The notes beneath the pieces were generated by a model. The model saw only the letters and a list, made by a program, of their open reading frames with translations. It was not told the origin of the DNA and made no database searches. DNA of 64,000 nt, taken from positions 1 through 64,000 of IMG/VR virus record IMGVR_UViG_3300045007_000107. The stretch is one strand, 5' to 3'. A program made the translations under genes and the position numbers. Shown here piece by piece: positions 1 through 64,000 of the stretch. How positions within the stretch are numbered: position 1 is the first letter of the stretch; every line of letters starts with the position of its first letter. Source of the DNA: a virus.

Positions 1-1
1 C

Positions 2-376
2 ATCGAATGGGCCGTCAAGAATTGGGAGCTTGTCCGCCGCAAGATATCGAACACCGACAAGCCGATTGGCCCGCCCGTCCCCGACATGCGGTACGTGGTC
101 TATCAGATCAGCCGCATCCACACCGCCTACCGACAGAACCGAGACGCCGCAACCCTCGATCTCTCGAAACGCCGACAGTCCGTGCAGCCGGCTGCAAGCG
201 AACCGCCCGCCTCCCCGGCCCCTAAGCTCCCCGCTCGCACCGCACTAGCCCACAAGCCCGCCACAACGCCCCGCAAGCCTCTCCCCAAACGTCCCCCGCC
301 CTCCCCCCAGCAAACCGACGCCGTTCGCGAACGCTACGGCCTCCCCCGGTTTGAGGACATCAGGAAGTCCCGCTAA
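2..376 (+). CDS. Hypothetical protein, 5' end outside window
   Basis: The frame is open from base 2, so the start lies upstream. The visible 124 residues begin with a Trp-containing segment (IEWAVKNWELVRRK) and turn into a Pro/Ala/Lys-rich linker that contains the dispersed 14-bp repeat, read as VQPAAS. The C-terminus is RYGLPRFEDIRKSR. The stop overlaps the next start (TAATG), so translation is probably coupled to the helicase operon. The family is not recognised. Confidence 0.7.
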   Translation: MEWAVKNWELVRRKISNTDKPIGPPVPDMRYVVYQISRIHTAYRQNRDAATLDLSKRRQSVQPAASEPPASPAPKLPARTALAHKPATTPRKPLPKRPPPSPQQTDAVRERYGLPRFEDIRKSR

Positions 377-918
377 TGGAACCCGAAGAACTTCACGGCT
401 TGCTCAACGCCGCCAAGGTCCCCTACCGGTTCTGGAACTCGCAACTCTCGGCAGACCCGGACTTGGATCGGCTCCGCGCTTACTTCCTCCCCGAGGCCGG
501 TCCCTTCGATGGCGACTTCGAAGCCGGTATGGGCGCGGTGTTCAACGGACGCAGCAACCTCCTGAACCGGGCTGTGCCGCTCGCGGCGCGGTCGATGGTC
601 CTCTATCGCAAAGAGATCGTGTACGCCGAACTCAACGATATCATCGAGGATCGTGACGAACCGGACAGCGAACGCCTGCTGTACACGGCGGCCTACGAGG
701 TCCAAGGTCTGGTTATCGATCAGTTCTACCAGAACGGGATCGAGTGCCCCTACGATGCTCGCCAGCGCCGCATCATCGAGAGCCTGATCCGCACGAGGAT
801 CAATGCGAAGATGCCGACGTACTTCGGCTCGTCCGCCTCGATCCAGATGGCGCACCCCTGGTGGAGCCCTGCCATTCTCTGGTTGATCTCGGAGCATACC
901 AGGGAGATCACCCTCTAA
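376..918 (+). CDS. Hypothetical protein upstream of the replicative helicase
   Basis: This 180-residue soluble protein is flanked by TAATG overlaps on both sides. Immediately before a DnaB-type helicase one might expect a helicase loader, but no Walker A motif is visible, so that role is only a positional guess. The C-terminus is rich in aromatic residues (HPWWSPAILWL). Confidence 0.8.
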   Translation: MEPEELHGLLNAAKVPYRFWNSQLSADPDLDRLRAYFLPEAGPFDGDFEAGMGAVFNGRSNLLNRAVPLAARSMVLYRKEIVYAELNDIIEDRDEPDSERLLYTAAYEVQGLVIDQFYQNGIECPYDARQRRIIESLIRTRINAKMPTYFGSSASIQMAHPWWSPAILWLISEHTREITL

Positions 919-2297
919 TGCCCGAGGCATCGCTTGGCGTCCAACTGATATCCAGCCTGCGGCGGACAGGCTCGACATCGGCTCTGCGTGAGATCGACCC
1001 CGAGAAGTTTTTCAGCGATCCTGTCGAGCGCGCCGCGTTCAACTGGCTGCGCGACTATGTGCTACAGTACCGGGCCTTCCCCACCCCGGCGCTGGTACGC
1101 CAGCACACAACGATCACGACTGTGCAGACGACGCAGCCTGTGCAGTTCTATCTCGATCAAGCCCGAGAGCGGGCCTTGTACTATACCTTTGTCCCGATCT
1201 ACGGGCAGTTGCGGGAGGCGATGGAAGCCGCCAACCCGAATGCCGTCCTAGAGGCGGCCAAGGAAATGTCGCGCGCTGCCTCTGGCTTGCAGCGGTCTGC
1301 AACCGACTACGTGACTCTCGACACGGCGCTCGACGCGGTGCGGGAGGACTACAACATCGCGCGGCTGTCCTCGACCCTGCGCGGCATTCCGACGTACTGG
1401 CCCTACGTGGACGAGATCACCTCGGGTTGGCAGAACGACGACCTGATCTCTATCGTCGGCCGCCCCGGCGTCGGCAAGACCTATATCCTGCTGCTACTCG
1501 CCTATGCAGCGTGGCTGAACGGGTATTCCGTCCTGTTCGGTTCCATGGAGCTAGGTATGCTCCAATTGGCGCGGAGGTTGTTTGGTCTCCATGCCCGTCT
1601 TAATCCCGATCTCATCCGTAAGGGACGCCTGTCTACCCAGGTCACCCATACCCTCGATGAGCAGATGTCAGGTATGCGTAACGGAGTACCGTTCAATATC
1701 ATCGTGGGCGGATTTCGAAAGTCAGTTGACACCTTCCGCGCTGTTGCGGAAGCAACTTCTCCCGATATCATCATCGTGGATGCGTCCTACCTGCTTAAGC
1801 CGACTAAGACACGAGCCGGTAGTCAGGGTCGCCGCGAACAGGTCTCTGACACCATCGAGGAACTTAAGACGCTTGCTCTCGACTTGCGCCGTCCCGTGCT
1901 ACAATCCGTCCAGTTCAACCGAAACGCGGTACCGCACGTTCGTCGTGGAGCAGGGGGTCGTGGAGGAGAAAACGGTCCGGGTGCGGGATCACAACGGGAG
2001 AGCCCTGATCAGGATCGGAACAACCCGGTGGCTCACCTTAGTCTTGAGAAAATCGGCGAGACCGATGTCATCGGACAGGCGTCGTCCATCGTACTTGGCA
2101 TTGCCAAACCGCCAGCACCGTACAGCGAGGTTCAGCGGTGGATTGCCTTCCTCAAGGGTCGCGAAGGAGAGCAGGGCGTTATCAAAGTCAACTACCGTTT
2201 TCAGCCGGTAAACTTTGATATGATACAGGTCGGTCACGACCCCGACACGAACGAGCGGGTGAACGCCGAGAACGAACACATCACCGGAATGCTGTGA
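918..2297 (+). CDS. dnaB: Replicative DNA helicase, DnaB-like
   Basis: This is the replicative hexameric helicase that unwinds DNA at the phage fork. At 459 residues it matches the usual DnaB length. An N-terminal helical domain (about 1-150) precedes a RecA-like ATPase with Walker A GRPGVGKT (about 181-188), Walker B-like DIIIVDASYL and the QFNR motif typical of DnaB. A Gly/Asn/Arg-rich stretch of about 35 residues follows QFNR, before HLSLEKIGETDVIGQ. That is longer than usual for DnaB and may be a loop insertion. The ATG at 918 overlaps the upstream stop. An open frame continues to 744 but lies inside the upstream gene. A degenerate 14-bp repeat (1288-1301) sits in the interdomain linker. 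Confidence 0.92.
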   Translation: MPEASLGVQLISSLRRTGSTSALREIDPEKFFSDPVERAAFNWLRDYVLQYRAFPTPALVRQHTTITTVQTTQPVQFYLDQARERALYYTFVPIYGQLREAMEAANPNAVLEAAKEMSRAASGLQRSATDYVTLDTALDAVREDYNIARLSSTLRGIPTYWPYVDEITSGWQNDDLISIVGRPGVGKTYILLLLAYAAWLNGYSVLFGSMELGMLQLARRLFGLHARLNPDLIRKGRLSTQVTHTLDEQMSGMRNGVPFNIIVGGFRKSVDTFRAVAEATSPDIIIVDASYLLKPTKTRAGSQGRREQVSDTIEELKTLALDLRRPVLQSVQFNRNAVPHVRRGAGGRGGENGPGAGSQRESPDQDRNNPVAHLSLEKIGETDVIGQASSIVLGIAKPPAPYSEVQRWIAFLKGREGEQGVIKVNYRFQPVNFDMIQVGHDPDTNERVNAENEHITGML

Positions 2298-2303
2298 GGA
2301 ACG

Positions 2304-2510
2304 ATGGCCCGAGACCCCAAGCCCTTCATGGTCCCCTGTCCGACGTGCAACGGCACACGCTTCGCTACACATGAGGACAGGCACATCGACACCCGTGCAG
2401 ACATCTGCAAGACTTGTGGCGGCGAGGGCGAGATCCCTGCCGCCACTGGCACGACCGAGGAAAGCTCGTTCAATCACCGGATCGGCAAGGCTGGCGACAA
2501 GAGGGTCTAA
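2304..2510 (+). CDS. Small zinc-binding protein, DnaJ-like CxxC pairs
   Basis: This 68-residue protein has two CxxC pairs (C12/C15 and C35/C38) followed by GGEGE, as in one DnaJ-type zinc repeat. GGAACG lies just before the ATG. It may be a Zn-stabilised adaptor; no partner can be inferred. Confidence 0.75.
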   Translation: MARDPKPFMVPCPTCNGTRFATHEDRHIDTRADICKTCGGEGEIPAATGTTEESSFNHRIGKAGDKRV

Positions 2511-2512
2511 TC

Positions 2513-2770
2513 ATGGCGGATATGGTGAACCACCCCAAACACTACGGCGGTAAAGACAACCCGTACGAGACCATCAAAGTGATGCGTGCTCGCCTCACCC
2601 CCGAAGAATATCGGGGCGCCCTCAAGTTCCTCATCTACAAGTACAACGACCGAGCCCCGCACAAGGGTACGGAATTGGAGGACTACGAAAAGGCCCTCTT
2701 CTACCAGACCGAGCTTGCGCGGTTTACCCGTGAGCAGCACGACAAAGCGATGCAGCAAGAACACGCCTAA
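2513..2770 (+). CDS. DUF3310-type phage protein
   Basis: The 85-residue product carries the NHPKHYGG...NPYETIKV signature and the downstream YNDRAPHKG...DYEKA helix of DUF3310 proteins, which are common near phage replication genes and of unknown activity. The start at 2513 is chosen because the signature begins at residue 6. The 14-base gap contains GACGGAA ahead of the polymerase gene. Confidence 0.8.
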   Translation: MADMVNHPKHYGGKDNPYETIKVMRARLTPEEYRGALKFLIYKYNDRAPHKGTELEDYEKALFYQTELARFTREQHDKAMQQEHA

Positions 2771-2784
2771 GACGGAACCCTGTA

Positions 2785-5586
2785 ATGCCCCTGCGTCAGT
2801 TCAAGAAGCCAAGCTCTAGCCTTGCATCCGTCTGCAAGCTGCCGTGGATGGGCAACGAGCGCGGGTCGATCATGGTCGTGGTCGATCCCGTTATCGTGGC
2901 CGAAGAGGATCAGATCGAGCGCGTTCGCAAGCCCCTGAATTCCCACTTCCTCGACACCCTGGCTCCCCACATGCGAGAGGCGGGCATCAAGGGGCAGGAC
3001 TGCGTCTTCATCTCCGCTTGCCGTCCCATGACGAAGGACACCTTCGACCGCGACAGCAAGCTCGGCAACATCATCAAGGAAGACCACGACCTGTTTCTCT
3101 CGGCGTGGTCCGCCGTCAAGCCGAAGCTGATCATCACCCTCGGCAAGGCCGCAGCGCGACAGGTTATGAACCGCGCGGTCAAGGTCACGAAGGTTCGGGG
3201 CGTTGCATTCGACAGCCCGGCCCTCGGGTGCCCTGTCATGCCGTGCCTCGGTCTCGCTCACATCCTGCGAGTGCCTGAGCACATCGAGACGTTCGCCGCT
3301 GACATCAAGGAAGCCGGCCGTATCGTTCGTGACAAGTTCACGATCAAGGAAATCGAAACGGTCAAGGACTACCGGTGGACGACCGACCTGTCCGAACTTA
3401 TCGAGACGGTGAAGCAGTATCGTCGCGAGGGCAAGCGGCTGGTGCTCGGGCTCGACACCGAGTCCTCTAGTTTCGGCGCGTCTGAGTTCCCGCACTGGTA
3501 CGTCACCGAGACCAAGGTGCTGACGGTGCAGCTTACGCCGCGCGAGGGCTTGAGCTACGTCGTCCCGCTCAACTATCCCGGCTATCCCGTCTCGGACGTG
3601 ACGCGCCGAAAACTGATCTTTCAGCTTAAGGAAATACTAGAGGACCCCATCGTCGGGTGCGTGGGCCAGAACATCAAGCATGACTGGCTACAGTGCAAGG
3701 TAAAGCTCGGCATCAAGTTCCACATCGAGGATGACACCATCATGCTCGTTCACATGCTGAACGAGAACATGATCAGCAAAACGCTGGAAGACATCTCTCG
3801 TATCTACATTCCTCAAATGGCAGGGTACAAAGATGCGTTCGAACGAAAAGGCTACGACAAGTCGCGCATGGACCTTGTTCCTGCTGACGACATTCTTGCT
3901 TATTCCGGCGCTGATAGTGACGTTGTTCTGCGTCTTCGCGATATTCTCCTTCCTAAACTTAAGGCCGACGCCAAGCTTTGGAATTGCTATAGCCGGGTTG
4001 TGTTGCCTGCAATACGCGCTTTTTGCAACGTGGAACAGGAAGGTTTTCGGATTAACCGAAAAGCGCTTGGAGAGCTATATCAGAAGGTCGCGGCGCATCA
4101 GGCCGAGCAATACAAGAAACTGATCGACGCGATCCCGCAGACGATTAAGGATCAGTTCAAGGATACCGGTGTTGGCGTGAAGCCGACCCGTAAGGCGCTA
4201 CAGATCGCATGGCTGTTCGAGCATCCAGACGGTATGCGTCTCAAGCCTCGCACGTTCACCAAGACGGGCGAGATCTCCGCATCCAGTAAGCTGCACTTCC
4301 CGTACTTCGTGAACGCTCAGCCAATCGTCAAGACGCTGATCGATTACGTCAAGAACCAGAAGATGCTCGAAACCTTCATCGGGAAGGACGGACACTATGA
4401 CAGCGAAACCGGCCAGTGGATTGCGCCTACAGGTTTCTGGAAGTACATTTTTAACGAGTATGTCCGGCCTTCTTACCTCCTACATGGCACTGTCACGGGA
4501 CGTTCAAGCTCTCGTGATCCAAACGGACAGAACTTTCCAAAACGAGGCACATTCGCGAAGGCTTATCGAGCAGTTTTCGAAGCGCCACCAGGGTACCTCC
4601 TTGTTGAGGCAGACTATTCACAGCTTGAGCTTCGGATCGCAGGAATACTGTCTAAGGAACCCACATTCCTTAGTATCTACGCGTCAGGGGGCGACATTCA
4701 CTGTGCCACTGCGGCAGTGGTTATGGGAATTAGCCTCGAAGCCTTCATGCGACTCAAGGTCGATGACCCTGAGCAATTTGCACTCATGCGTTATCGGGCC
4801 AAGGCTGTAAACTTCGGCTTCATCTACGGCATGGGTTGGCGGAAGTTCATCGTGTACGCCAAGACGGAGTACGACATCGATTACAGCGAGGCAGAGGGCA
4901 AGCGTATCCGTGCGGCGTTCTTCGGCAAGTACAGCGCCATCGAAAGCTGGCACATCAAGGTCAAGGAATTCGTAAGGAAGCACCGCTATGTTCGCGCTAC
5001 TGATGGCCGCATCCGCCACCTGCCTGCTGTCGTGGTGGATGACGACGGAGTTGCATCATCTGCTGAACGTCAGGCGATTAACTCACCCGTCCAGGGCTTC
5101 GGATCAGACCTCGGCCTTGTTGCTATCGCTCTACTCAATGAACGCATTGACCGCTCTAAAATGCGCATCATTGGTTTCGTCCACGACGCTATCATCTGCA
5201 TAGCCAAGATCGGGTATGAGATGGAAGCGGCGCGGCTGATCAAGAAAACGATGGAAACCCTACCCCTCAAGGAATGGTTCGGTTTCGAGCCGCCCATCCC
5301 GTTCAAGTCGGAGGTTGCTATCGGTCACAATCTGGCAAAGACCATCGAACTCAACGACAACTGGATCGAGGACAAGCGGGTGCATAGCTTTGAGCAGATC
5401 AAGGCGCTCGACGCAGCCGGTGCGGCCAAGGGTAAACTCAGGAAGTCGCCAGACAAGCGTCACTTGCAGATAGCTGCAAGCGCGGCGCAGCGAAAGGCGG
5501 ATCGTATGCTGGCGATACCCCCGAAGCACACCCCCGCTCGCCTGCCCCTTCGCAAGGTCACGCTCGGCGCACGGAGGGCCGCATAA
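2785..5586 (+). CDS. polA: DNA polymerase I fused to an N-terminal uracil-DNA glycosylase-like domain
   Basis: This is the phage replicative polymerase, 933 residues. About residues 30-185 look like a UDG-superfamily domain (KPKLIITLGKAAARQVM; GCPVMPCLGLAHILRVPEH). About 215-385 form a 3'-5' exonuclease (GLDTESSSFG; GQNIKHDW; YSGADSDVVLRL). The family A polymerase follows, with HGTVTGRSSSRDPNGQN, motif A DYSQLELR (D610), motif B RAKAVNFGFIYG (about 671) and motif C GFVHDA (H800, D801). The N-terminus MPLRQFKK fits the terminal tag seen on other proteins here, and PLRKV recurs near the C-terminus. 14-bp repeats occur near both ends (2823 and 5465). Whether the UDG domain is catalytic is not clear. 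Confidence 0.93.
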   Translation: MPLRQFKKPSSSLASVCKLPWMGNERGSIMVVVDPVIVAEEDQIERVRKPLNSHFLDTLAPHMREAGIKGQDCVFISACRPMTKDTFDRDSKLGNIIKEDHDLFLSAWSAVKPKLIITLGKAAARQVMNRAVKVTKVRGVAFDSPALGCPVMPCLGLAHILRVPEHIETFAADIKEAGRIVRDKFTIKEIETVKDYRWTTDLSELIETVKQYRREGKRLVLGLDTESSSFGASEFPHWYVTETKVLTVQLTPREGLSYVVPLNYPGYPVSDVTRRKLIFQLKEILEDPIVGCVGQNIKHDWLQCKVKLGIKFHIEDDTIMLVHMLNENMISKTLEDISRIYIPQMAGYKDAFERKGYDKSRMDLVPADDILAYSGADSDVVLRLRDILLPKLKADAKLWNCYSRVVLPAIRAFCNVEQEGFRINRKALGELYQKVAAHQAEQYKKLIDAIPQTIKDQFKDTGVGVKPTRKALQIAWLFEHPDGMRLKPRTFTKTGEISASSKLHFPYFVNAQPIVKTLIDYVKNQKMLETFIGKDGHYDSETGQWIAPTGFWKYIFNEYVRPSYLLHGTVTGRSSSRDPNGQNFPKRGTFAKAYRAVFEAPPGYLLVEADYSQLELRIAGILSKEPTFLSIYASGGDIHCATAAVVMGISLEAFMRLKVDDPEQFALMRYRAKAVNFGFIYGMGWRKFIVYAKTEYDIDYSEAEGKRIRAAFFGKYSAIESWHIKVKEFVRKHRYVRATDGRIRHLPAVVVDDDGVASSAERQAINSPVQGFGSDLGLVAIALLNERIDRSKMRIIGFVHDAIICIAKIGYEMEAARLIKKTMETLPLKEWFGFEPPIPFKSEVAIGHNLAKTIELNDNWIEDKRVHSFEQIKALDAAGAAKGKLRKSPDKRHLQIAASAAQRKADRMLAIPPKHTPARLPLRKVTLGARRAA

Positions 5587-5592
5587 AGCCTA

Positions 5593-5621
5593 TTGCCCCC
5601 CTGCCAGACCTTTGCTATAAT
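5593..5621 (+). promoter_or_regulatory. Sigma-70-like promoter
   Basis: TTGCCC, a 17-bp spacer and a perfect TATAAT lie just after the polymerase stop. Only about 130 nt separate it from an intrinsic terminator, so it may drive a small RNA. Confidence 0.6.
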
Positions 5622-5627
5622 CGAAGC

Positions 5628-5751
5628 ATCGGACGGGGCTGGGGAGCCACGGGCGTCCGACAAGCCTCCGGTCAATCCTTACAGGGATCGACCGTCGAGC
5701 AAGGAAAGGGCTGGTAGGAGGGTTAACGCACCTCCCGCCGGCCCTTTCTTT
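5628..5751 (+). ncRNA. Candidate small RNA between promoter and terminator
   Basis: A roughly 125-nt interval runs from a consensus-like promoter (5593-5621) to an intrinsic terminator (5705-5751). It holds no convincing gene, is G-rich and is able to fold. It could be a regulatory small RNA or a terminated leader. Existence as a transcript is inferred from the signals only. Confidence 0.4.
5705..5751 (+). terminator. Intrinsic terminator
   Basis: AAAGGGC plus GGTAGGAGG pairs with CCTCCCGCC plus GCCCTTT across a TTAACGCA loop, followed by TTTCTTT. Confidence 0.75.
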
Positions 5752-5769
5752 ATGGACTGTACAATCCCA

Positions 5770-5798
5770 TGGACAAAGAATATCGTATAGCCTATACT
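5770..5798 (+). promoter_or_regulatory. Sigma-70-like promoter
   Basis: TGGACA, a 17-bp spacer and TATACT. The gene at 5823 follows, with the phage-typical ribosome binding site GGAGC. Confidence 0.7.
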
Positions 5799-5822
5799 TA
5801 GCCTTGCAGCGGAGCTTTAACT

Positions 5823-6389
5823 ATGGCGACACACAAAACCCAAAAGTTCACGGAGCTTCGTGCGCGCGTCAACGCGTGGGTCGCGGCAAAGGCGAAAGCA
5901 CGGGAAGCTACGAATGCCCTCAACAAAGAAAGCACAAAACTCAAGAACACATTCAAAGCATGGCTCGAAGAAGCGAAGCTCCCGCCTGCAACCAAGCTGG
6001 AACTCGAAGACGGACGCTATTCTTACACCGCTTCCGTCACAGAGACGGTCGATCCGCGCGGTTGGTACAAGCTCTGGCAGGACGGAGAGATCACCGAAGA
6101 ACAGTTCTTCGACTGCCTCAAGGTTGGAAAGGCTCCTGCTGAGGCGGCTGCGGGCGCAGATCAACTTGCGACCATCACAACTTCGATCCCTGGTAAAAAG
6201 CGCGATATCCGGTTTGAGGAACTAGACCGGGTCGAGGGTCGGGAACTCGTTATCCTCCCCGAGACCGCCGCCAAGACGGGCGTCGCTCGTCGCTCCCCTC
6301 CCACCGTGCAGCCGTCTGCAAGCCCGGTCCCCAAGGTATCCCCTGCGGGCGGTCTGCGTAAACTGAGGATACCCACACATGGCCGATGA
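5823..6389 (+). CDS. Hypothetical protein with helical N-terminus and repeat-bearing linker
   Basis: This 188-residue product is first of an operon, behind its own promoter and GGAGC site. Residues 1-55 are Ala/Lys-rich and probably helical or coiled coil. The middle carries a WYKLWQDGEITEEQF segment. The C-terminus is a Pro/Ser linker with the 14-bp repeat (TVQPSASP) ending in GLRKLRIPTHGR, a variant of the basic tag. It overlaps the next gene by 11 bases. Function is unknown. Confidence 0.8.
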   Translation: MATHKTQKFTELRARVNAWVAAKAKAREATNALNKESTKLKNTFKAWLEEAKLPPATKLELEDGRYSYTASVTETVDPRGWYKLWQDGEITEEQFFDCLKVGKAPAEAAAGADQLATITTSIPGKKRDIRFEELDRVEGRELVILPETAAKTGVARRSPPTVQPSASPVPKVSPAGGLRKLRIPTHGR

Positions 6390-6879
6390 CAACATCATCG
6401 CGTTCAACAAGGAAACCATCGAGGACCTCCGCACCAAGAAGGTTCTGCGCGAAACCGAGGAAACCATCGACCTGTCTCCGGTCGCTATCGGCGAAAAGGT
6501 CGTTGGTACTCTCAACGACTTCGAGCGTCCGCTGTTCGTGGAATGCGTGTTGCTCGACGCGGAGCTACGCGAACTAAGCCGGGAGCTACAGGCCCGGTCC
6601 CACGAACAGCTTGCTGATGCGGTACGTCGGTCGGCCGATCCAAGCAAGCTGATCGACAACCTCAACAAGGATATCCTCTTCCCGACCGCCGAGGATGCGG
6701 AAGAGTATTATTCCATCCTGACCCGAGTGGAATTGCTGCGGGCGCTGTTCAACGCCAGCCTGCGCGAACGCTTCGGTCACTCCGTCATCCTAGGCGTACG
6801 TCTAGGTTTCCAAGTCGCTCGTGTTCGGCTAAAGTACGACACGGCGGCCAACCTCAAGGCCGCGCACGGCCTCTCGTGA
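6379..6879 (+). CDS. Hypothetical protein
   Basis: A 166-residue acidic, mostly helical soluble protein with no recognisable motif. It starts inside the upstream gene and is likely translated by coupling. It sits between the 5823 product and two small paralogs. Confidence 0.75.
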   Translation: MADDNIIAFNKETIEDLRTKKVLRETEETIDLSPVAIGEKVVGTLNDFERPLFVECVLLDAELRELSRELQARSHEQLADAVRRSADPSKLIDNLNKDILFPTAEDAEEYYSILTRVELLRALFNASLRERFGHSVILGVRLGFQVARVRLKYDTAANLKAAHGLS

Positions 6880-6890
6880 AAGGTAGCACT

Positions 6891-7214
6891 ATGCTCGTCA
6901 AGCTCGGAGACATTTCCTTCCTGCGCTTCACCACCCGCACCGATGGCGTGCGCCTGGAACCGGTGACGAACATCCGCAACATCTCGGTGCGTCGCGTGTT
7001 CAAGGACCCGTCCGTCATCCCGACCGAGGCGCAGAAGGCCAACCCCGACAACTGGATCTCCGGCGCCGTGGTCGTCACGTGCGGCTCGTCGGTCATGCCC
7101 GGCACCGCGACCAATGGTCCGACCGTCGATTACGAGATCACCGAGACCCTCGAAGATCTCGACAAGGCGACCGGCTATACCTCCACCGCCTCGGCCGCCA
7201 AGAAGACGGCGTAA
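6891..7214 (+). CDS. Small beta-rich protein, paralog of the 7282 gene
   Basis: A 107-residue product. Its start MLVKLGDISFLRF...DGVRLEPVTNIRNISVRR parallels the gene at 7282, suggesting tandem duplication. The ATG at 6891 is preferred over a GTG at 6876 because GAAAGG sits at the right distance. Function is unknown. Confidence 0.75.
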   Translation: MLVKLGDISFLRFTTRTDGVRLEPVTNIRNISVRRVFKDPSVIPTEAQKANPDNWISGAVVVTCGSSVMPGTATNGPTVDYEITETLEDLDKATGYTSTASAAKKTA

Positions 7215-7238
7215 CGGGGCACGTCCCGACTAAGCTTG

Positions 7239-7266
7239 CGGCCCAGGGAGACTTGGGCCGTTTTTC
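7239..7266 (+). terminator. Intrinsic terminator
   Basis: CGGCCCA pairs with TGGGCCG, followed by TTTTTCG. It separates the two paralogs. Confidence 0.75.
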
Positions 7267-7281
7267 GTTAGGGAGCCTGTA

Positions 7282-7584
7282 ATGTTGTATGAAATCGATG
7301 GCGTCAAGTTCCTCAAGCTCGATACCTACGACGGTATCCGCTTGTTTCGGATACGGGATATCGTGTCGATAGGTATAGGGCGTCGGCGTGTGCGCGGACC
7401 CCACGCTCAGTGGGTTAACATGCCGCAGGAAGAGATCGACCGTGACAAGCGCGAGAATTTTGAGGAATGCACAATTGTCGTGCTGGATAAGCACTTCAAC
7501 CCAGGGATAAACGGAGGAGGTTACCCGCAGGTTTATGTCAGGGATACCCTCGACAGCATCCTCAAGGTCAGGATCGCCTACTGA
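7282..7584 (+). CDS. Small beta-rich protein, paralog of the 6891 gene
   Basis: This 100-residue protein (MLYEIDGVKFLKLDTYDGIRLFRIRDIVSIGIGRRR) matches the hydrophobic and Asp-Gly-x-Arg-Leu pattern of its neighbour. GGGAGCCTGTA precedes the ATG, and the stop overlaps the primase start. Function is unknown. Confidence 0.75.
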   Translation: MLYEIDGVKFLKLDTYDGIRLFRIRDIVSIGIGRRRVRGPHAQWVNMPQEEIDRDKRENFEECTIVVLDKHFNPGINGGGYPQVYVRDTLDSILKVRIAY

Positions 7585-8672
7585 TGAACCGCAAGGCAGT
7601 TCAAGACTTCGCGGTTCAGCTTCGGCTAGGACCGCCCTCTAATGAGTATCGCCCCAAGTGGGTGAACTATAGCTGTCCTTTCGCGCCGTGGACCCATCAA
7701 TCGAAGCGAGATCGGTCCAAGGGTTTCGGTATTACGTGCGACGAGGGCAAGCACTCGACGTTCTTCTGCATGACGTGTCATGCACGCGGCCCCTTCTCCC
7801 TGCTCCCCCACTCCCTAGGTCGCCGCCGTGGCGAGGACCTAGGGGCTATCGCCCAAGAGATCCAGCGCGCGGAGGTCTTAGGGCCTCGCGAAGTCTTGCC
7901 TTCTTGGGAGGATATCCACCTCAGAACGGACCCGTCTAATGAAGCGCTTGATCAGAACCCCGATGACGGAGGACTCCCACCCGCATCCGCTGAACTTGAT
8001 TACTTCTCGGCTGTGGGCCACCCGTACCTCCGAGAAAGAAAGATCACCGCCTTCACCACCGCCGCGCTCGGCCTTAGATATGACCGAGTCCTCCAACGCA
8101 TCCTTTTTCCTGTGCGCGATTACCGAGGACGGTTTGCAGGTTTTTCCGGCCGGAGCGTTATCGGTCCTGCCTACTTCGGAGAAGACGATAAACCCTACGA
8201 CCGGCACGGCGACAAATACCTCAAGGTTAAGGATTACTGTGGACTGCGAAAGCTGGAATTTCTCCTGGGGGAAGACACCGTATTACGATTGGGATCGCGA
8301 TATCCGAAGCCAGCGCCTATTATTGTCTGCGAGGGGCTTTTTGACTTCGCATGGCTTCGCCAGTTGGGCTACTGGTCTACTGTCGCTACTATGGGGACGT
8401 GGCTCACAGAGCCCAAGATCAGACGACTACGATCCTACAATCGTCCTATAATCCCGTTCATGGATAACGACGAGGCAGGGCGCAACGCACGTGATGAAAT
8501 CGTGCGCGCCTTTTGGGGACACGCCCCTGTTCTCGACGTTACTTACCCCGAAGAAATGGAGGATGCCGACCCGCACGCATTACCGCCAGTAGTAGTCCAC
8601 AATATGCTCCGCAATACTCGCCTAGTTACTACAGCACCGTTGACAAACAATGTCGCAACTGCTAGTTTCTAG
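7584..8672 (+). CDS. dnaG: DNA primase, zinc-finger and TOPRIM domains
   Basis: This 362-residue protein makes RNA primers for the fork. An N-terminal zinc site is visible (C31, H38, C62, C65). The TOPRIM core has IIVCEGLFDFAW (about 246-257, catalytic Glu) and PFMDNDEAG (about 291-299), followed by EDADPHAL. It is shorter than bacterial DnaG and lacks an obvious C-terminal helicase-interaction domain, as in many phage primases. The start overlaps the upstream stop (TGATG). Confidence 0.88.
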   Translation: MNRKAVQDFAVQLRLGPPSNEYRPKWVNYSCPFAPWTHQSKRDRSKGFGITCDEGKHSTFFCMTCHARGPFSLLPHSLGRRRGEDLGAIAQEIQRAEVLGPREVLPSWEDIHLRTDPSNEALDQNPDDGGLPPASAELDYFSAVGHPYLRERKITAFTTAALGLRYDRVLQRILFPVRDYRGRFAGFSGRSVIGPAYFGEDDKPYDRHGDKYLKVKDYCGLRKLEFLLGEDTVLRLGSRYPKPAPIIVCEGLFDFAWLRQLGYWSTVATMGTWLTEPKIRRLRSYNRPIIPFMDNDEAGRNARDEIVRAFWGHAPVLDVTYPEEMEDADPHALPPVVVHNMLRNTRLVTTAPLTNNVATASF

Positions 8673-8742
8673 GGGCTGACTTCGGTCCAGCACGCAAGCA
8701 CAAGCTGACAAGCAAAACCCACAACTCACCCGAGGGTGTACT

Positions 8743-9603
8743 ATGCCGTTACCACGTCGTCCCATGCGCCCGCCCGTGCAGCCGTCTGCAAGCAAGCCGG
8801 CCCTTACCAAACGCCCTCTCGGAGGTGCCAAGCCTCCCGGCGCCAAAGCCGCTCCCCCGTCGATTGGCAAGGATGATCCCTTCGCCAAGGCGCGCAAGCT
8901 CAAGATGGAGGAAGACCGTCAGGCCGAAATCCGCCGCAACCAGCCGCGTGAATTCCGCATGAAGGTCGGCGAAGGCGGCGAGAAGGGCGTCGAGATCCTG
9001 CTGCTCGACACGGCTCGTCTCCCTGATATGCCGTTCTTCCACTACATGCACCGCTGGGGTTACGTCGAAGGCCAGCCCGGTTCCGGTAAGACCGAGGTCT
9101 GCATCCAAGACGGCCCCGATGGGTGCCCGCTGTGCGAGAGCCTCGGTCGTCAGGGCAAGTGGGAGATGGCGCTCTCCTGCATCGACAATCGTCCCTACAC
9201 CCCGAACAGCGGCCCCAACGCTGGCAAGACCGTGCAGCGCTCCAAGAAGCTCGTCACGGTCAAGAGCAAGATGATCCCGAAGTTCGAACGGCTCTACAAA
9301 GAGCACAAGACCTTCCGGGGCATGGTCGTGCGTCTCTTCCGAGACAACAAGCAGGACGAGTCCATCGGCTCCGATGTGCAGTTCGTCCGCTTCCTCAACG
9401 AGACGCAACTCGCCAAGTACGCCGACATGGCGAAGCCGGTCGATTACGAGAAGGCGTTCCCGCGCCCGACCTACGATCAACTCGCCTCGCAGCATGGCGG
9501 CGGCAACTCCGGGGGCGGCAACCGTAGCAGCGGCGGCAATTCTCGTGGTGGGGCTGGAAGCGCGGACTTCGATGGGTCCGATGACGACTCGATCCCCTTC
9601 TAG
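8743..9603 (+). CDS. ssb: Single-stranded DNA-binding protein
   Basis: A 286-residue protein. The N-terminus MPLPRRP carries the basic tag, followed by a linker with the 14-bp repeat (VQPSASK). The core has a Cys cluster (CIQDGPDGCPLC, then ALSC), as in gp32-like zinc-containing binding proteins. A Gly/Ser/Asn-rich flexible tail ends in DSDDDSIPF-like acidic residues, the classic SSB interaction tip. It lies between primase and helicase, consistent with a role at the fork. Confidence 0.85.
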   Translation: MPLPRRPMRPPVQPSASKPALTKRPLGGAKPPGAKAAPPSIGKDDPFAKARKLKMEEDRQAEIRRNQPREFRMKVGEGGEKGVEILLLDTARLPDMPFFHYMHRWGYVEGQPGSGKTEVCIQDGPDGCPLCESLGRQGKWEMALSCIDNRPYTPNSGPNAGKTVQRSKKLVTVKSKMIPKFERLYKEHKTFRGMVVRLFRDNKQDESIGSDVQFVRFLNETQLAKYADMAKPVDYEKAFPRPTYDQLASQHGGGNSGGGNRSSGGNSRGGAGSADFDGSDDDSIPF

Positions 9604-9616
9604 CCCAGTGTGACCC

Positions 9617-11176
9617 GTGCCCGAACTTGTCCCCTACCTCGATGCCCTGTTCTATGTGCCTCTCACGAAAGCCGGTAACCTGCCGGCTCTCATGAAGAGG
9701 CTTCGTATCCGTCTTGAGCGGGACGACAGGAAAGATGTGGTTACGGACGAGTTCGGGGAAGAGAAAGACGAAACGGCCGAGGCAGACGAGATCCACTGTT
9801 ACGATCTGTCTCGGCCGGGCTACATCGGCGTCCCGCGTGCCTTCGGTCTCGACAAGTTCGGGCACCTCGGCTTCGTGGATCGGACAGCCAAACCGCTTCG
9901 GCGGTTCTATAAGTTTCCGAGAGTGCTCCGTCCGCGCGACCCGGTACAGGCCGACTTCTGGCATCACCTTGCAGCCGTCTGCAACGGACCACGACCAGTC
10001 GATGTCGTGTTCAATGCGGTTACTGGCGCGGGTAAGACCGAAACTGCCCTGTACATCATTGCGCACGAGTTACAGATCCCGACCCTGATCACCGTGCCAA
10101 CGAACAAGCTGCGGCGTCAGTGGTACCAGCGCATCGAGAGATACTTCGGTCGCGAGTGGTGCGAGCGGTACGTGGGCCACATCCAGCAAAACAAGATGGA
10201 CTACAAGGGACGGCTGATTGTGCTCGGTCTCGCGCCCAGCCTCGCCTTCCGCACCTATCCGCCAGAGTTGTGTCGTTATTTCGGGTGCCTGTGGGGCGAC
10301 GAGTTCCACAAGATCGGTGCCCCAAGAATGTCACAAATCTTCTTTAAGTATCCTGCCGCGATACGAGTAGGCGGGACGGCCACGAACCGGCGTGATGCGC
10401 TCAGGAAAATGTGCGACCTGCACATGGGAGTGCCGCGTGTCAAATCCCGACAGGAGGTTATGAAGCCACTCGTTCACGTGGTGTCGCACAGAACGGACCT
10501 GCCTGCTGGCTTTGAGATATCTTCGCCCTTCACGGTGAGATCGTTTCTAGCCCGCAGTAAGGAACGTAATCAGTTACTCGCACGACTGATTTATGAGCGC
10601 GGGTTCTTACGGGGACGTAACGTACTGTTCCTATCTGATGACACGAGACAACTGCAACGCTTGCAGGAAATACTCGTGCATACCCACGGCGTGCCGCCCG
10701 AGGCGGTAGGACTGATCGTGGGCGAGTATTACACGGGCCGTTGGCGCACGACGCGTACGGGGAACCGTGTAAAAGAAAAGCTCAAGATGACCGAAAAGGA
10801 GCAAGATCGTGTCGCGGCAGAATGTCAGATTGTGGGCGCCACTTATGGCATATTTGATACTGGCGCTGACGTTGCTCGGCTTGATATGGGCGTTGAGTGT
10901 ACCCCGCGTTCGAACGTACGTCAGGCAATGGGGCGAGTACAGCGCCTTATGGACGGGAAGCCCACCGTCGAGTGGTACAGCATCTTCGACCAAGTATTCT
11001 GGTACGACCCGGATGCCCTGGCACAGTCACGCGCTAATGGTAGCTTCGCCGCTCCCGTAGCCCCGCAACTAGAAAAGCTCAAAGACCCGGAAGCTCAGAA
11101 CCGACAAAGGATGGCATCCTTCAATGATCAGGGCGGCCGGGTCGTTGTATTCAAGGGGTTCGACAATGCCAATTGA
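9617..11176 (+). CDS. Superfamily 2 DNA helicase, UvsW-like
   Basis: A 519-residue helicase with a GTG start. Motif I is TGAGKTE (136-142), motif II is DEFH (228-231), motif III-like is GGTATN, and motif VI is QAMGRVQR. Proteins of this shape act in branch migration or recombination-dependent replication. A 14-bp repeat (9970) is read as LAAVCN just before motif I. It overlaps the following gene by 11 bases. Confidence 0.85.
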   Translation: MPELVPYLDALFYVPLTKAGNLPALMKRLRIRLERDDRKDVVTDEFGEEKDETAEADEIHCYDLSRPGYIGVPRAFGLDKFGHLGFVDRTAKPLRRFYKFPRVLRPRDPVQADFWHHLAAVCNGPRPVDVVFNAVTGAGKTETALYIIAHELQIPTLITVPTNKLRRQWYQRIERYFGREWCERYVGHIQQNKMDYKGRLIVLGLAPSLAFRTYPPELCRYFGCLWGDEFHKIGAPRMSQIFFKYPAAIRVGGTATNRRDALRKMCDLHMGVPRVKSRQEVMKPLVHVVSHRTDLPAGFEISSPFTVRSFLARSKERNQLLARLIYERGFLRGRNVLFLSDDTRQLQRLQEILVHTHGVPPEAVGLIVGEYYTGRWRTTRTGNRVKEKLKMTEKEQDRVAAECQIVGATYGIFDTGADVARLDMGVECTPRSNVRQAMGRVQRLMDGKPTVEWYSIFDQVFWYDPDALAQSRANGSFAAPVAPQLEKLKDPEAQNRQRMASFNDQGGRVVVFKGFDNAN

Positions 11177-11678
11177 GCGCTTCAACCGCACGGTCCATAC
11201 CGTCTCCGACTTGCGGAGGCAGCGCTACAAGACCGAAGCGTCTTACCGGGAGTCCGCGAAAGCGATGTCCCGTCGCACGTATCGGCGCAAGGCGGGTGTT
11301 GAGCTATCCACCTGTTTGCATTCTTTGGAATTTATCTCTAGCATTGCAGAAGACCATCGGGTAAAATACCCGGACGGTTCGGAACACGTAATACCGGCGA
11401 TCACTACTCCGAACCTCGCGAAACTGTTGCAGAAGCTTTATCAAACGGTGTGGCGGTGGATTAAAAGCGAAATGATCCCTGCCCCCATCATTACTTCCTT
11501 GGCGTGGCCCTCAAAGCCGTTCTTTGTTTTCCACGTCGAAGAGGCCCGTGCCCTCGTTGAGATCATCGGGGAGCACGAAAAGACAACCCGGTACTTCCGC
11601 AAGGACCATCGGGACGTTGTGATGCGTATCGAGCAACGTATTACAGAGATCCGTCAATCGCTCGGCATACAGAGGTAA
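11166..11678 (+). CDS. Putative DNA-binding protein, MerR-like helix-turn-helix
   Basis: A 170-residue basic protein. Its centre (NLAKLLQKLYQTVWRWIKSEMIPAPI) resembles a MerR/excisionase-type winged helix; the rest is helical and charged. It starts inside the helicase gene. The role could be regulatory or recombinational. Confidence 0.65.
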   Translation: MPIERFNRTVHTVSDLRRQRYKTEASYRESAKAMSRRTYRRKAGVELSTCLHSLEFISSIAEDHRVKYPDGSEHVIPAITTPNLAKLLQKLYQTVWRWIKSEMIPAPIITSLAWPSKPFFVFHVEEARALVEIIGEHEKTTRYFRKDHRDVVMRIEQRITEIRQSLGIQR

Positions 11679-11684
11679 GTTCTA

Positions 11685-12596
11685 ATGGCTCTCGCTCCCC
11701 GTTCCGGCGCTGCCGCTCCGAAGGCCGCCGCTCCTGCCAAGGCCGCTCCCGCCAAGGCCGCCGCCCCCGCCGCCAAGGCTTCCGTGCAGCCGGCTGCAAG
11801 CACCAAGACCGAACTCAAGGCGACTACGACCACGGTCACCAAGACCCTACTGGAAAACGGCAAGATCAAGGGCGAGCCCGTCGTCGCCGAGAGCATCGAG
11901 ATCAACCCGTTCGTCACCGCGACCGCCTCCACCTCCATCGGCCTCAAGTTCCGCAAGAACATGGGCAACTTCGAAGGTGCCGAGATCTCGGTCCACGTCT
12001 CGATGCCGCACTACGTCGAGGAAGCCGAGGGCGCGGCGGCTCAGGTCTCCGAGCGGGCTCGCGAGCTTCTCGAAACGCAGTTCGCTGAATTCGACTTCGA
12101 TCAATTCAAGGGCGAGATCGTCGGCGGCGCGGACTTCGCGGCCGATCCCGAGGGCGACGCGGCCGTGATCGAGGAAGAAACCTCCGGGGAGGCCGCCGAG
12201 GAAGAGGGCGGCGAGATGACGGCCGATTGGGTCATGGAGCAGGAACGCGACATGCTGGTCGAGGTCATCACGACCAACGAACTCGAAATCGATCCCGACG
12301 ACTACCCGGATGACGACGACCTCAAGTCCATGATCGTCGCCAGCCTGTTCCCCGACGAAGAGGGCGCCGCCGAGGAAGGCGCTGCTGCCGATGGCGACGC
12401 TGCTGCCGAGGAAGCCTCTCAGGGCTACACCGAGGAAGAACTGAACGCGGCGACCATCGACGAACTCAAGGAAGTCTACGCCGACTGGAACATCGGCACC
12501 TTCCCGGCCTACAACTCGAAGAACCAGGCCGTCGTCAAGAAAACCGTCATCAAGAAGATCCTCGCCCACCAAGAGACGATGCTCGCGGCCTCCTAA
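11685..12596 (+). CDS. Ala/Lys/Pro N-terminal, acidic C-terminal protein with SAP/HeH-like end
   Basis: A 303-residue product. The first 30 residues are histone-like repeats of Ala, Lys and Pro, then the 14-bp repeat (VQPAAS). A central beta-rich part (about 45-110) is followed by a long Glu/Asp/Ala stretch. The last 50 residues (YTEEELNAATIDELKEVYADW) look like a HeH/SAP-type DNA-binding helix pair. Third codon positions are strongly G/C, as in the gene at 16796, suggesting high expression. It could be a DNA-associated or fork-accessory protein. Confidence 0.75.
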   Translation: MALAPRSGAAAPKAAAPAKAAPAKAAAPAAKASVQPAASTKTELKATTTTVTKTLLENGKIKGEPVVAESIEINPFVTATASTSIGLKFRKNMGNFEGAEISVHVSMPHYVEEAEGAAAQVSERARELLETQFAEFDFDQFKGEIVGGADFAADPEGDAAVIEEETSGEAAEEEGGEMTADWVMEQERDMLVEVITTNELEIDPDDYPDDDDLKSMIVASLFPDEEGAAEEGAAADGDAAAEEASQGYTEEELNAATIDELKEVYADWNIGTFPAYNSKNQAVVKKTVIKKILAHQETMLAAS

Positions 12597-12624
12597 GCTG
12601 CGACACGAGTAGAGTACCTTCCAC

Positions 12625-12655
12625 GGGGGGCGGGGCACATGCCTCGTCCCCCTTT
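12625..12655 (+). terminator. Hairpin, probable terminator
   Basis: A 13-bp G/C stem with a few mismatches (GGGGGGCGGGGCA with TGCCTCGTCCCCC) is followed by TTT. The short T run makes this a weak or partial terminator. Confidence 0.55.
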
Positions 12656-12674
12656 CCGTAGCGGAGACACCCTA

Positions 12675-13904
12675 ATGCCCCTGGCTCGTCGTGGCCCTCC
12701 CGCGTCGTCCCCTGCCGCTCCCCCCGTGCAGCCGTCTGCAAGCCCCCGTGGCGGTATCGCTCGCCGTCCCTCGCAAGTAGAAAGCGAGCATGTAGTTACC
12801 GGTGAACTCGCCGCAGTCATCAATCAAATCCGTGAAGTACACGCCCCGTCCGTCATCATCAAGGGCAGCACAGCGAAGAAGAACTTCGGGCGTGTCGCGT
12901 CCGGTATCCTCTCGCTGGATCTCTGCCTCGCGGGCGGCCTGATGCTCTCGCGCGGTAACATGATCTACGGCAACCGGTCGGCGGGTAAGTCCACCGCCTC
13001 CTGTCGGTTCATCGCTGGCGTGCAGCGCATGTTCCCCGATAAGTACGCTGTCGTCATGGATTTCGAAGGAACGTTCGATACCGCATGGGCCGCGCTCAAC
13101 GGGTGCGACCTAGACCGCCTCTTTATCGTGGAGCCGCCAACCGGCGAGGCGGGTATCGACATGGCGCATGGTCTCTTCTGCGCGGAAGAGGTTTCCATGG
13201 TCGTGACGGACTCCATCGCGATGATTACGCCGATGAAGGAAATCGCCAACTCGGCGGAGGACATGCTTCCGGGTATTCACGCCCGTGTCATCGGCAACTA
13301 TATTCGACGCCTCAACAATGCGATGCTTTCGGAACGCCAGCGGAACCACCACCCCTTGCTATTGCACCTCAACCAATGGCGTATGTCTATCGGCGTCACC
13401 TTCGGCGACCCTCGCGTTCTGCCGGGCGGTCGTGCCTTGGAATTCTCGACCTCTCAACAGATCGAGATGTACAACACCGAACACTTCTCGACCGACAAGG
13501 ACAAGAGCAGCGGGGCACCGAAGCTCTCCAAGGAAGAGAAGGCCGCGCTCAAAGAGCAGGGCGTTACCGCCAACGGCGAAAAGCTCGTCATGTTCAACGA
13601 GCACTCGTTCAAGATCACGAAGGATAAGACGGGAGGTCGTATCAAGGATGGGCGCTTCAAGCTCATTCGCGACGAGTCCATGGGCCTACCCGTGGGCTAC
13701 ATCGATCAGTCCCGTAGCATCGTGCAGCATGGCCTCAAGCGCGGCGTGCTGTCCGGTGCTCCTAATTCGTTCAGCCATGACGACTATCGCAAGTGGGGCG
13801 GTGCCGGCGATTTCGTTAAGTGGCTGGTCGAAAACCCGGAGGCCGAGCGGGCAATCGTCGGCCAAATCGTTGAAACCTACCGTCAAGCATGGGGTGTAAT
13901 GTAA
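12675..13904 (+). CDS. uvsX: RecA/UvsX-like recombinase
   Basis: A 409-residue strand-exchange ATPase. It begins MPLARRG (tag) and a Pro/Ser linker with the 14-bp repeat (VQPSASPRG). The core has GGLMLSRGNMIYGNRSAGKST (Walker A GNRSAGKST), VVMDFEGTFD and SMVVTDSIAM (Walker B), and an LLLHLNQW segment as in RecA motifs. The start at 12675 has GCGGAG upstream; an earlier in-frame ATG lies within the preceding hairpin. Confidence 0.87.
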   Translation: MPLARRGPPASSPAAPPVQPSASPRGGIARRPSQVESEHVVTGELAAVINQIREVHAPSVIIKGSTAKKNFGRVASGILSLDLCLAGGLMLSRGNMIYGNRSAGKSTASCRFIAGVQRMFPDKYAVVMDFEGTFDTAWAALNGCDLDRLFIVEPPTGEAGIDMAHGLFCAEEVSMVVTDSIAMITPMKEIANSAEDMLPGIHARVIGNYIRRLNNAMLSERQRNHHPLLLHLNQWRMSIGVTFGDPRVLPGGRALEFSTSQQIEMYNTEHFSTDKDKSSGAPKLSKEEKAALKEQGVTANGEKLVMFNEHSFKITKDKTGGRIKDGRFKLIRDESMGLPVGYIDQSRSIVQHGLKRGVLSGAPNSFSHDDYRKWGGAGDFVKWLVENPEAERAIVGQIVETYRQAWGVM

Positions 13905-14320
13905 TGGCTATCGAAAAGCGTCCCCCTCCGGGGAAGCCCGCCATCGACCGTACGGCCGACGAGGCGGAAGTGGTGCCCGGTCACGCGGCTACCCCGGCCG
14001 CCCCGGTTGGCCCCGGTCCCGGCCCTTCCCCCTCCCCGCAGGGCGGTCCTGTCGAGATGGGCGACCCCGAATACGGCGGGGAGGAGCAACCCGCTCCCTC
14101 CACCGTCGAGATTCCCGAACTCAAGCCCAGCGTGTACGTCGCCTACAAGGTGTTCTACCCGAACAAGAGTCCGCGCGAGGATGCGACGGTTCTCGAAGGG
14201 ATCTACGATCTCGACACGCGGGCGCACCTCGACGCAGTCATCACCCGCTGCAAGGCGTACCCGAGTAACGAGGGGTGTACGCGTCTCGTCATCCTCTTCT
14301 GGCGCTCACTGAGAGCCTAG
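13904..14320 (+). CDS. Hypothetical protein with Pro/Gly-rich N-terminus
   Basis: A 138-residue product. A disordered Pro/Gly/Ala segment (about 1-65) leads to a compact C-terminal part (PSVYVAYKVFYPNKSPREDATVLEGIYDL). The TAATG overlap couples it to the recombinase. Function is unknown. Confidence 0.75.
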   Translation: MAIEKRPPPGKPAIDRTADEAEVVPGHAATPAAPVGPGPGPSPSPQGGPVEMGDPEYGGEEQPAPSTVEIPELKPSVYVAYKVFYPNKSPREDATVLEGIYDLDTRAHLDAVITRCKAYPSNEGCTRLVILFWRSLRA

Positions 14321-14324
14321 CCCT

Positions 14325-14831
14325 ATGACGGACCGGTGGGTGTGCCTCTCGCGGAAACACGACATATGGACGGTTATTGACGAAGAGTTATGGCCGTTCA
14401 TAAGTCGCTGGAACTGGAACTACGCACGGTCTGGTACTTCTCCACAGAAGGTCTATGCCAAGCGTAACGAGGGTAAGGCACGCACACCGGTCCTAATGCA
14501 CCGAGCGATCCTGTTTCACGTCAACCCACTACCGACGTGTATGCAGGGTCGCAACGGTAACGGTAGACAAAAGTTCGTTTGCGATCATGAGGACGGCGAC
14601 AGCCTCAACAATCGATTAAGTAATCTCCGCTGGCTTACAAAGGCGGAGGATATTGTGAATAGCTGGAACAATCGGTTTAACTCCGAAGGGCAGTTGCTTA
14701 AAGCCAGCCTTCGCGAGCAAGCTCTACAGCAACTCGGGCTCGACGTTTCGATGTTCCTGCCCGAGAACAACGATAATCAACTGATCTTACCGGAACATAC
14801 CTATGCCAAATCCGTTCTTGGACCGGGCTAA
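14325..14831 (+). CDS. HNH homing-type endonuclease
   Basis: A 168-residue protein. LMHRAILFHV, then CDHEDGDSLNNRLSNLRWLTKAED matches the HNH core common in free-standing phage homing endonucleases. Base composition looks more A/T-rich than its neighbours, and it is wedged between recombination genes, which fits a recently arrived mobile gene. The 3' end overlaps the next gene by 29 bases. Confidence 0.82.
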   Translation: MTDRWVCLSRKHDIWTVIDEELWPFISRWNWNYARSGTSPQKVYAKRNEGKARTPVLMHRAILFHVNPLPTCMQGRNGNGRQKFVCDHEDGDSLNNRLSNLRWLTKAEDIVNSWNNRFNSEGQLLKASLREQALQQLGLDVSMFLPENNDNQLILPEHTYAKSVLGPG

Positions 14832-15180
14832 GAAAGATGGTAAAACTTCGGTGGCGTACCGACACGCCCCGAAACAGGAGAAGTCGCTTGCAAAACGGTT
14901 TGGTGGCATCAAAACCCCGGCCAGTGGAGCAAAGGTTAAAAAGGGTGACGTGCAGGTTAAAGACCTTGTACGCATCGAGGCAAAGACGACTAGCGCCGAC
15001 TCTTTCCGCGTTACGAAGGAAATGCTTCGGAAGATACAGAATGCGGGTCTAGGGTCGAGCGAACTACCTGTAATGGTCATAGAGTTCTTGGGTCCACGCG
15101 GTAAGTCTGAGGGCGAGCTTGCCGTACTATCCATCACCGACTTGGAAATGCTGATCCATGCCGCTAAGGAAAATCGCTAA
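14803..15180 (+). CDS. Phage Holliday-junction resolvase-like nuclease, PD-(D/E)XK type
   Basis: A 125-residue protein. FGGIKTPASGAKVKKGDVQ...RIEAKTT provides the nuclease signature (D49, E59, K61, with E26 as possible additional acid). This pattern is known from small phage resolvase-like nucleases that cut branched DNA. It sits between the HNH gene and the Cas4-like nuclease and overlaps both. Confidence 0.75.
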   Translation: MPNPFLDRAKKDGKTSVAYRHAPKQEKSLAKRFGGIKTPASGAKVKKGDVQVKDLVRIEAKTTSADSFRVTKEMLRKIQNAGLGSSELPVMVIEFLGPRGKSEGELAVLSITDLEMLIHAAKENR

Positions 15181-16132
15181 GGCGCCCCCTCGTTTGCAGC
15201 CGTCTGCAAGCCCCGCCCTTCCGGCCGAACCGCCGGAGGGGCTTATTGCTGGGGTACTCAACCACACAATAGTGTCGGCCCAGCGCGTCAAGAACTATAG
15301 CCTCGCGAACCACTGGATACACGTCTCCGATCTGTGCAAGACGAAAGCACAGTACGCGTTCTGTCCGCGCGAGCGGGTACTGACGTACCTAAGCCCCGAC
15401 CAGACGCTCCCCATGACCGTCTCCCCCGGAATGAGCCTTCTGTTCAAGCTCGGGCACACGACGCAGGACCACATCACCGAGAGCTTCATCCAGCGCAGCC
15501 CCTACGGCCACCTCGTGTGGGGCGATTGGCAGTGCCACTGCGCGAAGCGGACGGGCTCGATGCAGGGCCTCACGATCCGTCACAGCTACAAGCCTGCGCG
15601 TGGACAGTTTCGCTGCAACGAATGCGGTGGCGAACCGGAGCACTACAAAGAGATCGACCTTGTCCTAGAGAACCGGCGTCTCGTCGCGCACCCGGATATC
15701 CTGATCCTATGGGGTGACACGCTCTATATCTATGAGGTCAAGACTATCGACCGGGAGGCCGTAGACTTCGACACACTCGATACACCCCTGGGCGAGCACA
15801 CGCTACAGGCCAGCTTTTATTATTGGATCATCCGCGATATGATCAAGCGGGGTGTCTTCAAGTTTAGCGTATCGCCCCACATTCGCTATATTTACGTTGA
15901 CCGAGGAAACAAGCGCGTTCGCGCTGGTAAGGTCTACAAGGAATTCGTGAAGGTCACCTCGCAGGCCAAGCGTATCGAAGACCGCCTCGCGCTCAGCGAT
16001 CAAGTCATCAAGGGTATCGAGACCAATGCTCTCCCGGCACGAATTTGTAAAACCACAAACGATGCCCGCGCAAAGAATTGTCCAAAGTGCGTTGCCTGCT
16101 TTAGTCGCAAAAGACCCACGTTCCGTGTGTGA
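15158..16132 (+). CDS. Cas4/RecB-like PD-(D/E)XK exonuclease
   Basis: A 324-residue protein. MPLRKIAK (tag) and the 14-bp repeat (LQPSASP) precede the catalytic domain. GHTTQDHI, HPDILI (about 177) and IYEVKTI (about 192) fit the RecB-family nuclease motifs. C-terminal Cys residues (NCPKCVACF) together with an upstream Cys fit a Cas4-type Fe-S cluster; WQCHC and RCNECGG may bind zinc. No CRISPR array is present, so a recombination role is more likely. Confidence 0.8.
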   Translation: MPLRKIAKAPPRLQPSASPALPAEPPEGLIAGVLNHTIVSAQRVKNYSLANHWIHVSDLCKTKAQYAFCPRERVLTYLSPDQTLPMTVSPGMSLLFKLGHTTQDHITESFIQRSPYGHLVWGDWQCHCAKRTGSMQGLTIRHSYKPARGQFRCNECGGEPEHYKEIDLVLENRRLVAHPDILILWGDTLYIYEVKTIDREAVDFDTLDTPLGEHTLQASFYYWIIRDMIKRGVFKFSVSPHIRYIYVDRGNKRVRAGKVYKEFVKVTSQAKRIEDRLALSDQVIKGIETNALPARICKTTNDARAKNCPKCVACFSRKRPTFRV

Positions 16133-16778
16133 GTGCATCGTGGGGATCGATATCTCCCTCACCAACACGGGCCTGTTGGTGTTCCGGTGCGAGGGCGACG
16201 ACGGCTTCGTGAGCGAGCGGGCCAACATTCTCACAGAGCCGACCTTCCCTATCGAAGTGCGACAGCTTCATGTTGTCCACAACATCGTGCGGCTTGTTCT
16301 GCGCTACGTTGAGAAGTACGGGGAAATCGGAGTAATCATTGAGGGGTATAGTACCTCGCGCTTTGCAGGTAAGCTCTTTGAGCGTGTCGAAATTACTGCA
16401 ATGGTCAAATATATTCTCTCGTCCATTCATGGCGTTCGGCTCTATACTGCACGGGCGAAAAGCGTCAAAGCTTTCATGGGTAAAGGCAACTACGACAAAG
16501 CTCAGATGGCAAAAGCTGCACTCAATCGCTATGGCTTTGTTGCCGACAACGAGCACGTCGTGGACGCCTACTGCCTCGCGCGTTACCTGCACGCCTACAT
16601 CCACGGAAAGGATTTAAGCATTGAATTCGTGCAATACCCCTTCGTAGACGCTGCACTCTTGCAGCCGTCTGCACGCCCCGAAAATAAGGATTGCGCTTCT
16701 CCGTTGACAAAAAAATTACGGCGCATTACCTTACCAACTCGGTCGCACCCAGCCACCGCCCGCGCATTCAGCGCTTAA
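16026..16778 (+). CDS. ruvC: RuvC-like Holliday junction resolvase
   Basis: The RNase H-fold core has GIDISLTNTG (catalytic Asp 42), IIEGYS (Glu) and a late DNEHVVDAYCLA. KSVKAFMGKGNYDKAQM matches the RuvC DNA-contact region. The 250 residues exceed a typical RuvC because of an N-terminal overlap with the previous gene and a C-terminal tail holding the 14-bp repeat (LQPSARP). The start is uncertain: ATG 16062 or GTG 16125 would remove most of the overlap. The next promoter lies inside its 3' end. Confidence 0.8.
   Translation: MLSRHEFVKPQTMPAQRIVQSALPALVAKDPRSVCECIVGIDISLTNTGLLVFRCEGDDGFVSERANILTEPTFPIEVRQLHVVHNIVRLVLRYVEKYGEIGVIIEGYSTSRFAGKLFERVEITAMVKYILSSIHGVRLYTARAKSVKAFMGKGNYDKAQMAKAALNRYGFVADNEHVVDAYCLARYLHAYIHGKDLSIEFVQYPFVDAALLQPSARPENKDCASPLTKKLRRITLPTRSHPATARAFSA
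16704..16732 (+). promoter_or_regulatory. Strong sigma-70-like promoter
   Basis: Perfect TTGACA, a 17-bp A-rich spacer and TACCTT, inside the 3' end of the RuvC-like gene, 65 bp before the Lys/Ala-rich protein at 16796. Confidence 0.75.
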
Positions 16779-16795
16779 TGGAAAGCGAACACATC

Positions 16796-18130
16796 ATGGC
16801 CGCCGTCAACCTCAAGAAGCCCGCCGCGAAGCCCGCTACCTCGATCAAGAAGCCGGGCGGCAAAGCAGCAGCCGCCAAGAAGCCGGCCGCCGAGAAGGCC
16901 CCCAAGCCCCCGAAGGAAATCAAGCCGTTCGAGCAGGGCCAGATCGTCATCTTCAAGGCGTACGCCCAGGAACTCGCCGAGGGCCAGGAAGCGCTCTTCC
17001 AGCCGGATCAGGAACTCGCCGTCGTCGGCCAGCAGGAAACGGACGGTCAGGTCTACGTCGCCTGCGTCGCGCTCGGCGACTACCACAACTACCTCAAGGA
17101 CCCGGAGAGCGTCGCCGGCCAGGAGGTCGTCCCGCTCGAAATCAAGCGCACGAACCGCGTGGTCGAGCCCGAGTACCACATGGCCTCGATCGGCGAACTC
17201 GTCACCCTCCAAGAGGAAATCCCGGACCCGCTGGAACTCGGCCTCAAGCTGTACGGCAACGCGCAGCAGGCGTTCTTCTATCTCGGCGGCGTCTTCGGCA
17301 AGCTCTGGAAGGAGCGCGACGAGAACGGCACCCTCATCTTCGCGACTTACGGCCGCGACGAGAACATGCCGACCGAGAACGCGGACGGTTCGGCGCTCGC
17401 CGGCCTCACCGAAGAGAACACCTACACCCAGGACAGCGACGGCTTCGCGCTGTTCCTCGCGGACAACTTCCCCGACGTGGGCGGCATCCGTAAGGTCAAG
17501 GAACTCATCGGCATCTACGACACGTTCTCGGTCCTGCCGAACGCCGAGGAAGTCATCGGCCGTCTCGCCGAGGTCGGCTGGTGGAAGGCCGGCATGATCC
17601 GGTCCTACCTCACCGAGGACAATGCCAGCGAGCTGGTCGAAGCGGCGGCGACCCTCACCAAGAAGGAACTCGAAACCCACCTCAAGACCTCGTACACCAC
17701 CGAGGGTTCGGACGGCGGCACCACGACGGCCTCCGGCAAGAACACCCAGCGGGCGGTCATCAAGAAGATCACGTTCACCTACGCGCTCTTCGAAGACCAA
17801 GCCGAGGGCGCCAAGCTGATCCTCAGCCTCGCCAAGAAGTCCACCGGCATCACCGACGACAACGCCCTCTTCGAGCACATCATGCAGGAGTGGGCCGGCG
17901 ATCATCTCGGTGCCGAGGGCGTCGCCAAGGCCGAGCAGGCGGCGGCGAAGGAAACCGCCCGCCTCAAGAAGCAAGGCGTCAAGTTCCCCGAGGGCCACAA
18001 GGAATACCAGCCCCCGGCGCCGAAGGCCGCCAAGGAAGCCAAGGCCGACGCCAAGCCGGCCGCCAAGGCTCCGGTCCGTCCGGCCGCCAAGCCGGCCGCC
18101 AAGCCCGCCGCTGCGGAAGCCGCCGCGTAA
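16796..18130 (+). CDS. Abundant Lys/Ala/Pro-tailed protein, possible nucleoid-type factor
   Basis: A 444-residue protein. Both ends are histone H1-like (KKPAAKPATSIKKPGGK at the start; repeated AKPAAK at the end). The middle includes ASIGELVTLQEEI...LYGNAQQAFFYLGGVFGKLW and a helical region (VKELIGIYDTFSVLPNAEEVI) loosely like DUF3102-type DNA-associated proteins. A consensus promoter, its own terminator and strongly G/C third positions indicate high expression. DNA compaction is inferred, not shown. The start is at the ATG before AAVNLKK. Confidence 0.8.
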   Translation: MAAVNLKKPAAKPATSIKKPGGKAAAAKKPAAEKAPKPPKEIKPFEQGQIVIFKAYAQELAEGQEALFQPDQELAVVGQQETDGQVYVACVALGDYHNYLKDPESVAGQEVVPLEIKRTNRVVEPEYHMASIGELVTLQEEIPDPLELGLKLYGNAQQAFFYLGGVFGKLWKERDENGTLIFATYGRDENMPTENADGSALAGLTEENTYTQDSDGFALFLADNFPDVGGIRKVKELIGIYDTFSVLPNAEEVIGRLAEVGWWKAGMIRSYLTEDNASELVEAAATLTKKELETHLKTSYTTEGSDGGTTTASGKNTQRAVIKKITFTYALFEDQAEGAKLILSLAKKSTGITDDNALFEHIMQEWAGDHLGAEGVAKAEQAAAKETARLKKQGVKFPEGHKEYQPPAPKAAKEAKADAKPAAKAPVRPAAKPAAKPAAAEAAA

Positions 18131-18156
18131 CCGCTTGCAGCCGTCTGCACGACAAG

Positions 18157-18187
18157 AGGCCCCGCCATTCGGCGGGGTCTTTTCTTT
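18157..18187 (+). terminator. Intrinsic terminator
   Basis: GGCCCCGCC pairs with GGCGGGGTC across ATTC, followed by TTTTCTTT. A 14-bp repeat copy (18136) lies just upstream of the stem. Confidence 0.85.
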
Positions 18188-18199
18188 AGGAGCCTCCCC

Positions 18200-18511
18200 A
18201 TGCCTCTGCTGCGCCGTCCCCGCCCGCGCAAGCTTATCCCCTGGATCGCGCCCACGCCCGAAAGCGTCGCGGCAAAGCTCCGATGCGACGACCCCGACAA
18301 CATCTCTGAGGTCCGCTGCCCCATGTGTCTCGGCCGGGGCGCGTGGGATTGGAACAGTAAGGTTCCCTGCCCGACATGTGGTGGCCTACGCAAGGTATCT
18401 CGGCTACAATATGAGCGGTTCGGGAAGACACTCGCGGACCCGGCAAAGGTACGAACCTTGTCGGCACGAGTGGCCTTCCTCGTTAAGGCACGTATACCTG
18501 CGAGACTGTAA
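18200..18511 (+). CDS. Small zinc-binding protein with MPLLRR tag
   Basis: A 103-residue basic protein. RCPMCLGRGAWDW and PCPTCGGLRKV are DnaJ-like zinc pairs. It begins MPLLRRPRPRK, matching the terminal tag. The TAATG overlap couples it to the next regulator-like gene. Confidence 0.75.
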   Translation: MPLLRRPRPRKLIPWIAPTPESVAAKLRCDDPDNISEVRCPMCLGRGAWDWNSKVPCPTCGGLRKVSRLQYERFGKTLADPAKVRTLSARVAFLVKARIPARL

Positions 18512-19122
18512 TGCTGCGTCGGATCGCCCTGCCCTCCCCTCCCCGTGCTGAACTCGTACGCCGAGCGCGTAAGCAAGAACTGTCGCCCGACGACATCGAG
18601 ATCTATCCGAACAAGCGCGTCCATAACTCAACAGACTCGCGCGGCAACAGCGTGTCCCGCGCCTACAACGCTCTCGGCATCACGCAGTCGCAGCGCTTCA
18701 CCCTGTTCAAGTACGCCAAAGCGTTCGTGTACCAGGGCTACAAGACCCGTGCCTACGATCACAAGGCGATGGGCGAACTGTTCGGCGTCAGCCGCGATAC
18801 GATCAACAGTTGGGTCGAGCGGGGACACCTCGGCGCACCGATGGTTCACGTTCACCAGGGCGGGCGCAAGCGGTACCTGTGGCTGTATCACCAAGTGCAG
18901 CCGATGTACATCTTCTACTGTCACGAGCGCAATCGCGGCACGACCAAGACCGGTCTGCGGTTCAGCGCGGAAGGGCTCAAGCGTCTCCACGTCGAGACCG
19001 AGCGCCTGGAAGCTGCCTTCCGACGCGCGGCCGGTTTGCCCCCGAAGACACGCACCATCCGCGACGCCTACCGCGAGGCGGCTGGCCTGTATGGCGTTAT
19101 CTGGTTGAGCGTTGACGTGTAA
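18511..19122 (+). CDS. Putative MerR/excisionase-like DNA-binding protein
   Basis: A 203-residue protein. KAMGELFGVSRDTINSWVERG is a clear helix-turn-helix, followed by GRKRYLWLYHQ as in winged-helix MerR or excisionase proteins. It begins MLRRIALPSPP. It may regulate the replication operon or act in recombination. Confidence 0.75.
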   Translation: MLRRIALPSPPRAELVRRARKQELSPDDIEIYPNKRVHNSTDSRGNSVSRAYNALGITQSQRFTLFKYAKAFVYQGYKTRAYDHKAMGELFGVSRDTINSWVERGHLGAPMVHVHQGGRKRYLWLYHQVQPMYIFYCHERNRGTTKTGLRFSAEGLKRLHVETERLEAAFRRAAGLPPKTRTIRDAYREAAGLYGVIWLSVDV

Positions 19123-19190
19123 TGTAATCTCGGCTATGTCGGATTGTTCGTCGGTGCTATACTATCCGCGCGGCAAACTACGGAGCTACA

Positions 19191-20474
19191 ATGCCCGACA
19201 CCGACGATGACAAACCGACGTTCGAACCGTTGCACCCGGCATTCGTGGGCGAAGCGGACGTGCTCGCCTACTCGGCGCACGCCAAGCGCGACCTAGACGG
19301 CAAGCGGTATCGCGTCAACCTCACCCACAACACCTGCGCCTGCCCGAAGGGTCAAGCCTGGGAGTGGCACAACACGCAGGAGCGGTGGGTTCCCTTCCAA
19401 TACTGCTCGCACAAGCTGCGTGCCATGGCTGAGATTGTCGATCTCAACGAGCGGCCCATGGACATGCTGTGGGCCTACATCAAAGCACTCGCTTCGCGCT
19501 ACAACAAGTACGAGGTCGTCAGCGCCTTCCACAAGGAGCTTCGGCGCGGGGCGGTCGAGCAAGCGGTCTTTTGGGGTTCCGTGCTCATGACGAGCCGGGG
19601 CCAAAAGGGCGTCTACAAGTACCTGCTCAATATCCTCTACGAGGAAACGCGCGACCATACGCTCGGCGCCCACATCCTCGAAAGGTGCATCGACAAGGAC
19701 AAGCAGAGCTACGAGGACTTGTGCCGCTGCATCGCTCTCTTCTGCCGCAGCAAAAAGAAATGGGAGCTTCCGCACCGCATCACCTATCTCGAAGGCGAGA
19801 TGCGCGGCTACGCCAAGCTTGTCAATGAGTTTGGTCGCGACGTTGCCAAGGGCGGCGACATCGTCTCGGAACGCTTCCGTAACAAGCTCGACGCGTCGAT
19901 GTTCAAGGGTATGGCGGACGGTGACCTCACCCTCTTCCAGTACGGCCTCAAGGGTCTGCAAAAGTCCAAGACGGCCAACATCGACAAGCTGCGTGCAGAC
20001 ATCTGCAACCGGCTGCTCATCCAGGCACGCAAGAGCGATCCACAAATCGGCATCGCGATGGAGGCGTTTCTCGCAAGGCGCGCGTCCCACGGTTTCGGTC
20101 TCGGCTACCACGAGCTAAACGCCCTCGGGGATCTTCTCACGGGCGAACCCTATGCGCCGGGCTGCACGACTGCGGAAGCGATACAGCGGGCCTATACGGA
20201 CCCCGCCCCGCCCCTACGTCTCGGGGTTACGCCGGTTATTCCGGTATACGCCCAGGACAATCACACTTGGGCCGGCAAAGCCCTCATTCGCCGGTACCCT
20301 ACGGAATGGCTCCCCAAGGCCGATCAGCAGCATTTCGACCTGCGGCTTTGCGGTGCCTACATCGGTGTCGTTTGGCGACACCTCGCACAAAAGCAGTTCG
20401 AGGACATCACCTGCGAGTGGCGTTCCCCGGATTGGCCTAAATGGGCTCTCGTCGTTCAGCAACTCTGGTATTGA
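19191..20474 (+). CDS. SWIM-type zinc finger fused to clamp-loader/MgsA-like helical domain
   Basis: A 427-residue protein. RVNLTHNTCACPKGQ...QYCSHKLRAM forms a SWIM-like CxC...CxH site (about 45-80). The next part (AFHKELRRGAVEQAVFWGSVLM) resembles the C-terminal helical domain of MgsA/RarA or clamp-loader subunits. The ATPase itself is absent. ACGGAGCTACA precedes the ATG, and a TATACT lies upstream. It is likely an accessory to DNA replication or repair. Confidence 0.7.
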   Translation: MPDTDDDKPTFEPLHPAFVGEADVLAYSAHAKRDLDGKRYRVNLTHNTCACPKGQAWEWHNTQERWVPFQYCSHKLRAMAEIVDLNERPMDMLWAYIKALASRYNKYEVVSAFHKELRRGAVEQAVFWGSVLMTSRGQKGVYKYLLNILYEETRDHTLGAHILERCIDKDKQSYEDLCRCIALFCRSKKKWELPHRITYLEGEMRGYAKLVNEFGRDVAKGGDIVSERFRNKLDASMFKGMADGDLTLFQYGLKGLQKSKTANIDKLRADICNRLLIQARKSDPQIGIAMEAFLARRASHGFGLGYHELNALGDLLTGEPYAPGCTTAEAIQRAYTDPAPPLRLGVTPVIPVYAQDNHTWAGKALIRRYPTEWLPKADQQHFDLRLCGAYIGVVWRHLAQKQFEDITCEWRSPDWPKWALVVQQLWY

Positions 20475-20476
20475 TC

Positions 20477-20872
20477 ATGGCCGCACCCTCTCGGATCTAC
20501 TATGACCAGCAGCTTCGGCGCAATGCCGACGAACACATCGAGGTGCCCTTCGCTCATATAGCGACAGGCAACATCTCACAGGACGACCAAGCTGCGATCC
20601 CGAAGCTCGTGGACCCTTATGGTCTGCTCGCCGTAGGGGACGGGTACGTCAGCATCACCGATGGTCTTTGCAGCCGTCTGCACGCGAAACGGTGGGCTCG
20701 TCAATTCGGGTTTCTCATCGTCTCACGCGGGCGCGGGCAATACCGGGCACGGATCAACGGGCACTCATACGTTTACGCCCCCACGGAGCGCGAAGCGGCC
20801 CTTTTAGCCGGTTTGCAAGTCCTGCGGGAAGCCAGCATCGCCGTTCTTAACCAAGCGGGAACCATGCACTAA
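20477..20872 (+). CDS. Hypothetical protein
   Basis: A 131-residue product. A central 14-bp repeat is read in an unusual frame (LCSRLHAK). No known motif. An upstream in-frame start overlaps the previous gene; ATG 20477 directly follows its stop. Confidence 0.7.
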   Translation: MAAPSRIYYDQQLRRNADEHIEVPFAHIATGNISQDDQAAIPKLVDPYGLLAVGDGYVSITDGLCSRLHAKRWARQFGFLIVSRGRGQYRARINGHSYVYAPTEREAALLAGLQVLREASIAVLNQAGTMH

Positions 20873-20887
20873 ACACGGAGCGAGGAA

Positions 20888-21298
20888 ATGCCGATAACAT
20901 CAAGGTTCAACGGCAATGGCGTAGCGGACGTGCGGGGCCGCTACCTCTTGCCGGGACCGATCTATGGGTTATTCGACAAGGCGCCGCCCATAGGTAACGT
21001 GTACACGCGTCGCGATTGGCGGCTAGAGTACGCCCGGTCCTACTACCGGCGCCAGGAGCTAGACGATCTTTGGTATTGGGTGCTCCCCGCCTTTACCAAC
21101 TACTACAGTGACCCACGAACGCGCGTTATCGTGATCGGCCACATTCTGCTCTGTGGCCTATCGGAGGAAACCCCCCTGGAAGTGGCGCGCTCGCGCCGTC
21201 TCTTCTCAGCCTCCCCCGAAGAACGCGTTAACCGTTACCACGAACTCCACAGGGTCATGTCCCGATGCCCGTCAGGCTCATCCGCCGTATCGGCGTAA
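20888..21298 (+). CDS. Hypothetical protein
   Basis: A 136-residue basic protein with many aromatics (DLWYWVLPAFTNYY) and a short hydrophobic stretch (RVIVIGHILLCGL). GGAGCGAGGAA precedes the ATG. Overlaps the next gene by 34 bases. Unknown function. Confidence 0.7.
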   Translation: MPITSRFNGNGVADVRGRYLLPGPIYGLFDKAPPIGNVYTRRDWRLEYARSYYRRQELDDLWYWVLPAFTNYYSDPRTRVIVIGHILLCGLSEETPLEVARSRRLFSASPEERVNRYHELHRVMSRCPSGSSAVSA

Positions 21299-21888
21299 TC
21301 CAGCCCACCCCTCCCCAAGAACAGGAGCCGGCAGTCCCCGCTGCCGCTCCCCCTCCTCCCGTACTGGCTGGCGTTGGAACGCTCGGGCACGCCTTTCAGT
21401 CTCTCGGCGAAGCCGCCGCTCGCCTGATGGTTTCACCCGAGTTTCGTCGTCTAGCTTTCGCCTCGGCGTATGGTATGTCGAGCCTTCGTGCCAATCAGAT
21501 GGTGCAGAGGGCGGCCCCCGTTTTGCCGGACTCTTTACGTCCATACGTTGATCTTGAAGCTTCTTCATTTAGCCTCGACTCCCTCGTCCATGTAGGGATC
21601 GACTATGCCGGGGTCGAAGCCCGTGCGATGTTCTTCGATGAGATCACCCCGCGAGGACTGTTCTATCGTTCGCCACCTCCACCGCGCAGGGACGCTCGAC
21701 TAGAGGCCAAGCTGGCAGAGGTTCCGGTTCGTTGCACCAGCGGGCTCGATGATGACGTGTTTCGGTTCAAGCCTGTCGTCCTGCCGGAACAGAAAGTGAG
21801 CGATGCCGTTGAGCGCGTGGCACACCGCGAGCGAGCCCGCATCATGCGAGTAGGCGCCGATGCGTTACCGTTCCAGCGGCTCAGGTAG
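21265..21888 (+). CDS. Hypothetical protein with RLIRRIG tag
   Basis: A 207-residue product. MPVRLIRRIGVIQP is the first clear RRIG-type N-terminal tag on the plus strand, followed by a Pro/Ala linker. The rest is mixed helix and strand without known motif. It ends the first long operon. Confidence 0.75.
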   Translation: MPVRLIRRIGVIQPTPPQEQEPAVPAAAPPPPVLAGVGTLGHAFQSLGEAAARLMVSPEFRRLAFASAYGMSSLRANQMVQRAAPVLPDSLRPYVDLEASSFSLDSLVHVGIDYAGVEARAMFFDEITPRGLFYRSPPPPRRDARLEAKLAEVPVRCTSGLDDDVFRFKPVVLPEQKVSDAVERVAHRERARIMRVGADALPFQRLR

Positions 21889-22120
21889 AAGGCGAATAGT
21901 AAATGGAAAACTGGCGCTTACAGTTGGAATAGTAAATGGATTAGGCCCTGGGTAGGTGGGGTAAGAGCCTCGCGTAGACCCTGTACGTGTACAACTGGAA
22001 TGGGTGTTCTGTTCCGGTGTATGGGAGTCCTTGGAGTAAGACTGACGTAATCAGCTTGTGCCGTAGCAGGGTTTACGATTTACTCGATAACGGGCCGTGC
22101 GGGCCTAGCGGAGCTTTGCA
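21889..22120 (+). promoter_or_regulatory. Non-coding leader with AATAGTAAATGG repeats and hairpin
   Basis: No gene fits. Two exact AATAGTAAATGG words (21895 and 21928) resemble those at 37.8 and 39.6 kb. A hairpin with GGCC arms around a GTGCG top (22092-22106) precedes AGCGGAGC, the next ribosome binding site. Confidence 0.5.
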
Positions 22121-22378
22121 ATGTCTGTTACCATCACTCGTGCGAACGTCAACGAACTGCTCGACAAGCGTGTCATCGAAGTGGCGATGCGGTCGGGCAA
22201 ATGGTGGGAGATCCGGCGTAACGGGAAAACCAAAACGTGGAAGAAGGATGCCTCGCGCATCTGCATCCCGTTCAAGTACGGGTTCCGGGGGTGTTCTCAG
22301 ATCACGGAGACGGACTTCCGCGAGGACGGGACGCTCGACCCGACGCAGTACAGGGTCCGAGAGAGCTACAAGGGCTAG
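22121..22378 (+). CDS. Small basic hypothetical protein
   Basis: An 85-residue protein rich in Lys, Arg and Trp (SGKWWEIRRNGKTKTWKKD), perhaps nucleic-acid binding. It has a GGAGC site and its own terminator downstream. Unknown family. Confidence 0.7.
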   Translation: MSVTITRANVNELLDKRVIEVAMRSGKWWEIRRNGKTKTWKKDASRICIPFKYGFRGCSQITETDFREDGTLDPTQYRVRESYKG

Positions 22379-22385
22379 GACTAAG

Positions 22386-22414
22386 GGGCGGGCCAGTAAC
22401 CCGCCCTTCTTCTT
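22386..22414 (+). terminator. Intrinsic terminator
   Basis: GGGCGGG pairs with CCCGCCC, followed by TTCTTCTT. A 14-bp repeat copy in reverse orientation starts at its end (22414). Confidence 0.8.
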
Positions 22415-22442
22415 GCAGACGGCTGCACGCGGGGTTACGATA

Positions 22443-22691
22443 ATGGCAGCAGACCATAGCACGCACACGGTGCTGTTCGAAGACGGCGGTAAGATCGTAT
22501 TCATTCCGCGCGGTAAGTACGTTCACATGGAAGTGACGGACAAGACCGGCAAAACCATCCTCGTACGTGCAAGTGAGAAAGAGGCGCGCAGATGCGTAAC
22601 CCCGATCAAAAAGACAGCGTTCGCGGTGGAAACGAACAAGCACCGATTGGCAAGGGAGTCAATCTCGCCAATCTCCGACCGATCGAGTTAG
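22443..22691 (+). CDS. Hypothetical protein
   Basis: An 82-residue product beginning MAADHSTHTVLFEDGG. The first 50 residues look like a small beta sheet. The last third overlaps the next gene by 100 bases, so the C-terminus may be less constrained. Unknown function. Confidence 0.6.
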   Translation: MAADHSTHTVLFEDGGKIVFIPRGKYVHMEVTDKTGKTILVRASEKEARRCVTPIKKTAFAVETNKHRLARESISPISDRSS

Positions 22692-23179
22692 GGGTCGCGG
22701 TCAACCTCTGCCTGTTCACGATGAAGGACCTCCCCACCTTCACGCAGAGCGAGGGCGGCAAAAAGATCCAGGGACTTTACGCGGGTCTCGCGCGCGAACT
22801 GTTGCAAGGCTATACCAACCCGGCCTCAGCCCGCCTTGTGCGTGACCGGATCGCGACGGAGTGCAAGCATCTGCTCACCCTCGTCTCGCCCGAGGAGTAC
22901 AACCCCACCCAGCGGTTCAACATCACCGCCAAGTTCTTCGATGATGCGGCCAAGGCCCTCGGCTGGCACGACAGCTTCTCGCGGTCTGTGCGCGCGGTGC
23001 TATTGGTTAATCGCACCTTTACGCAGGAGCAAAAATCGGTCTTGCAACTTGCAGGGTCGCCCAATATAAACGACCTAGCCATCGACGCGGGCGCGGTAAC
23101 GCTCATGGTTGGGGCCAAGGCACGCGGGTTGTTTTCGTCGGTTGACAAGCTCCCCGTTTTGTCTCAGGCTTCTCGTTAG
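22592..23179 (+). CDS. Hypothetical protein
   Basis: A 195-residue soluble helical protein with no known motif. GAGGCGCGC precedes the ATG. The long overlap with the upstream gene leaves the start uncertain; a later Met (FTMKDLPTF, about residue 44) is an alternative. Confidence 0.7.
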   Translation: MRNPDQKDSVRGGNEQAPIGKGVNLANLRPIELGVAVNLCLFTMKDLPTFTQSEGGKKIQGLYAGLARELLQGYTNPASARLVRDRIATECKHLLTLVSPEEYNPTQRFNITAKFFDDAAKALGWHDSFSRSVRAVLLVNRTFTQEQKSVLQLAGSPNINDLAIDAGAVTLMVGAKARGLFSSVDKLPVLSQASR

Positions 23180-23737
23180 GAATTCGGTTTGCGGTGGCTG
23201 GTTTGCTCCGATTACCAGTCATCGCCGCCGGGGGTAGCGAAGGTGGGGACCGCACTCCCTTCCCGTCGCCAAGACCCCCGGCGCAACTATCCCTAGGTTG
23301 GTCGGAGCCTAGGGTGACCCGGCCGGCATCCCGCCGGTCAACGCGAGGGTAGTCGTCAATGAACATTCTGCGGAATGTTAATCCACCGTTCTTCTGACGA
23401 TCAGGGCCTATGCGGCGGCCCCTAGGGGTTGCCTAGATACTGGATAGGAAGAGGCGACAGTCGTTAGACGACGGCCCATCTCATAGCTAGAGAGGCGCAC
23501 TAGCCCGCCTACCGGGAACGGCACGAGGCATTGACGGTGATACAACCCGAGCCTATGACTGCCCCCGACAATAGGATAGCTTCTGGCCCGGAGGAAGTTA
23601 CGTCTGTATGTGCTGAACCTTAGCAGAGTTATCCTTTGCGGTTCGTCGTTGAGCGGTTCGGCTAACACCCTGCGGAGAGTGGGCTCCGGCAAGACTGTAA
23701 CTTCCTCCCCCGCCGGCCTCTAGGCCGGTTTTATTTT
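23180..23737 (+). ncRNA. Candidate large structured non-coding RNA
   Basis: A roughly 550-nt stretch without a credible gene, dense in strong inverted repeats. A long stem CGCCGGGGGT with ACCCCCGGCG encloses an inner hairpin. Others are CCCTAGG/CCTAGGG, AACATTC/GAATGTT (TGCG loop) and CGGAG/CTCCG. An 11-bp distant helix pairs GAGGAAGTTAC (23592) with GTAACTTCCTC (23697) around a multibranch region. It ends at an intrinsic terminator. Size and setting recall the large phage RNAs ROOL and GOLLD, but I cannot assign a family. No clear promoter is visible. Confidence 0.5.
23712..23737 (+). terminator. Intrinsic terminator
   Basis: GCCGGCC pairs with GGCCGG around TCTA, followed by TTTTATTTT. It ends the candidate large RNA. 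Confidence 0.85.
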
Positions 23738-23740
23738 GCC

Positions 23741-23768
23741 TTGCATTACAAAGAAACTCGTATATAAT
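23741..23768 (+). promoter_or_regulatory. Sigma-70-like promoter
   Basis: TTGCAT, a 16-bp spacer and perfect TATAAT. A 14-bp repeat copy (23776) begins at about the expected transcript start. Confidence 0.7.
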
Positions 23769-23802
23769 ACCCTCTTGCAGCCGTCTGCACGGGGTACCTC
23801 TA

Positions 23803-23874
23803 ATGAAGAATTTTGTCGCCTTTGTCTTCTGGTCTATGATCGCGGTTACTGCGGTAATACTGGTGTTCTCATGA
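23803..23874 (+). CDS. 23-residue membrane peptide
   Basis: MKNFVAFVFWSMIAVTAVILVFS is a single predicted transmembrane helix with a Lys near the N-terminus. It follows a strong promoter and its stop overlaps the next start (ATGA). Small toxic or inhibitor membrane peptides look like this. No family is assignable. Confidence 0.55.
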   Translation: MKNFVAFVFWSMIAVTAVILVFS

Positions 23875-24401
23875 GACGACTGATACGCACACCCGGCCAG
23901 CGCCTCCCGCCTGACAAGCGGGCGGAACGCAAGGCAAGCATCCTAGGAGATCGCCCCACCGAACCCCCGCAGTACATGGCGGATGTTCGGTGGGGCGAAG
24001 CCGTTGCGGAGGTCGGTCAGGTCAACACCGGCTGCATGTCCAACGGCCTGCATTATGTAGTGCTCAACGATGCGTTGCTTCGCAAGTTCCACCTGTCGAA
24101 GCCCTCGCAGTGCCAACTCATGCTGATGGTACAAGGCGCCGGTCTACACGCCTGCGAGAACACGCAAGAGATGGTTCACCGGTTCACGGTGTTCAACGAC
24201 AGTCGGCACCACCAGCGCGACGGCTACCTCTGGTACCCCGACATGATCGACATGCCGGCGGCCATCGGCGGCGAGATAGGCAGTCGCTATACCGCCGTCG
24301 CATCCGTAAGGTATGAACGATGCTCGTTCACTCCATGGGGCGAGCGGGTATATTTCCAGCCACGCCACGGCGTCATCTATCTAGGGTATGCCTACCGATG
24401 A
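23871..24401 (+). CDS. Hypothetical protein with MRRLIR tag
   Basis: A 176-residue protein starting MRRLIRTPGQRLPPDKR, a variant of the RRIG-type tag. The rest is a mixed beta protein with several His and Cys but no recognised fold. It overlaps the next gene by four bases. Confidence 0.75.
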   Translation: MRRLIRTPGQRLPPDKRAERKASILGDRPTEPPQYMADVRWGEAVAEVGQVNTGCMSNGLHYVVLNDALLRKFHLSKPSQCQLMLMVQGAGLHACENTQEMVHRFTVFNDSRHHQRDGYLWYPDMIDMPAAIGGEIGSRYTAVASVRYERCSFTPWGERVYFQPRHGVIYLGYAYR

Positions 24402-24829
24402 GACGGATGATCAAGCGCATAGGTACGGAAGCGGTTAGCTACGACACGGCGGTCTATGAGTGCCGTGTCTGTGGCGACACCCGCACGATGCTTGGCCTGT
24501 CAAAGGACGCGGTGCATCTCAAGACGCCCCGCTGCGACGGCCTGCCTATGGAGCAAGTCGCGTACAACGCGGACAAGCCGGCCGAACGAGTTCCGCTAGA
24601 GTATAAGCAGAGGCTCGCCTCGGGTACACGGCTCTGGTGCTTGATCCACCGCGAAAAGGGCGACCCGACGAAGCATGATCACGCCGGGCGTAGCCCCAAG
24701 CTCGCTGACAAGGGGTACAAGTATAAGCCTAGCCCCCACGTCGCGGGTAACGAGGACTTCGAGGATCTCTACCTGATGTATGTGGCGGCCAACCCCGGCA
24801 CCGAGCAAGAAGACAAGGAAGCCCCATGA
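24398..24829 (+). CDS. Putative zinc-binding protein with MRRMIKRIG tag
   Basis: A 143-residue protein beginning MRRMIKRIGTEA. CRVCGDTRTMLGLSKDAVHLKTPRC and a later C-x-x-H (WCLIH) could form a zinc site. It ends in an acidic tail and overlaps the next gene (ATGA). Confidence 0.75.
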   Translation: MRRMIKRIGTEAVSYDTAVYECRVCGDTRTMLGLSKDAVHLKTPRCDGLPMEQVAYNADKPAERVPLEYKQRLASGTRLWCLIHREKGDPTKHDHAGRSPKLADKGYKYKPSPHVAGNEDFEDLYLMYVAANPGTEQEDKEAP

Positions 24830-25161
24830 GCCAGATCGACATCAAGACCCTCGCCGAGTTCAAGCGGTTCCTCGCCCTCCCCGGCGCGACAGTGCAGATC
24901 GTGCAGCACGACAGTATGCTGCCTATCAATAGGGACGATCCCGAGGCTGTCGCCAAGCGCGAGGCGTTCTTGAAACCTCGTACCGTGGCAAAGGTGCGGA
25001 GCAACACTGTGCAGTTCATCAACGGGTCGTGGCTCCGCCACAAGGCGGCCAGCCATTACCGGTTTCACGGCAACCGGGTGACGATCGATCTCAAGGAAGA
25101 TGGGTCGTTTAGCAAGGTCATGGTCTATGAATGCAGCATCATGGAAGGCGCAAATAACTAG
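24826..25161 (+). CDS. Hypothetical protein
   Basis: A 111-residue protein. The region TLAEFKRFLALPGATVQIVQHDS...KVRSNTVQFI recurs in phage proteins of unknown role. It is coupled to the upstream gene by ATGA. Confidence 0.72.
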   Translation: MSQIDIKTLAEFKRFLALPGATVQIVQHDSMLPINRDDPEAVAKREAFLKPRTVAKVRSNTVQFINGSWLRHKAASHYRFHGNRVTIDLKEDGSFSKVMVYECSIMEGANN

Positions 25162-25193
25162 CCTTGCAGACGGCTGCACGCTATCGTCGCTCT

Positions 25194-25212
25194 CGGACCC
25201 GTGCGGGGTCCG
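25194..25212 (+). promoter_or_regulatory. Leader hairpin with CGTGCG top
   Basis: CGGACCC pairs with GGGTCCG around GTGCG, next to the ribosome binding site GGGAGC of the 25224 gene. One of nine such leaders in the window. Confidence 0.6.
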
Positions 25213-25223
25213 GGAGCTTTTTA

Positions 25224-25526
25224 ATGGCTAAACGCACCGTCTTTGACGACATCGCCCGGCTCAAGCTCAAGCATGGGCGGGATCGTTCACTAGCCCGGTC
25301 CTTCCCCGACCTGTCCTGCAAGCCCGGTGCACCTTCGCTAAGCGACGGTTTCGCCCCCATCACGGATAACCGGGCTAAAACCTTAGCCGACCGGTTCCGC
25401 AACGAGGAAAAGCGGGTAGCGGATGAGATCGCGGCCAAAGCCTCGCGCATTCGTCCTCACTACAACAAGGGTGCGTATCAGTACGCCACCGATGACGTAA
25501 GCCCTATCGGGATCTATAGGAAATAA
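25224..25526 (+). CDS. Hypothetical basic protein
   Basis: A 100-residue helical, positively charged protein (LADRFRNEEKRVADEIAAKASR). Its transcription unit begins after a reverse-oriented 14-bp repeat and the CGTGCG leader hairpin. Unknown function. Confidence 0.7.
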   Translation: MAKRTVFDDIARLKLKHGRDRSLARSFPDLSCKPGAPSLSDGFAPITDNRAKTLADRFRNEEKRVADEIAAKASRIRPHYNKGAYQYATDDVSPIGIYRK

Positions 25527-25527
25527 C

Positions 25528-25689
25528 ATGAATACGCTTAGACTTTACGGCCCGTTCACCATCGACCACGGCCCCGTGGACCATGATCGAGGCGACTATG
25601 AGTCCGGCACGTACGTTGTGGTATACTATCACGAGGACTCGGGCGCTGGTACGCGAAACGAGTCCGTTCGCATGTGGTGGTTCCCGTAG
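25528..25689 (+). CDS. Small hypothetical protein
   Basis: A 53-residue acidic and aromatic protein (MNTLRLYGPFTIDHGPVDHD...MWWFP). It begins one base after the previous stop, with ATAGGAAAT upstream. No known family. Confidence 0.55.
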   Translation: MNTLRLYGPFTIDHGPVDHDRGDYESGTYVVVYYHEDSGAGTRNESVRMWWFP

Positions 25690-25697
25690 GAGAGAAC

Positions 25698-25952
25698 ATG
25701 GCTAAGCAAGACAGAGTACCGCTCGCTCCCGTTATCGACAGCTACGAGGCGCGGGATCGTAAGGGCAAACCCGTTGTCATCGGCTCCACTGGTTACGCGG
25801 ATAACGCGACTGATATTAGGTTCGTGGTCAGCGCGATCATCTTCCGCACCAGCGGAGTCCTGTTCGAGTGCAACTACTTCCACCAGGGCATCCACTACAC
25901 GCTTAACGTTGAGTCGTGGCGCTTCACTGGCAACGGTTACGAACGCGACTAG
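25698..25952 (+). CDS. Hypothetical protein
   Basis: An 84-residue beta-rich product with GGAGAGAAC before the ATG. Pattern SAIIFRTSGVLFECNYFHQGIHY is not recognised. Confidence 0.7.
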   Translation: MAKQDRVPLAPVIDSYEARDRKGKPVVIGSTGYADNATDIRFVVSAIIFRTSGVLFECNYFHQGIHYTLNVESWRFTGNGYERD

Positions 25953-26045
25953 CCTTGCAGACGGATGCAATATGCTTGCGTCGGGGGAGACCCCGGCGCA
26001 TTCTGCGTCTACGGCCCGTGCGGGGTCGCAACCGGAGCAACAGTT

Positions 26046-26393
26046 ATGGGTCTCATCGCGTACATCATGAAACACAAGGGTACGGATTGCTCCAACGGGG
26101 GCCTGTCTTCGCGACACGATGAAGTGACCATCGTGAACGCCGATGGGCCGTTCGATCCGACCGAGGACCGCCCGGCTGTCATTCTCGTGGCCCGTGCGCC
26201 TGTCGGTACGCGCCAGATCCTCACCGCCTATCCTGCGGTGCATCAGGGTGGCAAGTGGGTCAAAGACCCGCGCTGGCTCATGATGGGAGGCACCTACATC
26301 TCGTGCTCGGACAGCCGCTTCGGTGAGTTGTGCAACCGGCTTGGCGTGCCGTTCTATGGCGCCGTTGCCCTCCACGACCGGTACGAGGGTTGA
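26046..26393 (+). CDS. Hypothetical protein
   Basis: A 115-residue protein behind a 14-bp repeat (25956) and a weak CGTGCG leader hairpin (26012-26027), with GGAGC as ribosome binding site. Several Cys (DCSNGG, SCSDS, LCNRLG) are scattered. Unknown function. Confidence 0.7.
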   Translation: MGLIAYIMKHKGTDCSNGGLSSRHDEVTIVNADGPFDPTEDRPAVILVARAPVGTRQILTAYPAVHQGGKWVKDPRWLMMGGTYISCSDSRFGELCNRLGVPFYGAVALHDRYEG

Positions 26394-26396
26394 TCC

Positions 26397-26705
26397 ATGG
26401 CACGACGGGTAACGACCAAAGAGATCGAAGCTGTCTTCGGTCTTGTCTGCCGCGAGATGGGGTGGTCTCGCGAAGTTCTCCGCCCGGCTACTGCGGGCGG
26501 CCACGATTGGATTGTTGGGTCGGTGCTTATCGACAACAATCCCACCTATGGCGGTCGTCAAGTCGAGATGGTCACCAGCGACACGGGCTCCACCCGCGCG
26601 CTCACCCCCTACCGCCTCAAGCCGGCTGAATTCGAGATATGGTGCCGAGGCGTCCTCTTAGCGAAGGAATACTCCCGTGGTAAAGACAACTCGCGAGCAG
26701 CGTGA
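26397..26705 (+). CDS. Hypothetical protein
   Basis: A 102-residue protein; MARRVTTKEIEAVFGLVCREMGW suggests a short helical N-terminus, then a beta segment (YGGRQVEMVTSDTGSTRALTPYRLKPAEF) that is common to small phage proteins of unknown role. Confidence 0.7.
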   Translation: MARRVTTKEIEAVFGLVCREMGWSREVLRPATAGGHDWIVGSVLIDNNPTYGGRQVEMVTSDTGSTRALTPYRLKPAEFEIWCRGVLLAKEYSRGKDNSRAA

Positions 26706-26862
26706 AGCGATCAAACGTGCCTATGATTGCGCCAGGGGCGACATGACCTATCGCGAGTTCCGCAAGAAGGTCACGCCTACCTTCGGGTGCGATGGCGCGG
26801 TCACTGTCCCCTGGTGCGGCTTTTGGCTCTGTATCGAGCGCGACGGCTATACCCATTCCTGA
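26677..26862 (+). CDS. Small hypothetical protein
   Basis: A 61-residue protein with a GTG start and AAGGA upstream. REFRKKVTPTFGCDGAVTVPWCGFWLCIERDGYTHS is shaped like a short beta-rich phage protein. It overlaps the previous gene by 29 bases. Confidence 0.65.
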   Translation: MVKTTREQREAIKRAYDCARGDMTYREFRKKVTPTFGCDGAVTVPWCGFWLCIERDGYTHS

Positions 26863-26870
26863 TAGAGTTC

Positions 26871-26899
26871 GCCGGGGGCACTTCGTCCCCGGCATTTTC
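26871..26899 (+). terminator. Intrinsic terminator
   Basis: GCCGGGG pairs with CCCCGGC around a CACTTCG-type loop, followed by ATTTTCG. Confidence 0.75.
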
Positions 26900-26916
26900 G
26901 CGAGAAAGGTAATGCG

Positions 26917-27372
26917 ATGATCACCGACGACCAGAAACAGGCCATGCTCGGCCACATGCTCAAACTCAACAGTCCAGACCGTGACGAGGCCAACGCGGCT
27001 GTCGATGGTATTCGTGAGATCCTCGATGAAATCGATTTGCGGCAACCGCCCATCGCCAAGCAGAAGGCCGATGCACGAGCGCAGCGTACGGTCTGGATCG
27101 ATAGCTGCGGAGAGAAGTACGCGGCCTACGACGACGAGGGTAAGGTTATACCCGATACCCTTGCAGCCAGTGTGGGGGACGTTGACCGTATAGTCAGCGT
27201 TATGTCGATCCCTGATGGTCACTTGGAGCACGTCCAAGCTATCGCTATAATGGCTCCCGCCGGTTGGGCGGGCCTGCGTATGAAAGGTCGTCCTCAGACA
27301 GATACTTCCGCCGTGCAGCCGTCTGCAAGACCCAAGCGTAGAATGCGCGCGGGTAACAACGAGGAAAGCTAA
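26917..27372 (+). CDS. Hypothetical protein with repeat-bearing tail
   Basis: A 151-residue protein with an acidic helical N-terminal half. The C-terminus carries the 14-bp repeat (VQPSARPKRRMR). GAGAAAGG lies before the ATG. The stop overlaps the small membrane gene that follows. Confidence 0.72.
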   Translation: MITDDQKQAMLGHMLKLNSPDRDEANAAVDGIREILDEIDLRQPPIAKQKADARAQRTVWIDSCGEKYAAYDDEGKVIPDTLAASVGDVDRIVSVMSIPDGHLEHVQAIAIMAPAGWAGLRMKGRPQTDTSAVQPSARPKRRMRAGNNEES

Positions 27373-27482
27373 TGATCGCCTCCGAAATGCAATCTATCCT
27401 GGCGGTGCTCTACGAGTATAAGGGCACCTGTCTGACTATCGCCGCGTTACTTCTCGCACGGTACTACATCAAGTGGTCATAG
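27372..27482 (+). CDS. 36-residue membrane peptide
   Basis: MIASEMQSILAVLYEYKGTCLTIAALLLARYYIKWS carries one hydrophobic helix. It is coupled by TAATG to the previous gene. Role unknown. Confidence 0.5.
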   Translation: MIASEMQSILAVLYEYKGTCLTIAALLLARYYIKWS

Positions 27483-27486
27483 CCCA

Positions 27487-27687
27487 ATGAGCGGCGTCGA
27501 AAATCTAGCGCGGTGGTACACCAGGGCCGATGACACGGACAAGCGTGAGGGCGCCCTGGCCTATCCCCGATATCACCGCGTGATGCAGGGCCTCGCCGAC
27601 TTGTGGAAGACAATGGTCGATCCCGAGAGCATTAAACCTTACCCGTTGATAGCTAAACGTGATACAGTTGAGGCAGCACCTCAATAA
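27487..27687 (+). CDS. Small hypothetical protein
   Basis: A 66-residue soluble protein (NLARWYTRADDTDKREGALAYPRYHRVMQGLADLW). No known family. Close spacing to neighbours supports a shared transcript. Confidence 0.65.
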   Translation: MSGVENLARWYTRADDTDKREGALAYPRYHRVMQGLADLWKTMVDPESIKPYPLIAKRDTVEAAPQ

Positions 27688-27698
27688 GGCACGCCCAC

Positions 27699-28241
27699 AT
27701 GCCCCGATTTCTTCGAAGAATTGGACGCCTCTACAGCAAAGAAGCGTCGGCGCAAGAGCCCGACCCACAGACCCAACGCATGATCGCTGACCCGTCTGCG
27801 CCGGGGTGTGATACGTGTCGGTTCATGTCGAGCATGACCCACCGTTGCCTCAATCGCAACAGCCCCTACTATAGGCGACCCGTAGGGGTGGACGATGCTA
27901 TGACGTGCCGCTTCCACTTGAGCGGAGACCGTGATCGGCGCACACAGCAGTTCGTGGATCAGTTTGCAGAGTCCTTGGTCGCGCAGACCCCCGCATTTCC
28001 CGCCGGTGAGACGCCCGTCGATCACTTACGCAGTATGCGAGCGATGGACGCGCTGTTGACGCCGGGCGCGGTACAGGGTGGTCATAATGGCTGTTTCTCT
28101 TGTGCCTACAACACGCGGCGATCCGAAGGTGTCGGCTACCAGGGATGTCACTATCCCGGCAGTCAAATGGACCTCGATCCACTGGACGACGGGCTGCGCT
28201 GTCCCGAATGGACACGTGCGCCCGACGCTGAACCTAGGTAG
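27699..28241 (+). CDS. Four-cysteine module protein, RRIG-tagged (two modules)
   Basis: A 180-residue protein beginning MPRFLRRIGRLYS. Two modules are visible: CDTCRFMSS...HRCLNRNS...MTCRFH and CFSCAYNTR...GCHYPGS...LRCPEW. Each has the order CxxC, then a Cys after 12-25 residues, then a Cys followed by an aromatic or His. This is the first member of the family that fills 27.7-37.5 kb. A zinc site is likely; the function is not known. Confidence 0.78.
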   Translation: MPRFLRRIGRLYSKEASAQEPDPQTQRMIADPSAPGCDTCRFMSSMTHRCLNRNSPYYRRPVGVDDAMTCRFHLSGDRDRRTQQFVDQFAESLVAQTPAFPAGETPVDHLRSMRAMDALLTPGAVQGGHNGCFSCAYNTRRSEGVGYQGCHYPGSQMDLDPLDDGLRCPEWTRAPDAEPR

Positions 28242-28252
28242 CGGAAAATAGC

Positions 28253-28280
28253 TTGTGCGCGTGACGGCTTCTGCTACCTT
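28253..28280 (+). promoter_or_regulatory. Sigma-70-like promoter
   Basis: TTGTGC, a 16-bp spacer and TACCTT, followed by the leader hairpin of the 28325 gene. Confidence 0.6.
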
Positions 28281-28286
28281 GCAACC

Positions 28287-28305
28287 GGGCGACCGTGCGG
28301 CGCCC
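28287..28305 (+). promoter_or_regulatory. Leader hairpin with CGTGCG top
   Basis: GGGCG pairs with CGCCC around ACCGTGCGG. ACGGAGC follows seven bases later. Confidence 0.6.
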
Positions 28306-28324
28306 TATACGGAGCAAAGGGACA

Positions 28325-29011
28325 ATGGCTAAGGATCACATCATCGTTATGGTCGAGAGCCTGCCGGCTCGCCCGCAATTCGAGGCGGCGAAGAACGCCC
28401 CCAAGGGTCGGGTTTTCGGCAGCTACACCCACACTCTGCGCGAGGACGGTGAGCACGACGAGATCGACAACCCCGAAGTCTGTACGATGCCGGAACTCTG
28501 TGCGCGTCTGCTCAACGAGGGCGGCAAGGGTATTATTTTCGTGCCCTATACCCACCATACCGAGGGTGATGTTCACTTCTGCATCGTCGTAGCGGGCATC
28601 ACGCGCGAGCAGGAGGCGCAAGCCCGTATCGAGGAAGAGATCCACCGCCTCACCCGCAAGAGTATGCTGATCGGCGGCCTCTTCGGCGCCTTATTCGGCA
28701 GCGACCGAGCCGAGGACGGCGACGGTACCCTTTCCGGCCGTGCGGCCATCAAGAAACACACCGAGGCGCTGACGCCGGGGAGCAAGATCGTAGTCATGCC
28801 GGCCAACTATCGCGGCAACGATCCCGAGCAACGTGTAGAAGTTCCGTACGCGACCTACAACCGCCTCATGGAACTCGAAATGATCGACCCCTGCCCGGTT
28901 TGCACCCTGCGCGAGGATCGGCTTGTCTGCCATACCGAAGACGACTATACTATGGAGGATGTCCTGCGCATCGTCCGCGAGCCGATCCCGAACGCCTCGC
29001 CGAAGCTGTAG
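28325..29011 (+). CDS. Hypothetical protein with possible zinc site
   Basis: A 228-residue protein with its own promoter. The central part has one hydrophobic glycine-rich segment (MLIGGLFGALFGS). The C-terminal DPCPVCTLREDRLVCH may bind zinc. ATG 28325 is favoured over an upstream GTG inside the leader hairpin. Unknown function. Confidence 0.75.
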   Translation: MAKDHIIVMVESLPARPQFEAAKNAPKGRVFGSYTHTLREDGEHDEIDNPEVCTMPELCARLLNEGGKGIIFVPYTHHTEGDVHFCIVVAGITREQEAQARIEEEIHRLTRKSMLIGGLFGALFGSDRAEDGDGTLSGRAAIKKHTEALTPGSKIVVMPANYRGNDPEQRVEVPYATYNRLMELEMIDPCPVCTLREDRLVCHTEDDYTMEDVLRIVREPIPNASPKL

Positions 29012-29036
29012 TACGTTTTCCTCCCTAGACTATTAA

Positions 29037-29077
29037 GCCCCGCTTGCAGCCGACTGCAATGCGGGGCATTCTTTTTT
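29037..29077 (+). terminator. Intrinsic terminator built around a 14-bp repeat
   Basis: GCCCCGC-TTGCAG pairs with CTGCAA-T-GCGGGGC around CCGA, so the repeat palindrome (29045-29058) is the top of the terminator stem. CTTTTTT follows. Confidence 0.8.
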
Positions 29078-29078
29078 C

Positions 29079-29093
29079 GGGACGTGCGGTCCC
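29079..29093 (+). promoter_or_regulatory. Leader hairpin with CGTGCG top
   Basis: GGGAC pairs with GTCCC around GTGCG, followed by ACGGAGC. Confidence 0.6.
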
Positions 29094-29107
29094 ACGGAGC
29101 AACGACC

Positions 29108-29383
29108 ATGAAACAGATCCTTTCCCGCAAGCAGCGTCGCGCCATTGCCTGGGAGAACATGAGCGAAACGCACTACAATCGCCACTGTCAGGGCGCAGTG
29201 CGCCGTATCACCAACGCGGACTTCCACTGGTACTTGGCGATGGCGAACAGCTACCTGTTCACCTACCGCGATATCGCCTCTCGGCTCGACATGACGTACG
29301 CCGAGGCCAAGGTTCATGCGCGTAATGTTATCGGGGCTGCACGCGCGGCACGTCTCGATGTCGGTTGCGTCATCCCCGGTTAA
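29108..29383 (+). CDS. Hypothetical helical protein
   Basis: A 91-residue protein; NSYLFTYRDIASRLDMTYAEAKVHARNVI could be a helix-turn-helix. Strong GGAGC site. Possible small regulator, but not certain. Confidence 0.7.
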   Translation: MKQILSRKQRRAIAWENMSETHYNRHCQGAVRRITNADFHWYLAMANSYLFTYRDIASRLDMTYAEAKVHARNVIGAARAARLDVGCVIPG

Positions 29384-29395
29384 GGAGCTACCACA

Positions 29396-29644
29396 ATGCA
29401 AGGAAGATTTGAGAACCTGACCGTCGATGAACTCGACTTATTGATGCGTTGTCTAGCAGGGCGGATCGAGAGCTATGGGCTCAACACTGAGAACACGGAT
29501 CACCGTATGCTACTGGCGCTGTTCGTGGAACTTGACTGCCCCTACTGTGCGCCTCACGATCTCGAAGAAAAGCTGCTGAACTACATTAGCGAGCACAATC
29601 GCGATCAAGTGCGAGACGCGGTCAAGGACTTGGGTCTGATCTAA
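29396..29644 (+). CDS. Small acidic hypothetical protein
   Basis: An 82-residue helical acidic protein. LDCPYCAPHD holds a CxxC that may bind metal. GGAGCTACCACA precedes the ATG. Unknown family. Confidence 0.7.
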   Translation: MQGRFENLTVDELDLLMRCLAGRIESYGLNTENTDHRMLLALFVELDCPYCAPHDLEEKLLNYISEHNRDQVRDAVKDLGLI

Positions 29645-29647
29645 CGC

Positions 29648-29675
29648 TTGCAGCCGTCTGCACGTCGCGTATTAT
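29648..29675 (+). promoter_or_regulatory. Promoter using the 14-bp repeat as -35 box
   Basis: TTGCAG inside the repeat, a 16-bp spacer and TATTAT. Drives the 29711 gene, through a GCGCC/GGCGC leader hairpin with GTGCG top (29683-29697). Confidence 0.65.
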
Positions 29676-29710
29676 CGATCTTGCGCCGTGCGGGCGCATC
29701 GGAGCCAGCC

Positions 29711-30046
29711 ATGTACACCACTGAGCAGCGCAAGAGCCTTCTTCGCCTTTTCCGTACCTTTCGTAACCAGTACCGTGATGACGCCCTCGCCGAGCGCCAG
29801 CGCGTCGCCCAAGCCATCACCGAGCGCGCCACCAACGGCGAGGTGCTGACTGTGAGCGGCGGCACGGACTGCGATGGTTACCGCCACGGCCCCCACTTCG
29901 GCTACGTACAGGCGAGCGTAGTAGCATTCGAGTACGCCCGCAGCAAAGCCTATGAGTGGGCGGACGGCCCCCACTACTTCCGTCTCGCGACCCCGCGCGA
30001 GATCGAAGAGTACAACGAGCGCTGCGACGAGATGGAGGTCGCGTAA
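29711..30046 (+). CDS. Hypothetical protein
   Basis: A 111-residue protein. The N-terminal half is helical and basic. GGTDCDGYRHGPHFGYV looks like a compact His/Cys-rich turn. It overlaps the next gene by one base (TAATG). Unknown family. Confidence 0.7.
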   Translation: MYTTEQRKSLLRLFRTFRNQYRDDALAERQRVAQAITERATNGEVLTVSGGTDCDGYRHGPHFGYVQASVVAFEYARSKAYEWADGPHYFRLATPREIEEYNERCDEMEVA

Positions 30047-30265
30047 TGGCGATCAACGAACAGATCAAGTTTCGACTGATACAGATGCCGTGCTGCGGTA
30101 CGCTCTCGTGTTGGGTCAATCCCCGCCTTCCCACCTATTGCGCGGAATGCGGTCAGAATGTCTACCTCCGGCTCAAGTCGGGGGGGGTATACGCGCATGG
30201 AGTCGGACGGTTGGCTCAAGGTCAACGATCCTACCATGCACCGCCTGCCTTCCGACCCCGAGTAA
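30046..30265 (+). pseudogene. Small zinc-ribbon gene with possible frameshift at a G8 run
   Basis: The frame opens well: MAINEQIKFRLIQMPCCGTLSCWVN...CAECGQNVYLRLKSGG, with four paired Cys. At eight Gs (30180-30187) the original frame turns into low-quality sequence that overlaps the next gene. The frame with one G fewer reads YTRMESDGWLKVNDPTMHRL and stops at 30265, just before GGAAACC and the next ATG. This is either a real frameshift, slippage, or an assembly error in the run. Confidence 0.55.
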
Positions 30266-30277
30266 GGAAACCGTTCC

Positions 30278-30496
30278 ATGGCATCGCATCTCGCCCACAA
30301 GGACTATCGCGACCTCACCCCGGAGGAACAGGACTACATCGACCGTGAGGGCGGACCCTTCTATGTCATCCACCCTCGTGCCCTATGCGTCTTTGATTAT
30401 TGGTCCGAGGCGTGGGAGTTTGCTCTCGACCTACAAGAGACCTACGACGGTAACAAGTCTCGCGCCACGGTCTACCATTCAGGACAGTATACATAG
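30278..30496 (+). CDS. Small hypothetical protein
   Basis: A 72-residue acidic protein (LTPEEQDYIDREGGPFYVIHPRALCVFDY...SEAWEFALDL). GGAAACC precedes the ATG. Unknown function. Confidence 0.7.
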   Translation: MASHLAHKDYRDLTPEEQDYIDREGGPFYVIHPRALCVFDYWSEAWEFALDLQETYDGNKSRATVYHSGQYT

Positions 30497-30527
30497 GAAA
30501 TTCTTTGCAGCCATCTGCAAGCAACTG

Positions 30528-30556
30528 TTGCCGGGGGAGTGATCCTCCGGTATACT
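30528..30556 (+). promoter_or_regulatory. Promoter with palindromic spacer
   Basis: TTGCCG, a 17-bp spacer and TATACT. The spacer and flanks form the inverted repeat CCGGGGGA-GTGA-TCCTCCGG, which could be an operator. A 14-bp repeat copy lies just upstream (30506). Confidence 0.65.
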
Positions 30557-30583
30557 TGTTTTAGGACCTATGGATCGGAGCCT

Positions 30584-31054
30584 ATGTCCAAGTTTCTACT
30601 CTTCCTACAACTCGTGATCCTGGTACAGCTTGGTACCCTCTGGCACGATTACGGCTTCAAGCTGTTTGCAGTCGTGCTCGCCATTCTGCTGTTCGGTACC
30701 CTGCGCGGTGCGCTCAAGGCTGAGCAGCAGATGAACGAGCGGATGCATACCTGTGAGCGGTGCCAGCGCAAGTTTCACGGAGCGATGGTCGAGAGGTGCC
30801 AGTTTGAGGGGTGCGTCCACGATGCCGGCGCCCTGAACAGGTTATCCGAGCAACTTACCGTCGCCCTACGTCTCGCTAACGAACGGGCAACGGCCCCTCG
30901 CCCTACAGCGGCGCAATTGCGCGCCACACGCCCGCGCCGCGTTATTCGCGGACTATCCCCCTCCCCTACCGTCGAGCCAGCCCATGCGTCGCCTAATACG
31001 GATAAAGCCCCGACAACAGAAGATCTCCCCCGCGCCTTCTACGACGGGTCTTGA
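30584..31054 (+). CDS. Membrane protein with zinc-like Cys cluster
   Basis: A 156-residue protein. Two hydrophobic segments (LLFLQLVILVQLGTLW and LFAVVLAILLFGTL) form a short hairpin anchor. A cytoplasmic TCERCQRKFHG...ERCQFEGC may bind zinc, followed by an Ala/Pro-rich tail. It overlaps the next gene by 71 bases. Confidence 0.7.
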   Translation: MSKFLLFLQLVILVQLGTLWHDYGFKLFAVVLAILLFGTLRGALKAEQQMNERMHTCERCQRKFHGAMVERCQFEGCVHDAGALNRLSEQLTVALRLANERATAPRPTAAQLRATRPRRVIRGLSPSPTVEPAHASPNTDKAPTTEDLPRAFYDGS

Positions 31055-31370
31055 GCAACTGTTCTCGCACGGTGCCAACGACCTTCCGCGCGCAGTAACT
31101 GCTATCCGCAGAGATAAGCCGATCACCGCTGTCGTGACATACGTTCGGGTCGAGCACAACAAGTTCAAGAACTGCCCGCAGGTTACCCTCAAGGGTGCCG
31201 ACGACGGCGCGGGGTGGAACTGGTATAGCGTGTACGAGCCGAGCGGCAAGCTGTCCCACAATGTAGGAACGTACTCGGGTCCGTACATCGTTGACTTTAG
31301 CTTTATTAAAGAAATGATCGATAGGTTTTACGAAAAGCCGGTCAACGAGCTAAGTGCGGAGGACTTCTAA
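30984..31370 (+). CDS. Hypothetical protein with MRRLIRI tag
   Basis: A 128-residue protein. MRRLIRIKPRQQK is a tag variant. The remainder is a beta-rich core (VTYVRVEHNKFKNCPQVTLKG...WNWYSVYEPSG). TAATG overlap couples it to the next tagged gene. Confidence 0.72.
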   Translation: MRRLIRIKPRQQKISPAPSTTGLEQLFSHGANDLPRAVTAIRRDKPITAVVTYVRVEHNKFKNCPQVTLKGADDGAGWNWYSVYEPSGKLSHNVGTYSGPYIVDFSFIKEMIDRFYEKPVNELSAEDF

Positions 31371-32143
31371 TGCCGAGACTGATCAGACGCATAGGGCACG
31401 CTCCCGCACTCCCACCCCCGCCCGAGAATGTTTGGCCGGGGTTTCGCATTCTGTCGGGGTACAAAGTCTATTGCGGCGACAGGGACTTGCGCGAGGTCTA
31501 TGTTCTGCACGGGATCAACTGTGACGCCGCAGGATCACCCCACGAGGATGCGGACACCTTGCGGGAGCAGTTTTTCTCGTCGCCTTATGACGCGCGAACA
31601 GGACAAATGCAGGTAGGTTACGGAGAGATCGATAACTGTTTCAGTGGCCGGTATCCCGAACGCCTGCCCGATAAGGTGCGCGAGGCGTGCTACGATATTC
31701 TTCATGATGCGCAGGAATACGTCACTTGTCAGATCCTATTTCCGCCCATGACCGGCGACTTGCAGCCGTCTGCACGTGTTGATGTACGCAGACCTATCGA
31801 TCCTCCCGCACTAGGTCGTATCGAGGATCACCCCGATGTGAGCGCCCTGCCGCCGAACACGGTGATTTGCGAGGGTTGCGGTCGGCTGAGCTATGAGCAC
31901 GTACGACACCCGCGCTGCTGTCCTGATAACAGTTTCCATCGCCTCGATACACAGCGGGGTCGCATTGCTGTGCGTCAGTTTCGTCGCCACCAACAGATAC
32001 GTAGTGACGTATGCGTGGCGTGCGATGCCCTAGAGACAAACGACTTTGGGCGGAGTTGTCGCTTCGGGATGAGTAGTCCGCGCAACCGCACCTCGTGTAC
32101 CATGCACACGTCGTTAGCTTATCGCCGAGAGAGGAGGAGCTAG
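31370..32143 (+). CDS. RRIG-tagged protein with Cys modules
   Basis: A 257-residue protein beginning MPRLIRRIGHAP and a Pro linker. The 14-bp repeat (LQPSARV) sits in the middle. The C-terminal third has ICEGCGRL...HPRCC and VCVACDALETNDFGRSCRF, looser versions of the four-Cys module. Function unknown. Confidence 0.72.
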   Translation: MPRLIRRIGHAPALPPPPENVWPGFRILSGYKVYCGDRDLREVYVLHGINCDAAGSPHEDADTLREQFFSSPYDARTGQMQVGYGEIDNCFSGRYPERLPDKVREACYDILHDAQEYVTCQILFPPMTGDLQPSARVDVRRPIDPPALGRIEDHPDVSALPPNTVICEGCGRLSYEHVRHPRCCPDNSFHRLDTQRGRIAVRQFRRHQQIRSDVCVACDALETNDFGRSCRFGMSSPRNRTSCTMHTSLAYRRERRS

Positions 32144-32898
32144 TGCCAGCCCGCGTTCTTCGCAAGATTGGTATACCGCTACCGCCTCCGGTTAAGGAAC
32201 CCCTGCCGCGCATACCGGACAGCGATAGCTCACGCCCACAGTATGGTTTGTGCGGTAGCTGCCGGTATAAAGGTAGTATGGAGCCGGACCGGGGCGGTGA
32301 ATGGTTATGTGGTGTCTCGCGCCTGTATGTCAGCAATAGTCATTTCATTGATGGTGGCGAGTGTTCTCACTACGAGGATGTATCCGTCCCTGGAACGATT
32401 ACCATAGACGCTAGTCAGATAGTCGTAGGGTCGATAATGGCAGACCAGATAGTTGCGGGCTCTATCGGTGTCGATAGAATAATGGTCGCTGATAATGTGG
32501 CCGAGCAATTAATACAAGATGTGCGAGAGGCGCAGTTAGTTGGCGCGCTTACCTCCGAACAGATAGAGCAGATAAACAGCCATACCCTAGTAGGTGGGCT
32601 CAGGGTCACGAACGAACCAGTACCTATCGCGCCACGCATCACGGCCGCACATAGGCTCACAGGAGTGCGTAGAATAAGGGACAGGGCGCGCGTGTTGTTT
32701 CTGGTCTATATGGAGTTGGACATACAGCAACAGGGTATGGCGACCGAGGTGATGCCTGTTGAGGTCATGTACGACCATCACGGAAACCTCAATGATCAGC
32801 GCCTCTATTATGTGCCGCAAAGCTTAGGTGTTGGCGAGGTATATCGCATTACCCGAGCTACAAGAGAGCGACTTGACGGGGAGTTTGTCGAGCTATGA
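32143..32898 (+). CDS. LRKIG-tagged protein with Cys module and GSI repeats
   Basis: A 251-residue protein with a GTG start and strong GAGGAGG. VPARVLRKIGIPLPPP is the tag. One four-Cys module (LCGSCRYKGS...LCGVSRL...ECSHY) is followed by tandem ASQIVVGSI/ADQIVAGSI/VDRIMVA units, similar to beta-helical repeats in phage tail tip proteins. The C-terminal part looks like a small beta domain. The mosaic build suggests domain shuffling. Confidence 0.7.
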   Translation: MPARVLRKIGIPLPPPVKEPLPRIPDSDSSRPQYGLCGSCRYKGSMEPDRGGEWLCGVSRLYVSNSHFIDGGECSHYEDVSVPGTITIDASQIVVGSIMADQIVAGSIGVDRIMVADNVAEQLIQDVREAQLVGALTSEQIEQINSHTLVGGLRVTNEPVPIAPRITAAHRLTGVRRIRDRARVLFLVYMELDIQQQGMATEVMPVEVMYDHHGNLNDQRLYYVPQSLGVGEVYRITRATRERLDGEFVEL

Positions 32899-33137
32899 GA
32901 AGATCTTTACGCAAGATCGGCCCGGCCGAGGAAGCACCTGTCAAGGTTACGCCTTTGATGCGGGCTAACGCTACTATGAAGGTGAGGCCCAACCGGGCAA
33001 GCCTCTGTAAGATGTGTACGCTCCGCGACCGTCTCGCGTACAACGCGCGGGGTCTTATCGTGTGCTCGTGGTCTATGATCGAAACACCCGAGGACACGCC
33101 AATCACAAAGTGCCCCTACTATGAGTGCGTGATATGA
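32895..33137 (+). CDS. RRSLRKIG-tagged single Cys-module protein
   Basis: An 80-residue protein, the smallest complete member of the family: MRRSLRKIGPAEE, then LCKMCTLRD...LIVCSWSMIET...TKCPYYECVI. ATGA overlap with both neighbours. Confidence 0.72.
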   Translation: MRRSLRKIGPAEEAPVKVTPLMRANATMKVRPNRASLCKMCTLRDRLAYNARGLIVCSWSMIETPEDTPITKCPYYECVI

Positions 33138-33637
33138 AGCGCCAATTACGCCGCATAGGCTTGCAGCCATCTGCACCCGCGCCTCCACCCCCACCAGAAC
33201 CTAGCGATGCGCGATCCTGCGATACGTGCCGGTTCAACAGGAAGGCAAGCATTTACTCTACGCCGCCGCATGAGCTGATTATTCATTGCTCGGGCAGGAT
33301 CGGGGTCGGGTATACTACCCTACGAACCAACTGCCACGGATGGGAGGCAACCGTACCTCACCACGTCGGATCTCTCTGCAATAGGTGCGTACACGGTACA
33401 GTACACTACGATCATCCTGTTCATGGGATAGCGGTTAATTGTACGAGGTTTACCACGCAACGGATCGCATACGCCACTGAATGTCGTGATTATCGCGATG
33501 AAGAGATGCAGGCACACTTTCGCCGAGCCGCTGAGGAAGAGGCTATGTACGCGGCTACGCTACCCGATCCGCCTGCCCCTTGGTACGCGCGCTTGCGGGA
33601 TCGTCTGATGTGGTGGTGGGGAGGTTACAATGCATAG
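33134..33637 (+). CDS. RRIG-tagged protein with two Cys modules
   Basis: A 167-residue protein. MKRQLRRIG is followed at once by the 14-bp repeat (LQPSAP) and a Pro run. Modules: CDTCRFNRK...IHCSGRIG...NCHGW and LCNRCVHGT...VNCTRFTT...ECRDY. The start at 33134 overlaps the upstream stop. Confidence 0.74.
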   Translation: MKRQLRRIGLQPSAPAPPPPPEPSDARSCDTCRFNRKASIYSTPPHELIIHCSGRIGVGYTTLRTNCHGWEATVPHHVGSLCNRCVHGTVHYDHPVHGIAVNCTRFTTQRIAYATECRDYRDEEMQAHFRRAAEEEAMYAATLPDPPAPWYARLRDRLMWWWGGYNA

Positions 33638-34007
33638 GCTCTTACGCAGGATCGGGCGTATACCGCCCACCATCGTCACCCGAGAGCAGACTGCTCACAT
33701 CACCCGCGCAGGCCGTGTCCACGAGACTATCGTTCACCTCTCGCCGGCCTCCCTAGGGGACGAGATCAATGCAGGCGAGCGCGTTATCTCTATAACCGAG
33801 GAAAGCCGCTATCAGGAGAGGGAAATGGACGGGGAACGTATCCTCTATCCTGTAGCGCCCACGGGTACCCGCAAGGTCGAGACTATACGCATCGAGTCCA
33901 ATTGGGATGGTAGCAGCCGTATCCGTAAGCGCACCTACCGAGAATTCATGGACCAAAGCGGTGACGTGCAACGCATGATTATCGAACAAAGCTGGGAGTA
34001 TCAGTGA
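33630..34007 (+). CDS. RRIG-tagged protein without Cys module
   Basis: A 125-residue protein starting MHRLLRRIGRIPP. It shares the tag but has no cysteine, showing that tag and module are independent. The body is beta-rich (TRKVETIRIESNWDGSSRIRKR). Function unknown. Confidence 0.72.
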   Translation: MHRLLRRIGRIPPTIVTREQTAHITRAGRVHETIVHLSPASLGDEINAGERVISITEESRYQEREMDGERILYPVAPTGTRKVETIRIESNWDGSSRIRKRTYREFMDQSGDVQRMIIEQSWEYQ

Positions 34008-34297
34008 TGCTACGTCGCATCAAAGGCATCGGTAGACCGAGACCTGTGCAGCCGTCTGCAACCGAGCAACCCTCCGTGGAGCCCCCACGGAGGGTTGAAC
34101 TACTTAAAGCGGTACCTGTAGGGCGGAAGTGCCATAGTTGCGTCTACCGTACGGAACTTCTGCCCCTGTACCACCGGGACACGAGAACCAACGACCCGCC
34201 GCAGGTAAAGGGCTATACCTGTCCCATCGTCTCGCGGCACTACCCTCTGGACGATGGTCCGCGCATCTGCAACCGACATGAGCCCACGGGGATCTAA
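34007..34297 (+). CDS. RRIKGIG-tagged single Cys-module protein
   Basis: A 96-residue protein. MLRRIKGIGRPRP, then the 14-bp repeat (VQPSAT) and one module CHSCVYRTE...YTCPIVSR...ICNRH. TGATG overlap upstream. Confidence 0.72.
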   Translation: MLRRIKGIGRPRPVQPSATEQPSVEPPRRVELLKAVPVGRKCHSCVYRTELLPLYHRDTRTNDPPQVKGYTCPIVSRHYPLDDGPRICNRHEPTGI

Positions 34298-34299
34298 TC

Positions 34300-34893
34300 A
34301 TGCCTCGCAAGATCAGACGCATTGGGCGTGAGACTCCACCGCGACCGGCACCCGCCCCTGAGCCTCCGCGCGGGAACTACAAGCGCAACTCTAACACAGG
34401 GCACTCATGTAACTACTGTATCTACCGGGAGCATCACGTCTATAACAAGTGGAGCCCCGACTTCCCTGAGCGCGCGTGGTGCCCGGTCGCTAACACAACC
34501 TACGTGACCGACAGCAGCAGGGATCAGGTTACGGTGTGCGGCACCTTCCGCGCGGGCGATCACGTTGTGGTAGCAGTGGAACCTACCATCGATACGCTCC
34601 TTGAGATGGTGGGCGCCACAAGTCAGGAGGAAGCGCGGCGTCGTGGTCGGCATACTATTGCTGGTACGGTAACCGGACGTGCGAGTTCCACGCGCGGTCT
34701 CACTGATTTCCCCCTAGAAGTCATGCCCGAGGACTCCATCTGCCGTACCTGTCGCCATCGTGATCATATACGCGCTAGGCTTCGTCGGTCGGAAGCGGGT
34801 ACTGACGTGCGTTCGTGGGCGTGTAACCACGCATTGCGCCAGCGTATATATGGTGCCGGGGTTCGGACATGCCAGTCATGGGAACAGGACTAA
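34300..34893 (+). CDS. RRIG-tagged protein with two Cys modules
   Basis: A 197-residue protein beginning MPRKIRRIGRETPP and a Pro linker. Modules: CNYCIYREH...WCPVANT...VCGTF and SICRTCRHRDH...WACNHAL...TCQSW. The segment between modules (about 85-145) is helical. Confidence 0.74.
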   Translation: MPRKIRRIGRETPPRPAPAPEPPRGNYKRNSNTGHSCNYCIYREHHVYNKWSPDFPERAWCPVANTTYVTDSSRDQVTVCGTFRAGDHVVVAVEPTIDTLLEMVGATSQEEARRRGRHTIAGTVTGRASSTRGLTDFPLEVMPEDSICRTCRHRDHIRARLRRSEAGTDVRSWACNHALRQRIYGAGVRTCQSWEQD

Positions 34894-35321
34894 TGGCTAA
34901 GGAACCAACCCCCAAAGCTCTCGCCCGCCGTCGTGAGCGCGAGCGTATGACGGAGGAACAGAAAGAGCGGGAGCGCGAACGTAAACGCGCTTCGGCCAAG
35001 CGGCATCGGGAAAGCGAGAATGCTCGACAGCGTAAATATATCGCCGCGCATCCCGAACTAAGAGCCTACTATCGGCGGCGCTACAGCCTGCGCAAGATGA
35101 AACCCCACAACGCGAAAAAGCGTACAATAGAGATCATGGCCGAACTACAGGCCAAGGCACCCAGGCATCACGGTCGCGAAGAGATCATCGCGGCGGCGAC
35201 AATGTTCGTACTAGAGGGCGATACCGTCGAAGTGGCGCTCGCCAAAGCCTCGAAACAGCACAACGCCGAGACACGTATCCAGCGGTCGAGCACCAACTTC
35301 GAAGAAGCGTATTGGCTATGA
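34893..35321 (+). CDS. Highly basic helical protein
   Basis: A 142-residue protein. Residues 10-75 are a run of Arg, Lys and Glu (ERERMTEEQKERERERKR) likely to be a single helix, then a helical C-terminal half. It may bind nucleic acid. It is coupled to both Cys-module neighbours by overlaps. Confidence 0.7.
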   Translation: MAKEPTPKALARRRERERMTEEQKERERERKRASAKRHRESENARQRKYIAAHPELRAYYRRRYSLRKMKPHNAKKRTIEIMAELQAKAPRHHGREEIIAAATMFVLEGDTVEVALAKASKQHNAETRIQRSSTNFEEAYWL

Positions 35322-35836
35322 AGCGCATTATCCGAAACATAGGCAGCATCGCGCCCTTGCAGCCGTCTGCAATCCCCGAGTTTACCGCCACGATTACCGG
35401 GCGGCCTCCGTTCGATGAGCACGGCAATCCGCACGTGCGGGGCGTCTGCGCGCGTTGCACCTCTCGCAGACGCTTTACCTTCGACGCCCAGCGACAGGAG
35501 TATACCTGCCCTCGGATAGATCGCGTGATTACACCTGGCGGCGGGCGTACCGAATGTGCATCCTATGACCTCGACATGCCCGAGCATGATCGCCGCCGTA
35601 CAATCCAGCAGTCATTCAACGGTCCTGCCGCTCGTCCTCCGAACCTAGACATCGTGGGTCGAACCTCCGACTGTCATACCTGTAATGCGGCGTGGAGTAT
35701 CGACCGCGTCTCTCCCTCTCACTGGCGGTGTCCTCGTATTGCTCGCACTCTCGCCAGCGCGGTCGGTATCGTTAACTGTTCCGGCTATGAGCATGATCTC
35801 GAACTCTACCGTACTGCCCCATGGGAGCCTGACTGA
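35318..35836 (+). CDS. RRIG-type tagged protein with two Cys modules
   Basis: A 172-residue protein. MKRIIRNIGSIAP, then the 14-bp repeat (LQPSAI). Modules: VCARCTSRR...YTCPRIDR...ECASY and DCHTCNAAW...RCPRIAR...NCSGY. ATGA overlap upstream. The start could also be a TTG two codons earlier. Confidence 0.74.
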   Translation: MKRIIRNIGSIAPLQPSAIPEFTATITGRPPFDEHGNPHVRGVCARCTSRRRFTFDAQRQEYTCPRIDRVITPGGGRTECASYDLDMPEHDRRRTIQQSFNGPAARPPNLDIVGRTSDCHTCNAAWSIDRVSPSHWRCPRIARTLASAVGIVNCSGYEHDLELYRTAPWEPD

Positions 35837-36096
35837 TGCTTACTCTCGATACTGTTCGCGCTAACATCTTCGCAGGAGATCCGTTAGCTAAATCACCAGA
35901 TGAGGTGACCGATACAGGTACAGCAATCGAAATTGCCGGTATCGATGACGGTACAGAGTTCCGTGAAGACCTACGTTTCGTTTCCGAGGGCGATGGCGTA
36001 GAGCTACTTGTGCGCGATCCCGGTACGGTTTCGTGGAACTCGCACGGCGTCTTTCGTGATTGGCGCGAGCTTCATATATGGATTTACGAACTATGA
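35836..36096 (+). CDS. Small acidic hypothetical protein
   Basis: An 86-residue protein interrupting the Cys-module run. TAATG-like coupling at the start (TGATGC). Contains EIAGIDDGTEFREDLRFVSEGDGVELLVRD, a beta pattern without known family. Confidence 0.65.
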   Translation: MLTLDTVRANIFAGDPLAKSPDEVTDTGTAIEIAGIDDGTEFREDLRFVSEGDGVELLVRDPGTVSWNSHGVFRDWRELHIWIYEL

Positions 36097-36188
36097 ACCA
36101 GCGGGCTCGTCTTACCCTGGCCGTTATGCTAATCGGTACGGCGGTTCTCATCACTGCTTGCATTCGCGGGATATGGTCGCTGATATGA
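36093..36188 (+). CDS. 31-residue membrane peptide, possible lipoprotein
   Basis: MNQRARLTLAVMLIGTAVLITACIRGIWSLI has a positive start, a hydrophobic stretch and LITAC, a possible lipobox leaving a nine-residue peptide. Overlaps both neighbours by four bases (ATGA). Confidence 0.5.
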   Translation: MNQRARLTLAVMLIGTAVLITACIRGIWSLI

Positions 36189-36886
36189 AACGCTTGATCA
36201 GAGGGATCGGCCGCCAAGAGCTACGTACCGAGGCAACCACTCAGCGCATCTTGGATAAGTGCGACAGCATCATCGGCGTATTACAAGAAGGTATTGCTGC
36301 AAGCCCCAGCCCGATAGCATCTCAACTTCATGCGGACAGTCTGTGTCGGCGGTGCCCCCACCAGAACCGGATTAGGCAGAACCCGAACGTTCCTCGTAAC
36401 CCGGCCGAGGTCTACTGTCCTGCGCACGACTACTACTTCAATGCTCATGTGCCGGTCGAGTCCTGCGCGCGGTATCATCGCGATGTAATACAGCCTAACC
36501 CTCCCTGGGAGCGCCCAGCGCGGTCTATCACCGAAGTGGGCCTACCGCCTATCCCCGAGGGTAGTATCTGCGAGTCGTGCCCTCACCGTGCTACAAGACA
36601 TTATGCGCGCGGCGAGAGTTATGTCCATTGTAATTCGCCCGAGCAACTCCACACTGTAGCGATAGGTGCGACCATATACTCGTGTACCAGCTACCCTCCC
36701 GAACGTGTCCAACGCGCGGTCGTATACGATACACCTCGTGAAAGTCAATGCAGGACATGCTTACACGGGACTCGCCTAGTCCGCTCTAGTGTCAATCCTG
36801 AACGCGGTGCTGTATGTCGTCAGGCAGATCGTCGGTTCACTACAGACGCTGTAATACAACAGTGTCACGATTATAGGGCTTTCTGA
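36185..36886 (+). CDS. RRIG-type tagged protein with three Cys modules
   Basis: A 233-residue protein. MKRLIRGIGRQE, then three modules: LCRRCPHQN...YCPAHDY...SCARY, ICESCPHRA...HCNSPEQ...SCTSY and QCRTCLHGT...VCRQADR...QCHDY. The linker before the third (VQRAVVYD) resembles those in the next gene, showing duplication of module plus linker. Confidence 0.76.
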   Translation: MKRLIRGIGRQELRTEATTQRILDKCDSIIGVLQEGIAASPSPIASQLHADSLCRRCPHQNRIRQNPNVPRNPAEVYCPAHDYYFNAHVPVESCARYHRDVIQPNPPWERPARSITEVGLPPIPEGSICESCPHRATRHYARGESYVHCNSPEQLHTVAIGATIYSCTSYPPERVQRAVVYDTPRESQCRTCLHGTRLVRSSVNPERGAVCRQADRRFTTDAVIQQCHDYRAF

Positions 36887-36887
36887 T

Positions 36888-37532
36888 ATGCGTCGGCTCA
36901 TTCGCGGGATCGGTATTACACCTGTATTACAAACGGTTGCAGAGCCGTCACGCTATCAGGACGCGGTCGTATCCCGTACCCATGAAGAAAACATCTGTAG
37001 GCACTGCCAGCACTCCGACTGCCTGAGCTACGCGTCCGGAGAGCCGGGCCAACTTGCGGACGTTCGATGCGCCCATGCCGGTCATAGCTATCCAGGCGAC
37101 GTCGGTCTGTCGGACTGTATCGACTACCAGCGTATTACAGGTCCAAGCGTAACGTCGAACTCCCAGCGCGCGGTCGTTGATCTATTACCCCAAGACAGTC
37201 TATGTCGTCAGTGTAGCTTCTCTCCCCGTCTATACGCCCACTCCGAGGAGGACGGTATACCGGGAACAGTTACCTGTCGGTATACGGGTTACACCACAGA
37301 CATCAACGTACCGGTGCGCGAGTGCTCGGCGTATTACACGTACTCGACACCACATTCCCAACGCGCGGTCGTTGATACCTTACACCCTAATACCCTATGT
37401 AGACAGTGCAGGCACGGAACGTCTATCCGACCATACAATAGATCACCCGAGTGGTATGCCTGCCCTGTAGCCGACCGCTATTTCAGACCCTACAACTTCA
37501 TCCTCTCATGCCGGTCTCTGGTACGTCTCTAG
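36888..37532 (+). CDS. RRIG-type tagged protein with three Cys modules
   Basis: A 214-residue protein, last of the run. MRRLIRGIGITPV, then ICRHCQHSD...RCAHAGH...DCIDY, LCRQCSFSP...TCRYTGY...ECSAY and LCRQCRHGT...ACPVADR...SCRSL. The linkers SQRAVVDLLPQDS and SQRAVVDTLHPNT are near-identical, also in DNA (37161 and 37355), so duplication is recent. Confidence 0.76.
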   Translation: MRRLIRGIGITPVLQTVAEPSRYQDAVVSRTHEENICRHCQHSDCLSYASGEPGQLADVRCAHAGHSYPGDVGLSDCIDYQRITGPSVTSNSQRAVVDLLPQDSLCRQCSFSPRLYAHSEEDGIPGTVTCRYTGYTTDINVPVRECSAYYTYSTPHSQRAVVDTLHPNTLCRQCRHGTSIRPYNRSPEWYACPVADRYFRPYNFILSCRSLVRL

Positions 37533-37927
37533 GGAACTCTCCCGCGTATCCAGCAGCCGTCTGCAAGCTCCTGTGTAATACGTATCTCGGATGTAATACG
37601 GAAAACCCTCGATCCCTCAACATCCCTAAACCCCTGGCGCGGCGTTTTCCTGAAAAAACTACCAGCGCGGGGTCTTTAATTTAATGCGTAATGAATAAGA
37701 ACACATAGAAGCATCAGTAGAACCCCTAGTAAACACTATAGGCCCTTCCCGTAGTTCTCAACAACTCTCAACACATCCACACACAAGCAAGTTAGTAATG
37801 GCTGGCGAAATTTCCGAATAGTAAATGGGGAGGCTCCCTGATGGAGTAGGAATAGTAAAAGATCAACGTATTCAAGGAGTTGTAGGAATAGTAAAAGAGC
37901 ATGGTCCCGTAGAAGGAGGAGGAAATC
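37533..37927 (+). promoter_or_regulatory. Non-coding island with AATAGTAAA repeats
   Basis: About 395 bp with no convincing gene. It holds a variant 14-bp repeat (37552-37565), two GTAATAC words (37575, 37593), an A/T-rich stretch near 37670-37700 and AATAGTAAA words at 37817, 37851 and 37887. The latter two are 36 bp apart and extend to GGAATAGTAAAAGA. The function is unclear; it may be an origin-like or regulatory segment. Confidence 0.4.
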
Positions 37928-37996
37928 ATGGTGATCTTGGGCCTCGTGGTGGTGTTGGTCGTGTGCGTCCTGATCCTGGCGACCGGCCTGGACTAG
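37928..37996 (+). CDS. 22-residue membrane peptide
   Basis: MVILGLVVVLVVCVLILATGLD is one hydrophobic helix. A strong GGAGGAGG lies seven bases before the ATG, the best ribosome binding site in this area, which makes translation likely. Unknown role. Confidence 0.55.
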   Translation: MVILGLVVVLVVCVLILATGLD

Positions 37997-38065
37997 AGAT
38001 TGGACCCGGAGTAGTCTGTATAGACTATGTGGTATAGAAGTACCACATAAAGGAGATAGACGAGT

Positions 38066-38260
38066 ATGTCGAGGATCAATGGAGTAGGTAGAAGTCGTGG
38101 ATATCACCCGATAGAAGGAGGTGGGTTTGTCTACGTCCATATGTACAAAAAGCAATGGTGGTGGAGGGCTACTGACGAGAACAAGACCCCCGTGGGGCAG
38201 CGTATGGGACCGTTCACTGATAGTGACGCCGCCGCTGCCGACGCCAATAGGAACGTGTAA
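38066..38260 (+). CDS. Small aromatic hypothetical protein
   Basis: A 64-residue protein. MSRINGVGRSRG vaguely resembles the basic tag. FVYVHMYKKQWWWRATDENKTP looks like a short beta sheet. AAAGGAG precedes the ATG. Confidence 0.65.
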   Translation: MSRINGVGRSRGYHPIEGGGFVYVHMYKKQWWWRATDENKTPVGQRMGPFTDSDAAAADANRNV

Positions 38261-38267
38261 TACACGC

Positions 38268-38318
38268 TTGCATCCGTCTGCACGATCCGGTACGTATTAC
38301 ATCGGGTCGTGCGGACCC
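38268..38318 (+). promoter_or_regulatory. 14-bp repeat leader with CGTGCG hairpin
   Basis: TTGCAT within a repeat copy, then TACGTA 17 bp on (weak promoter), then GGGTC pairing with GACCC around GTGCG (38304-38318) and ACGGAG. Confidence 0.5.
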
Positions 38319-38331
38319 ACGGAGATATGTT

Positions 38332-38499
38332 ATGTTCAAAGTACAGACGAAAGAGTATTCGCTCGGGCGGCGTTGGCAGGACCTTAAGTCCTTTCACCGC
38401 AATCGCTTCGTGACCGAAGAAGATGCATGGGCCTACGTCGAGAGCCTGGATCAGGACGGTGTTCGTGACACGGGGAATTTTCGGGTAGTGCCCGCGTAA
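38332..38499 (+). CDS. Small hypothetical protein
   Basis: A 55-residue protein (MFKVQTKEYSLGRRWQDLKSF...TEEDAWAYVESL). ACGGAGATAT precedes the ATG. The pattern is common among small phage proteins of unknown role. Confidence 0.6.
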   Translation: MFKVQTKEYSLGRRWQDLKSFHRNRFVTEEDAWAYVESLDQDGVRDTGNFRVVPA

Positions 38500-38503
38500 C
38501 CCC

Positions 38504-38532
38504 TTGCAGCCATCTGCACGCTCGCGTATTAC
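38504..38532 (+). promoter_or_regulatory. Promoter using the 14-bp repeat as -35 box
   Basis: TTGCAG, a 17-bp spacer and TATTAC, followed by the GGGGC/GCCCC hairpin with GTGCG top (38539-38553) and ACGGAGC. Confidence 0.65.
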
Positions 38533-38567
38533 AGCTACGGGGCGTGCGGCCCCACGGAGCAAAGACC

Positions 38568-38876
38568 ATGCGTCTCGCGATTGGTGAAAAGATCATTAAG
38601 TCCTCGCGACCCAACCGCCACTTCGTGGCCCTGATCGAGGGCGGCGAGGGGGACAACCGTTACTACTACGTGCATACGAGTATGGCGGTCGTCCATGACG
38701 AGCCCATGGAGGACGACTACGACTGCGAGGATATCGTGGAGGCCGCCCGCGTTTACGAGCGCGAGGTCAAGGACCTGTCCAGTACTGGCAACCCACAGGC
38801 CCAGGCTGAATATGACGATGCACATGGTACCGTCAACGGTTACGCGCCGTGGCAGTACTCGGCCAGCGAATACTGA
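38568..38876 (+). CDS. Acidic hypothetical protein
   Basis: A 102-residue acidic protein (EDDYDCEDIVEAARVYEREV). It has the full repeat, promoter, hairpin and GGAGC leader. Unknown function. Confidence 0.7.
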   Translation: MRLAIGEKIIKSSRPNRHFVALIEGGEGDNRYYYVHTSMAVVHDEPMEDDYDCEDIVEAARVYEREVKDLSSTGNPQAQAEYDDAHGTVNGYAPWQYSASEY

Positions 38877-38892
38877 GGGGGAGTGTAATACA

Positions 38893-39168
38893 ATGTCTGG
38901 CAAGCCTTCCGCTCTCGGCTATAAGTTCCTGCGCGAGAACTTCCCCGAGTTCCCCCGCAGCCACTACGCTCGTACGCGGGCGTTCACTGGTAAGGACAAT
39001 GGCCCGATCCCCAAGGATCAGCAGGGTGTGACCACCATGGGCGGGATCATCGTCCGCCTGTTCAAGGCTGATGGAGGCCGGCATCGCATCCACGCCGAGT
39101 GCCCCAAGTGCAGGAAGGACATCCCTGCGGGCCGTCTTCACCAGCATGTAGGGGTGTGCGAAGGCTAA
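38893..39168 (+). CDS. Small zinc-finger-like protein
   Basis: A 91-residue basic protein. ECPKCRKDIPAGRLHQHVGVC could be a C2H/C-type zinc finger at the C-terminus. Preceded by GGGGGAGTG. Possible DNA- or RNA-binding protein. Confidence 0.7.
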   Translation: MSGKPSALGYKFLRENFPEFPRSHYARTRAFTGKDNGPIPKDQQGVTTMGGIIVRLFKADGGRHRIHAECPKCRKDIPAGRLHQHVGVCEG

Positions 39169-39171
39169 CCC

Positions 39172-39199
39172 TTGCAGCCGTCTGCACACGTGCTACCTT
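39172..39199 (+). promoter_or_regulatory. Promoter using the 14-bp repeat as -35 box
   Basis: TTGCAG, a 16-bp spacer and TACCTT. Confidence 0.6.
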
Positions 39200-39207
39200 A
39201 GCCCCTG

Positions 39208-39230
39208 CCCCGTGCGGGGTTTCTTTTTGC
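39208..39230 (+). terminator. CGTGCG hairpin with T run, possible attenuator
   Basis: CCCC pairs with GGGG around GTGC, followed by TTTCTTTTT and GCGGAGC. It has terminator shape but sits in the leader of the 39243 gene, so it may act as an attenuator. Confidence 0.5.
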
Positions 39231-39242
39231 GGAGCTACTGTT

Positions 39243-39566
39243 ATGACCCTTAAGGCTTACACCCACCTCTTCACTGATGGTCCGCAGCTTCCTTCTCTCC
39301 GCATCCCTATCCAGGATGAGATGGGCACCGCTTTCTTGGATGTCTGTGGTATCTCACTCTCGGACGCGGCGGATCAAATGGAGGATGGTACGACCATTCA
39401 ACACGCTATTGATATCGAGGATGGCACGGCCTCGGATACGTACGACGATCCGGCCTCGCTCGTGCGAGACATAGTAGGTAGGTCTTTCTCTAACCAAGCG
39501 GCGGGCGTCGTACTTAGCCGTGATGATCAGACGTACCTGCTCACGGTATACTATCTCGTCCCCTGA
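39243..39566 (+). CDS. Acidic hypothetical protein
   Basis: A 107-residue protein without known motif, acidic, probably alpha/beta. It has GGAGC upstream and a terminator just downstream, so it forms a one-gene unit. Confidence 0.7.
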   Translation: MTLKAYTHLFTDGPQLPSLRIPIQDEMGTAFLDVCGISLSDAADQMEDGTTIQHAIDIEDGTASDTYDDPASLVRDIVGRSFSNQAAGVVLSRDDQTYLLTVYYLVP

Positions 39567-39571
39567 TGATT

Positions 39572-39596
39572 AGGCCCTTCGGGGCCTTTTCTTTTG
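39572..39596 (+). terminator. Intrinsic terminator
   Basis: AGGCCC pairs with GGGCCT around a TTCG tetraloop, followed by TTTCTTTT. Confidence 0.88.
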
Positions 39597-39763
39597 TCTA
39601 AATAGTAAATGACTATGTGATGAATGTAGTAGGAGGAGTTGTTCGAACAGTAAATGGCTATGTGCGCGCGTGGAGTAGGGGAAGAAGGAATAGTAATAGT
39701 AAAAGTGTATGTGCAAGTCAAAGATGGTGGAGAAGGATAAGAAGTAGATCCAGTTGTTGTTCA
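39597..39763 (+). repeat. AATAGTAAATG-type repeat island
   Basis: AATAGTAAATGACTATGTG (39601) and AACAGTAAATGGCTATGTG (39646) are near copies, with a shorter related word near 39690. The stretch is rich in G, A and T, unlike the GC-rich surroundings, and is not convincingly coding. Confidence 0.45.
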
Positions 39764-39999
39764 GGAGTAACATGTTGTAAGACAGTCACGTGTAGTCGAG
39801 GAGTAACATGTAGTATGGCTGTCACATGTAGTATTGGAGTAACATGTTGTCGCCGAGTACCACTGTTGTCGTGGAGTAACGTTGTTCCCGTGTCACATGT
39901 GGCTCAGGAGTAACGTGTTGTAATACGAGTACATGTTGTAGGGAAAGTACACCGAGGTGGTGGAGTAACATGTGGCCGAGGAGTAACGTGTTGCGCCCG
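39764..39999 (+). repeat. 18-bp tandem array (iteron-like)
   Basis: About 13 degenerate units of GAGTAACATGTTGTNNNN. The ACATGT/ACGTGT core recurs at 39770, 39788, 39806, 39824, 39842, 39895, 39913, 39931, 39968 and 39986, keeping the 18-bp phase to within one base, with weaker units at about 39860, 39878 and 39949. AACATGTT is itself a palindrome. In-frame stops in several units argue against coding. Resembles a protein-binding iteron cluster. Confidence 0.65.
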
Positions 40000-40328
40000 A
40001 GACACTAGGTGGAGCGGCAGTTCCCCCGGCGTCACCTCCCCGTCCTGCGGGCGAGCGTTGCCACTCCGCCCCGGCGTCGTCTCGGCCGCGCCCTAGCGCG
40101 CCACTCGGTTAAGCCGTTATGCCTCGGTCCCTCTCCTGCTCCGGTCCTTACGTATTACAGCCCCTTGCAGCCGGCTGCAAGCGGAAAAACGCGTCAACCC
40201 CTAAAAATCGTACGCCCCTCGTTTCGCCTCATCCGTTGCCGTATTACATCTTGCCTTCGCCTGCGGCGTTAACTACTCGTTTACTTGCGACTGCTACAAC
40301 TCTACTTGCCTACAACGGAGCTTTACCA
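40000..40328 (+). other. GC-rich stretch of unclear content with a 14-bp repeat
   Basis: No convincing gene. Frames that cross it are Pro/Arg-rich and look like composition artefacts. It has a perfect-palindrome repeat copy (40166-40179), GTATTAC words (40152 and 40241) and ACGGAGC before the 40329 gene. Confidence 0.35.
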
Positions 40329-40670
40329 ATGCGCGTCCATCCTACCGCCGATCTCGCCCAGCTTATCGGTCCCGCCCCCTTCGATATCGAGCCGACCGCT
40401 CCCGCCTTCGCCGATTTCACCCCGGCCCCTAGCGCGCCCGCGCGTATCTATACCGGCATCGTCGCCGATGCGCCGGTCTACAGCGGTATTACAGCCCCGT
40501 ACACGGCAACCACGGGCCGCGCGGCCCTAGCCTTCATCCTCGCCTTTGCGGGCCTCCTCGCCTTCGCTGCAATCGTCTTTGCGGCCTTCGCCTCGACCGA
40601 TCCGACCCCGGTCAAGCGCGCCGACCGTCTCCCTCAGCATCACACTTTTTTCGCCCTCACCCAAAAATAA
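40329..40670 (+). CDS. Single-pass membrane protein
   Basis: A 113-residue protein. An Ala/Pro-rich N-terminal part precedes one hydrophobic segment (ALAFILAFAGLLAFAAIVFAAFA) and a short charged tail. Its leader ACGGAGCTTTACCA is the same as that of the 40751 gene, so the two are likely co-regulated. Topology suggests the Pro-rich part is outside. Confidence 0.65.
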   Translation: MRVHPTADLAQLIGPAPFDIEPTAPAFADFTPAPSAPARIYTGIVADAPVYSGITAPYTATTGRAALAFILAFAGLLAFAAIVFAAFASTDPTPVKRADRLPQHHTFFALTQK

Positions 40671-40750
40671 CCCCTTGCAGCCATCTGCAAGCCGTGCAAT
40701 AACCCTCTTACCGGCAGCGGTGCCGGACTAACCCATACGGAGCTTTACCA

Positions 40751-41296
40751 ATGCGCGCCATCTCCCTCGCCTCGACCGTCGCCTTCTCCGCCCCGGACCT
40801 GCTCTCCGGCACCACGGCCCCGGCCCCGGCTGCCACAGCCCCGGCCACCCCGGCCCCGACCGACGCGAAGCCTGCCAAGCCTGCCAAGCCCCGCAAGCCG
40901 GTCGCAGCTAAGCCGACCACGGAAGCCAAGCCTGCTCCGGTCGCCAAGCCCGCCCCGGCCGCCGACGCGGAACCCGCCGTCCGCGTCATCGGGACCGCCC
41001 GGACCGCCGCCACCATTGCCAACGGCGCGGCCTCGTTCGGCGGGGTCCTCTCGGATCGGGATCAAGCCTACCTCGCTTTCTTCGCGTCCTTCGCGGGCGC
41101 CAAGCGGGACAAGCGGGTTACCGTCTCCGATATCGCGAACTCGGGTCGCCGCCCCGCCTACAACGGCAGCAACAAGCCGCACGATGCGGGCGTCGTCACC
41201 CGTCTAGCGAAAGCCGGTATCCTCACGGTCGAAGCGGACGGCGCGGCCTTCACGTTCACGAAGCGGGGTCGCGAAACCAAGCTCATCGGGGCCTAA
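40751..41296 (+). CDS. Ala/Pro/Lys-linker protein with winged-helix-like end
   Basis: A 181-residue protein. About residues 20-85 are Ala/Pro/Lys repeats like those of the 11685 and 16796 products. The C-terminal 80 residues (RDQAYLAFFASFAGAKRDKRVTVSDIANSG...GVVTRLAKAGILTVE) resemble a winged helix. CCGGCA/TGCCGG hairpin (40711) lies in the leader, which shares ACGGAGCTTTACCA with 40329. Confidence 0.7.
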   Translation: MRAISLASTVAFSAPDLLSGTTAPAPAATAPATPAPTDAKPAKPAKPRKPVAAKPTTEAKPAPVAKPAPAADAEPAVRVIGTARTAATIANGAASFGGVLSDRDQAYLAFFASFAGAKRDKRVTVSDIANSGRRPAYNGSNKPHDAGVVTRLAKAGILTVEADGAAFTFTKRGRETKLIGA

Positions 41297-41302
41297 TCCA
41301 AC

Positions 41303-41384
41303 GGGGGGGCCACGCGCCCCCCAACTTTCCCCTCCCTGCGACATATCTGCCACTGCGACCTCGGAGCAACACTCCGGGGTTTTT
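41303..41384 (+). terminator. Two hairpins, second a good intrinsic terminator
   Basis: GGGGGG pairs with CCCCCC (41303-41322) with a poor T run. Then CCTCGGAG pairs with CTCCGGGG (41359-41379) followed by TTTTT. Confidence 0.7.
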
Positions 41385-41646
41385 CGCGTTTGCTGTAAAA
41401 CGGCAACACTGCACACACCCCCTCCCTATCTCTAGGTGGACGAAAATTTCTACCAAATGGTGGGAGACTTTCGTTCGTGTTCCTGAACCCCGTGACCTCT
41501 CGTCGTAAAATTTTTCCGGTAAAATGAGGAACACTGAAAGAAACACTCTTGTAATACGTCGGTATTACACTGGAAGACAGGCACAATTTATTTGCGGGCA
41601 CTGGTAATCGCGGCTACCCTACACTTCCACGGAGCATCGACTATTC
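41385..41646 (+). promoter_or_regulatory. Non-coding region with GTAATAC palindrome and promoter
   Basis: No gene. A 20-bp inverted repeat TGTAATAC-GTCG-GTATTACA lies at 41550-41569. A promoter follows at 41592-41620: TTGCGG, 17 bp, TACCCT. GGAGC precedes the 41647 gene. Confidence 0.55.
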
Positions 41647-41802
41647 ATGTATTACATCATCCTGCTTGTTACCGGTTTCTTCGCCGGGATCAACCTGTCT
41701 CGCACCTACATAGATGCACGAACTAGAGACCACGACGCGTTCGAGGCAGACATGCGGAACTTCCTGCTCTGCGTGCTCATCCTCACTGTCCTCGCTAAGT
41801 AA
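41647..41802 (+). CDS. 51-residue membrane protein
   Basis: MYYIILLVTGFFAGINLSRT and NFLLCVLILTVLAK are two hydrophobic segments around a charged loop. GGAGC upstream. The start region contains GTATTAC. Unknown role. Confidence 0.6.
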   Translation: MYYIILLVTGFFAGINLSRTYIDARTRDHDAFEADMRNFLLCVLILTVLAK

Positions 41803-41814
41803 GCGGATACTCTT

Positions 41815-42225
41815 ATGCAAGTCGGTCCCTACCTTCGCGTCATCCCTCGCGATCTCTTCAATGAGGCTAATCTGCTCAAGTGCCTTGGGCTTCTCACCCT
41901 GGCCCTAGAACAGCATCAGGGTCATTGGGCGAGCTTTGCGATCCAAGACGACAGCGTCTCGCACTTCGAGATCGGGCAAGACCCGTCTGACGGATCGATC
42001 GAGGTTACGAACATGCCGTTCATGATCGGCGGGTTTCGCTATCGCCTGTATCGGCCACTCAACTCGCGGATGGACTTCCCTCTCTACTGTCTGCGGATGG
42101 GCGACATGCATTCTGATCAGCATGACTGTCTTACAGATCCCGTCCATGTCTTCAATCGCGAGGGCAAGCTCAGTCGAGCCATGAAGGGTTTGCTCGGACT
42201 TCCTCAGAGGGAGAACGAGCGATGA
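41815..42225 (+). CDS. Hypothetical protein
   Basis: A 136-residue soluble protein with N-terminal VIPRDLFNEANLLKCLGLLTLALEQ. A run of beta strands follows (FEIGQDPSDGSIEVTNMPFMIGG). Unknown family; similar patterns occur in phage proteins. ATGA overlap with the next gene. Confidence 0.7.
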   Translation: MQVGPYLRVIPRDLFNEANLLKCLGLLTLALEQHQGHWASFAIQDDSVSHFEIGQDPSDGSIEVTNMPFMIGGFRYRLYRPLNSRMDFPLYCLRMGDMHSDQHDCLTDPVHVFNREGKLSRAMKGLLGLPQRENER

Positions 42226-42593
42226 GTACACGCAAAGGGATCCGACACGTCGGTATCAAGCGCATCCTCGAAAGGCTCGCTGGACGGTACCGGGGGTTCA
42301 TGAGCGAGCAAGAGTGCCAGATCCAGGCAAAGTGTGAGCTTGGCTCGATGCTCATGCAGGCCAGGGAAGCGGGAGCCAAGATCGAGGACATCTCCCGCAT
42401 CCTTGGTCACACCAATACCGCTACCACTCGGATGCTGATCCACAAGGCGTACGAGCGGCAGGGCCGGATCGAACCGGTTCAACGCTACTGTGATCCTCTC
42501 AACGAGTACGAACTGAACGAGCTTGCAGACGGCTGCAATCGTTCTCTCGACATGATAAGATTGTCGGAGGCTCAGGGTTATCACGGGGCCTAG
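42222..42593 (+). CDS. Putative helix-turn-helix regulator
   Basis: A 123-residue basic protein. AKIEDISRILGHTNTATTRMLIHKAYERQG reads as a helix-turn-helix. A reverse 14-bp repeat lies in the C-terminal part (LADGCN). Possible regulator of the following membrane cluster. Confidence 0.68.
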   Translation: MSTRKGIRHVGIKRILERLAGRYRGFMSEQECQIQAKCELGSMLMQAREAGAKIEDISRILGHTNTATTRMLIHKAYERQGRIEPVQRYCDPLNEYELNELADGCNRSLDMIRLSEAQGYHGA

Positions 42594-42647
42594 TTCGGCA
42601 CATGTAATAAAAAATTCGCGCGGCCTGTGGCAGAGAGGACGAAGCAC

Positions 42648-42845
42648 ATGGATAAATATGATCGCGCGTTGGCGGTTTTTCTACTGCTCGTTGGTGCGGG
42701 GAATGCGGCAGTCTTGATCCGCCTTTACCATCTCGGCATTCCGGTAAACACGACCAAGGTCGCCATCCACCTGTTCTTCGTCGGTATGTCGGTCTGTGCC
42801 CTCGTCGCGCTGTGGCTGGATCGCGACTTGCGGGGTGACCGGTGA
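42648..42845 (+). CDS. Two-pass small membrane protein
   Basis: A 65-residue protein; ALAVFLLLVGAGNAAVLI and VAIHLFFVGMSVCALVALWL are likely transmembrane helices. It opens a five-gene membrane cluster with overlapping ends. Holin-like topology, but nothing identifies it as a holin. Confidence 0.65.
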   Translation: MDKYDRALAVFLLLVGAGNAAVLIRLYHLGIPVNTTKVAIHLFFVGMSVCALVALWLDRDLRGDR

Positions 42846-43048
42846 TGAACTGGCGGATGTTTGCCTTTTACTTCGGTGCGCGCTTTGGGGCAATTGGTTA
42901 CGGCTGGTTGCTCGCGTACGCGCTCGCTCAGGGCGGGGCGCTCAAGGCGTCGGTCTTGTTCGGTACCCTCATGGGGCTCATGCTCGCCTTCTTTATTTGG
43001 GGCGTGTGGGAGTACCGGCGTAGTCTGCGGGAAGAGGACGACGAATGA
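42845..43048 (+). CDS. Two-pass small membrane protein
   Basis: A 67-residue protein with helices FGAIGYGWLLAYALAQ and VLFGTLMGLMLAFFIWGVW, then a charged tail (RRSLREEDDE). TGATG overlap upstream. Confidence 0.65.
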   Translation: MNWRMFAFYFGARFGAIGYGWLLAYALAQGGALKASVLFGTLMGLMLAFFIWGVWEYRRSLREEDDE

Positions 43049-43224
43049 TGATTTGGGCTTGGATCTTAATGCTTGCAGCCGGCTGCACGGCGATCAGTAA
43101 CCTCGTGGCCTCCGGCGGCTACAGCGTCGATAGGGACGATAGGCCACTGAGCGGGTTCTTATTCTGGAACGGGATCTTGCTGGGCTTTATCACGATCCTG
43201 CTCGTTGTTATTATCGTTAAGTGA
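43045..43224 (+). CDS. 59-residue lipoprotein or membrane protein
   Basis: MMIWAWILMLAAGCTAISN has a lipoprotein signal with lipobox LAAGC, whose codons are exactly a perfect-palindrome 14-bp repeat (43074-43087). A second hydrophobic segment (ILLGFITILLVVIIVK) ends the protein. A spanin-like role cannot be ruled out. ATGA overlap upstream. Confidence 0.6.
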   Translation: MMIWAWILMLAAGCTAISNLVASGGYSVDRDDRPLSGFLFWNGILLGFITILLVVIIVK

Positions 43225-43230
43225 GGCGCT

Positions 43231-43401
43231 ATGTCGGATCTCGCAACAATCGGTTATCTGCTAAGTCACCTGGGATGCCTGCTCGTTGGTCTCGGTGCCG
43301 GTGACTACGCTGTCACGTCACAGGGTGACCGCGCCCTACCCGCCTTTCTCGTCGGGGCTGCGTCCCTCTTGCTAGGGTGCTACCTCTTCGGGTGGCACTG
43401 A
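43231..43401 (+). CDS. 56-residue membrane protein
   Basis: Two hydrophobic segments (TIGYLLSHLGCLLVGLGAG and AFLVGAASLLLGCYLFG). Coupled to the next gene by TGATG. Unknown. Confidence 0.55.
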   Translation: MSDLATIGYLLSHLGCLLVGLGAGDYAVTSQGDRALPAFLVGAASLLLGCYLFGWH

Positions 43402-43634
43402 TGCCGATATTTCCCGAAGACATTCAACAGCTTAGTTACCAAGTAGAGTACGGGTTAACCGTAGCAGCGATCCTCGGTAACTCTGCCCTTATCCTGTTCA
43501 TCTTGGGCGGGGTAAGTGACCTGTACCGTGTCAAAATAGGGGGCTGGTCGATGCGGTACACACTGGTGGGCATACTGCTGGTTTGGGTGGTTCTCGGGAT
43601 CATCGGCTGGCTGGTTCTGACCAATCAACTGTAG
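43401..43634 (+). CDS. Two-pass small membrane protein
   Basis: A 77-residue protein; LTVAAILGNSALILFILGG and YTLVGILLVWVVLGIIGWLVL are membrane helices. The start MPIFPEDIQQ overlaps the previous stop. Last gene of the cluster. Confidence 0.62.
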   Translation: MPIFPEDIQQLSYQVEYGLTVAAILGNSALILFILGGVSDLYRVKIGGWSMRYTLVGILLVWVVLGIIGWLVLTNQL

Positions 43635-43660
43635 TCAAAAGAAACGCAATAGGGTATAAT
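43632..43660 (+). promoter_or_regulatory. Sigma-70-like promoter
   Basis: TAGTCA, a 17-bp spacer and perfect TATAAT, 36 bp before the 43697 gene. GTAATAC (43688) lies between. Confidence 0.6.
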
Positions 43661-43696
43661 CCTTCGTCGGAAATACCCCCTAATGAGGTAATACGT

Positions 43697-44365
43697 ATGT
43701 CTAAGGTGATCGTTCGTGCTAAATATGCTGAGGCAAAGACGCTCGGAGAGCTGTACGAACTGCTCGGAATGTTGATTACCGATGACGTAATGGGGACTAT
43801 GCCTGTCCGTTTGGCTGGCGATGACGAGAATAATAAGGGCGTCAAGGTCTCGATTTTGTTCACGGACGAGGACGCGGAAGGGCAAACTATCGCCCCGGCA
43901 GTGACGCTTTCAGACGTTTACATTGATCCCGAAGACATTTTAGCGCCCGCATTTGTTGACGTGGGAGGGCTAAAACCCTTCGAAAAGACCATCGAAGATG
44001 CCATGCTGCGGGTTATCGAGAGGCAAATGCGGCCCGGTGGTCTGCTCAATGACTTCTTCGCCAAGCGCGTGACCATCGAGGTTCTGCCCGAGTTCATCGA
44101 GGCCGAGAACTTCGGCGATGGCGGTAAGCCGTACGAGGCCGAGGCACGCTACCCGACCCACGCGCAAGTACAGGGCTCGGGCGAGTACCAGGGGGCTATC
44201 GTCCCTGGCGAATTCACCATTCCCGCAGGCGCCGGTCCTGGCGCGCGTGTTCGGGTAGGGACGACGCCCCTCGGCGAGAGCTACATCGAGTTCTGCGACG
44301 GCAGCGGCAATGGCCTGTCGAAGCATGTGCTCAACACCTATGTGGTGCCACGCGCCAAGGACTAA
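43697..44365 (+). CDS. Hypothetical protein
   Basis: A 222-residue acidic protein as its own transcription unit. N-terminal YAEAKTLGELYELLGMLITDDV; the remainder alpha/beta and a Gly/Pro-rich C-terminal part. A clear promoter and terminator suggest an independent, well-expressed gene. Unknown function. Confidence 0.75.
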   Translation: MSKVIVRAKYAEAKTLGELYELLGMLITDDVMGTMPVRLAGDDENNKGVKVSILFTDEDAEGQTIAPAVTLSDVYIDPEDILAPAFVDVGGLKPFEKTIEDAMLRVIERQMRPGGLLNDFFAKRVTIEVLPEFIEAENFGDGGKPYEAEARYPTHAQVQGSGEYQGAIVPGEFTIPAGAGPGARVRVGTTPLGESYIEFCDGSGNGLSKHVLNTYVVPRAKD

Positions 44366-44382
44366 GCGTGCAGCCGTCTGCA

Positions 44383-44405
44383 AGGGAGTCTCGTGCTCCC
44401 TTTTT
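44383..44405 (+). terminator. Intrinsic terminator
   Basis: AGGGAG pairs with CTCCCT, followed by TTTTC. A 14-bp repeat copy (44369) lies immediately upstream. Confidence 0.8.
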
Positions 44406-44423
44406 CTATGGGATCGATCATCT

Positions 44424-44807
44424 ATGTCCTGTATTGTCTATCGCTGGACGCGCGAGCGTAACGAGGAACTAGCGGCGCTGTACGCAAAAGCCGACACCGT
44501 ACACGAAGTCGTTGAGCGGCTTAAGGAATTGCATCCCGGTGAGCGGTTCAACTACGGCCTTGTTCGCAAACAGGCCAACCTCATAGGGTCACGACTTGAG
44601 CGGCGCTACAAGACGCGGAATAAAGAGGAGCGGGGTGTGCATATCAGGATACCTCACGACTCTTACGCCCGTATCAAAGACGAGGCAAAGCGCAGGAGGT
44701 TGAGCATAAGCAATCTGGTAACGACCATCTTGCAGAACGTTGAGCGCGACAGCTTATTCAACGCTGTCCTAGAAGAGGAAGCCGACCATGGACATGCAGA
44801 AGCCTGA
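44424..44807 (+). CDS. Putative ribbon-helix-helix regulator
   Basis: A 127-residue basic protein. GVHIRIPHDSYARIKDEAKRRRLSISNLVTTIL is a ribbon-helix-helix (Arc/MetJ-type) motif, and the N-terminal half looks like a second helical DNA-binding region (LAALYAKADTVHEVVERL). Candidate regulator for one of the palindromes in the window. Confidence 0.72.
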   Translation: MSCIVYRWTRERNEELAALYAKADTVHEVVERLKELHPGERFNYGLVRKQANLIGSRLERRYKTRNKEERGVHIRIPHDSYARIKDEAKRRRLSISNLVTTILQNVERDSLFNAVLEEEADHGHAEA

Positions 44808-45063
44808 GACCGAACTAGGCGACCCGAAAAACCCCGATGGGTTCTGTCCTCACTGCGGATCGCCCGTGTACACACGCGTGACCCCCGAGAACCAAGCGTT
44901 CGAGTTCGCGGATAAGATGCACGACGAGCACAGTCTCGTGGTACCGGACGAGGTGATCCTCCGGCCCGAAACCATGTATGACTGTTGCGACGGCTGCATG
45001 GACGACCTGATCAAGGAACGCCTGCCGCAGTATCGGCAGAGGTGGCCGGCGAACCAAGACTGA
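44788..45063 (+). CDS. Small zinc-ribbon protein
   Basis: A 91-residue protein. FCPHCGSPVYTRV and YDCCDGCMDD make a CxxC...CCxxC zinc ribbon. Overlaps the upstream gene by 20 bases. Confidence 0.7.
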   Translation: MDMQKPETELGDPKNPDGFCPHCGSPVYTRVTPENQAFEFADKMHDEHSLVVPDEVILRPETMYDCCDGCMDDLIKERLPQYRQRWPANQD

Positions 45064-45132
45064 CGGAACGAGCGTGCAACCCTGGGGGCGGGGCGCTACA
45101 CTCTCCCCGTCATCCTGCTAACGGAGCAGCCT

Positions 45133-45414
45133 ATGTTCAGCCTTAGAGATCCGCTCGTGCGGCGGCGTATCTTCATCTGCGCGTTCACCACGACAGACAC
45201 CGTGGATGGGTCCATGCTTCACTTAAAAACTGTTCGGGCCGACAACCCGGCACAGGCCACCGGCATCATCATGTCGTGGGTGTGGAGCCACAACGGCCAC
45301 CACAACATGTTTCGCCTAATCGAGTGGCGGGAACAGTCGAACATGTCCATCGATCAGAACGCGTATTACGGTGATCCCGCAATCGTGGAGCCGAAAAGTG
45401 CCGAAGCAAATTAG
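45133..45414 (+). CDS. Hypothetical protein
   Basis: A 93-residue basic protein with ACGGAGCAGCCT before the ATG. RIFICAFTTTDTVDGSMLHLKTVRADNPAQATGI; no known fold. It overlaps the 45398 gene by 17 bases. A possible promoter (TGCAAC-16-TACACT, 45075-45102) is weak. Confidence 0.68.
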   Translation: MFSLRDPLVRRRIFICAFTTTDTVDGSMLHLKTVRADNPAQATGIIMSWVWSHNGHHNMFRLIEWREQSNMSIDQNAYYGDPAIVEPKSAEAN

Positions 45415-46504
45415 GACCAAGTGGCACGACTTTCTGGACTGTTACCGCAAGGGGCAGATCCAGCTAAATATCGGCGGCGGCAAGTTCCGCTCCCCCTCCC
45501 GGTTCAAGAACTGGAACCAGAGTCCGCTCGACACCGTTCTTGCCGAGATCACCCTGCATCCCGAGGTGGTTCAGCACTTCGTCTTCGAGGATGATGCGCG
45601 CCCGTTCATCGTCTCGAAGCAAGCGATTGACACCATCGAGGTGCTCAAGCGGTTCAACAAATACCGTCTGCCGGCACCGATCTGTCTGGCCGAATTCCAG
45701 ACAACCGATAGGTTCATGCGGGCGTTTGTTCTCTGCTACGAGAACGACTACGTGTCGAAGCATCGGCCACTTCAACCAGCGAGGTCGCAGTACCCGTTCA
45801 GTGTTGTATGCTTTGGGCTGTTAGACATCGCGGCGGCCTACGAAAAATCCAGCCTCAAGGAAAAGCTGGCGGACGATGGCACGCCGATGCGCCCGATTTA
45901 CGACCAGTGTGCAGTGATCTACCCCGTACGCGCGCACATGGAGAATGTGCCCGGTACCTACGAGTTCGATGACGCGCTCGACCGCTTCGGCAATGCCGAC
46001 GAGATCACCTACGAGAAGCGGGAGATTGGCGGGGTCACGTACTCGATGGAACCGGTGCCCTGGATCGACATGAGCCGTGCCGAGTACGAGCGCGAAGAGG
46101 TCAACATCAACCACGTACACGGCACCTTCGTGAGCATTGGCGGATACGCGATCCGCGCGCTGACCGTCATGCTCAACACCAAGGGTATCGGGCGCGAGCG
46201 GATCGCGGATGCAGACATCTGCAAGCTCAACAAGCGGCGCAATGCCAAGCGCATCCCGACAATCCCGGCCCATGTCTACATCCATATCGCCTCGTACACG
46301 AACAGGAAGGGGGCACAGGTCCTGGTGGGGGATCGAGGGAAGACCGGGCGCAAGCAACGGTTCCACATGCGCAGCGCGCACGTCAAGCAACAGCCCTATG
46401 GGCCGGGCAAGTCGTTGCGCAAGGAAATCATGGTCGATAGCTATCTCGTCAACGAGGACGAGGGCGGCGATCTCTACAACCCCGTAAGAGTGGTGACAGC
46501 CTGA
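45398..46504 (+). CDS. Conserved phage protein of unknown function
   Basis: A 368-residue protein with GTG start. The C-terminal part (RFHMRSAHVKQQPYGPG...KEIMVDSYLVNEDE) matches a recurrent phage pattern of His/Arg-Arg followed by Tyr-Gly-Pro-Gly and a final strand, seen in conserved phage proteins without assigned role. A degenerate repeat (46210) reads DADICK. Coupled by TGATGG to the next gene. Confidence 0.72.
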   Translation: MPKQIRTKWHDFLDCYRKGQIQLNIGGGKFRSPSRFKNWNQSPLDTVLAEITLHPEVVQHFVFEDDARPFIVSKQAIDTIEVLKRFNKYRLPAPICLAEFQTTDRFMRAFVLCYENDYVSKHRPLQPARSQYPFSVVCFGLLDIAAAYEKSSLKEKLADDGTPMRPIYDQCAVIYPVRAHMENVPGTYEFDDALDRFGNADEITYEKREIGGVTYSMEPVPWIDMSRAEYEREEVNINHVHGTFVSIGGYAIRALTVMLNTKGIGRERIADADICKLNKRRNAKRIPTIPAHVYIHIASYTNRKGAQVLVGDRGKTGRKQRFHMRSAHVKQQPYGPGKSLRKEIMVDSYLVNEDEGGDLYNPVRVVTA

Positions 46505-46719
46505 TGGGTGTACACAGCAAAGTCGGCTTCAAGCGGTTCCCCAAGCAAGGGGATATGCTAGGTCGCGAGGTTCGTGTCTGTTTCAACTACGACACGTCAC
46601 GGACAATACCAGGGAAAGTCGTGCGTAACGACCACGAAGACCCTCACCTCATGCTCATTCAACTCGAAGACGGTCGTATCGTTCGCGATGTTGAGTGCCA
46701 GTATACATTCAAGGATTAG
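46504..46719 (+). CDS. Small hypothetical protein
   Basis: A 71-residue beta-barrel-like protein (MLGREVRVCFNYDTSRTIPGKVVRNDHEDPHLMLIQLEDGR), shaped like an SH3-type or OB-like small domain. Unknown. Confidence 0.65.
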   Translation: MGVHSKVGFKRFPKQGDMLGREVRVCFNYDTSRTIPGKVVRNDHEDPHLMLIQLEDGRIVRDVECQYTFKD

Positions 46720-46721
46720 CC

Positions 46722-47075
46722 ATGAGCGTCAAGCATCGCAACTACGTCATGTTCGGCGTGATCCGTCGGCACAAGTTCAAGGATCGTTCCGAGGTTTACG
46801 AGGCCCTGGAAGGGCTTACGGACGAGGGCAACGGACTGCCAGACCCGCGCGAACTTTGCATCCTGTGGGACGGCATGGGTGCGGGGTACGTCGCGATGGG
46901 CTTTATCTATGCAAAAAGCCGAGAATTCGAGGGGTTTTCCGACATCGTAACGATCCCCGAGACTACCCCGGAACTGGTCGCTGCCTGTGTCGAGAAGGTT
47001 CTTCTCGCTCTACCGCAGCAAGACGGCGAACCGCCGCTCGAATTCAAGTGGCACGTGATCTCGCACTACTATTGA
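46722..47075 (+). CDS. Hypothetical protein
   Basis: A 117-residue alpha/beta protein (YVMFGVIRRHKFKDRSEVYEALEGLTDEGNG). The start follows the previous stop by two bases. Unknown function. Confidence 0.68.
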   Translation: MSVKHRNYVMFGVIRRHKFKDRSEVYEALEGLTDEGNGLPDPRELCILWDGMGAGYVAMGFIYAKSREFEGFSDIVTIPETTPELVAACVEKVLLALPQQDGEPPLEFKWHVISHYY

Positions 47076-47081
47076 GAGCCC

Positions 47082-47573
47082 ATGCACGACAAGTGGTTTA
47101 GGTGGTCGTCCGAAGATTTCGCCGAGGTTGAGCGTCTGCGCGCAAAGAACAAGACGTGGCAGGAAATTGGCGAAGTCTTCGGGGTTACGAAATACGCTAT
47201 GTGCATGGCGTATGGGCACTATAAGAAGAAGGGCTATAAGGCAAAACTCGAAGAACGACAGCAGTTAAGGGAAAGCGTTATCGCCTCTGTCGAAGGAGGG
47301 TGCAGCAGCGTCGCACAGATCGCCAGGGATCACGGCATACTGCCCCGCTCCGCACACTGGATACTGGAACACGCCGGCATAGACCGCGAGATGCGCGAGT
47401 TCTACGCTAAACAACCGATAAGGGAACCGAATGTCCGACCATACAAAGCTCGAAGAACCGAACCTCTGGATACCGGAGCAGAACCAAGTCCATCTAGCTC
47501 TACTCGGGAAGCTGGCCGAGGAAGCGAACGAACTCGGGGGCCGGGCGGCGCGATGCATCATCCAGGGGCTTGA
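47082..47573 (+). CDS. Helix-turn-helix DNA-binding protein with doubtful C-terminus
   Basis: A 163-residue reading frame. VERLRAKNKTWQEIGEVFGVTKYAMCMAYGHYKKKG and SVAQIARDHGILPRSAHWILEHAG are two helix-turn-helix units. From about residue 117 the sequence is Ser/Arg/Gly-rich and overlaps the MazG-like gene out of frame, so the natural C-terminus may have been lost by a frameshift near 47420. Confidence 0.65.
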   Translation: MHDKWFRWSSEDFAEVERLRAKNKTWQEIGEVFGVTKYAMCMAYGHYKKKGYKAKLEERQQLRESVIASVEGGCSSVAQIARDHGILPRSAHWILEHAGIDREMREFYAKQPIREPNVRPYKARRTEPLDTGAEPSPSSSTREAGRGSERTRGPGGAMHHPGA

Positions 47574-47778
47574 CGGGATCGATCCCGAGGACGGCCGCTT
47601 GAACCGGGAGCATCTGGCCGACGAGATAGCGGACGTGCGCGCCCTGTGCGACCTTGCGTCGAACATGTTCTTCCCCGAGAAGGCGCAGCACATCCACGAG
47701 CGCAAGCTCGCCAAGTACGACCACAAGCAACGGTGGTTCGACAAGCTCGCCCGCTGGGTCATGGAACGCGTCCAGTAG
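47431..47778 (+). CDS. MazG-like nucleotide pyrophosphohydrolase
   Basis: A 115-residue helical protein. KLAEEANELGG and LADEIADVRALCD give the ExxE...ExxD metal-binding pattern of MazG-type NTP pyrophosphohydrolases, which clean nucleotide pools or lower alarmones during infection. AAGGGAACCG precedes the ATG. Confidence 0.75.
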   Translation: MSDHTKLEEPNLWIPEQNQVHLALLGKLAEEANELGGRAARCIIQGLDGIDPEDGRLNREHLADEIADVRALCDLASNMFFPEKAQHIHERKLAKYDHKQRWFDKLARWVMERVQ

Positions 47779-47790
47779 CGCGTTATCTGC

Positions 47791-47818
47791 TTGCAGCCGT
47801 CTGCACGTCTGCTACTCT
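47791..47818 (+). promoter_or_regulatory. Promoter using the 14-bp repeat as -35 box
   Basis: TTGCAG, a 16-bp spacer and TACTCT; ACGGAGC and the methyltransferase ATG follow. Confidence 0.6.
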
Positions 47819-47840
47819 CACTCAACGGAGCAAACGTGCG

Positions 47841-48662
47841 ATGATAAGCCTGCTAAACGCCGACTGTCGGGCGGTCCTGCCAAAGCTGCCCGATCAGTCC
47901 TTCGATATGATCTTTCTCGACCCTCCCTGGGGCGAAAGCAACCACGAATGGGACGTTCCCGTGGTAGGCTGGGGGCGGGAAATCCGCCGCCTACTCAAGC
48001 CCTCTGGCACGATATGGGTCATGACCAGCATGGGTCATTTCCTCCGGCACATGCACGCCGAGATCAATGCGGGCCTGTTTCGCTACGTGCAGGACGTAGT
48101 GATCGAACACCCGAACGGTAATGGCCCGACCCTGCGGCCCGAGTTTCGCAAGGTGCATCATCACGCGATCCAGTTTCGGATGAACGGCCACTCACGCAAC
48201 CTGCTCACGCAGAACCGCCCGAAGGACGGCGCGCGCATGGTGCGCAGTGTCCTTCCCAACCAAGACCCAAAGCGGCGCTGGCACCCCGCGCAGCAGCCTA
48301 TCAACGTCGTGTCTGAGCTTATCGCGCAGAGCACGAACCCCGGAGATTGTATCCTCGACCCGTTCGCTGGCAGCGCCACGTCCGCTATCGCCGCGTTCAT
48401 CTTGGATCGTGATTGCGTGTGTATCGAAAAAAACTACCCGATATACACACAAGCCGAGGCTCGCCTTATCGAGGCGGGCGTCCCGTATAACACTCCCCTA
48501 GTCGTAGGATTGAACCGTGTCGAAGATCAAGCGCAGCGACCTCAACGAAATCCAGAGCCTCAACCAACAACTGGCGGACCTAGAGGCGCAATACCTGACC
48601 CTCCGCGAGTACAAAGAAACCGTGGCATTCGCGGTAGACTACGGTCCCAGCCTAAAGCCTGA
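47841..48662 (+). CDS. DNA adenine/cytosine-N4 methyltransferase
   Basis: A 273-residue enzyme. Catalytic DPPW (27-30) precedes the cofactor motif DPFAGSAT (about 173-180), the beta-class motif order. It methylates amino groups in DNA and may protect phage DNA from host restriction. No cognate nuclease is seen, so it is an orphan. Its last 48 residues overlap the next gene by 146 bases and look poorly conserved (Pro/Arg/Gly-rich). Confidence 0.85.
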   Translation: MISLLNADCRAVLPKLPDQSFDMIFLDPPWGESNHEWDVPVVGWGREIRRLLKPSGTIWVMTSMGHFLRHMHAEINAGLFRYVQDVVIEHPNGNGPTLRPEFRKVHHHAIQFRMNGHSRNLLTQNRPKDGARMVRSVLPNQDPKRRWHPAQQPINVVSELIAQSTNPGDCILDPFAGSATSAIAAFILDRDCVCIEKNYPIYTQAEARLIEAGVPYNTPLVVGLNRVEDQAQRPQRNPEPQPTTGGPRGAIPDPPRVQRNRGIRGRLRSQPKA

Positions 48663-48870
48663 CCACGTAAAGAAGCCCCATTTTCCCCTGGAAATTCCGC
48701 AGGGATCGGTGGCGTACGGACTCGTCGTGCAGGGCTTCTGTGAGGCGGTTGCCGTGCGTATCAGCACCGTCGTGTACGCTCTGCAAAAGCTCAATGTCGA
48801 TATCGATTACGATGCGCTCATGCGCGGGTTGAAGTCGGACATCGCGCCGCCCACTTCCGCCGACGACTAA
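48517..48870 (+). CDS. Hypothetical helical protein
   Basis: A 117-residue protein with GTG start. The N-terminal half is coiled-coil-like (LNEIQSLNQQLADLEAQYLTLREYKE). The C-terminal half is alpha/beta. GTAGGATTGAACC upstream supports the start within the methyltransferase gene. Confidence 0.7.
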   Translation: MSKIKRSDLNEIQSLNQQLADLEAQYLTLREYKETVAFAVDYGPSLKPDHVKKPHFPLEIPQGSVAYGLVVQGFCEAVAVRISTVVYALQKLNVDIDYDALMRGLKSDIAPPTSADD

Positions 48871-48918
48871 TACATGGTAGGCTCTTGCTTGCAGCCATCT
48901 GCAAACCAGGGGCCTACC

Positions 48919-49086
48919 ATGAACGACATCAAGACCAACTCCTGCGTTCGCCTCAAGGACTCCGAACGCAACATGCTGGTGCAGCGTGTGAGCGGGGATC
49001 GCGCCATCTGCTTCTGGTTCGAAGAGGGTGGCGACAATTTCCGCTCGGGCATCTTCCCGCTCAAAGAACTCACTGTGGTGGGGTAG
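48919..49086 (+). CDS. YodC/DUF2158-like small protein
   Basis: A 55-residue protein. SCVRLKDSERNMLVQRVSGDRAICFWFEEGG...GIFPLKELTVV has the spacing of DUF2158 proteins (VxLKSGG...C.WF...FPxxxL). The function of that family is unknown. A repeat copy (48890) precedes the gene. Confidence 0.65.
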   Translation: MNDIKTNSCVRLKDSERNMLVQRVSGDRAICFWFEEGGDNFRSGIFPLKELTVVG

Positions 49087-49090
49087 CGTC

Positions 49091-49324
49091 ATGGCGCAGC
49101 TTATCCAGCAGAGCGAAGAAGACGAAAACATGTACATCGCCGTGGAGCCCGGTCCTGACGTGACCGTGGGGATCGGCACCATCAAGGACATGGAGGGGCG
49201 CGAGCGCCCGTGCGTGACCATCGGCGATAACACCCTCGTCTTCGATCCGCAGGACGTGAAAGACTTCCTCCCCATCCTCATGCAGGCCCGTAGTGACGAC
49301 ATGGGCTGCGAGGGCCAAGCCTAG
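49091..49324 (+). CDS. Small acidic hypothetical protein
   Basis: A 77-residue beta-rich protein (YIAVEPGPDVTVGIGTIKDMEG). It starts four bases after the previous stop. Unknown. Confidence 0.65.
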   Translation: MAQLIQQSEEDENMYIAVEPGPDVTVGIGTIKDMEGRERPCVTIGDNTLVFDPQDVKDFLPILMQARSDDMGCEGQA

Positions 49325-49334
49325 GAGCGTTCTA

Positions 49335-49577
49335 GTGCCTAATCGCGAGACGCGAAACCCCACAGCCGTGTTGCAGGGTATCGTATCGGGTCGAATACCG
49401 GAGGGCGAGGAACGGCAGCGGGCGAAACTGGAACAGGCCATCCAGATTATCGAGGTTCTGACCTCCAACAATCGTAAGGTCACGATCTCCCCGGAAGATG
49501 CTGCCGATCTCATGAACTACCTGGGCGATCCCGACGCCTGGAAGCAGACCCTCCTTGTCGCGTTCAATATAGACTGA
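49335..49577 (+). CDS. Small hypothetical protein
   Basis: An 80-residue helical protein with GTG start and AGGAGCG upstream. LEQAIQIIEVLTSNNRKVTISPEDAADLMNYL. Unknown family. Confidence 0.65.
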   Translation: MPNRETRNPTAVLQGIVSGRIPEGEERQRAKLEQAIQIIEVLTSNNRKVTISPEDAADLMNYLGDPDAWKQTLLVAFNID

Positions 49578-49583
49578 CGCTTT

Positions 49584-49617
49584 ATCGTAGCGGGTGCTGG
49601 CACCATCCGCTACGATC
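49584..49617 (+). terminator. Perfect 10-bp hairpin, possible terminator
   Basis: ATCGTAGCGG pairs perfectly with CCGCTACGAT. The T run is short (CTTAAT), so it could be a terminator or an operator. Confidence 0.5.
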
Positions 49618-49652
49618 TTAATGCTATACCTCTTGCAGACGGCTGCACGCAC

Positions 49653-49868
49653 ATGCCTATCCAGCGACGCTCAGCCTTCGTGGTCAAGCCTGCTCCCCGG
49701 TGGACCCATCGCGTCACCGCCAAACACTTCACCGCCCACTTCCAAGTCAGCGGCGGGGATAAGGTGATCGCCTCGGAGCCTGTGATCCACTGGACGATGG
49801 GGCAGCGCCTCGACCACATCCGCGAACTGTGCAATCAACGCGGCTATACCTTGGAGAAGGTCAACTAA
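49653..49868 (+). CDS. Small basic protein with MPIQRR start
   Basis: A 71-residue protein. MPIQRRSAFVVKP resembles the basic tag and is very like the start of the 61486 product. HFTAHFQVSGGDKVIASEPVIHW suggests a beta core. Preceded by a reverse repeat copy. TAATG to the next gene. Confidence 0.68.
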   Translation: MPIQRRSAFVVKPAPRWTHRVTAKHFTAHFQVSGGDKVIASEPVIHWTMGQRLDHIRELCNQRGYTLEKVN

Positions 49869-50098
49869 TGGATCGAGTGGAATTCCACCGAAGCCTGCGG
49901 GCACTCGGCTGGTCGCAGCGCGAGCTAGGTCGCAAACTCGGGGCTTGCGAGAAACGCATAACGGGATGGGCGAACAACAGGCAGCCGATCCCGAGAGATG
50001 TAGCCGATTGGCTACGTGGTCTTGTGGCAGCCCATGCGGCGTTGCCGCCCCCGGATACGTATCAAGTAAAGCCGGTTACTCGGAAGGCCGCAGCATGA
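49868..50098 (+). CDS. XRE/Cro-like helix-turn-helix protein
   Basis: A 76-residue protein. LRALGWSQRELGRKLGACEKRITGWANNRQPIPRDVADWL is a Cro/XRE DNA-binding motif. Likely a phage repressor-type regulator; the target is not identified. Confidence 0.78.
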   Translation: MDRVEFHRSLRALGWSQRELGRKLGACEKRITGWANNRQPIPRDVADWLRGLVAAHAALPPPDTYQVKPVTRKAAA

Positions 50099-50538
50099 AC
50101 GTCGTCGGCGCGGGCGCACGTGACTACACGAAAGAGGTAGTCGTCTACACCGTCCTCAACTGGCTCGATGTAGCCTACGGCATCGACCGGATATCGGAGG
50201 GCAAGCAACACGGGGCGGATGCGCTGATCCGCCAGTGGCGTGAGCACCACGAGCGTCCCGGTCAGAGCTATGAAGCGTTTTGGACTCGGCTCAAGCGCGG
50301 GGCTGGTCCCGAACGCAATGCGCGGATGGTCAAGGCAGAGCAACCGGATCTATGGATCGGTTTCGAGGGCGGGAGCGGTACCGGCAACTGTATGTCGGAG
50401 GCTCTTAAGCTACCTCACTGCCGCTGTATCCACGTCGCGTCGGCCGAGATACTGCGTGACAGGATCGATCTCACCGTCACGTTCAGCCGACATGGGATGC
50501 TGCCCAAGATCACGGCTCTATCTCTGCTTCTGGTATAA
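50095..50538 (+). CDS. Hypothetical protein
   Basis: A 147-residue protein coupled to the XRE regulator by ATGA. VVVYTVLNWLDVAYGIDRIS and WIGFEGGSGTGNCMSEAL lack a recognised fold. It ends at the convergent terminator. Confidence 0.68.
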   Translation: MNVVGAGARDYTKEVVVYTVLNWLDVAYGIDRISEGKQHGADALIRQWREHHERPGQSYEAFWTRLKRGAGPERNARMVKAEQPDLWIGFEGGSGTGNCMSEALKLPHCRCIHVASAEILRDRIDLTVTFSRHGMLPKITALSLLLV

Positions 50539-50561
50539 GAAAAGGGGGCCTCGCGGCCCCC
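50535..50561 (-). terminator. Convergent terminator
   Basis: GGGGGCC pairs with GGCCCCC around TCGC. On the minus strand it is followed by CTTTTCT, so it terminates the minus-strand gene; on the plus strand the T run is weaker. Confidence 0.75.
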
Positions 50562-50589
50562 TCTCCGTTCTTGCAGCCGTCTGCACGTA

Positions 50590-51339
50590 TCAGCCGTAGA
50601 GGCTCTCGTCGTGAACGTCGCCCGCACCTTCCAGCAGCTTGTAGCCGTTCGCGGTGCGCTCGGCCTTCGGCGCCCGATCCGCCGAATGGTTCTGCCAGTA
50701 TTCCTTCGACAGGCCCCGGCGGACCATCGTGCCGTCCACGAGGGACTTGAGATGGGTGCGGCGGTAATACTTGTCGTCGGTGTTCGGGTTGTGCAGGAAG
50801 CCGGCGAGGAACTGGTCGCCGACCTTCACCGCCTTCACGCCGTCGCGGCTCTCGACCAGCAGAAGGCCCTCGGTCGGGCCGGTGCGGGGATCGACCTCGT
50901 GACCCTCGCCGATGGCGGCCTGGACGCCTCGCTTGTGAAGTTCCTGGGTCGCCGCCGCGTCATCGAGGTTCACGGCGTTCTTGCCGCCGTTGGTCGGATC
51001 GGTCGTCGTGTTCAGGATGTACTCGTTGTTGAGCGACGCCTTGTCCGCGTTCTCCACCTCGTCGCCGGTCTCGCGGGTCTCGTGGGAAACCGAACGACCG
51101 GTGTGGGGGTCGCCTTCGAGGTGCGTGCCGGCCGAGTCCTCGACCTTCTTCGTGTCGCCCTCGGCGGACTCGCCCTGGGAGTTGCGCTGCTCGGTCTCGG
51201 AGGTCTGCGCCTCTTGCGCCTGCTTGTTCTCCTCGGTACGGTCGGGAGCGTCGGCCGGCTTCTCGGTCGTGGGCGCCGGGGCAGTCGCGGTGGTGGTCGC
51301 ACCCGGCTTCGGGCCGGGGATCGTGGGTGTGCGGGCCAT
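50590..51339 (-). CDS. Thr/Pro/Glu-rich protein, the only minus-strand gene
   Basis: A 249-residue protein. The first 100 residues are disordered and low complexity (Pro/Thr/Ala, then Glu/Asp/Gln/Ser). The C-terminal half is alpha/beta (EGLLLVESRDGVKAVKVGDQFLAGFLH...RRTHLKSLVDGTMVRRGLSKEYW). AGGAG lies eight bases before the ATG at 51339. It has its own promoter and terminator, suggesting independent regulation or a morphogenetic or cargo insertion. Function unknown. Confidence 0.75.
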   Translation of the reverse strand: MARTPTIPGPKPGATTTATAPAPTTEKPADAPDRTEENKQAQEAQTSETEQRNSQGESAEGDTKKVEDSAGTHLEGDPHTGRSVSHETRETGDEVENADKASLNNEYILNTTTDPTNGGKNAVNLDDAAATQELHKRGVQAAIGEGHEVDPRTGPTEGLLLVESRDGVKAVKVGDQFLAGFLHNPNTDDKYYRRTHLKSLVDGTMVRRGLSKEYWQNHSADRAPKAERTANGYKLLEGAGDVHDESLYG

Positions 51340-51375
51340 GCTTGTGTCTCCTGACATCGCGGATGCGAGGCCAGT

Positions 51376-51404
51376 ATGATAGTCCTGCCTACATGCGTAC
51401 GCAA
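51376..51404 (-). promoter_or_regulatory. Minus-strand sigma-70-like promoter
   Basis: On the minus strand: TTGCGT, a 17-bp spacer and TATCAT, upstream of the 51339 start. Confidence 0.7.
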
Positions 51405-51435
51405 TGGGTTCTATTTTTTAGCAGGAGTGTATGCC

Positions 51436-51723
51436 GTGTCGAGAGCTAAGTCGAAGCCTGCCAAGCCCCAGGTCTGCACCGATGTGCGCGAATGCGCCGA
51501 GGAAGTGTTCCGTCAACTCAGTACACCGGGCTACGGGATCGACAGTATCCGCTACCCGGACGCCCTTCGCTCTAAGGCTAAAGCCTTACTGGTACACGAG
51601 GGACGCATCCGCTATTGCTTTGCCAGAGGGCACCACGTTCCGTACGATGCGCCGCATTATGGGGCACAAAGTAGTGCCGGATCGGCCCCGAGAGGACGCA
51701 GATCATTCGGACAAAGAGCTTGA
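51436..51723 (+). CDS. Hypothetical protein
   Basis: A 95-residue basic protein with GTG start and GCAGGAG upstream. VCTDVRECAEEVFRQLSTPGYGIDSIRYPDALRSKAKALL. Starts right after a divergent promoter region. Unknown family. Confidence 0.62.
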   Translation: MSRAKSKPAKPQVCTDVRECAEEVFRQLSTPGYGIDSIRYPDALRSKAKALLVHEGRIRYCFARGHHVPYDAPHYGAQSSAGSAPRGRRSFGQRA

Positions 51724-51782
51724 TCCGACAAACAATCTCGCATATACTATGTCAGCCTTGCAGCCGTCTGCATGTTCAAAGG

Positions 51783-51811
51783 TTGACAGATGCATTACTC
51801 GACCATATCTT
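51783..51811 (+). promoter_or_regulatory. Strong sigma-70-like promoter
   Basis: Perfect TTGACA, a 17-bp spacer and TATCTT. A 14-bp repeat copy (51759-51772) sits 10 bp upstream. Confidence 0.78.
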
Positions 51812-51856
51812 ATTCTGACCGCGAGCGACGCGCGGTTTCATCGGCCATGGTGATAG

Positions 51857-51896
51857 AGCAGGCTGGTTGGGTTAGTAGCCCGGCCAGCCTGTTTGC
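51857..51896 (+). promoter_or_regulatory. Leader hairpin
   Basis: CAGGCTGG pairs with CCAGCCTG, followed by TTT, in the leader of the 51908 gene. It could be an attenuator. Confidence 0.5.
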
Positions 51897-51907
51897 GTGA
51901 GGTGACC

Positions 51908-52150
51908 ATGCTCGACATCGGAACCTATAGACGCTACCGTGCCGTGGCAGAAAACGGCGTCGCGCACGCCCTGAGCCTGGACATCCTGAGCGAGAACGAA
52001 GAGACGTTCCTGCACAGTATGCAAACGAAATTCCAGCAGTATCGCCGCAACACCTTTCTGTCCCCGAAACAGATCGAGTGGCTCGACCAGATCGAGAGCA
52101 AGTTGCAGGACGAACTCGGCAGCGTCTACGAAGAGTATCAGGGGGAGTAG
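51908..52150 (+). CDS. Small helical acidic protein
   Basis: An 80-residue protein under a strong promoter. Long charged helices (ENEETFLHSMQTKFQQYRRNTFLSPKQIEW). GAGGTGACC precedes the ATG. Early or anti-host role possible; unknown. Confidence 0.68.
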   Translation: MLDIGTYRRYRAVAENGVAHALSLDILSENEETFLHSMQTKFQQYRRNTFLSPKQIEWLDQIESKLQDELGSVYEEYQGE

Positions 52151-52151
52151 C

Positions 52152-52409
52152 ATGAGCATTCTACGCCGCGTTCCCGAGGTGGACCGAGAGATCGCCAACC
52201 ATCTCAAGCAGATCGACATCAACGGCTGGCCCAAGAACTACGAGACGGCCAAGCGCTTTGAGCGCTACATCAACTACGGTTGGGTGTCGAAGGGCGGCAC
52301 GCTCACGCAGTTGGGCGAGCAAGCCATGAACTCCTACTTCGATCAGGCCGCCAAGGATCGTATGGACGACAGTCCGTACAATCGCGTGCAGCCGTCTGCA
52401 CGGGGCTGA
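52152..52409 (+). CDS. Small hypothetical protein
   Basis: An 85-residue protein starting MSILRRVPEV, followed by KQIDINGWPKNYETAKRFERYINYGWVSKGG. The 14-bp repeat forms the C-terminus (VQPSARG). The start follows the previous stop by one base. Confidence 0.68.
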   Translation: MSILRRVPEVDREIANHLKQIDINGWPKNYETAKRFERYINYGWVSKGGTLTQLGEQAMNSYFDQAAKDRMDDSPYNRVQPSARG

Positions 52410-52410
52410 C

Positions 52411-52794
52411 ATGCCTATCCGGTACGAGAAGCACTATACTCGCGGCTTGTGCCGGCGCTACCCCACACACCTGTTTGTGTTCGGTGACAACCTCGCCGGA
52501 TGGGGGCGCAAGGGACAAGCCTGTATACGTGACGAACCGAACGCTGTAGGCATACCGACCAAGAAGCGCCCGAGCATGGACGATGACGCGTTCTTCGCCA
52601 ACGGCGATGCGCAAATGTTCGTCAATGCAGTCAACCCGCCGCTGCGGCGGCTGCGGGCGCACCTTAAAAAGGGCGGCTTTGTCGTTCTACCGACTGACGG
52701 CATCGGTACGGGTCTCGCGGAGTTGAACGTCCGCGCGCCGGTCATTCGTCGGCTTATCGATCTAGTCGTAGAGGATCTCTCTGCTACCGGGTAG
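52411..52794 (+). CDS. Conserved phage protein with FGDN...GGQA-like motif
   Basis: A 127-residue protein. FVFGDNLAGWGRKGQACIRDEPNAVGIPTKKRP is a recurrent signature in phage and bacterial proteins; the late VLPTDGIGTGLAELNVRAP is also typical. Activity is unknown (a nucleotide-related role has been guessed for relatives). Confidence 0.72.
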   Translation: MPIRYEKHYTRGLCRRYPTHLFVFGDNLAGWGRKGQACIRDEPNAVGIPTKKRPSMDDDAFFANGDAQMFVNAVNPPLRRLRAHLKKGGFVVLPTDGIGTGLAELNVRAPVIRRLIDLVVEDLSATG

Positions 52795-52814
52795 GTAATC
52801 CGTTTGCGCATACA

Positions 52815-52861
52815 CCCCGTTGGTTTTCCGTGCTATCAACGGGGGATCAACGGGGTTTTCT
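52815..52861 (+). terminator. Terminator-like hairpin with duplicated arm
   Basis: CCCCGTTG can pair with either of two CAACGGGG copies (52837-52844 and 52848-52855). The second is followed by TTTTCTT. The choice of arm could make this a switch. Confidence 0.6.
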
Positions 52862-52862
52862 T

Positions 52863-53423
52863 ATGCCTAAAGCCAAGACCACCACCACGCGCAATCCTCG
52901 CATCGCCAAGGGCCGGCACCCGATGCTCAAGGATGGGTCGCTCGCCCATCGCATCTTTGTGCAACTCAAGATGATAGACGAGCCGGTGCAGACCCCGGAG
53001 CTTGCGCGCGTGCTGATCGAGCCGCACGGCACAGTCGCGTCGATGCTCGGCAAGATGCGACAAGAGGGTCTCGTCCGACTGGCGCAGATCGTGCGAGACT
53101 ATCCCGATGGCCCCGAGATCGAGTCGGGCTGGGTGGCGAATAAGCCGGCCGAACAGGGCGTGCGTCGTGACCGTATCGAGGTTGAAACCATCGTTTACGT
53201 CAACGAGGATGGTGAGTACAGTGTTCGATCACGTGTCGTCGGCGGCCTCCCCACCATGCATGATGGTCACCCTCTCCCGGTGCATGTCGTACGGCAGATA
53301 GTGTCGGTTCCAAAGCATGAGGAAATGGGCCGCAAGCGGGTCAATCCACTCGTGCTCGCAGGCACTAAAAAACTCGATCCAATTGTCATCGACGGTGAAT
53401 TAGCCGACACTACGCCGAGGTAG
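52863..53423 (+). CDS. Putative winged-helix protein
   Basis: A 186-residue protein. LAHRIFVQLKMIDEPVQTPELARVLIEPHGTVASMLGKMRQEGLVRL is a winged helix-turn-helix. The C-terminal part is beta-rich. It lies just after a possible switch hairpin. Possible regulator. Confidence 0.72.
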   Translation: MPKAKTTTTRNPRIAKGRHPMLKDGSLAHRIFVQLKMIDEPVQTPELARVLIEPHGTVASMLGKMRQEGLVRLAQIVRDYPDGPEIESGWVANKPAEQGVRRDRIEVETIVYVNEDGEYSVRSRVVGGLPTMHDGHPLPVHVVRQIVSVPKHEEMGRKRVNPLVLAGTKKLDPIVIDGELADTTPR

Positions 53424-53441
53424 GCCACCGGCGAGAGTGAG

Positions 53442-53810
53442 ATGCGTTACGCGGTTTTCGGGCCGTCGTTCGTGCAAGACAAACTGTATGATCGCTACGA
53501 CCACGTAGCTGCTTCCCTGTCTCTGCTGCCGAACGTCGAGGAACTTGTGCTAGGCGGCGGTAAGGGCGTGGAAACCCTTGCCGACACCTGGGCGAAAGAG
53601 AACAACATCCCCGTCCACCACATCCCGCCGCTCAACCGAGATTGGCGCAACAGGATCGGACAGGAGCAGGTATTCATCCTCCGCAACAACAAGATCATCG
53701 AGCGCATGGACGCCATGGTTCTTTTTTGGGATGGGTACTTCGCGGAACACCTCCACTTGCAGATGTCTGCAATCAATAAGCGGAAAATGTGCGTAGTCTT
53801 TCCGCTCTAG
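53442..53810 (+). CDS. SLOG/YspA-like (DUF2493) nucleotide-binding protein
   Basis: A 122-residue protein. VEELVLGGGKGVETLADTWAKENNIPVHHIPP is the Rossmann-type SLOG signature; RNNKIIERMDAMVLFWDG continues the fold. SLOG proteins bind nucleotides or nucleotide-derived ligands, and relatives occur in anti-phage systems and in phages. A variant repeat (53758) reads LQMSA. Confidence 0.75.
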   Translation: MRYAVFGPSFVQDKLYDRYDHVAASLSLLPNVEELVLGGGKGVETLADTWAKENNIPVHHIPPLNRDWRNRIGQEQVFILRNNKIIERMDAMVLFWDGYFAEHLHLQMSAINKRKMCVVFPL

Positions 53811-53852
53811 CTCGGGTACACTGGCGCCACCTAATGTCTTACGGTGAAGTCT

Positions 53853-55475
53853 ATGCCCGAGCAGTACCGGCCCCGTCTCCGCATTCTGATTGACCCCGTC
53901 TACGTGCAGATCAGCAATCTGTCGGGGTCGTCCACCTACCGCAAGTACGTCACTCTTGTCCGTGAGCTAGTCGCTCGCGGTCATTATTGTTTTTGGTGTG
54001 TCCCCGACGCCGAAGGTTACGTGCCCGATGAGATCGAGAACCATCCTAACGTTGGCATTATTCGCACTGGCGTTATCCAAGACCAGTTCGTGGTCGATGG
54101 ACTCGTCACGGATGACTTCTTCAACCTCTTCAACCGGGTCGCGGGCAAGTACCACATCGACGTTCTTTGCACATCCAGAAACAGCCTTGCAGCCTATTAT
54201 AAACGACTGTTGGAGCCGCCCCGGTTCCACGACAATCGTGGTGACTATACCGACAAGGGATACGGCGTCCCGACTGTTCTCATCGAAGAGTTTCCTCAGA
54301 CCCGAGAGCGACAGAATTCGGGTGAGGCTTACTGGCTTATGCAAACTCTAGGGTACATCGCCAGCGACAAGACGGTGTTCCTGTCCGGCCACAACCGTTC
54401 GGAAGTGGTCAAAGAGATGGCGGACTATATCGTCACCTCCAAGGTCAAGAGGTTCATCGATGAGCAAGCGCGTGTCATCCCCGCCGGCATCGAATGTGAT
54501 CAGCTTGACACGATCTACGACCCGAACCGCTGGCAGCACGAAGAAGGCTTTCGGGTGGTCTCTATTGGCCGCATTTTTGGCGTCTCTTATTCTGAATACG
54601 TGCCTTGGTTTGATTATCTGTTCAAGAGTGGACTGTCTGACGCGCAGCTTACCGTCTCGCTCTCTGGCGCCCTTGGTGGCCCCATGCGGAACAAGCTCAA
54701 GAAACTAGGGTTCGACTTCGGCAACGTGGGCCGGCAGTACCGCATCCTCGAAAATAACAACCGGGCAAACTTCATCCGACAGCTTCGGGGGTATCACGCC
54801 TTCGTCTGCCCGCTAAGTCACCTCGACCATCCTACGGGGCTTTTCGAAGCCATTTACATGGGCCTCCCCGGCGTCATGCCGGTCTCGGACTATCAGCGTA
54901 CGTTCTTCCATGACTGGCCCTGGGTTATCGAGCCCAAGGATAAGGCGCGTTTGCTCGCGCATCTTCGCTGGATCAGGGAGAACAAAGCCGAAGCGCGCGA
55001 GATGGTCCTACCGTGGCGCCAGCGTATCCGTGAGCAGTACAACGCGAAAGATCGGATTGGCGAACTCTGCGACGTGATCGAGGGGGCGGGTCGTGCTCAC
55101 ATCAACCGCTTTAAGACTTCTTCCGCTGTTCTTAAATTCTGCCGCGAACTTAAGGGCGTTAGTTACAGCTTTGCGGACGTTGTCGCGTTCCTCAAGGAAC
55201 AGGGCTACATGGGGATCAGTATCGGCGATATGTCGATACGCACGACGTTCACCTACGCACGCGGGGCTGTGCATCACGCCATGGGTATGGCTGGATACGT
55301 TGATGCTTGTAACGGCCCTGATGATCTGTTCGTGCGCCGAGACGTGTTCGACCGGGATTACCTCCCTGCGCCGATTGCTCCGCTCCCGCTAACGCAGGAA
55401 GAGAAAATCGATATCCCCTTGCAGACGGCTGCAAAGCCCGGTCTGCGCCGCTTCACCCCCACGAGGAAAGCCTAA
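53853..55475 (+). CDS. Glycosyltransferase, GT-B fold (GT4-like)
   Basis: A 540-residue enzyme. An N-terminal Rossmann half (RLRILIDPVYVQISNLSGSSTYRKYVTLVRELVARG) and the donor-site signature HPTGLFEAIYMGLPGVMP (about 335-352) identify a GT-B glycosyltransferase. A C-terminal region (about 420-520) is separate. The 14-bp repeat (LQTAAKPG) is near the end. Candidate roles are sugar addition to modified phage DNA bases or to surface structures. ACGGTGAAG precedes the ATG. Confidence 0.8.
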   Translation: MPEQYRPRLRILIDPVYVQISNLSGSSTYRKYVTLVRELVARGHYCFWCVPDAEGYVPDEIENHPNVGIIRTGVIQDQFVVDGLVTDDFFNLFNRVAGKYHIDVLCTSRNSLAAYYKRLLEPPRFHDNRGDYTDKGYGVPTVLIEEFPQTRERQNSGEAYWLMQTLGYIASDKTVFLSGHNRSEVVKEMADYIVTSKVKRFIDEQARVIPAGIECDQLDTIYDPNRWQHEEGFRVVSIGRIFGVSYSEYVPWFDYLFKSGLSDAQLTVSLSGALGGPMRNKLKKLGFDFGNVGRQYRILENNNRANFIRQLRGYHAFVCPLSHLDHPTGLFEAIYMGLPGVMPVSDYQRTFFHDWPWVIEPKDKARLLAHLRWIRENKAEAREMVLPWRQRIREQYNAKDRIGELCDVIEGAGRAHINRFKTSSAVLKFCRELKGVSYSFADVVAFLKEQGYMGISIGDMSIRTTFTYARGAVHHAMGMAGYVDACNGPDDLFVRRDVFDRDYLPAPIAPLPLTQEEKIDIPLQTAAKPGLRRFTPTRKA

Positions 55476-55618
55476 TGTCCCCTGACGATCTCAACGACGT
55501 ACTGTCGGCCTACCGCGAAGCCCTGCTAGAGCACGGGCCGGACATGGGGATCAAGCCGAAGTACGTTGAAACCCTCGTGGCGCAACTCGGCGCCCGCATC
55601 CTGGGAGCACTCAAGTAA
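55475..55618 (+). CDS. 47-residue helical protein
   Basis: MSPDDLNDVLSAYREALLEHGPDMGIKPKYVETLVAQLGARILGALK is a short helical protein coupled by TAATG on both sides. Possibly a small partner of the ParB-like gene; unknown. Confidence 0.6.
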   Translation: MSPDDLNDVLSAYREALLEHGPDMGIKPKYVETLVAQLGARILGALK

Positions 55619-56481
55619 TGGCCCTCGCTAAGAAGCTTCCTCCGAAGGTCGCGCCGAAGAAGCCGGCTCCGCTCAAGCGTTCGACCCTGGAAATTTTCGA
55701 CATTCCGGTCGATGATCTGGTCGGCCACGAGGACAACCCGAACGAGCAGGACGAAGCAACCTTCGACCAGCTTGTCGAGGGCATCCGCGCGGACGGGTTC
55801 GATGAGCCGATCCAAGTCGTTCCTATCGAGGGCGGCACGCACGCCGGCAAGTGGCAGATCTTCTCGGGTCACCACCGCGCCAAGGCTGCGAAAGTCCTCG
55901 GCCTCAAGGTCATCCCCGCTGTCGTCAAGAAGGGCTGGAACGAGGACAAGGTCAAGATCGAACTCGTGCGCCGGAACCGGCTGCGCGGCAACCTCAATTC
56001 CGAGAAGTTCACGAAGCTCTACAACGAACTCAAGACGCGTGGCTGGGACGAGTCCATGCTCAAGTTGCAGATGGGCTTCACAAAAGAGGACGCGTTCAAG
56101 AAGGTCTACAAGTCCATCGAAAAGGCGATGACGCCCTCGCAAAAGAAAAAGCTCGAAGAGAGCAAGGAGAGCATCAAGTCGGTGGACGGCCTTTCGTCCG
56201 TGCTCAACGACATCTTCAAGAACCATGGCTCCGACCTCGACCACGGCTTTGTCGTGTTCAACTTCGGGGGCAAGGAGATCCACTACATCGAGACCGACAC
56301 CTCGCTCAACAAGCAGGTCAAAGCGCTCGAAGAGGAGTGCCGCAACAAGGGCATCACCCTGGCGGACGCCTTCAAGCACCTGCTGAACCGCCCGAACTTG
56401 AGCGGCGTGAAGAAGTCCGGTACAGTCCAAGCTCCCGCGAAGGTGAAGCCCAATGCTAAGACATCGTCGGCCGCTGCGTAA
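55618..56481 (+). CDS. ParB/Spo0J-like nuclease-domain protein
   Basis: A 287-residue protein. MALAKKLPPKVAPKKPAPLKR is a basic tail. FDIPVDDLVGHEDNPNEQDEATFDQLVEGIRADGFDEPIQVV and SGHHRAKAAKVLGLKVIPAVV are the ParB N-terminal motifs. Residues about 120-200 are helical and may hold a helix-turn-helix (ESMLKLQMGFTKEDAFKKVYKSI). No ParA partner is seen. Phage ParB-like proteins next to terminase are frequent. It is a candidate binder of the 14-bp palindrome. Confidence 0.82.
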   Translation: MALAKKLPPKVAPKKPAPLKRSTLEIFDIPVDDLVGHEDNPNEQDEATFDQLVEGIRADGFDEPIQVVPIEGGTHAGKWQIFSGHHRAKAAKVLGLKVIPAVVKKGWNEDKVKIELVRRNRLRGNLNSEKFTKLYNELKTRGWDESMLKLQMGFTKEDAFKKVYKSIEKAMTPSQKKKLEESKESIKSVDGLSSVLNDIFKNHGSDLDHGFVVFNFGGKEIHYIETDTSLNKQVKALEEECRNKGITLADAFKHLLNRPNLSGVKKSGTVQAPAKVKPNAKTSSAAA

Positions 56482-57088
56482 GCTCAGCATCTCCAAGGAC
56501 ATTCGCTCCCCCTCCGAACGGCAGCGGGACGCGCAAGAACGGTACATGGTGAAGCTCGTTGTCGAGAACCCCAAGTACCAGCTTGCGCTCGCGACGCTCA
56601 AGGAGGGGGTGCCGATCATCCAGATTGCCTCCCACTTCGCGGACAATGCCTGGATCACAGTCAACGAGCGCACGTTCGCGGAGGCCCTGCGGACGTATCG
56701 TCGCCTGCACCAAGACCACATCGACAACTTCCAGCCTGACAGCATCGACAAGTACGTGGATGCGAACAGCCCGAACATCGATGTCGAGAGCGCCCTCTCT
56801 CAGATGCTCCGTCTACAGAAGGAGCGCATCGCCATCGACTACCGTCACGAAAAAGAGATGGGAAAGCTGTTCGACACCACGCACCGCGAGATCAAGACGT
56901 TCGGCGAGATCGCAGAACTCATGCTCAAGACGCAGGGCAAGGTCAGCGGGACCGGCGGACCTGTGCGGCGTTCGGGCGAGGCAACTCCGCAGGACGTGAA
57001 CGACAACCTCGCCCTGATCAAGAAGGATCAGAACACGCAGGATCGTCTTCACGGCCTCACGCGACAATTGGTTGAGGCCAAGTCATGA
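56453..57088 (+). CDS. Putative small terminase subunit
   Basis: A 211-residue helical protein immediately before the large terminase. MLRHRRPLRKLSI is the basic tag. Middle helices LEEVALATLKEGV-like then YRRLHQDHIDNFQPDSID; no clear motif. Assignment rests on position and helical content only. Confidence 0.6.
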   Translation: MLRHRRPLRKLSISKDIRSPSERQRDAQERYMVKLVVENPKYQLALATLKEGVPIIQIASHFADNAWITVNERTFAEALRTYRRLHQDHIDNFQPDSIDKYVDANSPNIDVESALSQMLRLQKERIAIDYRHEKEMGKLFDTTHREIKTFGEIAELMLKTQGKVSGTGGPVRRSGEATPQDVNDNLALIKKDQNTQDRLHGLTRQLVEAKS

Positions 57089-59211
57089 TCATCATCTCCG
57101 ACAAGCCCCCGACCAAACCGCCGCTCCGTAAAGTGCCCCCGCCCAAAAGGCGGGGTCCTGTCGTTGAGGCGACCGGTCTCAGCTTGCAGCCGTCTGCACG
57201 CCCGAAGGTCAGCCCGGCCGATACCGGGTTCTCTCTGGACGAGCGCACGCAAATGGTGCTCGATCAAATCCGCGAGGAAGCGGAATTCCTAGAGGATCGG
57301 GAGACGCGCGACCTCTGGCTCGACGGCTGCAACACCTTCGAACAGACCGGTGATATCGCCTCGCTCATCCAGCTTACAGCCTACCGTCGCAGGATCGTCC
57401 CCATTGACGAGTTCATGTACGGGCGGACCTATCTCGGGCTCAAGCGCGATGAGATCTATCCCGGCGTGATCGAAGCCTGCGAGGCTATCGACACCGACCA
57501 GTTTACCGAAGTCATCCTCAAGGGCGCGTTGGGCGGCGGTAAGACGACCATCGGCAACTTCATGCTGGCGCGCAGCCTTTACAAGATCTCCTGTATGCGG
57601 CACCCGCAGTCGAGCTTCGGCATCAAGTCGGGATCGTCGCTGATCTTCACCATCCAATCGATCCGCAAGTCTACCGCGCAGAAGGCGGTGTTCGAAGAGT
57701 TCGGCGGCGTCATCAACAAGTCGCCCTACTTCAAGCGGACCTACCCGTACGATCCGCTGATCACGTCGAGCATGATCTTCCGTGAGCAGAACGTGACAAT
57801 CATGCCGGTCGCAACCTCGACCACGGGCGCCATTTCGATGAACGTCATCGGCGGCATCTTGGACGAGGTGAACTTCATGCAGAAGATCCTCAAGTCCACG
57901 TCGCAGCACGCCGACGACCAGGGCGCGTTCGATCAGGCGAAACAGATCTACCAGAACATCGCCCGCCGCCGTAAGTCCCGCTTCGCCAAGCACGGCAAGC
58001 TGCCGGGCATCCTGTTCCTGATCTCGTCCTCGCGCTTCCCCGACGACTTCACCGAGAAGAAAGCGGCCGAAGCTGCAATGTGCGGCGGCACCGACCCGAC
58101 CATCTATGTTTATTCGAAGGCGGTGTGGGAGTCCAAGGGTCGCGACAACTTCCTGCCTGAGAACTTCCGGGTGCAGGTTGGTAACGCCTCGCTGCGGTCC
58201 AAGATCCTCGAAGAGGGCGAAGCCTGCGATCCCGAGTGCCAGGAGCTTCACGTTCCGCTCGACTTCCTCGATGAGTTTAAGGACGATCTGGACGGGTGTA
58301 TTCGCGACTTCGCGGGCGTGTCTACGCTGTCTACCAATCCGTTCTTTACGAACCGCGACCGCATCAACGAGTGCATGAAGCTGGGAGCCGAGCATGGGTA
58401 CCAGAGCCCCTTCGACCTGGAAACATACGACTTCTCCCTTGGGATACCGCACCCCAATGTACACCGACTGCGAGCAGACATTGATGCTCCTCGCACAGTT
58501 CACATCGATCTCGGCCTTAAGCGGGATGCTTGTGGGATCACTATTGCTCACCTTGCCGGCCAGAAGCTTGTTAAGAGAGTGGACCCCGTAAACGGCTACG
58601 AGGAGAGCCACCTGCTGCCGGTCATCGGCGTGGATTGCTCTCTTCGTGTTGTGCCGCCGAAGGGCGGGGAGATCCAGTTCGCGCATATCCGCAGCTTCAT
58701 CCTCATGATGCGGGATCGTTACAAGATACCGATCAAGTGGGTCACGACGGACGGCTTCCAGAGCGTGGACACCCGCCAGATCCTCAAGACACAGGGGTTC
58801 CTTACCGACTACCGATCGGTCGAAGACTTGGAGTCCTATCGCAGCCTGCGCGACACGATCTATGAGCAACGGCTGTTGCTGCCGAACAATGAATTCCTCA
58901 AGCAGGAGTTGGCCGGTCTTGAGTACAAGCGAACTCCCACTAAAGATAAGATCGATCACCGTGCTAATGGCACTAAGGATATGGCTGACGGCCTCTGCGG
59001 CGCTGTTGCATTTCTGCTGGAAAGGAAAGCTGCCTGGATCGGGCTAGGTCCGGTGCCGCAGCGACACCCGATGCAGGGGCACAACAATCCGCCCTCAGAC
59101 ACCGAGGTCGCACGCGACAACGCCCATCTCGCCGGCACCCAAGCCCAGGGGACTGTACGGCGTGCAACCATGCGAAAATCGGTATTTAGGCGACGTTCCG
59201 TGCGCAAATAG
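57085..59211 (+). CDS. terL: Terminase large subunit
   Basis: A 708-residue packaging motor. The N-terminus contains PPLRKVPPPKRRG and the 14-bp repeat (LQPSARP). ATPase: GALGGGKTT (Walker A, Lys 153) and NVIGGILDEVNFM (Walker B region). Nuclease: VHIDLGLKRDACGITI, KWVTTDGFQSVDTRQIL and THRANGTKDMADGLCGAV-like acidic positions in an RNase H-type fold. It lies between the presumed small subunit and the portal region. ATGA overlap upstream. The C-terminal tail is basic. Confidence 0.92.
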   Translation: MIIISDKPPTKPPLRKVPPPKRRGPVVEATGLSLQPSARPKVSPADTGFSLDERTQMVLDQIREEAEFLEDRETRDLWLDGCNTFEQTGDIASLIQLTAYRRRIVPIDEFMYGRTYLGLKRDEIYPGVIEACEAIDTDQFTEVILKGALGGGKTTIGNFMLARSLYKISCMRHPQSSFGIKSGSSLIFTIQSIRKSTAQKAVFEEFGGVINKSPYFKRTYPYDPLITSSMIFREQNVTIMPVATSTTGAISMNVIGGILDEVNFMQKILKSTSQHADDQGAFDQAKQIYQNIARRRKSRFAKHGKLPGILFLISSSRFPDDFTEKKAAEAAMCGGTDPTIYVYSKAVWESKGRDNFLPENFRVQVGNASLRSKILEEGEACDPECQELHVPLDFLDEFKDDLDGCIRDFAGVSTLSTNPFFTNRDRINECMKLGAEHGYQSPFDLETYDFSLGIPHPNVHRLRADIDAPRTVHIDLGLKRDACGITIAHLAGQKLVKRVDPVNGYEESHLLPVIGVDCSLRVVPPKGGEIQFAHIRSFILMMRDRYKIPIKWVTTDGFQSVDTRQILKTQGFLTDYRSVEDLESYRSLRDTIYEQRLLLPNNEFLKQELAGLEYKRTPTKDKIDHRANGTKDMADGLCGAVAFLLERKAAWIGLGPVPQRHPMQGHNNPPSDTEVARDNAHLAGTQAQGTVRRATMRKSVFRRRSVRK

Positions 59212-59212
59212 C

Positions 59213-59278
59213 TTGTACAAATAAAGTCCTCTATGCTATAATAGCCCCTGCCAGCAACAGCTTGCGGGGGCTTCTTTT
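59213..59278 (+). terminator. Intrinsic terminator directly behind a promoter-like sequence
   Basis: AGCCCC pairs with GGGGGCT (59243-59272) around a CAGCAACAGC loop, followed by TCTTTT. Just before it are TTGTAC and a perfect TATAAT at 18-bp spacing (59213-59242). The terminator ends the terminase transcript. A transcript from the promoter would stop within about 30 nt. Confidence 0.75.
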
Positions 59279-59310
59279 ATCGCCTCGCGAGTGACTTAGG
59301 GGCCGGTCTA

Positions 59311-59958
59311 ATGGTTCTACGCAAACTACCCGTGCAGCCGTCTGCACGACTTACGGAGTTCGAACTTTGCCCCACCCCTTACATGATCGGTTCGGACGAT
59401 CCGAGCGTTATCTGGCGGGAGGCCGTCCACGGTCTCTTCGCTCACCTCTGCCGCTACTTCGAACCTGACAAAACCTACGGTGAATTCGAGGTCGCTCAAC
59501 GTCTCGACGTTCACCGCATCATCGCCGACGAATGGCTTACGGCGATGGTTCGGCTCGAATTGATCGAACCTATACCGGTCAAGCATCGCGTCGATCCGTT
59601 CATGCAGTGCCTCGCCTTCCGTATCCCCAAGGCGCAGCATGTCGGCAAGAAAATCAGGGTCGAGATCGAATACGGGGACCTACGCGAGTACGACCCGTGG
59701 ACGGATCGGCAGTACGACGATCAGCTAGTCGAGGCACACTGGCCGGAGCGCTACTGCGACAAGTATTTCAACGCACACCATCATGAGTATTACCTGATCA
59801 CAGGGCGGTCGCGTAAACGCCCTGACGGAACCATCTTCGTGCCTTTGCCGGCGGATAGGGCGGGGCTTCCTCCCCTCCGTACGCGCAAGGACCCCGTTAA
59901 ACCCGAAGAGAGACAGGTCTATGCCAAAGCAAACAGCCTCGACCTCTCGGAATACTAG
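59311..59958 (+). CDS. Hypothetical protein with MVLRKL tag
   Basis: A 215-residue protein. MVLRKLP is the tag and the 14-bp repeat (VQPSARL) follows at residue 8. The middle (YGEFEVAQRLDVHRIIADEWLTAMVRLELIE) is winged-helix-like. The overlap with the next small membrane gene is out of frame. Unknown function. Confidence 0.72.
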   Translation: MVLRKLPVQPSARLTEFELCPTPYMIGSDDPSVIWREAVHGLFAHLCRYFEPDKTYGEFEVAQRLDVHRIIADEWLTAMVRLELIEPIPVKHRVDPFMQCLAFRIPKAQHVGKKIRVEIEYGDLREYDPWTDRQYDDQLVEAHWPERYCDKYFNAHHHEYYLITGRSRKRPDGTIFVPLPADRAGLPPLRTRKDPVKPEERQVYAKANSLDLSEY

Positions 59959-60076
59959 GTTTCCGTTGTTGCGTACGATCCTCCTGGGTCTGCTATGCGC
60001 TGCTCTGGTAATCGGTGCGTTCTGGATTGGTACGAGTATCTATCTCTGGTACTTGCTGTCGTTGGTCGTGCCATGA
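59921..60076 (+). CDS. 51-residue membrane protein
   Basis: MPKQTASTSRNTRFPLLRT is followed by two hydrophobic stretches (ILLGLLCAALVIGAFWIG and IYLWYLLSLVV). ACAGGTC precedes the ATG. Overlaps both neighbours. Possible holin-like size, not assignable. Confidence 0.55.
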   Translation: MPKQTASTSRNTRFPLLRTILLGLLCAALVIGAFWIGTSIYLWYLLSLVVP

Positions 60077-60648
60077 TGGAAGCCCTACAATCCATCATCG
60101 ATCCTGCCACGGGCTACAGTTTGGTGATATGGGCTGTCGCCTCTGCGCTGATAGTTATTCATGCAATCTGGAAGTTCGTCCGTAACTGTATGCTCGCGCG
60201 GCGGGAGCGGGCAAGGGAGGAAGAGGAGGTCCGCGTCCGCACCCGAAACCGGATGCGTCGGCAGCTAGAGGTAGAAAGCCTTGAGCGTGCGCTCGCTTCG
60301 GGGCCTTCGTCTGTGCATACAGGGATCGAACCTCCGCTAGACCCACCGTTAGGGACAAGTTGGGTCGATCCACGGACGGGCTACCTGTTCGTACACGTGC
60401 GTCCTCGCTTCTGGCGGTCTGTTTCGGGCCAAACCGAGGACTTCTACGACCGGCGCCCACCCGAAGGGTTCCCGAGAGTGAGCGTAGCCTCCGAACTAGC
60501 GCGCATCACCACAAGGCCCAAGCCCTTGCAGCCGGCTGCAAGCAAAGTCGAGGAACCGTTCTCGCTCAAGCGGCGAGTACGCATCAAAGCACCTACAACG
60601 CTGAAACGCAATGCGATACCCTTACGGAAACTTCGGATGCCCGACTAA
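60073..60648 (+). CDS. Single-pass membrane protein with repeat-bearing tail
   Basis: A 191-residue protein. SLVIWAVASALIVIHAIW is a membrane anchor. A charged helix (ARRERAREEEEVRVRTRNRMRRQ) and a cytoplasmic part follow. The C-terminus carries the 14-bp repeat (LQPAASK) and ends in IPLRKLRMPD, a C-terminal version of the tag. Unknown role. Confidence 0.7.
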   Translation: MMEALQSIIDPATGYSLVIWAVASALIVIHAIWKFVRNCMLARRERAREEEEVRVRTRNRMRRQLEVESLERALASGPSSVHTGIEPPLDPPLGTSWVDPRTGYLFVHVRPRFWRSVSGQTEDFYDRRPPEGFPRVSVASELARITTRPKPLQPAASKVEEPFSLKRRVRIKAPTTLKRNAIPLRKLRMPD

Positions 60649-60953
60649 TGGCGATAGCCCAGCGCAAGCGACTTCCCGACGTGCGAGAGTACGTCAAAGC
60701 CGGCGTCAAGCCGCACCAGCTACCGGGGCTCCTCGCCGAGTATTCGATGGATGAGTACCTCAACTTCTGCCAGCGGTTCCGGCTCTGGTTTCCCGACAAT
60801 CTGGAATACTACATCCGGTCCACGTACGGACTAATGGAATACCTCAAGAAGCACGACCGTCTCGACGCCGAAGAGAAAACCTACTGGCTCGGGCGGATCG
60901 TGTCATACAAGCGGATGCTTTGGAGAGTACGTAATGGCCTTGACCCATACTGA
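60648..60953 (+). CDS. Hypothetical protein
   Basis: A 101-residue basic helical protein (MAIAQRKRLPDVREYVKAGVKPHQLPGLLAEYSMDEYL). TAATG overlap upstream, 20-base overlap downstream. Possibly capsid-associated by position; not shown. Confidence 0.7.
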   Translation: MAIAQRKRLPDVREYVKAGVKPHQLPGLLAEYSMDEYLNFCQRFRLWFPDNLEYYIRSTYGLMEYLKKHDRLDAEEKTYWLGRIVSYKRMLWRVRNGLDPY

Positions 60954-61482
60954 CCTACGGTCGGATGCCTTGCTCAAGGAACAGGGCTTTACCGCCGAAG
61001 ACATCGAGTTTATGCACGAACTGGCACAAGCCTACTGGACCTATCTTGTCGAGTACGACGAAGCCGAACAAAAGCGGGATTGGGACGCGCACAACCGGCT
61101 TGAGGGCGTCATCCAAGTGACCGAGTTCCAGCTTCTTTATCGCGGGCTCCACCCTCGCGAGATTCCCTTCGACGCACTTGTCGCGATCACCCGTGCTCCC
61201 CTGGACGGTCGCGGCGACGTAGCGGACCAGATCACCGCCAAGTACAAAGAACGCATCCACAACCCCGCGACCGCGATGCGGGCGAACTGCGTGGTTTGCA
61301 TGGGCGGCTCAACCGCTGAAATTCGACGCTGTGGCGCGGTCAACTGCCCGCAGTGGCCTTTCCGCCTCGGAACTAACCCTCTCCGTAATGCCATACTGCC
61401 GCCTGTAGCACTCACGGTCATTGAGGACGACGACGTTCTCGATATCGATGAGTCCACGGACAGCGGCGACGCAAGCGAGTAA
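60934..61482 (+). CDS. Phage protein with C-terminal zinc motif
   Basis: A 182-residue protein. The C-terminal CVVCMGGSTAEIRRCGAVNCPQWPFRLGTNPL (about 130-160) is a widespread phage zinc motif (CxxC...C...CPxxPFRxGxNP). The N-terminal part is helical. A paralog of the motif lies in the next gene. Confidence 0.75.
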   Translation: MALTHTDLRSDALLKEQGFTAEDIEFMHELAQAYWTYLVEYDEAEQKRDWDAHNRLEGVIQVTEFQLLYRGLHPREIPFDALVAITRAPLDGRGDVADQITAKYKERIHNPATAMRANCVVCMGGSTAEIRRCGAVNCPQWPFRLGTNPLRNAILPPVALTVIEDDDVLDIDESTDSGDASE

Positions 61483-61485
61483 GTG

Positions 61486-61875
61486 ATGCCTATTCAACGT
61501 CGCACCGTCGATCCGAACGCTATACCTGTCGTCGTCGCCAAGAAGGAATACACCCCCGATTCAAAGGCGCGGCTGCGGCATGTGCCGAAGCAGAACCTCC
61601 GTACCGCCGCCTTTGTCGGACTCGGTGCGAACGAGGAACCAAAGCTGATCTCGATTGACGACATCGCGACCTGTCTGCGCCTCGCCAACAACCCCGGCTG
61701 GCACACCGAGGAAGCCACGCGTAATCGGATCAAAGGGCGCTTGAGCGCGATCCGTGCTTTCTGTATCCTTTGTGCTGACGGCCCGAAGGGTGCGCGCATG
61801 TGCCCGCAAGTTACCTGCCCCCTGTGGGCCTTCCGAATGGGGACCAACCCCTTCCATCGCAAAGGCAAGAAGTAA
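61486..61875 (+). CDS. Phage protein with C-terminal zinc motif, paralogous
   Basis: A 129-residue protein. MPIQRRTVDP matches the 49653 start. The C-terminal FCILCADGPKGARMCPQVTCPLWAFRMGTNPF repeats the motif of the previous gene. TGATG start overlap. TAATG to the next gene. Confidence 0.75.
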   Translation: MPIQRRTVDPNAIPVVVAKKEYTPDSKARLRHVPKQNLRTAAFVGLGANEEPKLISIDDIATCLRLANNPGWHTEEATRNRIKGRLSAIRAFCILCADGPKGARMCPQVTCPLWAFRMGTNPFHRKGKK

Positions 61876-62069
61876 TGACGCTCCCCGGCTACAAGCACAC
61901 CGGCATCTGCTCGACCTACGAAAGGCTGATCACGATGTACGGGCACCAGAAGTTCCCGCAAAACCCCGATGATGGCACGCGTGTGGACGACCATCACGGC
62001 GTCTGGATCTACAGCGAGGCCGAGGGGGTGTGGTGGTACTTCGAGCCGAAAACGAAGGAAGCAGCGTAA
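61875..62069 (+). CDS. Small hypothetical protein
   Basis: A 64-residue protein rich in His, Tyr and Trp (YKHTGICSTYERLITMYGHQ...GVWIYSEAEGVWWYFEP). Coupled on both sides by TAATG. Unknown. Confidence 0.65.
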   Translation: MTLPGYKHTGICSTYERLITMYGHQKFPQNPDDGTRVDDHHGVWIYSEAEGVWWYFEPKTKEAA

Positions 62070-62359
62070 TGGCGCAATACGAAGACGATATCGAGTTCTG
62101 GCGGGAGCACGCCATCCCGCAATTCGCCGTAGCTCAAGAGATGTGTCGGCAAGGCTCGTGGAAAATCGAGCACGATACGGGCAAGCTCCAATACGACCTG
62201 CTCTATGGCGGTGATTTGATCTATCCTGGCTACATGGTTATGATCATCGAGAGGGGCGGGATCACCCGTACCGGTATGATCGTCAAGCGGCAACACCTGG
62301 GCGGGGACGTGTGGCGGTTCTACGTGGACTTGCCTCCGCTGGATAATAAAGACGGATAG
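62069..62359 (+). CDS. Hypothetical protein
   Basis: A 96-residue acidic protein (DDIEFWREHAIPQFAVAQEM...GGDVWRFYVDLPPL). It ends just before a repeat copy (62367) and the portal gene. Unknown. Confidence 0.68.
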   Translation: MAQYEDDIEFWREHAIPQFAVAQEMCRQGSWKIEHDTGKLQYDLLYGGDLIYPGYMVMIIERGGITRTGMIVKRQHLGGDVWRFYVDLPPLDNKDG

Positions 62360-62415
62360 GTTCACTTGCAGCCGTCTGCAAACTACGATGGTTCCCGGAT
62401 TTCCTGGGGATCATC

Positions 62416-64000
62416 ATGCCGCTCCGCAAACTGCATCCAACCAAGCAAGTAAAGGCTGCACGCCGCGCCGGTCGCGTGAGCAATGCCCGCCTTATCGAGG
62501 TCGAGCGCAAGGGCGTTACCGCCCCGTTCGATGAGTTCATCGAGAAGGCCGCCGACCTGAATTCGCAACAGGTCTCCGACCCCTTCACAAGCTGGTACGG
62601 CCACAACACGGCCGGTCTCAACCTGAACCCGGTACAGCCGGTGTTCTCGTTCGACCGCCTCGCGTTCATGGTCACGCAGTCGAACATCCTGCGTCAGTGC
62701 ATCGAGGCGTACGTCGTTAACATCGAGTCCTACGGTCATACGCTCGAATATATCGGGCCGGAGGGCCAAGAGGACAGCGAGGACGCCAAGAGCGAGAAGG
62801 CGCGGCTCGAAGCGTTCCTGTCCTCGTGCTCGGCCACCTCCTCCCTACGCGAGATGCGCGAGCGCGCCCGCTGGGATCAAGAGACCCTAGGCAACAAAGC
62901 ATTCGAGATCGGCCGCAACCTCACCGACGAGGTTGTGATGATGGAGCACGTGCCGTTCAACACCCTGCGGCGTACCAAGCAGGAAGAGGACGCTATCGAA
63001 GTCGTCGTCTCGGTGCCGAACCCGGCCGATCCTTCCGAGATGGTCACGCGCATCGTGCGTCGTCGCTTCTGCCGCTGGGTGCAGACGAAGAACGGCGGAA
63101 CCGAAAAGGTCTACTTCAAGGAATTCGGCGACCCGCGCCCCATCGATCCGAAGACCGGCCTCGTGAACCCCGGCCTCCCCTTCGAGCGGCAGGCGACGGA
63201 GATCCTCGCGTTCTCGCTCTACACGCCGGGATCGTTCTACGGTCTCCCGCGCTGGATCGGACAGATCAAGTCGATCATGGGTTCGTCCGAGAGCGAGTTG
63301 GTCAACCTCAACTTCTTCAAGGACAACGCGATCCCCGCGATGGCTGTGCTCGTTTCGGGCGGCGCGCTCACGCAGGAAAGCTTCGACGTGATCGAGAGCT
63401 ACCTTACCGCCGTGACCGGCGTGAAGGCGATGCAGCGCATCATGGTGCTTGAGGCGACGGCCGACGAGAGTAGCGGATCGGTGGATCACGCGACTGCCGC
63501 CCCGAAGATCGACATGAAGCCGATGATCAGTGAGCGGCAGCAGGACGGTCTCTTTCAGGACTACGACCAGAAGAACCAGGGCAAGGTCCGTTCGGCCTTC
63601 CGTCTGCCGCCGATCTATACCGGACGCGCCGAGGACTACACCCGCGCGTCCGCGTACGCATCGATGTTGACTGCGGAGAACCAGATCTTCATCCCTGAGC
63701 GTCAAGCGTTCGATGACATCATGAACACGCGCATCCTGCGCACCTACAATCCGAGGTTCTGGCGCTACAAGTCCAACGGCGCCCCGATCACCGACAGCGA
63801 CAGCCTGTCGAAGATGATGTCTTCGTTCGAAGCCTCGGGCGCTCTCACCCCGAATGTGGCGATCAAGATCGCGAACAAGGTGCTCGGCGTGGACATCAAG
63901 CCCGTGGTCGAGTCGTGGGGCGACTACCCCTTCGCGATCATCGAAGGCTACATCCAGCAGGGTCGCGAGATCGACGGTCTCAACGAATTCCTTGTCGAGA
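62416..64000 (+). CDS. Portal protein, PBSX-family-like (3' end outside window)
   Basis: The visible 528 residues start MPLRKLHPTKQ (tag). The order FDRLAFMVTQSNILRQCIEAYVVNIESYG, the long conserved middle (GSFYGLPRWIGQIKSI, LVNLNFFKDNAIPAMAVLVSGG) and QQDGLFQDYDQKNQGKVRSAFRLPPIYTG match phage portal proteins of the PBSX/XkdO-related type. It forms the ring at the head vertex through which DNA is packaged, consistent with its place downstream of terminase. The frame is open at base 64000. Confidence 0.85.
   Translation, partial: MPLRKLHPTKQVKAARRAGRVSNARLIEVERKGVTAPFDEFIEKAADLNSQQVSDPFTSWYGHNTAGLNLNPVQPVFSFDRLAFMVTQSNILRQCIEAYVVNIESYGHTLEYIGPEGQEDSEDAKSEKARLEAFLSSCSATSSLREMRERARWDQETLGNKAFEIGRNLTDEVVMMEHVPFNTLRRTKQEEDAIEVVVSVPNPADPSEMVTRIVRRRFCRWVQTKNGGTEKVYFKEFGDPRPIDPKTGLVNPGLPFERQATEILAFSLYTPGSFYGLPRWIGQIKSIMGSSESELVNLNFFKDNAIPAMAVLVSGGALTQESFDVIESYLTAVTGVKAMQRIMVLEATADESSGSVDHATAAPKIDMKPMISERQQDGLFQDYDQKNQGKVRSAFRLPPIYTGRAEDYTRASAYASMLTAENQIFIPERQAFDDIMNTRILRTYNPRFWRYKSNGAPITDSDSLSKMMSSFEASGALTPNVAIKIANKVLGVDIKPVVESWGDYPFAIIEGYIQQGREIDGLNEFLVE

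Follow-up and report, generated by a model that had tools for sequence, protein, structure and literature searches.

Positions 23181-23283 of the window make up a conserved RNA module of two hairpins, which opens a non-coding region (23180-23737); the window comprises 64,000 nucleotides, the initial 64 kb of a virus record of 101,701 bp. The apical loops of the two hairpins, UUGCUCCGAUU and CCGCAC, are the reverse complements of the phage Shine-Dalgarno sequence CGGAGCAA and of GUGCGG, and the order of the loop motifs in the RNA is antiparallel to the order of the two motifs in the leaders of early genes. Because two loops are antisense to ribosome-binding leaders and the RNA has its own terminator, the module points to an antisense regulatory RNA.

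Fold, boundaries and coding status of the region

The region lies between genes of the same strand, begins directly after a stop codon and is located in a variable part of the genome a few kb past the early block. This block encodes DnaB, DNA polymerase I, primase, helicase, UvsX/RecA, a Holliday resolvase, a Cas4-type exonuclease, a RuvC-like resolvase and a protein with CxC..C..H cysteines. Synteny of this block extends to Agrobacterium phage JP1 and to the Rhodobacter phages RcTiptonus and RcMenchie, and the host is therefore probably an alphaproteobacterium.

The absence of a gene, noted in the original prediction, was borne out, with 8-10 stops in each plus-strand frame and a longest stop-free run of 56 codons; two minus-strand open reading frames (94 and 87 aa) were without a PHROG match. 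The plus strand folds at -246.6 kcal/mol (z = -4.43, 0/100 shuffles as good) and the minus strand at z = -2.24. Compared with shuffles, the 5' part (23181-23300, z = -3.92) and the 3' part (23561-23737, z = -3.04) fold beyond chance, whereas the middle (23301-23560) is at chance level (z = -1.47, 17/200 shuffles as good). When 160-nt windows were scanned genome-wide on both strands, 23580-23739 had the most extreme z, a rough ranking given the few shuffles used. A distant helix had been predicted with 11 bp and is in fact perfect over 12 bp (GGAGGAAGTTAC, 23590-23601, with GTAACTTCCTCC, 23697-23708), and the predicted intrinsic terminator is present as GCCGGCCTCTAGGCCGGT-TTTATTTT at 23712. These results support the reading of 23180-23737 as a structured non-coding RNA region ending in an intrinsic terminator at 23737. 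The parts of the region are as follows.

23142-23147, + strand: candidate -35 box TTGACA of the RNA, read from the sequence
23181-23190, + strand: conserved single-stranded 5' end AATTCGGTTT, from the alignment (AATTCGATTT in the homologue L019)
23191-23225, + strand: hairpin 1 of 12 bp, whose apical loop (23203-23213) shows complementarity to the phage Shine-Dalgarno sequence CGGAGC(AA) (folds, pair counts, k-mer test)
23226-23283, + strand: hairpin 2 with a base stem of 10 bp, whose apical loop CCGCAC (23250-23255) shows complementarity to the leader loop GUGCG(G) (folds, pair counts, k-mer test, scan of apical loops)
23284-23560, + strand: middle part, several hairpins, no relative, chance-level fold (z of 23301-23560)
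23531-23559, + strand: TTGACG-17-TATGAC, a possible promoter within the region and ahead of the 3' domain, picked by eye and speculative
23590-23708, + strand: 3' domain closed by the perfect 12-bp helix GGAGGAAGUUAC/GUAACUUCCUCC, with a second GCUCCG at 23683 (fold)
23712-23737, + strand: intrinsic terminator (terminator scan)

The -10 sequence that goes with the candidate -35 box is poor (CAGGCT at 23165-23170), and the possible internal promoter was absent from the results of a consensus promoter scan.

A homologue in a related phage

No match was obtained with blastn or megablast of the region in phages or with tblastn using the upstream flanking protein, both flanking proteins were without a relative in IMG/VR, and the region as a DNA query gave chance-level matches only against kin records. 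Alignment of a syntenic marker protein (19191-20474) led to further phages, including L019 (IMGVR_UViG_3300044530_001128), in which a 326-nt gap is situated about 2.2 kb after the marker gene, as compared with 2.7 kb for the region described here. This gap contains a compact RNA of 154 nt with a fold z of -6.6, in which the sequence AATTCGATTT is followed by two hairpins and a strong terminator; a promoter (TTGACA-17-TAATAT at 13480-13508) is located just 5' of the RNA.

A covariance model of L019 13515-13623 returned 23181-23283 as the top non-self match in 562 kb of kin DNA (25.1 bits, E = 0.01) and at E = 1.5e-4 in the 8-kb neighbourhood, with boundaries identical to those of the L019 two-hairpin part. 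In the reverse search from 23181-23283, L019 13515-13622 was the top match outside the 64-kb stretch, and in a sequence-only alignment the L019 RNA site ranked first among 2168 windows of that phage with 0/1000 shuffles equal. All 18 pairs in the base helices of both hairpins are kept between the two phages; four pairs are changed on both sides, two on one side and none is broken. Covariation in relatives, proposed as a check with the original prediction, was thus found in the 5' module, and as a comparison of two sequences it is suggestive. The conserved portion amounts to the 5' ~105 nt of the region and leaves the distant helix outside; a relative of the 3' domain was not found. In both phages a small hydrophobic protein follows the RNA terminator, at 23803-23874 (23 aa) here and, longer, at 13705-13890 in L019.

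The IMG/VR pattern TTGCTCCG..CGCACTCC gave at least 119 matches, and among the matches listed there was one besides L019 that was noncoding with a strong hairpin. This match (L145), a long perfect hairpin of a different kind, was judged unrelated. The pattern AATTCGRTTT..TTGCTCCG gave 38 matches with the phage of L019 as sole homologue, the next candidate (L172) being located within a minus-strand endolysin-like reading frame. Model R1 returned nothing convincing from 11 kin records and 289 bacterial genomes (one match at E = 0.009), and a copy of the module was absent from the 11 kin records and from four additional kin loci.

The same-strand intergenic position and the start directly after a stop codon would suit a region that belongs to a neighbour, either as the untranslated tail of the operon before it or as a cis-acting leader of the gene after it. 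The covarying module, however, is conserved apart from the flanking genes, and past the terminator the following gene has a promoter-like sequence of its own, TTGCAT-16-TATAAT at ~23739, which makes this reading highly improbable. The uneven fold of the region would be accounted for by two neighbouring RNAs, the conserved antisense RNA on the 5' side and, distinct from it, an RNA of ~175 nt on the 3' side with the promoter at 23531-23559, the 12-bp helix and the common terminator. The L019 counterpart of the 5' module forms an entire RNA of 154 nt that ends in a terminator of its own. This arrangement is nonetheless decidedly improbable, since the consensus scan shows no terminator between the parts and the internal promoter is a motif only.

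The original prediction had pointed to large phage-encoded RNAs. A large ornate scaffold RNA of the GOLLD or ROOL type would be of comparable size, and phage origin and a terminator agree with it. However, when the region was searched against the 4227 families of Rfam, none was found at gathering score, the two weak matches at E up to 10 were irrelevant, and GOLLD, ROOL and OLE, for which a search had been suggested, were absent even to E = 10. Furthermore, about 105 nt are conserved, within a sole homologue of 154 nt, the middle folds like shuffles and the 3' domain is without a relative, all of which leaves this type very unlikely. What stands of the predicted large structured RNA is its structured non-coding character, based on fold statistics, the terminator and covariation in one relative, and not the large ornate kind. 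In the same 4227 families, neither AbcR nor P1 c4 RNA had a match in the region.

The corresponding variable part encodes proteins in two kin loci (L008 and L009) and a permuted tmRNA in a third (L010, IMGVR_UViG_3300035698_003405), where an alpha_tmRNA match of 148 bits was found at 13192-13637, ~1.9 kb after the marker gene. The L010 tmRNA is of the permuted alphaproteobacterial type (RF01849), with the tag ANDNVQADAIAIAA followed by a stop and a long insert between the acceptor and coding pieces, and a closed multi-hairpin structure is located 5' of it at 13036-13133. The position of this gene raised the idea that the region is a decayed phage tmRNA. In the region, Rfam gave no tmRNA match and ARAGORN neither a tRNA nor a tmRNA, although the same tools detect the tmRNA of L010; no tag reading frame was seen and a different homologue, L019, fits. 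The idea was dropped once that homologue had been found and, since Rfam and ARAGORN refute it at their sensitivity, can be given next to no weight.

Leader hairpins of early genes and loop complementarity

Leaders were found by looking in the phage for complements of the loop word TTGCTCCG. Nine plus-strand genes between 22 and 39 kb have a 5' hairpin with an invariant core CGTGCGG (a GTGCG loop closed by C-G), followed by a Shine-Dalgarno sequence, which is CGGAGC in 7/9 genes, and the ATG.

22090-22120, + strand: leader hairpin CGTGCGG and Shine-Dalgarno CGGAGC, before ATG 22121
25194-25223, + strand: leader hairpin and Shine-Dalgarno GGGAGC, before ATG 25224
26011-26045, + strand: leader hairpin and Shine-Dalgarno CGGAGCAA, before ATG 26046
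28288-28324, + strand: leader hairpin (irregular stem) and Shine-Dalgarno CGGAGCAA, before ATG 28325
29077-29107, + strand: leader hairpin and Shine-Dalgarno CGGAGCAA, before ATG 29108
29681-29710, + strand: leader hairpin and Shine-Dalgarno CGGAGCC, before ATG 29711
38302-38331, + strand: leader hairpin and Shine-Dalgarno CGGAGA, before ATG 38332
38537-38567, + strand: leader hairpin and Shine-Dalgarno CGGAGCAA, before ATG 38568
39205-39242, + strand: leader hairpin and Shine-Dalgarno CGGAGCT, before ATG 39243

The stem sequences are different, with 83% of cells paired, and show covariation (0.546 as compared with 0.197 +/- 0.063 in shuffles, 0/500 shuffles), and the C[GUGCG]G leader hairpin is therefore a real, selected RNA element. 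In most cases a palindromic promoter/operator (TTGCAGcCGtCTGCA ... TATTAT) lies ahead of the hairpin, and given its spacing the hairpins probably lie near mRNA 5' ends.

The early promoters, for instance those upstream of 25201, 26018, 29084, 29688, 38544, 39212, 40738 and 47826, share the palindrome TTGCAGNCGNCTGCA, which overlaps the -35 and precedes -10 boxes resembling TATTAT. In the phage of L019, TTGCAANCGNTTGCAA stands in place of this palindrome, a difference that suggests a common regulator with a drifting operator in both phages. The leaders of that phage carry a hairpin CCGGGA..TCCCGG before AGGAGCAA (e.g. G004 57933, 59473 and 56029), in which the stem is conserved and the loop variable, the opposite of the phage studied here.

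When the 556 hexamers of the RNA were compared with 99 leaders, GCTCCG (sites at 23205 in loop 1 and at 23683 in the 3' domain) ranked first with complements in 19/99 leaders and 1.7 expected, an enrichment of CTCC words that is partly built in because the leaders were chosen for having a Shine-Dalgarno sequence. The hairpin 2 loop CCGCAC was also above background (complements in 11/99 leaders, 1.9 expected), as a freer test, and CGCAC was found in an apical loop in 33 of 4064 windows (about 1%). The best leader match in the phage of L019 was again the hairpin 1 loop: GGAGCAA occurred in 14/94 leaders (0.7 expected) and GGAGCAAC in 6/94, and the flanks of loop 1 match that phage's own Shine-Dalgarno sequence. 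Unpaired segments of the RNA are thus complementary to ribosome-binding sites of other genes, while the mean accessibility-corrected duplex energy over all leaders was no better than that of shuffled RNAs (-3.53 versus -2.95 +/- 0.58).

The phage studied here contains a second structured noncoding stretch, situated shortly before tRNA-Gln and tRNA-Trp (12549-12734 of L007, record position 95549-95734), in which TTGCTCCG and CCGCAC are 36 nt apart (39 nt in the 23180-23737 RNA). It has the word TAGCAGNGTTATCCT in common with the 3' domain of the RNA (23621), and these two are the only plus-strand places in the phage where GCTCCG is followed by CCGCAC within 60 nt.

The module might be a real conserved RNA whose loop complementarity is due to chance or a by-product, and which would work by way of a protein, serve as a binder or sponge, or target a different RNA. 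That the bulk duplex-energy test was not significant agrees with this explanation, as does the conservation of CGCAC in the L019 RNA although no GUGCG leaders were found in its phage. Yet both apical loops match two conserved leader motifs in order, and a GCTCCG apical loop followed by a CGCAC apical loop was found in 1 of 15,476 folded windows from six sequence sets, namely in this RNA, for which reason we regard the explanation as rather unlikely. The RNA could also act mainly against host mRNAs with GGAGCAA-type Shine-Dalgarno sequences, as AbcR/NfeR1 do. The Shine-Dalgarno-complementary loop is the best leader match in both phages and such loops act on host mRNAs in the case of Sinorhizobium AbcR1/2 (PMC8844928); the second loop, however, matches a phage-specific leader loop, and host mRNAs as the main targets appear improbable.

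Proposed function and comparison with known systems

We consider the chances about even that the RNA is encoded by the phage to act in trans as an antisense RNA, masking leaders and repressing early genes. It would be transcribed from its own promoter near 23142 and act in trans, with the hairpin 1 loop UUGCUCCG pairing with the Shine-Dalgarno sequence CGGAGC(AA) and the hairpin 2 loop CCGCAC kissing the GUGCG loop of the hairpin just 5' of it. Such double contacts, made at the 5' end of each of nine or more early transcripts, would block ribosome entry and turn the early genes down as a set, and the 3' domain might contribute stability, a site for a protein or a further activity. More tentatively, the system may be a one-RNA post-transcriptional regulon, in which the C[GUGCG]G hairpin would serve as an address tag on at least nine early mRNAs and the two-loop antisense RNA would read the tag by a kissing contact and mask the Shine-Dalgarno sequence at the same time. 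To our knowledge, early/late control has not been described in this group of phages of ~100 kb, the relatives of Rhodobacter and Agrobacterium phages. If the proposal is true, an RNA with many targets reached through a repeated leader tag would constitute an RNA-level off-switch for early expression, and an address-tag regulon would be the equivalent, made of RNA, of a repressor with its shared operator.

GOLLD and ROOL are phage-encoded, structured RNAs in a length class like that of the region (PMC12286853), but the conserved part here is a small two-hairpin module, with no family match and no sign of their conserved multi-domain architecture. The closest functional analogues are c4 of phages P1/P7 and the alphaproteobacterial RNAs AbcR1/AbcR2 and NfeR1. 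c4 is an antisense RNA whose complementary segments, probably located in loops, block the ribosome-binding site of a phage mRNA (PMC12197685). The phage antisense RNAs described so far, P1 c4 among them, have single targets, and whereas c4 acts on one gene (ant), the RNA described here, which has no Rfam match, matches at least nine dispersed leaders. AbcR and NfeR1 are anti-Shine-Dalgarno RNAs of alphaproteobacteria (PMC8844928), to which the RNA has no sequence or Rfam match. In contrast to these RNAs, it is phage-encoded, its loop UUGCUCCG is tuned to the phage CGGAGC(AA) and not to CUCCUCCC, and it has a second loop that matches a dedicated leader hairpin.

Follow-up and report, generated by a model that had tools for sequence, protein, structure and literature searches.

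A tandem array of ten tagged genes encoding four-cysteine modules in the accessory region of a phage

The DNA analyzed here (the window) covers positions 1-64000 of a virus record that is 101,701 bases long. Based on the ORF listing and a motif scan, we identified ten plus-strand genes between 27699 and 37532 that together encode 19 four-cysteine modules. This is in agreement with a preliminary description of about ten neighbouring genes with some 19 module copies, one, two or three per member. The first gene, at 27699-28241, begins with MPRFLRRIG and has two modules. Next to it, an untagged gene (28325-29011) carries a half-module, CPVCTLREDRLVC, at its end, and another untagged neighbour (30539-31054), a probable membrane protein, contains the Cys motif CERCQRKFHGAMVERCQFEGC. 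A packed block of genes opens at 30984-31370 with a partially tagged plus-strand gene (MRRLIRIKP) that has no module. It is followed by 31370-32143 (MPRLIRRIG, two degenerate modules), whose start codon begins at the final base of the preceding stop codon, and by 32143-32898, which has a GTG start, the tag MPARVLRKIG and one module, behind which lies a segment resembling a tail-fibre stalk, VPGTITIDASQIVVGSIMADQIVAGSI. Further tagged members are 32895-33137 (MRRSLRKIG, one module), 33134-33637 (MKRQLRRIG, two), 34007-34297 (MLRRIKGIG, one), 34300-34893 (MPRKIRRIG, two), 35318-35836 (MKRIIRNIG, two), 36185-36886 (MKRLIRGIG, three), and 36888-37532 (MRRLIRGIG, three), the last with QRAVVD linkers. 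Also within the putative operon are a tagged gene without Cys (33630-34007, MHRLLRRIG), a very basic gene with neither tag nor Cys (34893-35321), and an acidic untagged gene (35836-36096), all on the plus strand. The tagged set reaches upstream of 27699 on the same strand: 24398-24829 (MRRMIKRIG) has a CxxC...C...C stretch with unlike spacing, and 23871-24401 (MRRLIRTPG) has a partial tag and no module.

From 30984 to 37532, adjacent genes overlap by 1-8 nt or are separated by 1-2 nt, the exception being an 88-nt gap 5' of 36185. Because most of the genes overlap or abut this tightly, the array probably forms a single operon with translational coupling. Terminator-like sites on the plus strand at 30529-30552 and 39203 both lie outside the packed block, and the only candidate inside it, at 36031, is weak. 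All ten array reading frames are open. GC3 is 0.55-0.68 in the tagged genes as compared to 0.79 in the large genes, as expected for fast-evolving or acquired genes.

Seventeen of the 19 modules match the strict pattern C-x2-C-x(8-26)-C-x(12-19)-C-x-x-[YWFH], in which the aromatic residue is the third past the last Cys and the commonest spacing between the third and fourth Cys is 15. Of the two exceptions, the third and last module of 36888 has no aromatic residue (CRSL) and the first module of 31370 is missing its last Cys. When residues were shuffled within the ten proteins (2000 trials), the mean number of strict modules was 0.05 and the maximum 2, confirming that the module array is real and statistically strong. 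Apart from the Cys pattern, the modules have little in common across the array. In a leave-one-gene-out profile test, 34300 (one module), 36185 and 36888 were clearly recovered, with best E values of 3e-7 and 2e-4 for the held-out modules of 36185 and 36888. Genes 32143 and 32895 were recovered at noise level only, and 27699, 31370, 33134, 34007 and 35318 were not recovered above noise; the membership of these two groups therefore rests on motif, tag and position.

The tag, R-x-[IL]-[RK]-x-I-G, is present at the N-terminus of 10/10 array proteins in variant form (RRIG, RKIG, KGIG, RNIG and RGIG), which exceeds the earlier claim that most members carry RRIG. The codons of the tag vary: R3 is encoded by CGA, AGA, CGC, AGG or CGG, I8 by ATT, ATA or ATC, and G9 by all four glycine codons. 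Since synonymous codons vary freely while the peptide is kept, it is selection on the peptide, and not recent copying, that maintains the tag. The tag sequence has no hydrophobic stretch, so that export of the array proteins seems unlikely. A basic-proline stretch, e.g. [LI]RK[LIV]xP, is found at or near the N-terminus of several core proteins, among them the terminase and head-block proteins (window positions 18511, 56453, 57085, 59311 and 62416; record positions 65042 and 97959). It has a loose likeness to the RRIG tag and is inconsistent in relatives.

The products of 36185 and 36888 are clearly paralogous (E 3e-15). Two QRAVVD linkers inside 36888 (37161-37216 and 37356-37411) share 75% DNA identity over 56 bp, and the 36185 and 36888 linkers share 86% over 29 bp. 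Recent duplication, as previously proposed, is thus borne out by the linkers of these two genes and not elsewhere in the array; recent copying was local, and the remaining modules are old or fast-evolving. A diversity-generating retroelement was considered and rejected, as its indicator, RVT_1 (reverse transcriptase), is not matched in the genome. The searches yielded no orthologue on which a dN/dS comparison could be based, and the diversifying function and variable partner binding proposed earlier are hypothetical.

The record is syntenic with Agrobacterium phage JP1 and Rhodobacter phage RcTiptonus. Its terminase, glycosyltransferase and replication genes place it in a lineage with JP1, RcTiptonus, RcDurkin, other phages and IMG/VR contigs, with identities to JP1 and the Rhodobacter phage relatives of about 50-52% for the terminase and 58-64% for the glycosyltransferase. 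The conserved glycosyltransferase gene (54021-55475) lies just 5' of the ParB-like and terminase genes, and its identity is 75-76% in the related records G008 and G009. The glycosyltransferase had no match in the bacterial genomes searched, and we therefore infer the host solely from related phages. The phage is probably an alphaproteobacterial siphophage. The array lies in its fast-changing accessory region, flanked on one side by conserved replication genes and on the other by the glycosyltransferase/terminase (head) block. The flanks of this region are syntenic with relatives and the region itself is different in every relative.

Six-frame searches found 19 strict module matches in this genome (17 in the array) versus 0 or 1 in each related record or stretch (n = 19), and ORFs combining tag and module number eight in this genome and zero in relatives. 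The array is absent from the relatives examined, some of which are fragments; this absence is firm for G003, G008, G009, JP1 and RcTiptonus, where the accessory region is covered. A module profile (A1) was built and searched against phage records, as the preliminary description had proposed, and matched 17 places in its own genome, all of them sequences it was trained on, and had no match in 23 other records. The profile generalises poorly and recovers few held-out genes, so that this negative is weak, remote homologues may have been missed, and the motif and tag count is the better negative. Searches of named phages found no relative of 36185 and only matches with E of 4 or more for 36888. 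IMG/VR scans with 36185, 36185 plus 36888, 34300 plus 31370, 28325, and 34893 also found no relative; the named-phage searches and these scans need near-exact short peptides, which makes their negatives weak. No stretch of an eight-row alignment (A2) was sufficiently conserved to serve as a query, and literature searches found no account of such an array. The array looks like a lineage-specific, phage-specific multigene family, and the earlier remark that the number of paralogs is odd for a phage holds for this lineage, with relatives lacking the array and no curated family matching above its cut-off.

A 16-bp near-palindrome, TTGCAG-CCGT-CTGCAA, recurs throughout the record: CAGCCGTCTGC alone occurs 45 times and 62 TGCAGNNNNCTGCA were counted, with examples at window positions 8776, 12726, 15194, 30505, 33161, 40675 and 44368. 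The sites lie both within and between genes, and those within genes often encode an in-frame QPSA in linkers, including the linkers of array genes 31370, 33134, 34007 and 35318. The palindromes of relatives have the same outer arms (TTGCA/TGCAA) and a different inner part: GCAGGAACCTGC occurs 42 times in G009 (stretches L036-L040), CAGGTACCTGCA 20 times in G008 (L030-L035), CAATCGATTGCA 22 and 35 times in G003 (L019-L021) and RcTiptonus (L066), respectively, and CAAACGTTTGCA 20 times in JP1 (L065). The shared arms with differing inner parts suggest a putative binding-site system that spans the lineage and drifts in specificity; a conserved DNA-binding protein, for instance the ParB_N protein at 55618-56481, may serve it. 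This system is possibly of more interest than the array.

Pfam, PHROGs, NCBIfam, PADLOC and PDB sequences gave no accepted match for the array proteins or modules. For the ten proteins, PHROGs had nothing better than E 0.03 and the anti-phage defence families of PADLOC-DB had zero matches; Rfam had none. A well-characterised zinc-ribbon family, a match to which the earlier description had named as refuting, was sought and none was found above cut-off: one of 16 modules matched Pfam Zn_Ribbon_TF (PF08271) at E 0.00095, with 19.1 bits against a cut-off of 29. A module was also modelled to look for a zinc site, another check proposed earlier. The AlphaFold model (16 paralogous rows) has a CxxC followed by a beta-hairpin and is weakly zinc-ribbon-like, but its confidence is low (pLDDT 66) and its best PDB matches, the zinc ribbons of TFIIB and TFS4, are not significant (TFIIB ribbon E 2.1); the model of full-length 36185 (pLDDT 41) was unusable. 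The array module is like the PF08271, TFIIB and TFS zinc ribbons in its four Cys and, in this low-confidence model, in the CxxC and beta-hairpin. It differs from the PF08271 ribbons in that its second half consists of two single Cys about 15 apart, not a CxxC; with 12-19 residues between the third and fourth Cys, the second CxxC/CxxH knuckle of a zinc ribbon is absent. Because the four Cys are kept and the model is weakly zinc-ribbon-like, a metal site is plausible, and a single zinc on the four Cys would be its most likely state.

The best explanation of the array, which we favor tentatively and at somewhat less than even odds, is that its products are cytoplasmic zinc-binding adaptors or inhibitors that share a docking tag, differ in their binding faces and act in takeover or anti-defence. 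A constant tag and a constant Cys scaffold, with all else diverged, point to variable binding domains attached to a shared docking peptide, and the location of the array in the accessory region suggests host takeover or anti-defence. Each product would consist of the short basic N-terminal peptide, a proline-rich linker in several members, and one to three mini-domains of about 45 residues, each held by one zinc on four Cys (the CxxC and two single Cys around the beta-hairpin). The tag would probably dock all members onto one partner, and the diverged surfaces of the mini-domains would each bind their own target, such that co-expression from the translationally coupled operon could yield a battery of adaptors or inhibitors for use during infection. 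The zinc, the docking role of the tag, the targets and the timing are postulated parts of this explanation. The low confidence of both models, the presence of the tag on the module-less protein 33630, and the tail-stalk-like segment of one member (32143) argue against it. Perhaps the phage has invented a combinatorial adaptor system, a bolder form of the adaptor explanation that we consider doubtful. In it, a selected N-terminal docking peptide would recruit diverged metal-stabilised mini-domains to one shared machine of host or phage, where each would redirect or block a target of its own; duplication of modules and linkers within one operon would build and rebuild the set.

The basic tag, a pI of 8 or above in most members, the weak TFIIB/TFS-type resemblance, and the one to three modules per chain, as in multi-finger proteins, would also fit zinc-ribbon regulators that, like phage transcription factors, bind nucleic acids (DNA or RNA). 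We regard this as unlikely: charge is not conserved (pI 5.2 for 32143 and 6.9 for 27699), there is no conserved basic surface besides the Cys, and the dispersed palindromes also occur in relatives that have no array, so that the array does not explain them. A slightly less likely alternative is a virion role, with the modules decorating the tail fibres and varying contact with the host. In 32143, the segment that follows the tag and module matches repeats of the phage's own 3595-aa tail protein at several places (E 6e-6 to 1e-4), and there is a weak PHROG tail match; such a segment is more in keeping with a virion protein than with a cytoplasmic adaptor. However, this applies to 1/10 members, the array lies over 40 kb away from the tail genes, within the accessory region, and the stalk-like segment may merely trimerise the protein.

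That the genes are decaying or non-functional duplicates is improbable. Their low GC3, the degenerate modules of 31370, the module without an aromatic and the absence of the array from relatives are consistent with decay, but every frame is open and the tag and Cys were kept while synonymous codons and other residues diverged. Least probable, and very much so, are redox or Fe-S proteins of the HiPIP type (PF01355), whose pattern C-x2-C-x16-C-x13-C-x2-W resembles the module in Cys spacing and in the aromatic past the last Cys, as checked in the sequence of 1hip. An identity with HiPIP was rejected, as the hhalign probability was 1.6% with the CxxC part alone aligned and no HiPIP profile matched in the genome at E up to 10. 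The array proteins also lack an export signal and a conserved hydrophobic pocket, and differ from HiPIPs in their tandem modules and tag.

Should the modules bind diverse partners via the common tag, the array would supply a stock of ready-made phage inhibitors or adaptors. It would also offer a way of studying how phages assemble new binding proteins from a minimal four-Cys scaffold. To our knowledge, large tandem paralog families are unusual in tailed phages. Large eukaryotic DNA viruses have tandem multigene families, including cysteine-rich ones in their variable genome ends. The array is like these families in its virus-specific tandem paralogs, its fast-changing region and a cysteine scaffold kept while surfaces apparently diverged; it differs in residing in a tailed phage and in the N-terminal tag common to its members, and has no known sequence relation to them. 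Host-takeover or early regions of phages (e.g. SPO1-type) contain many small genes. The array likewise lies in an accessory region of small genes without assigned function, but whereas the genes of SPO1-type regions are mostly unrelated to each other, the ten array genes form one family.
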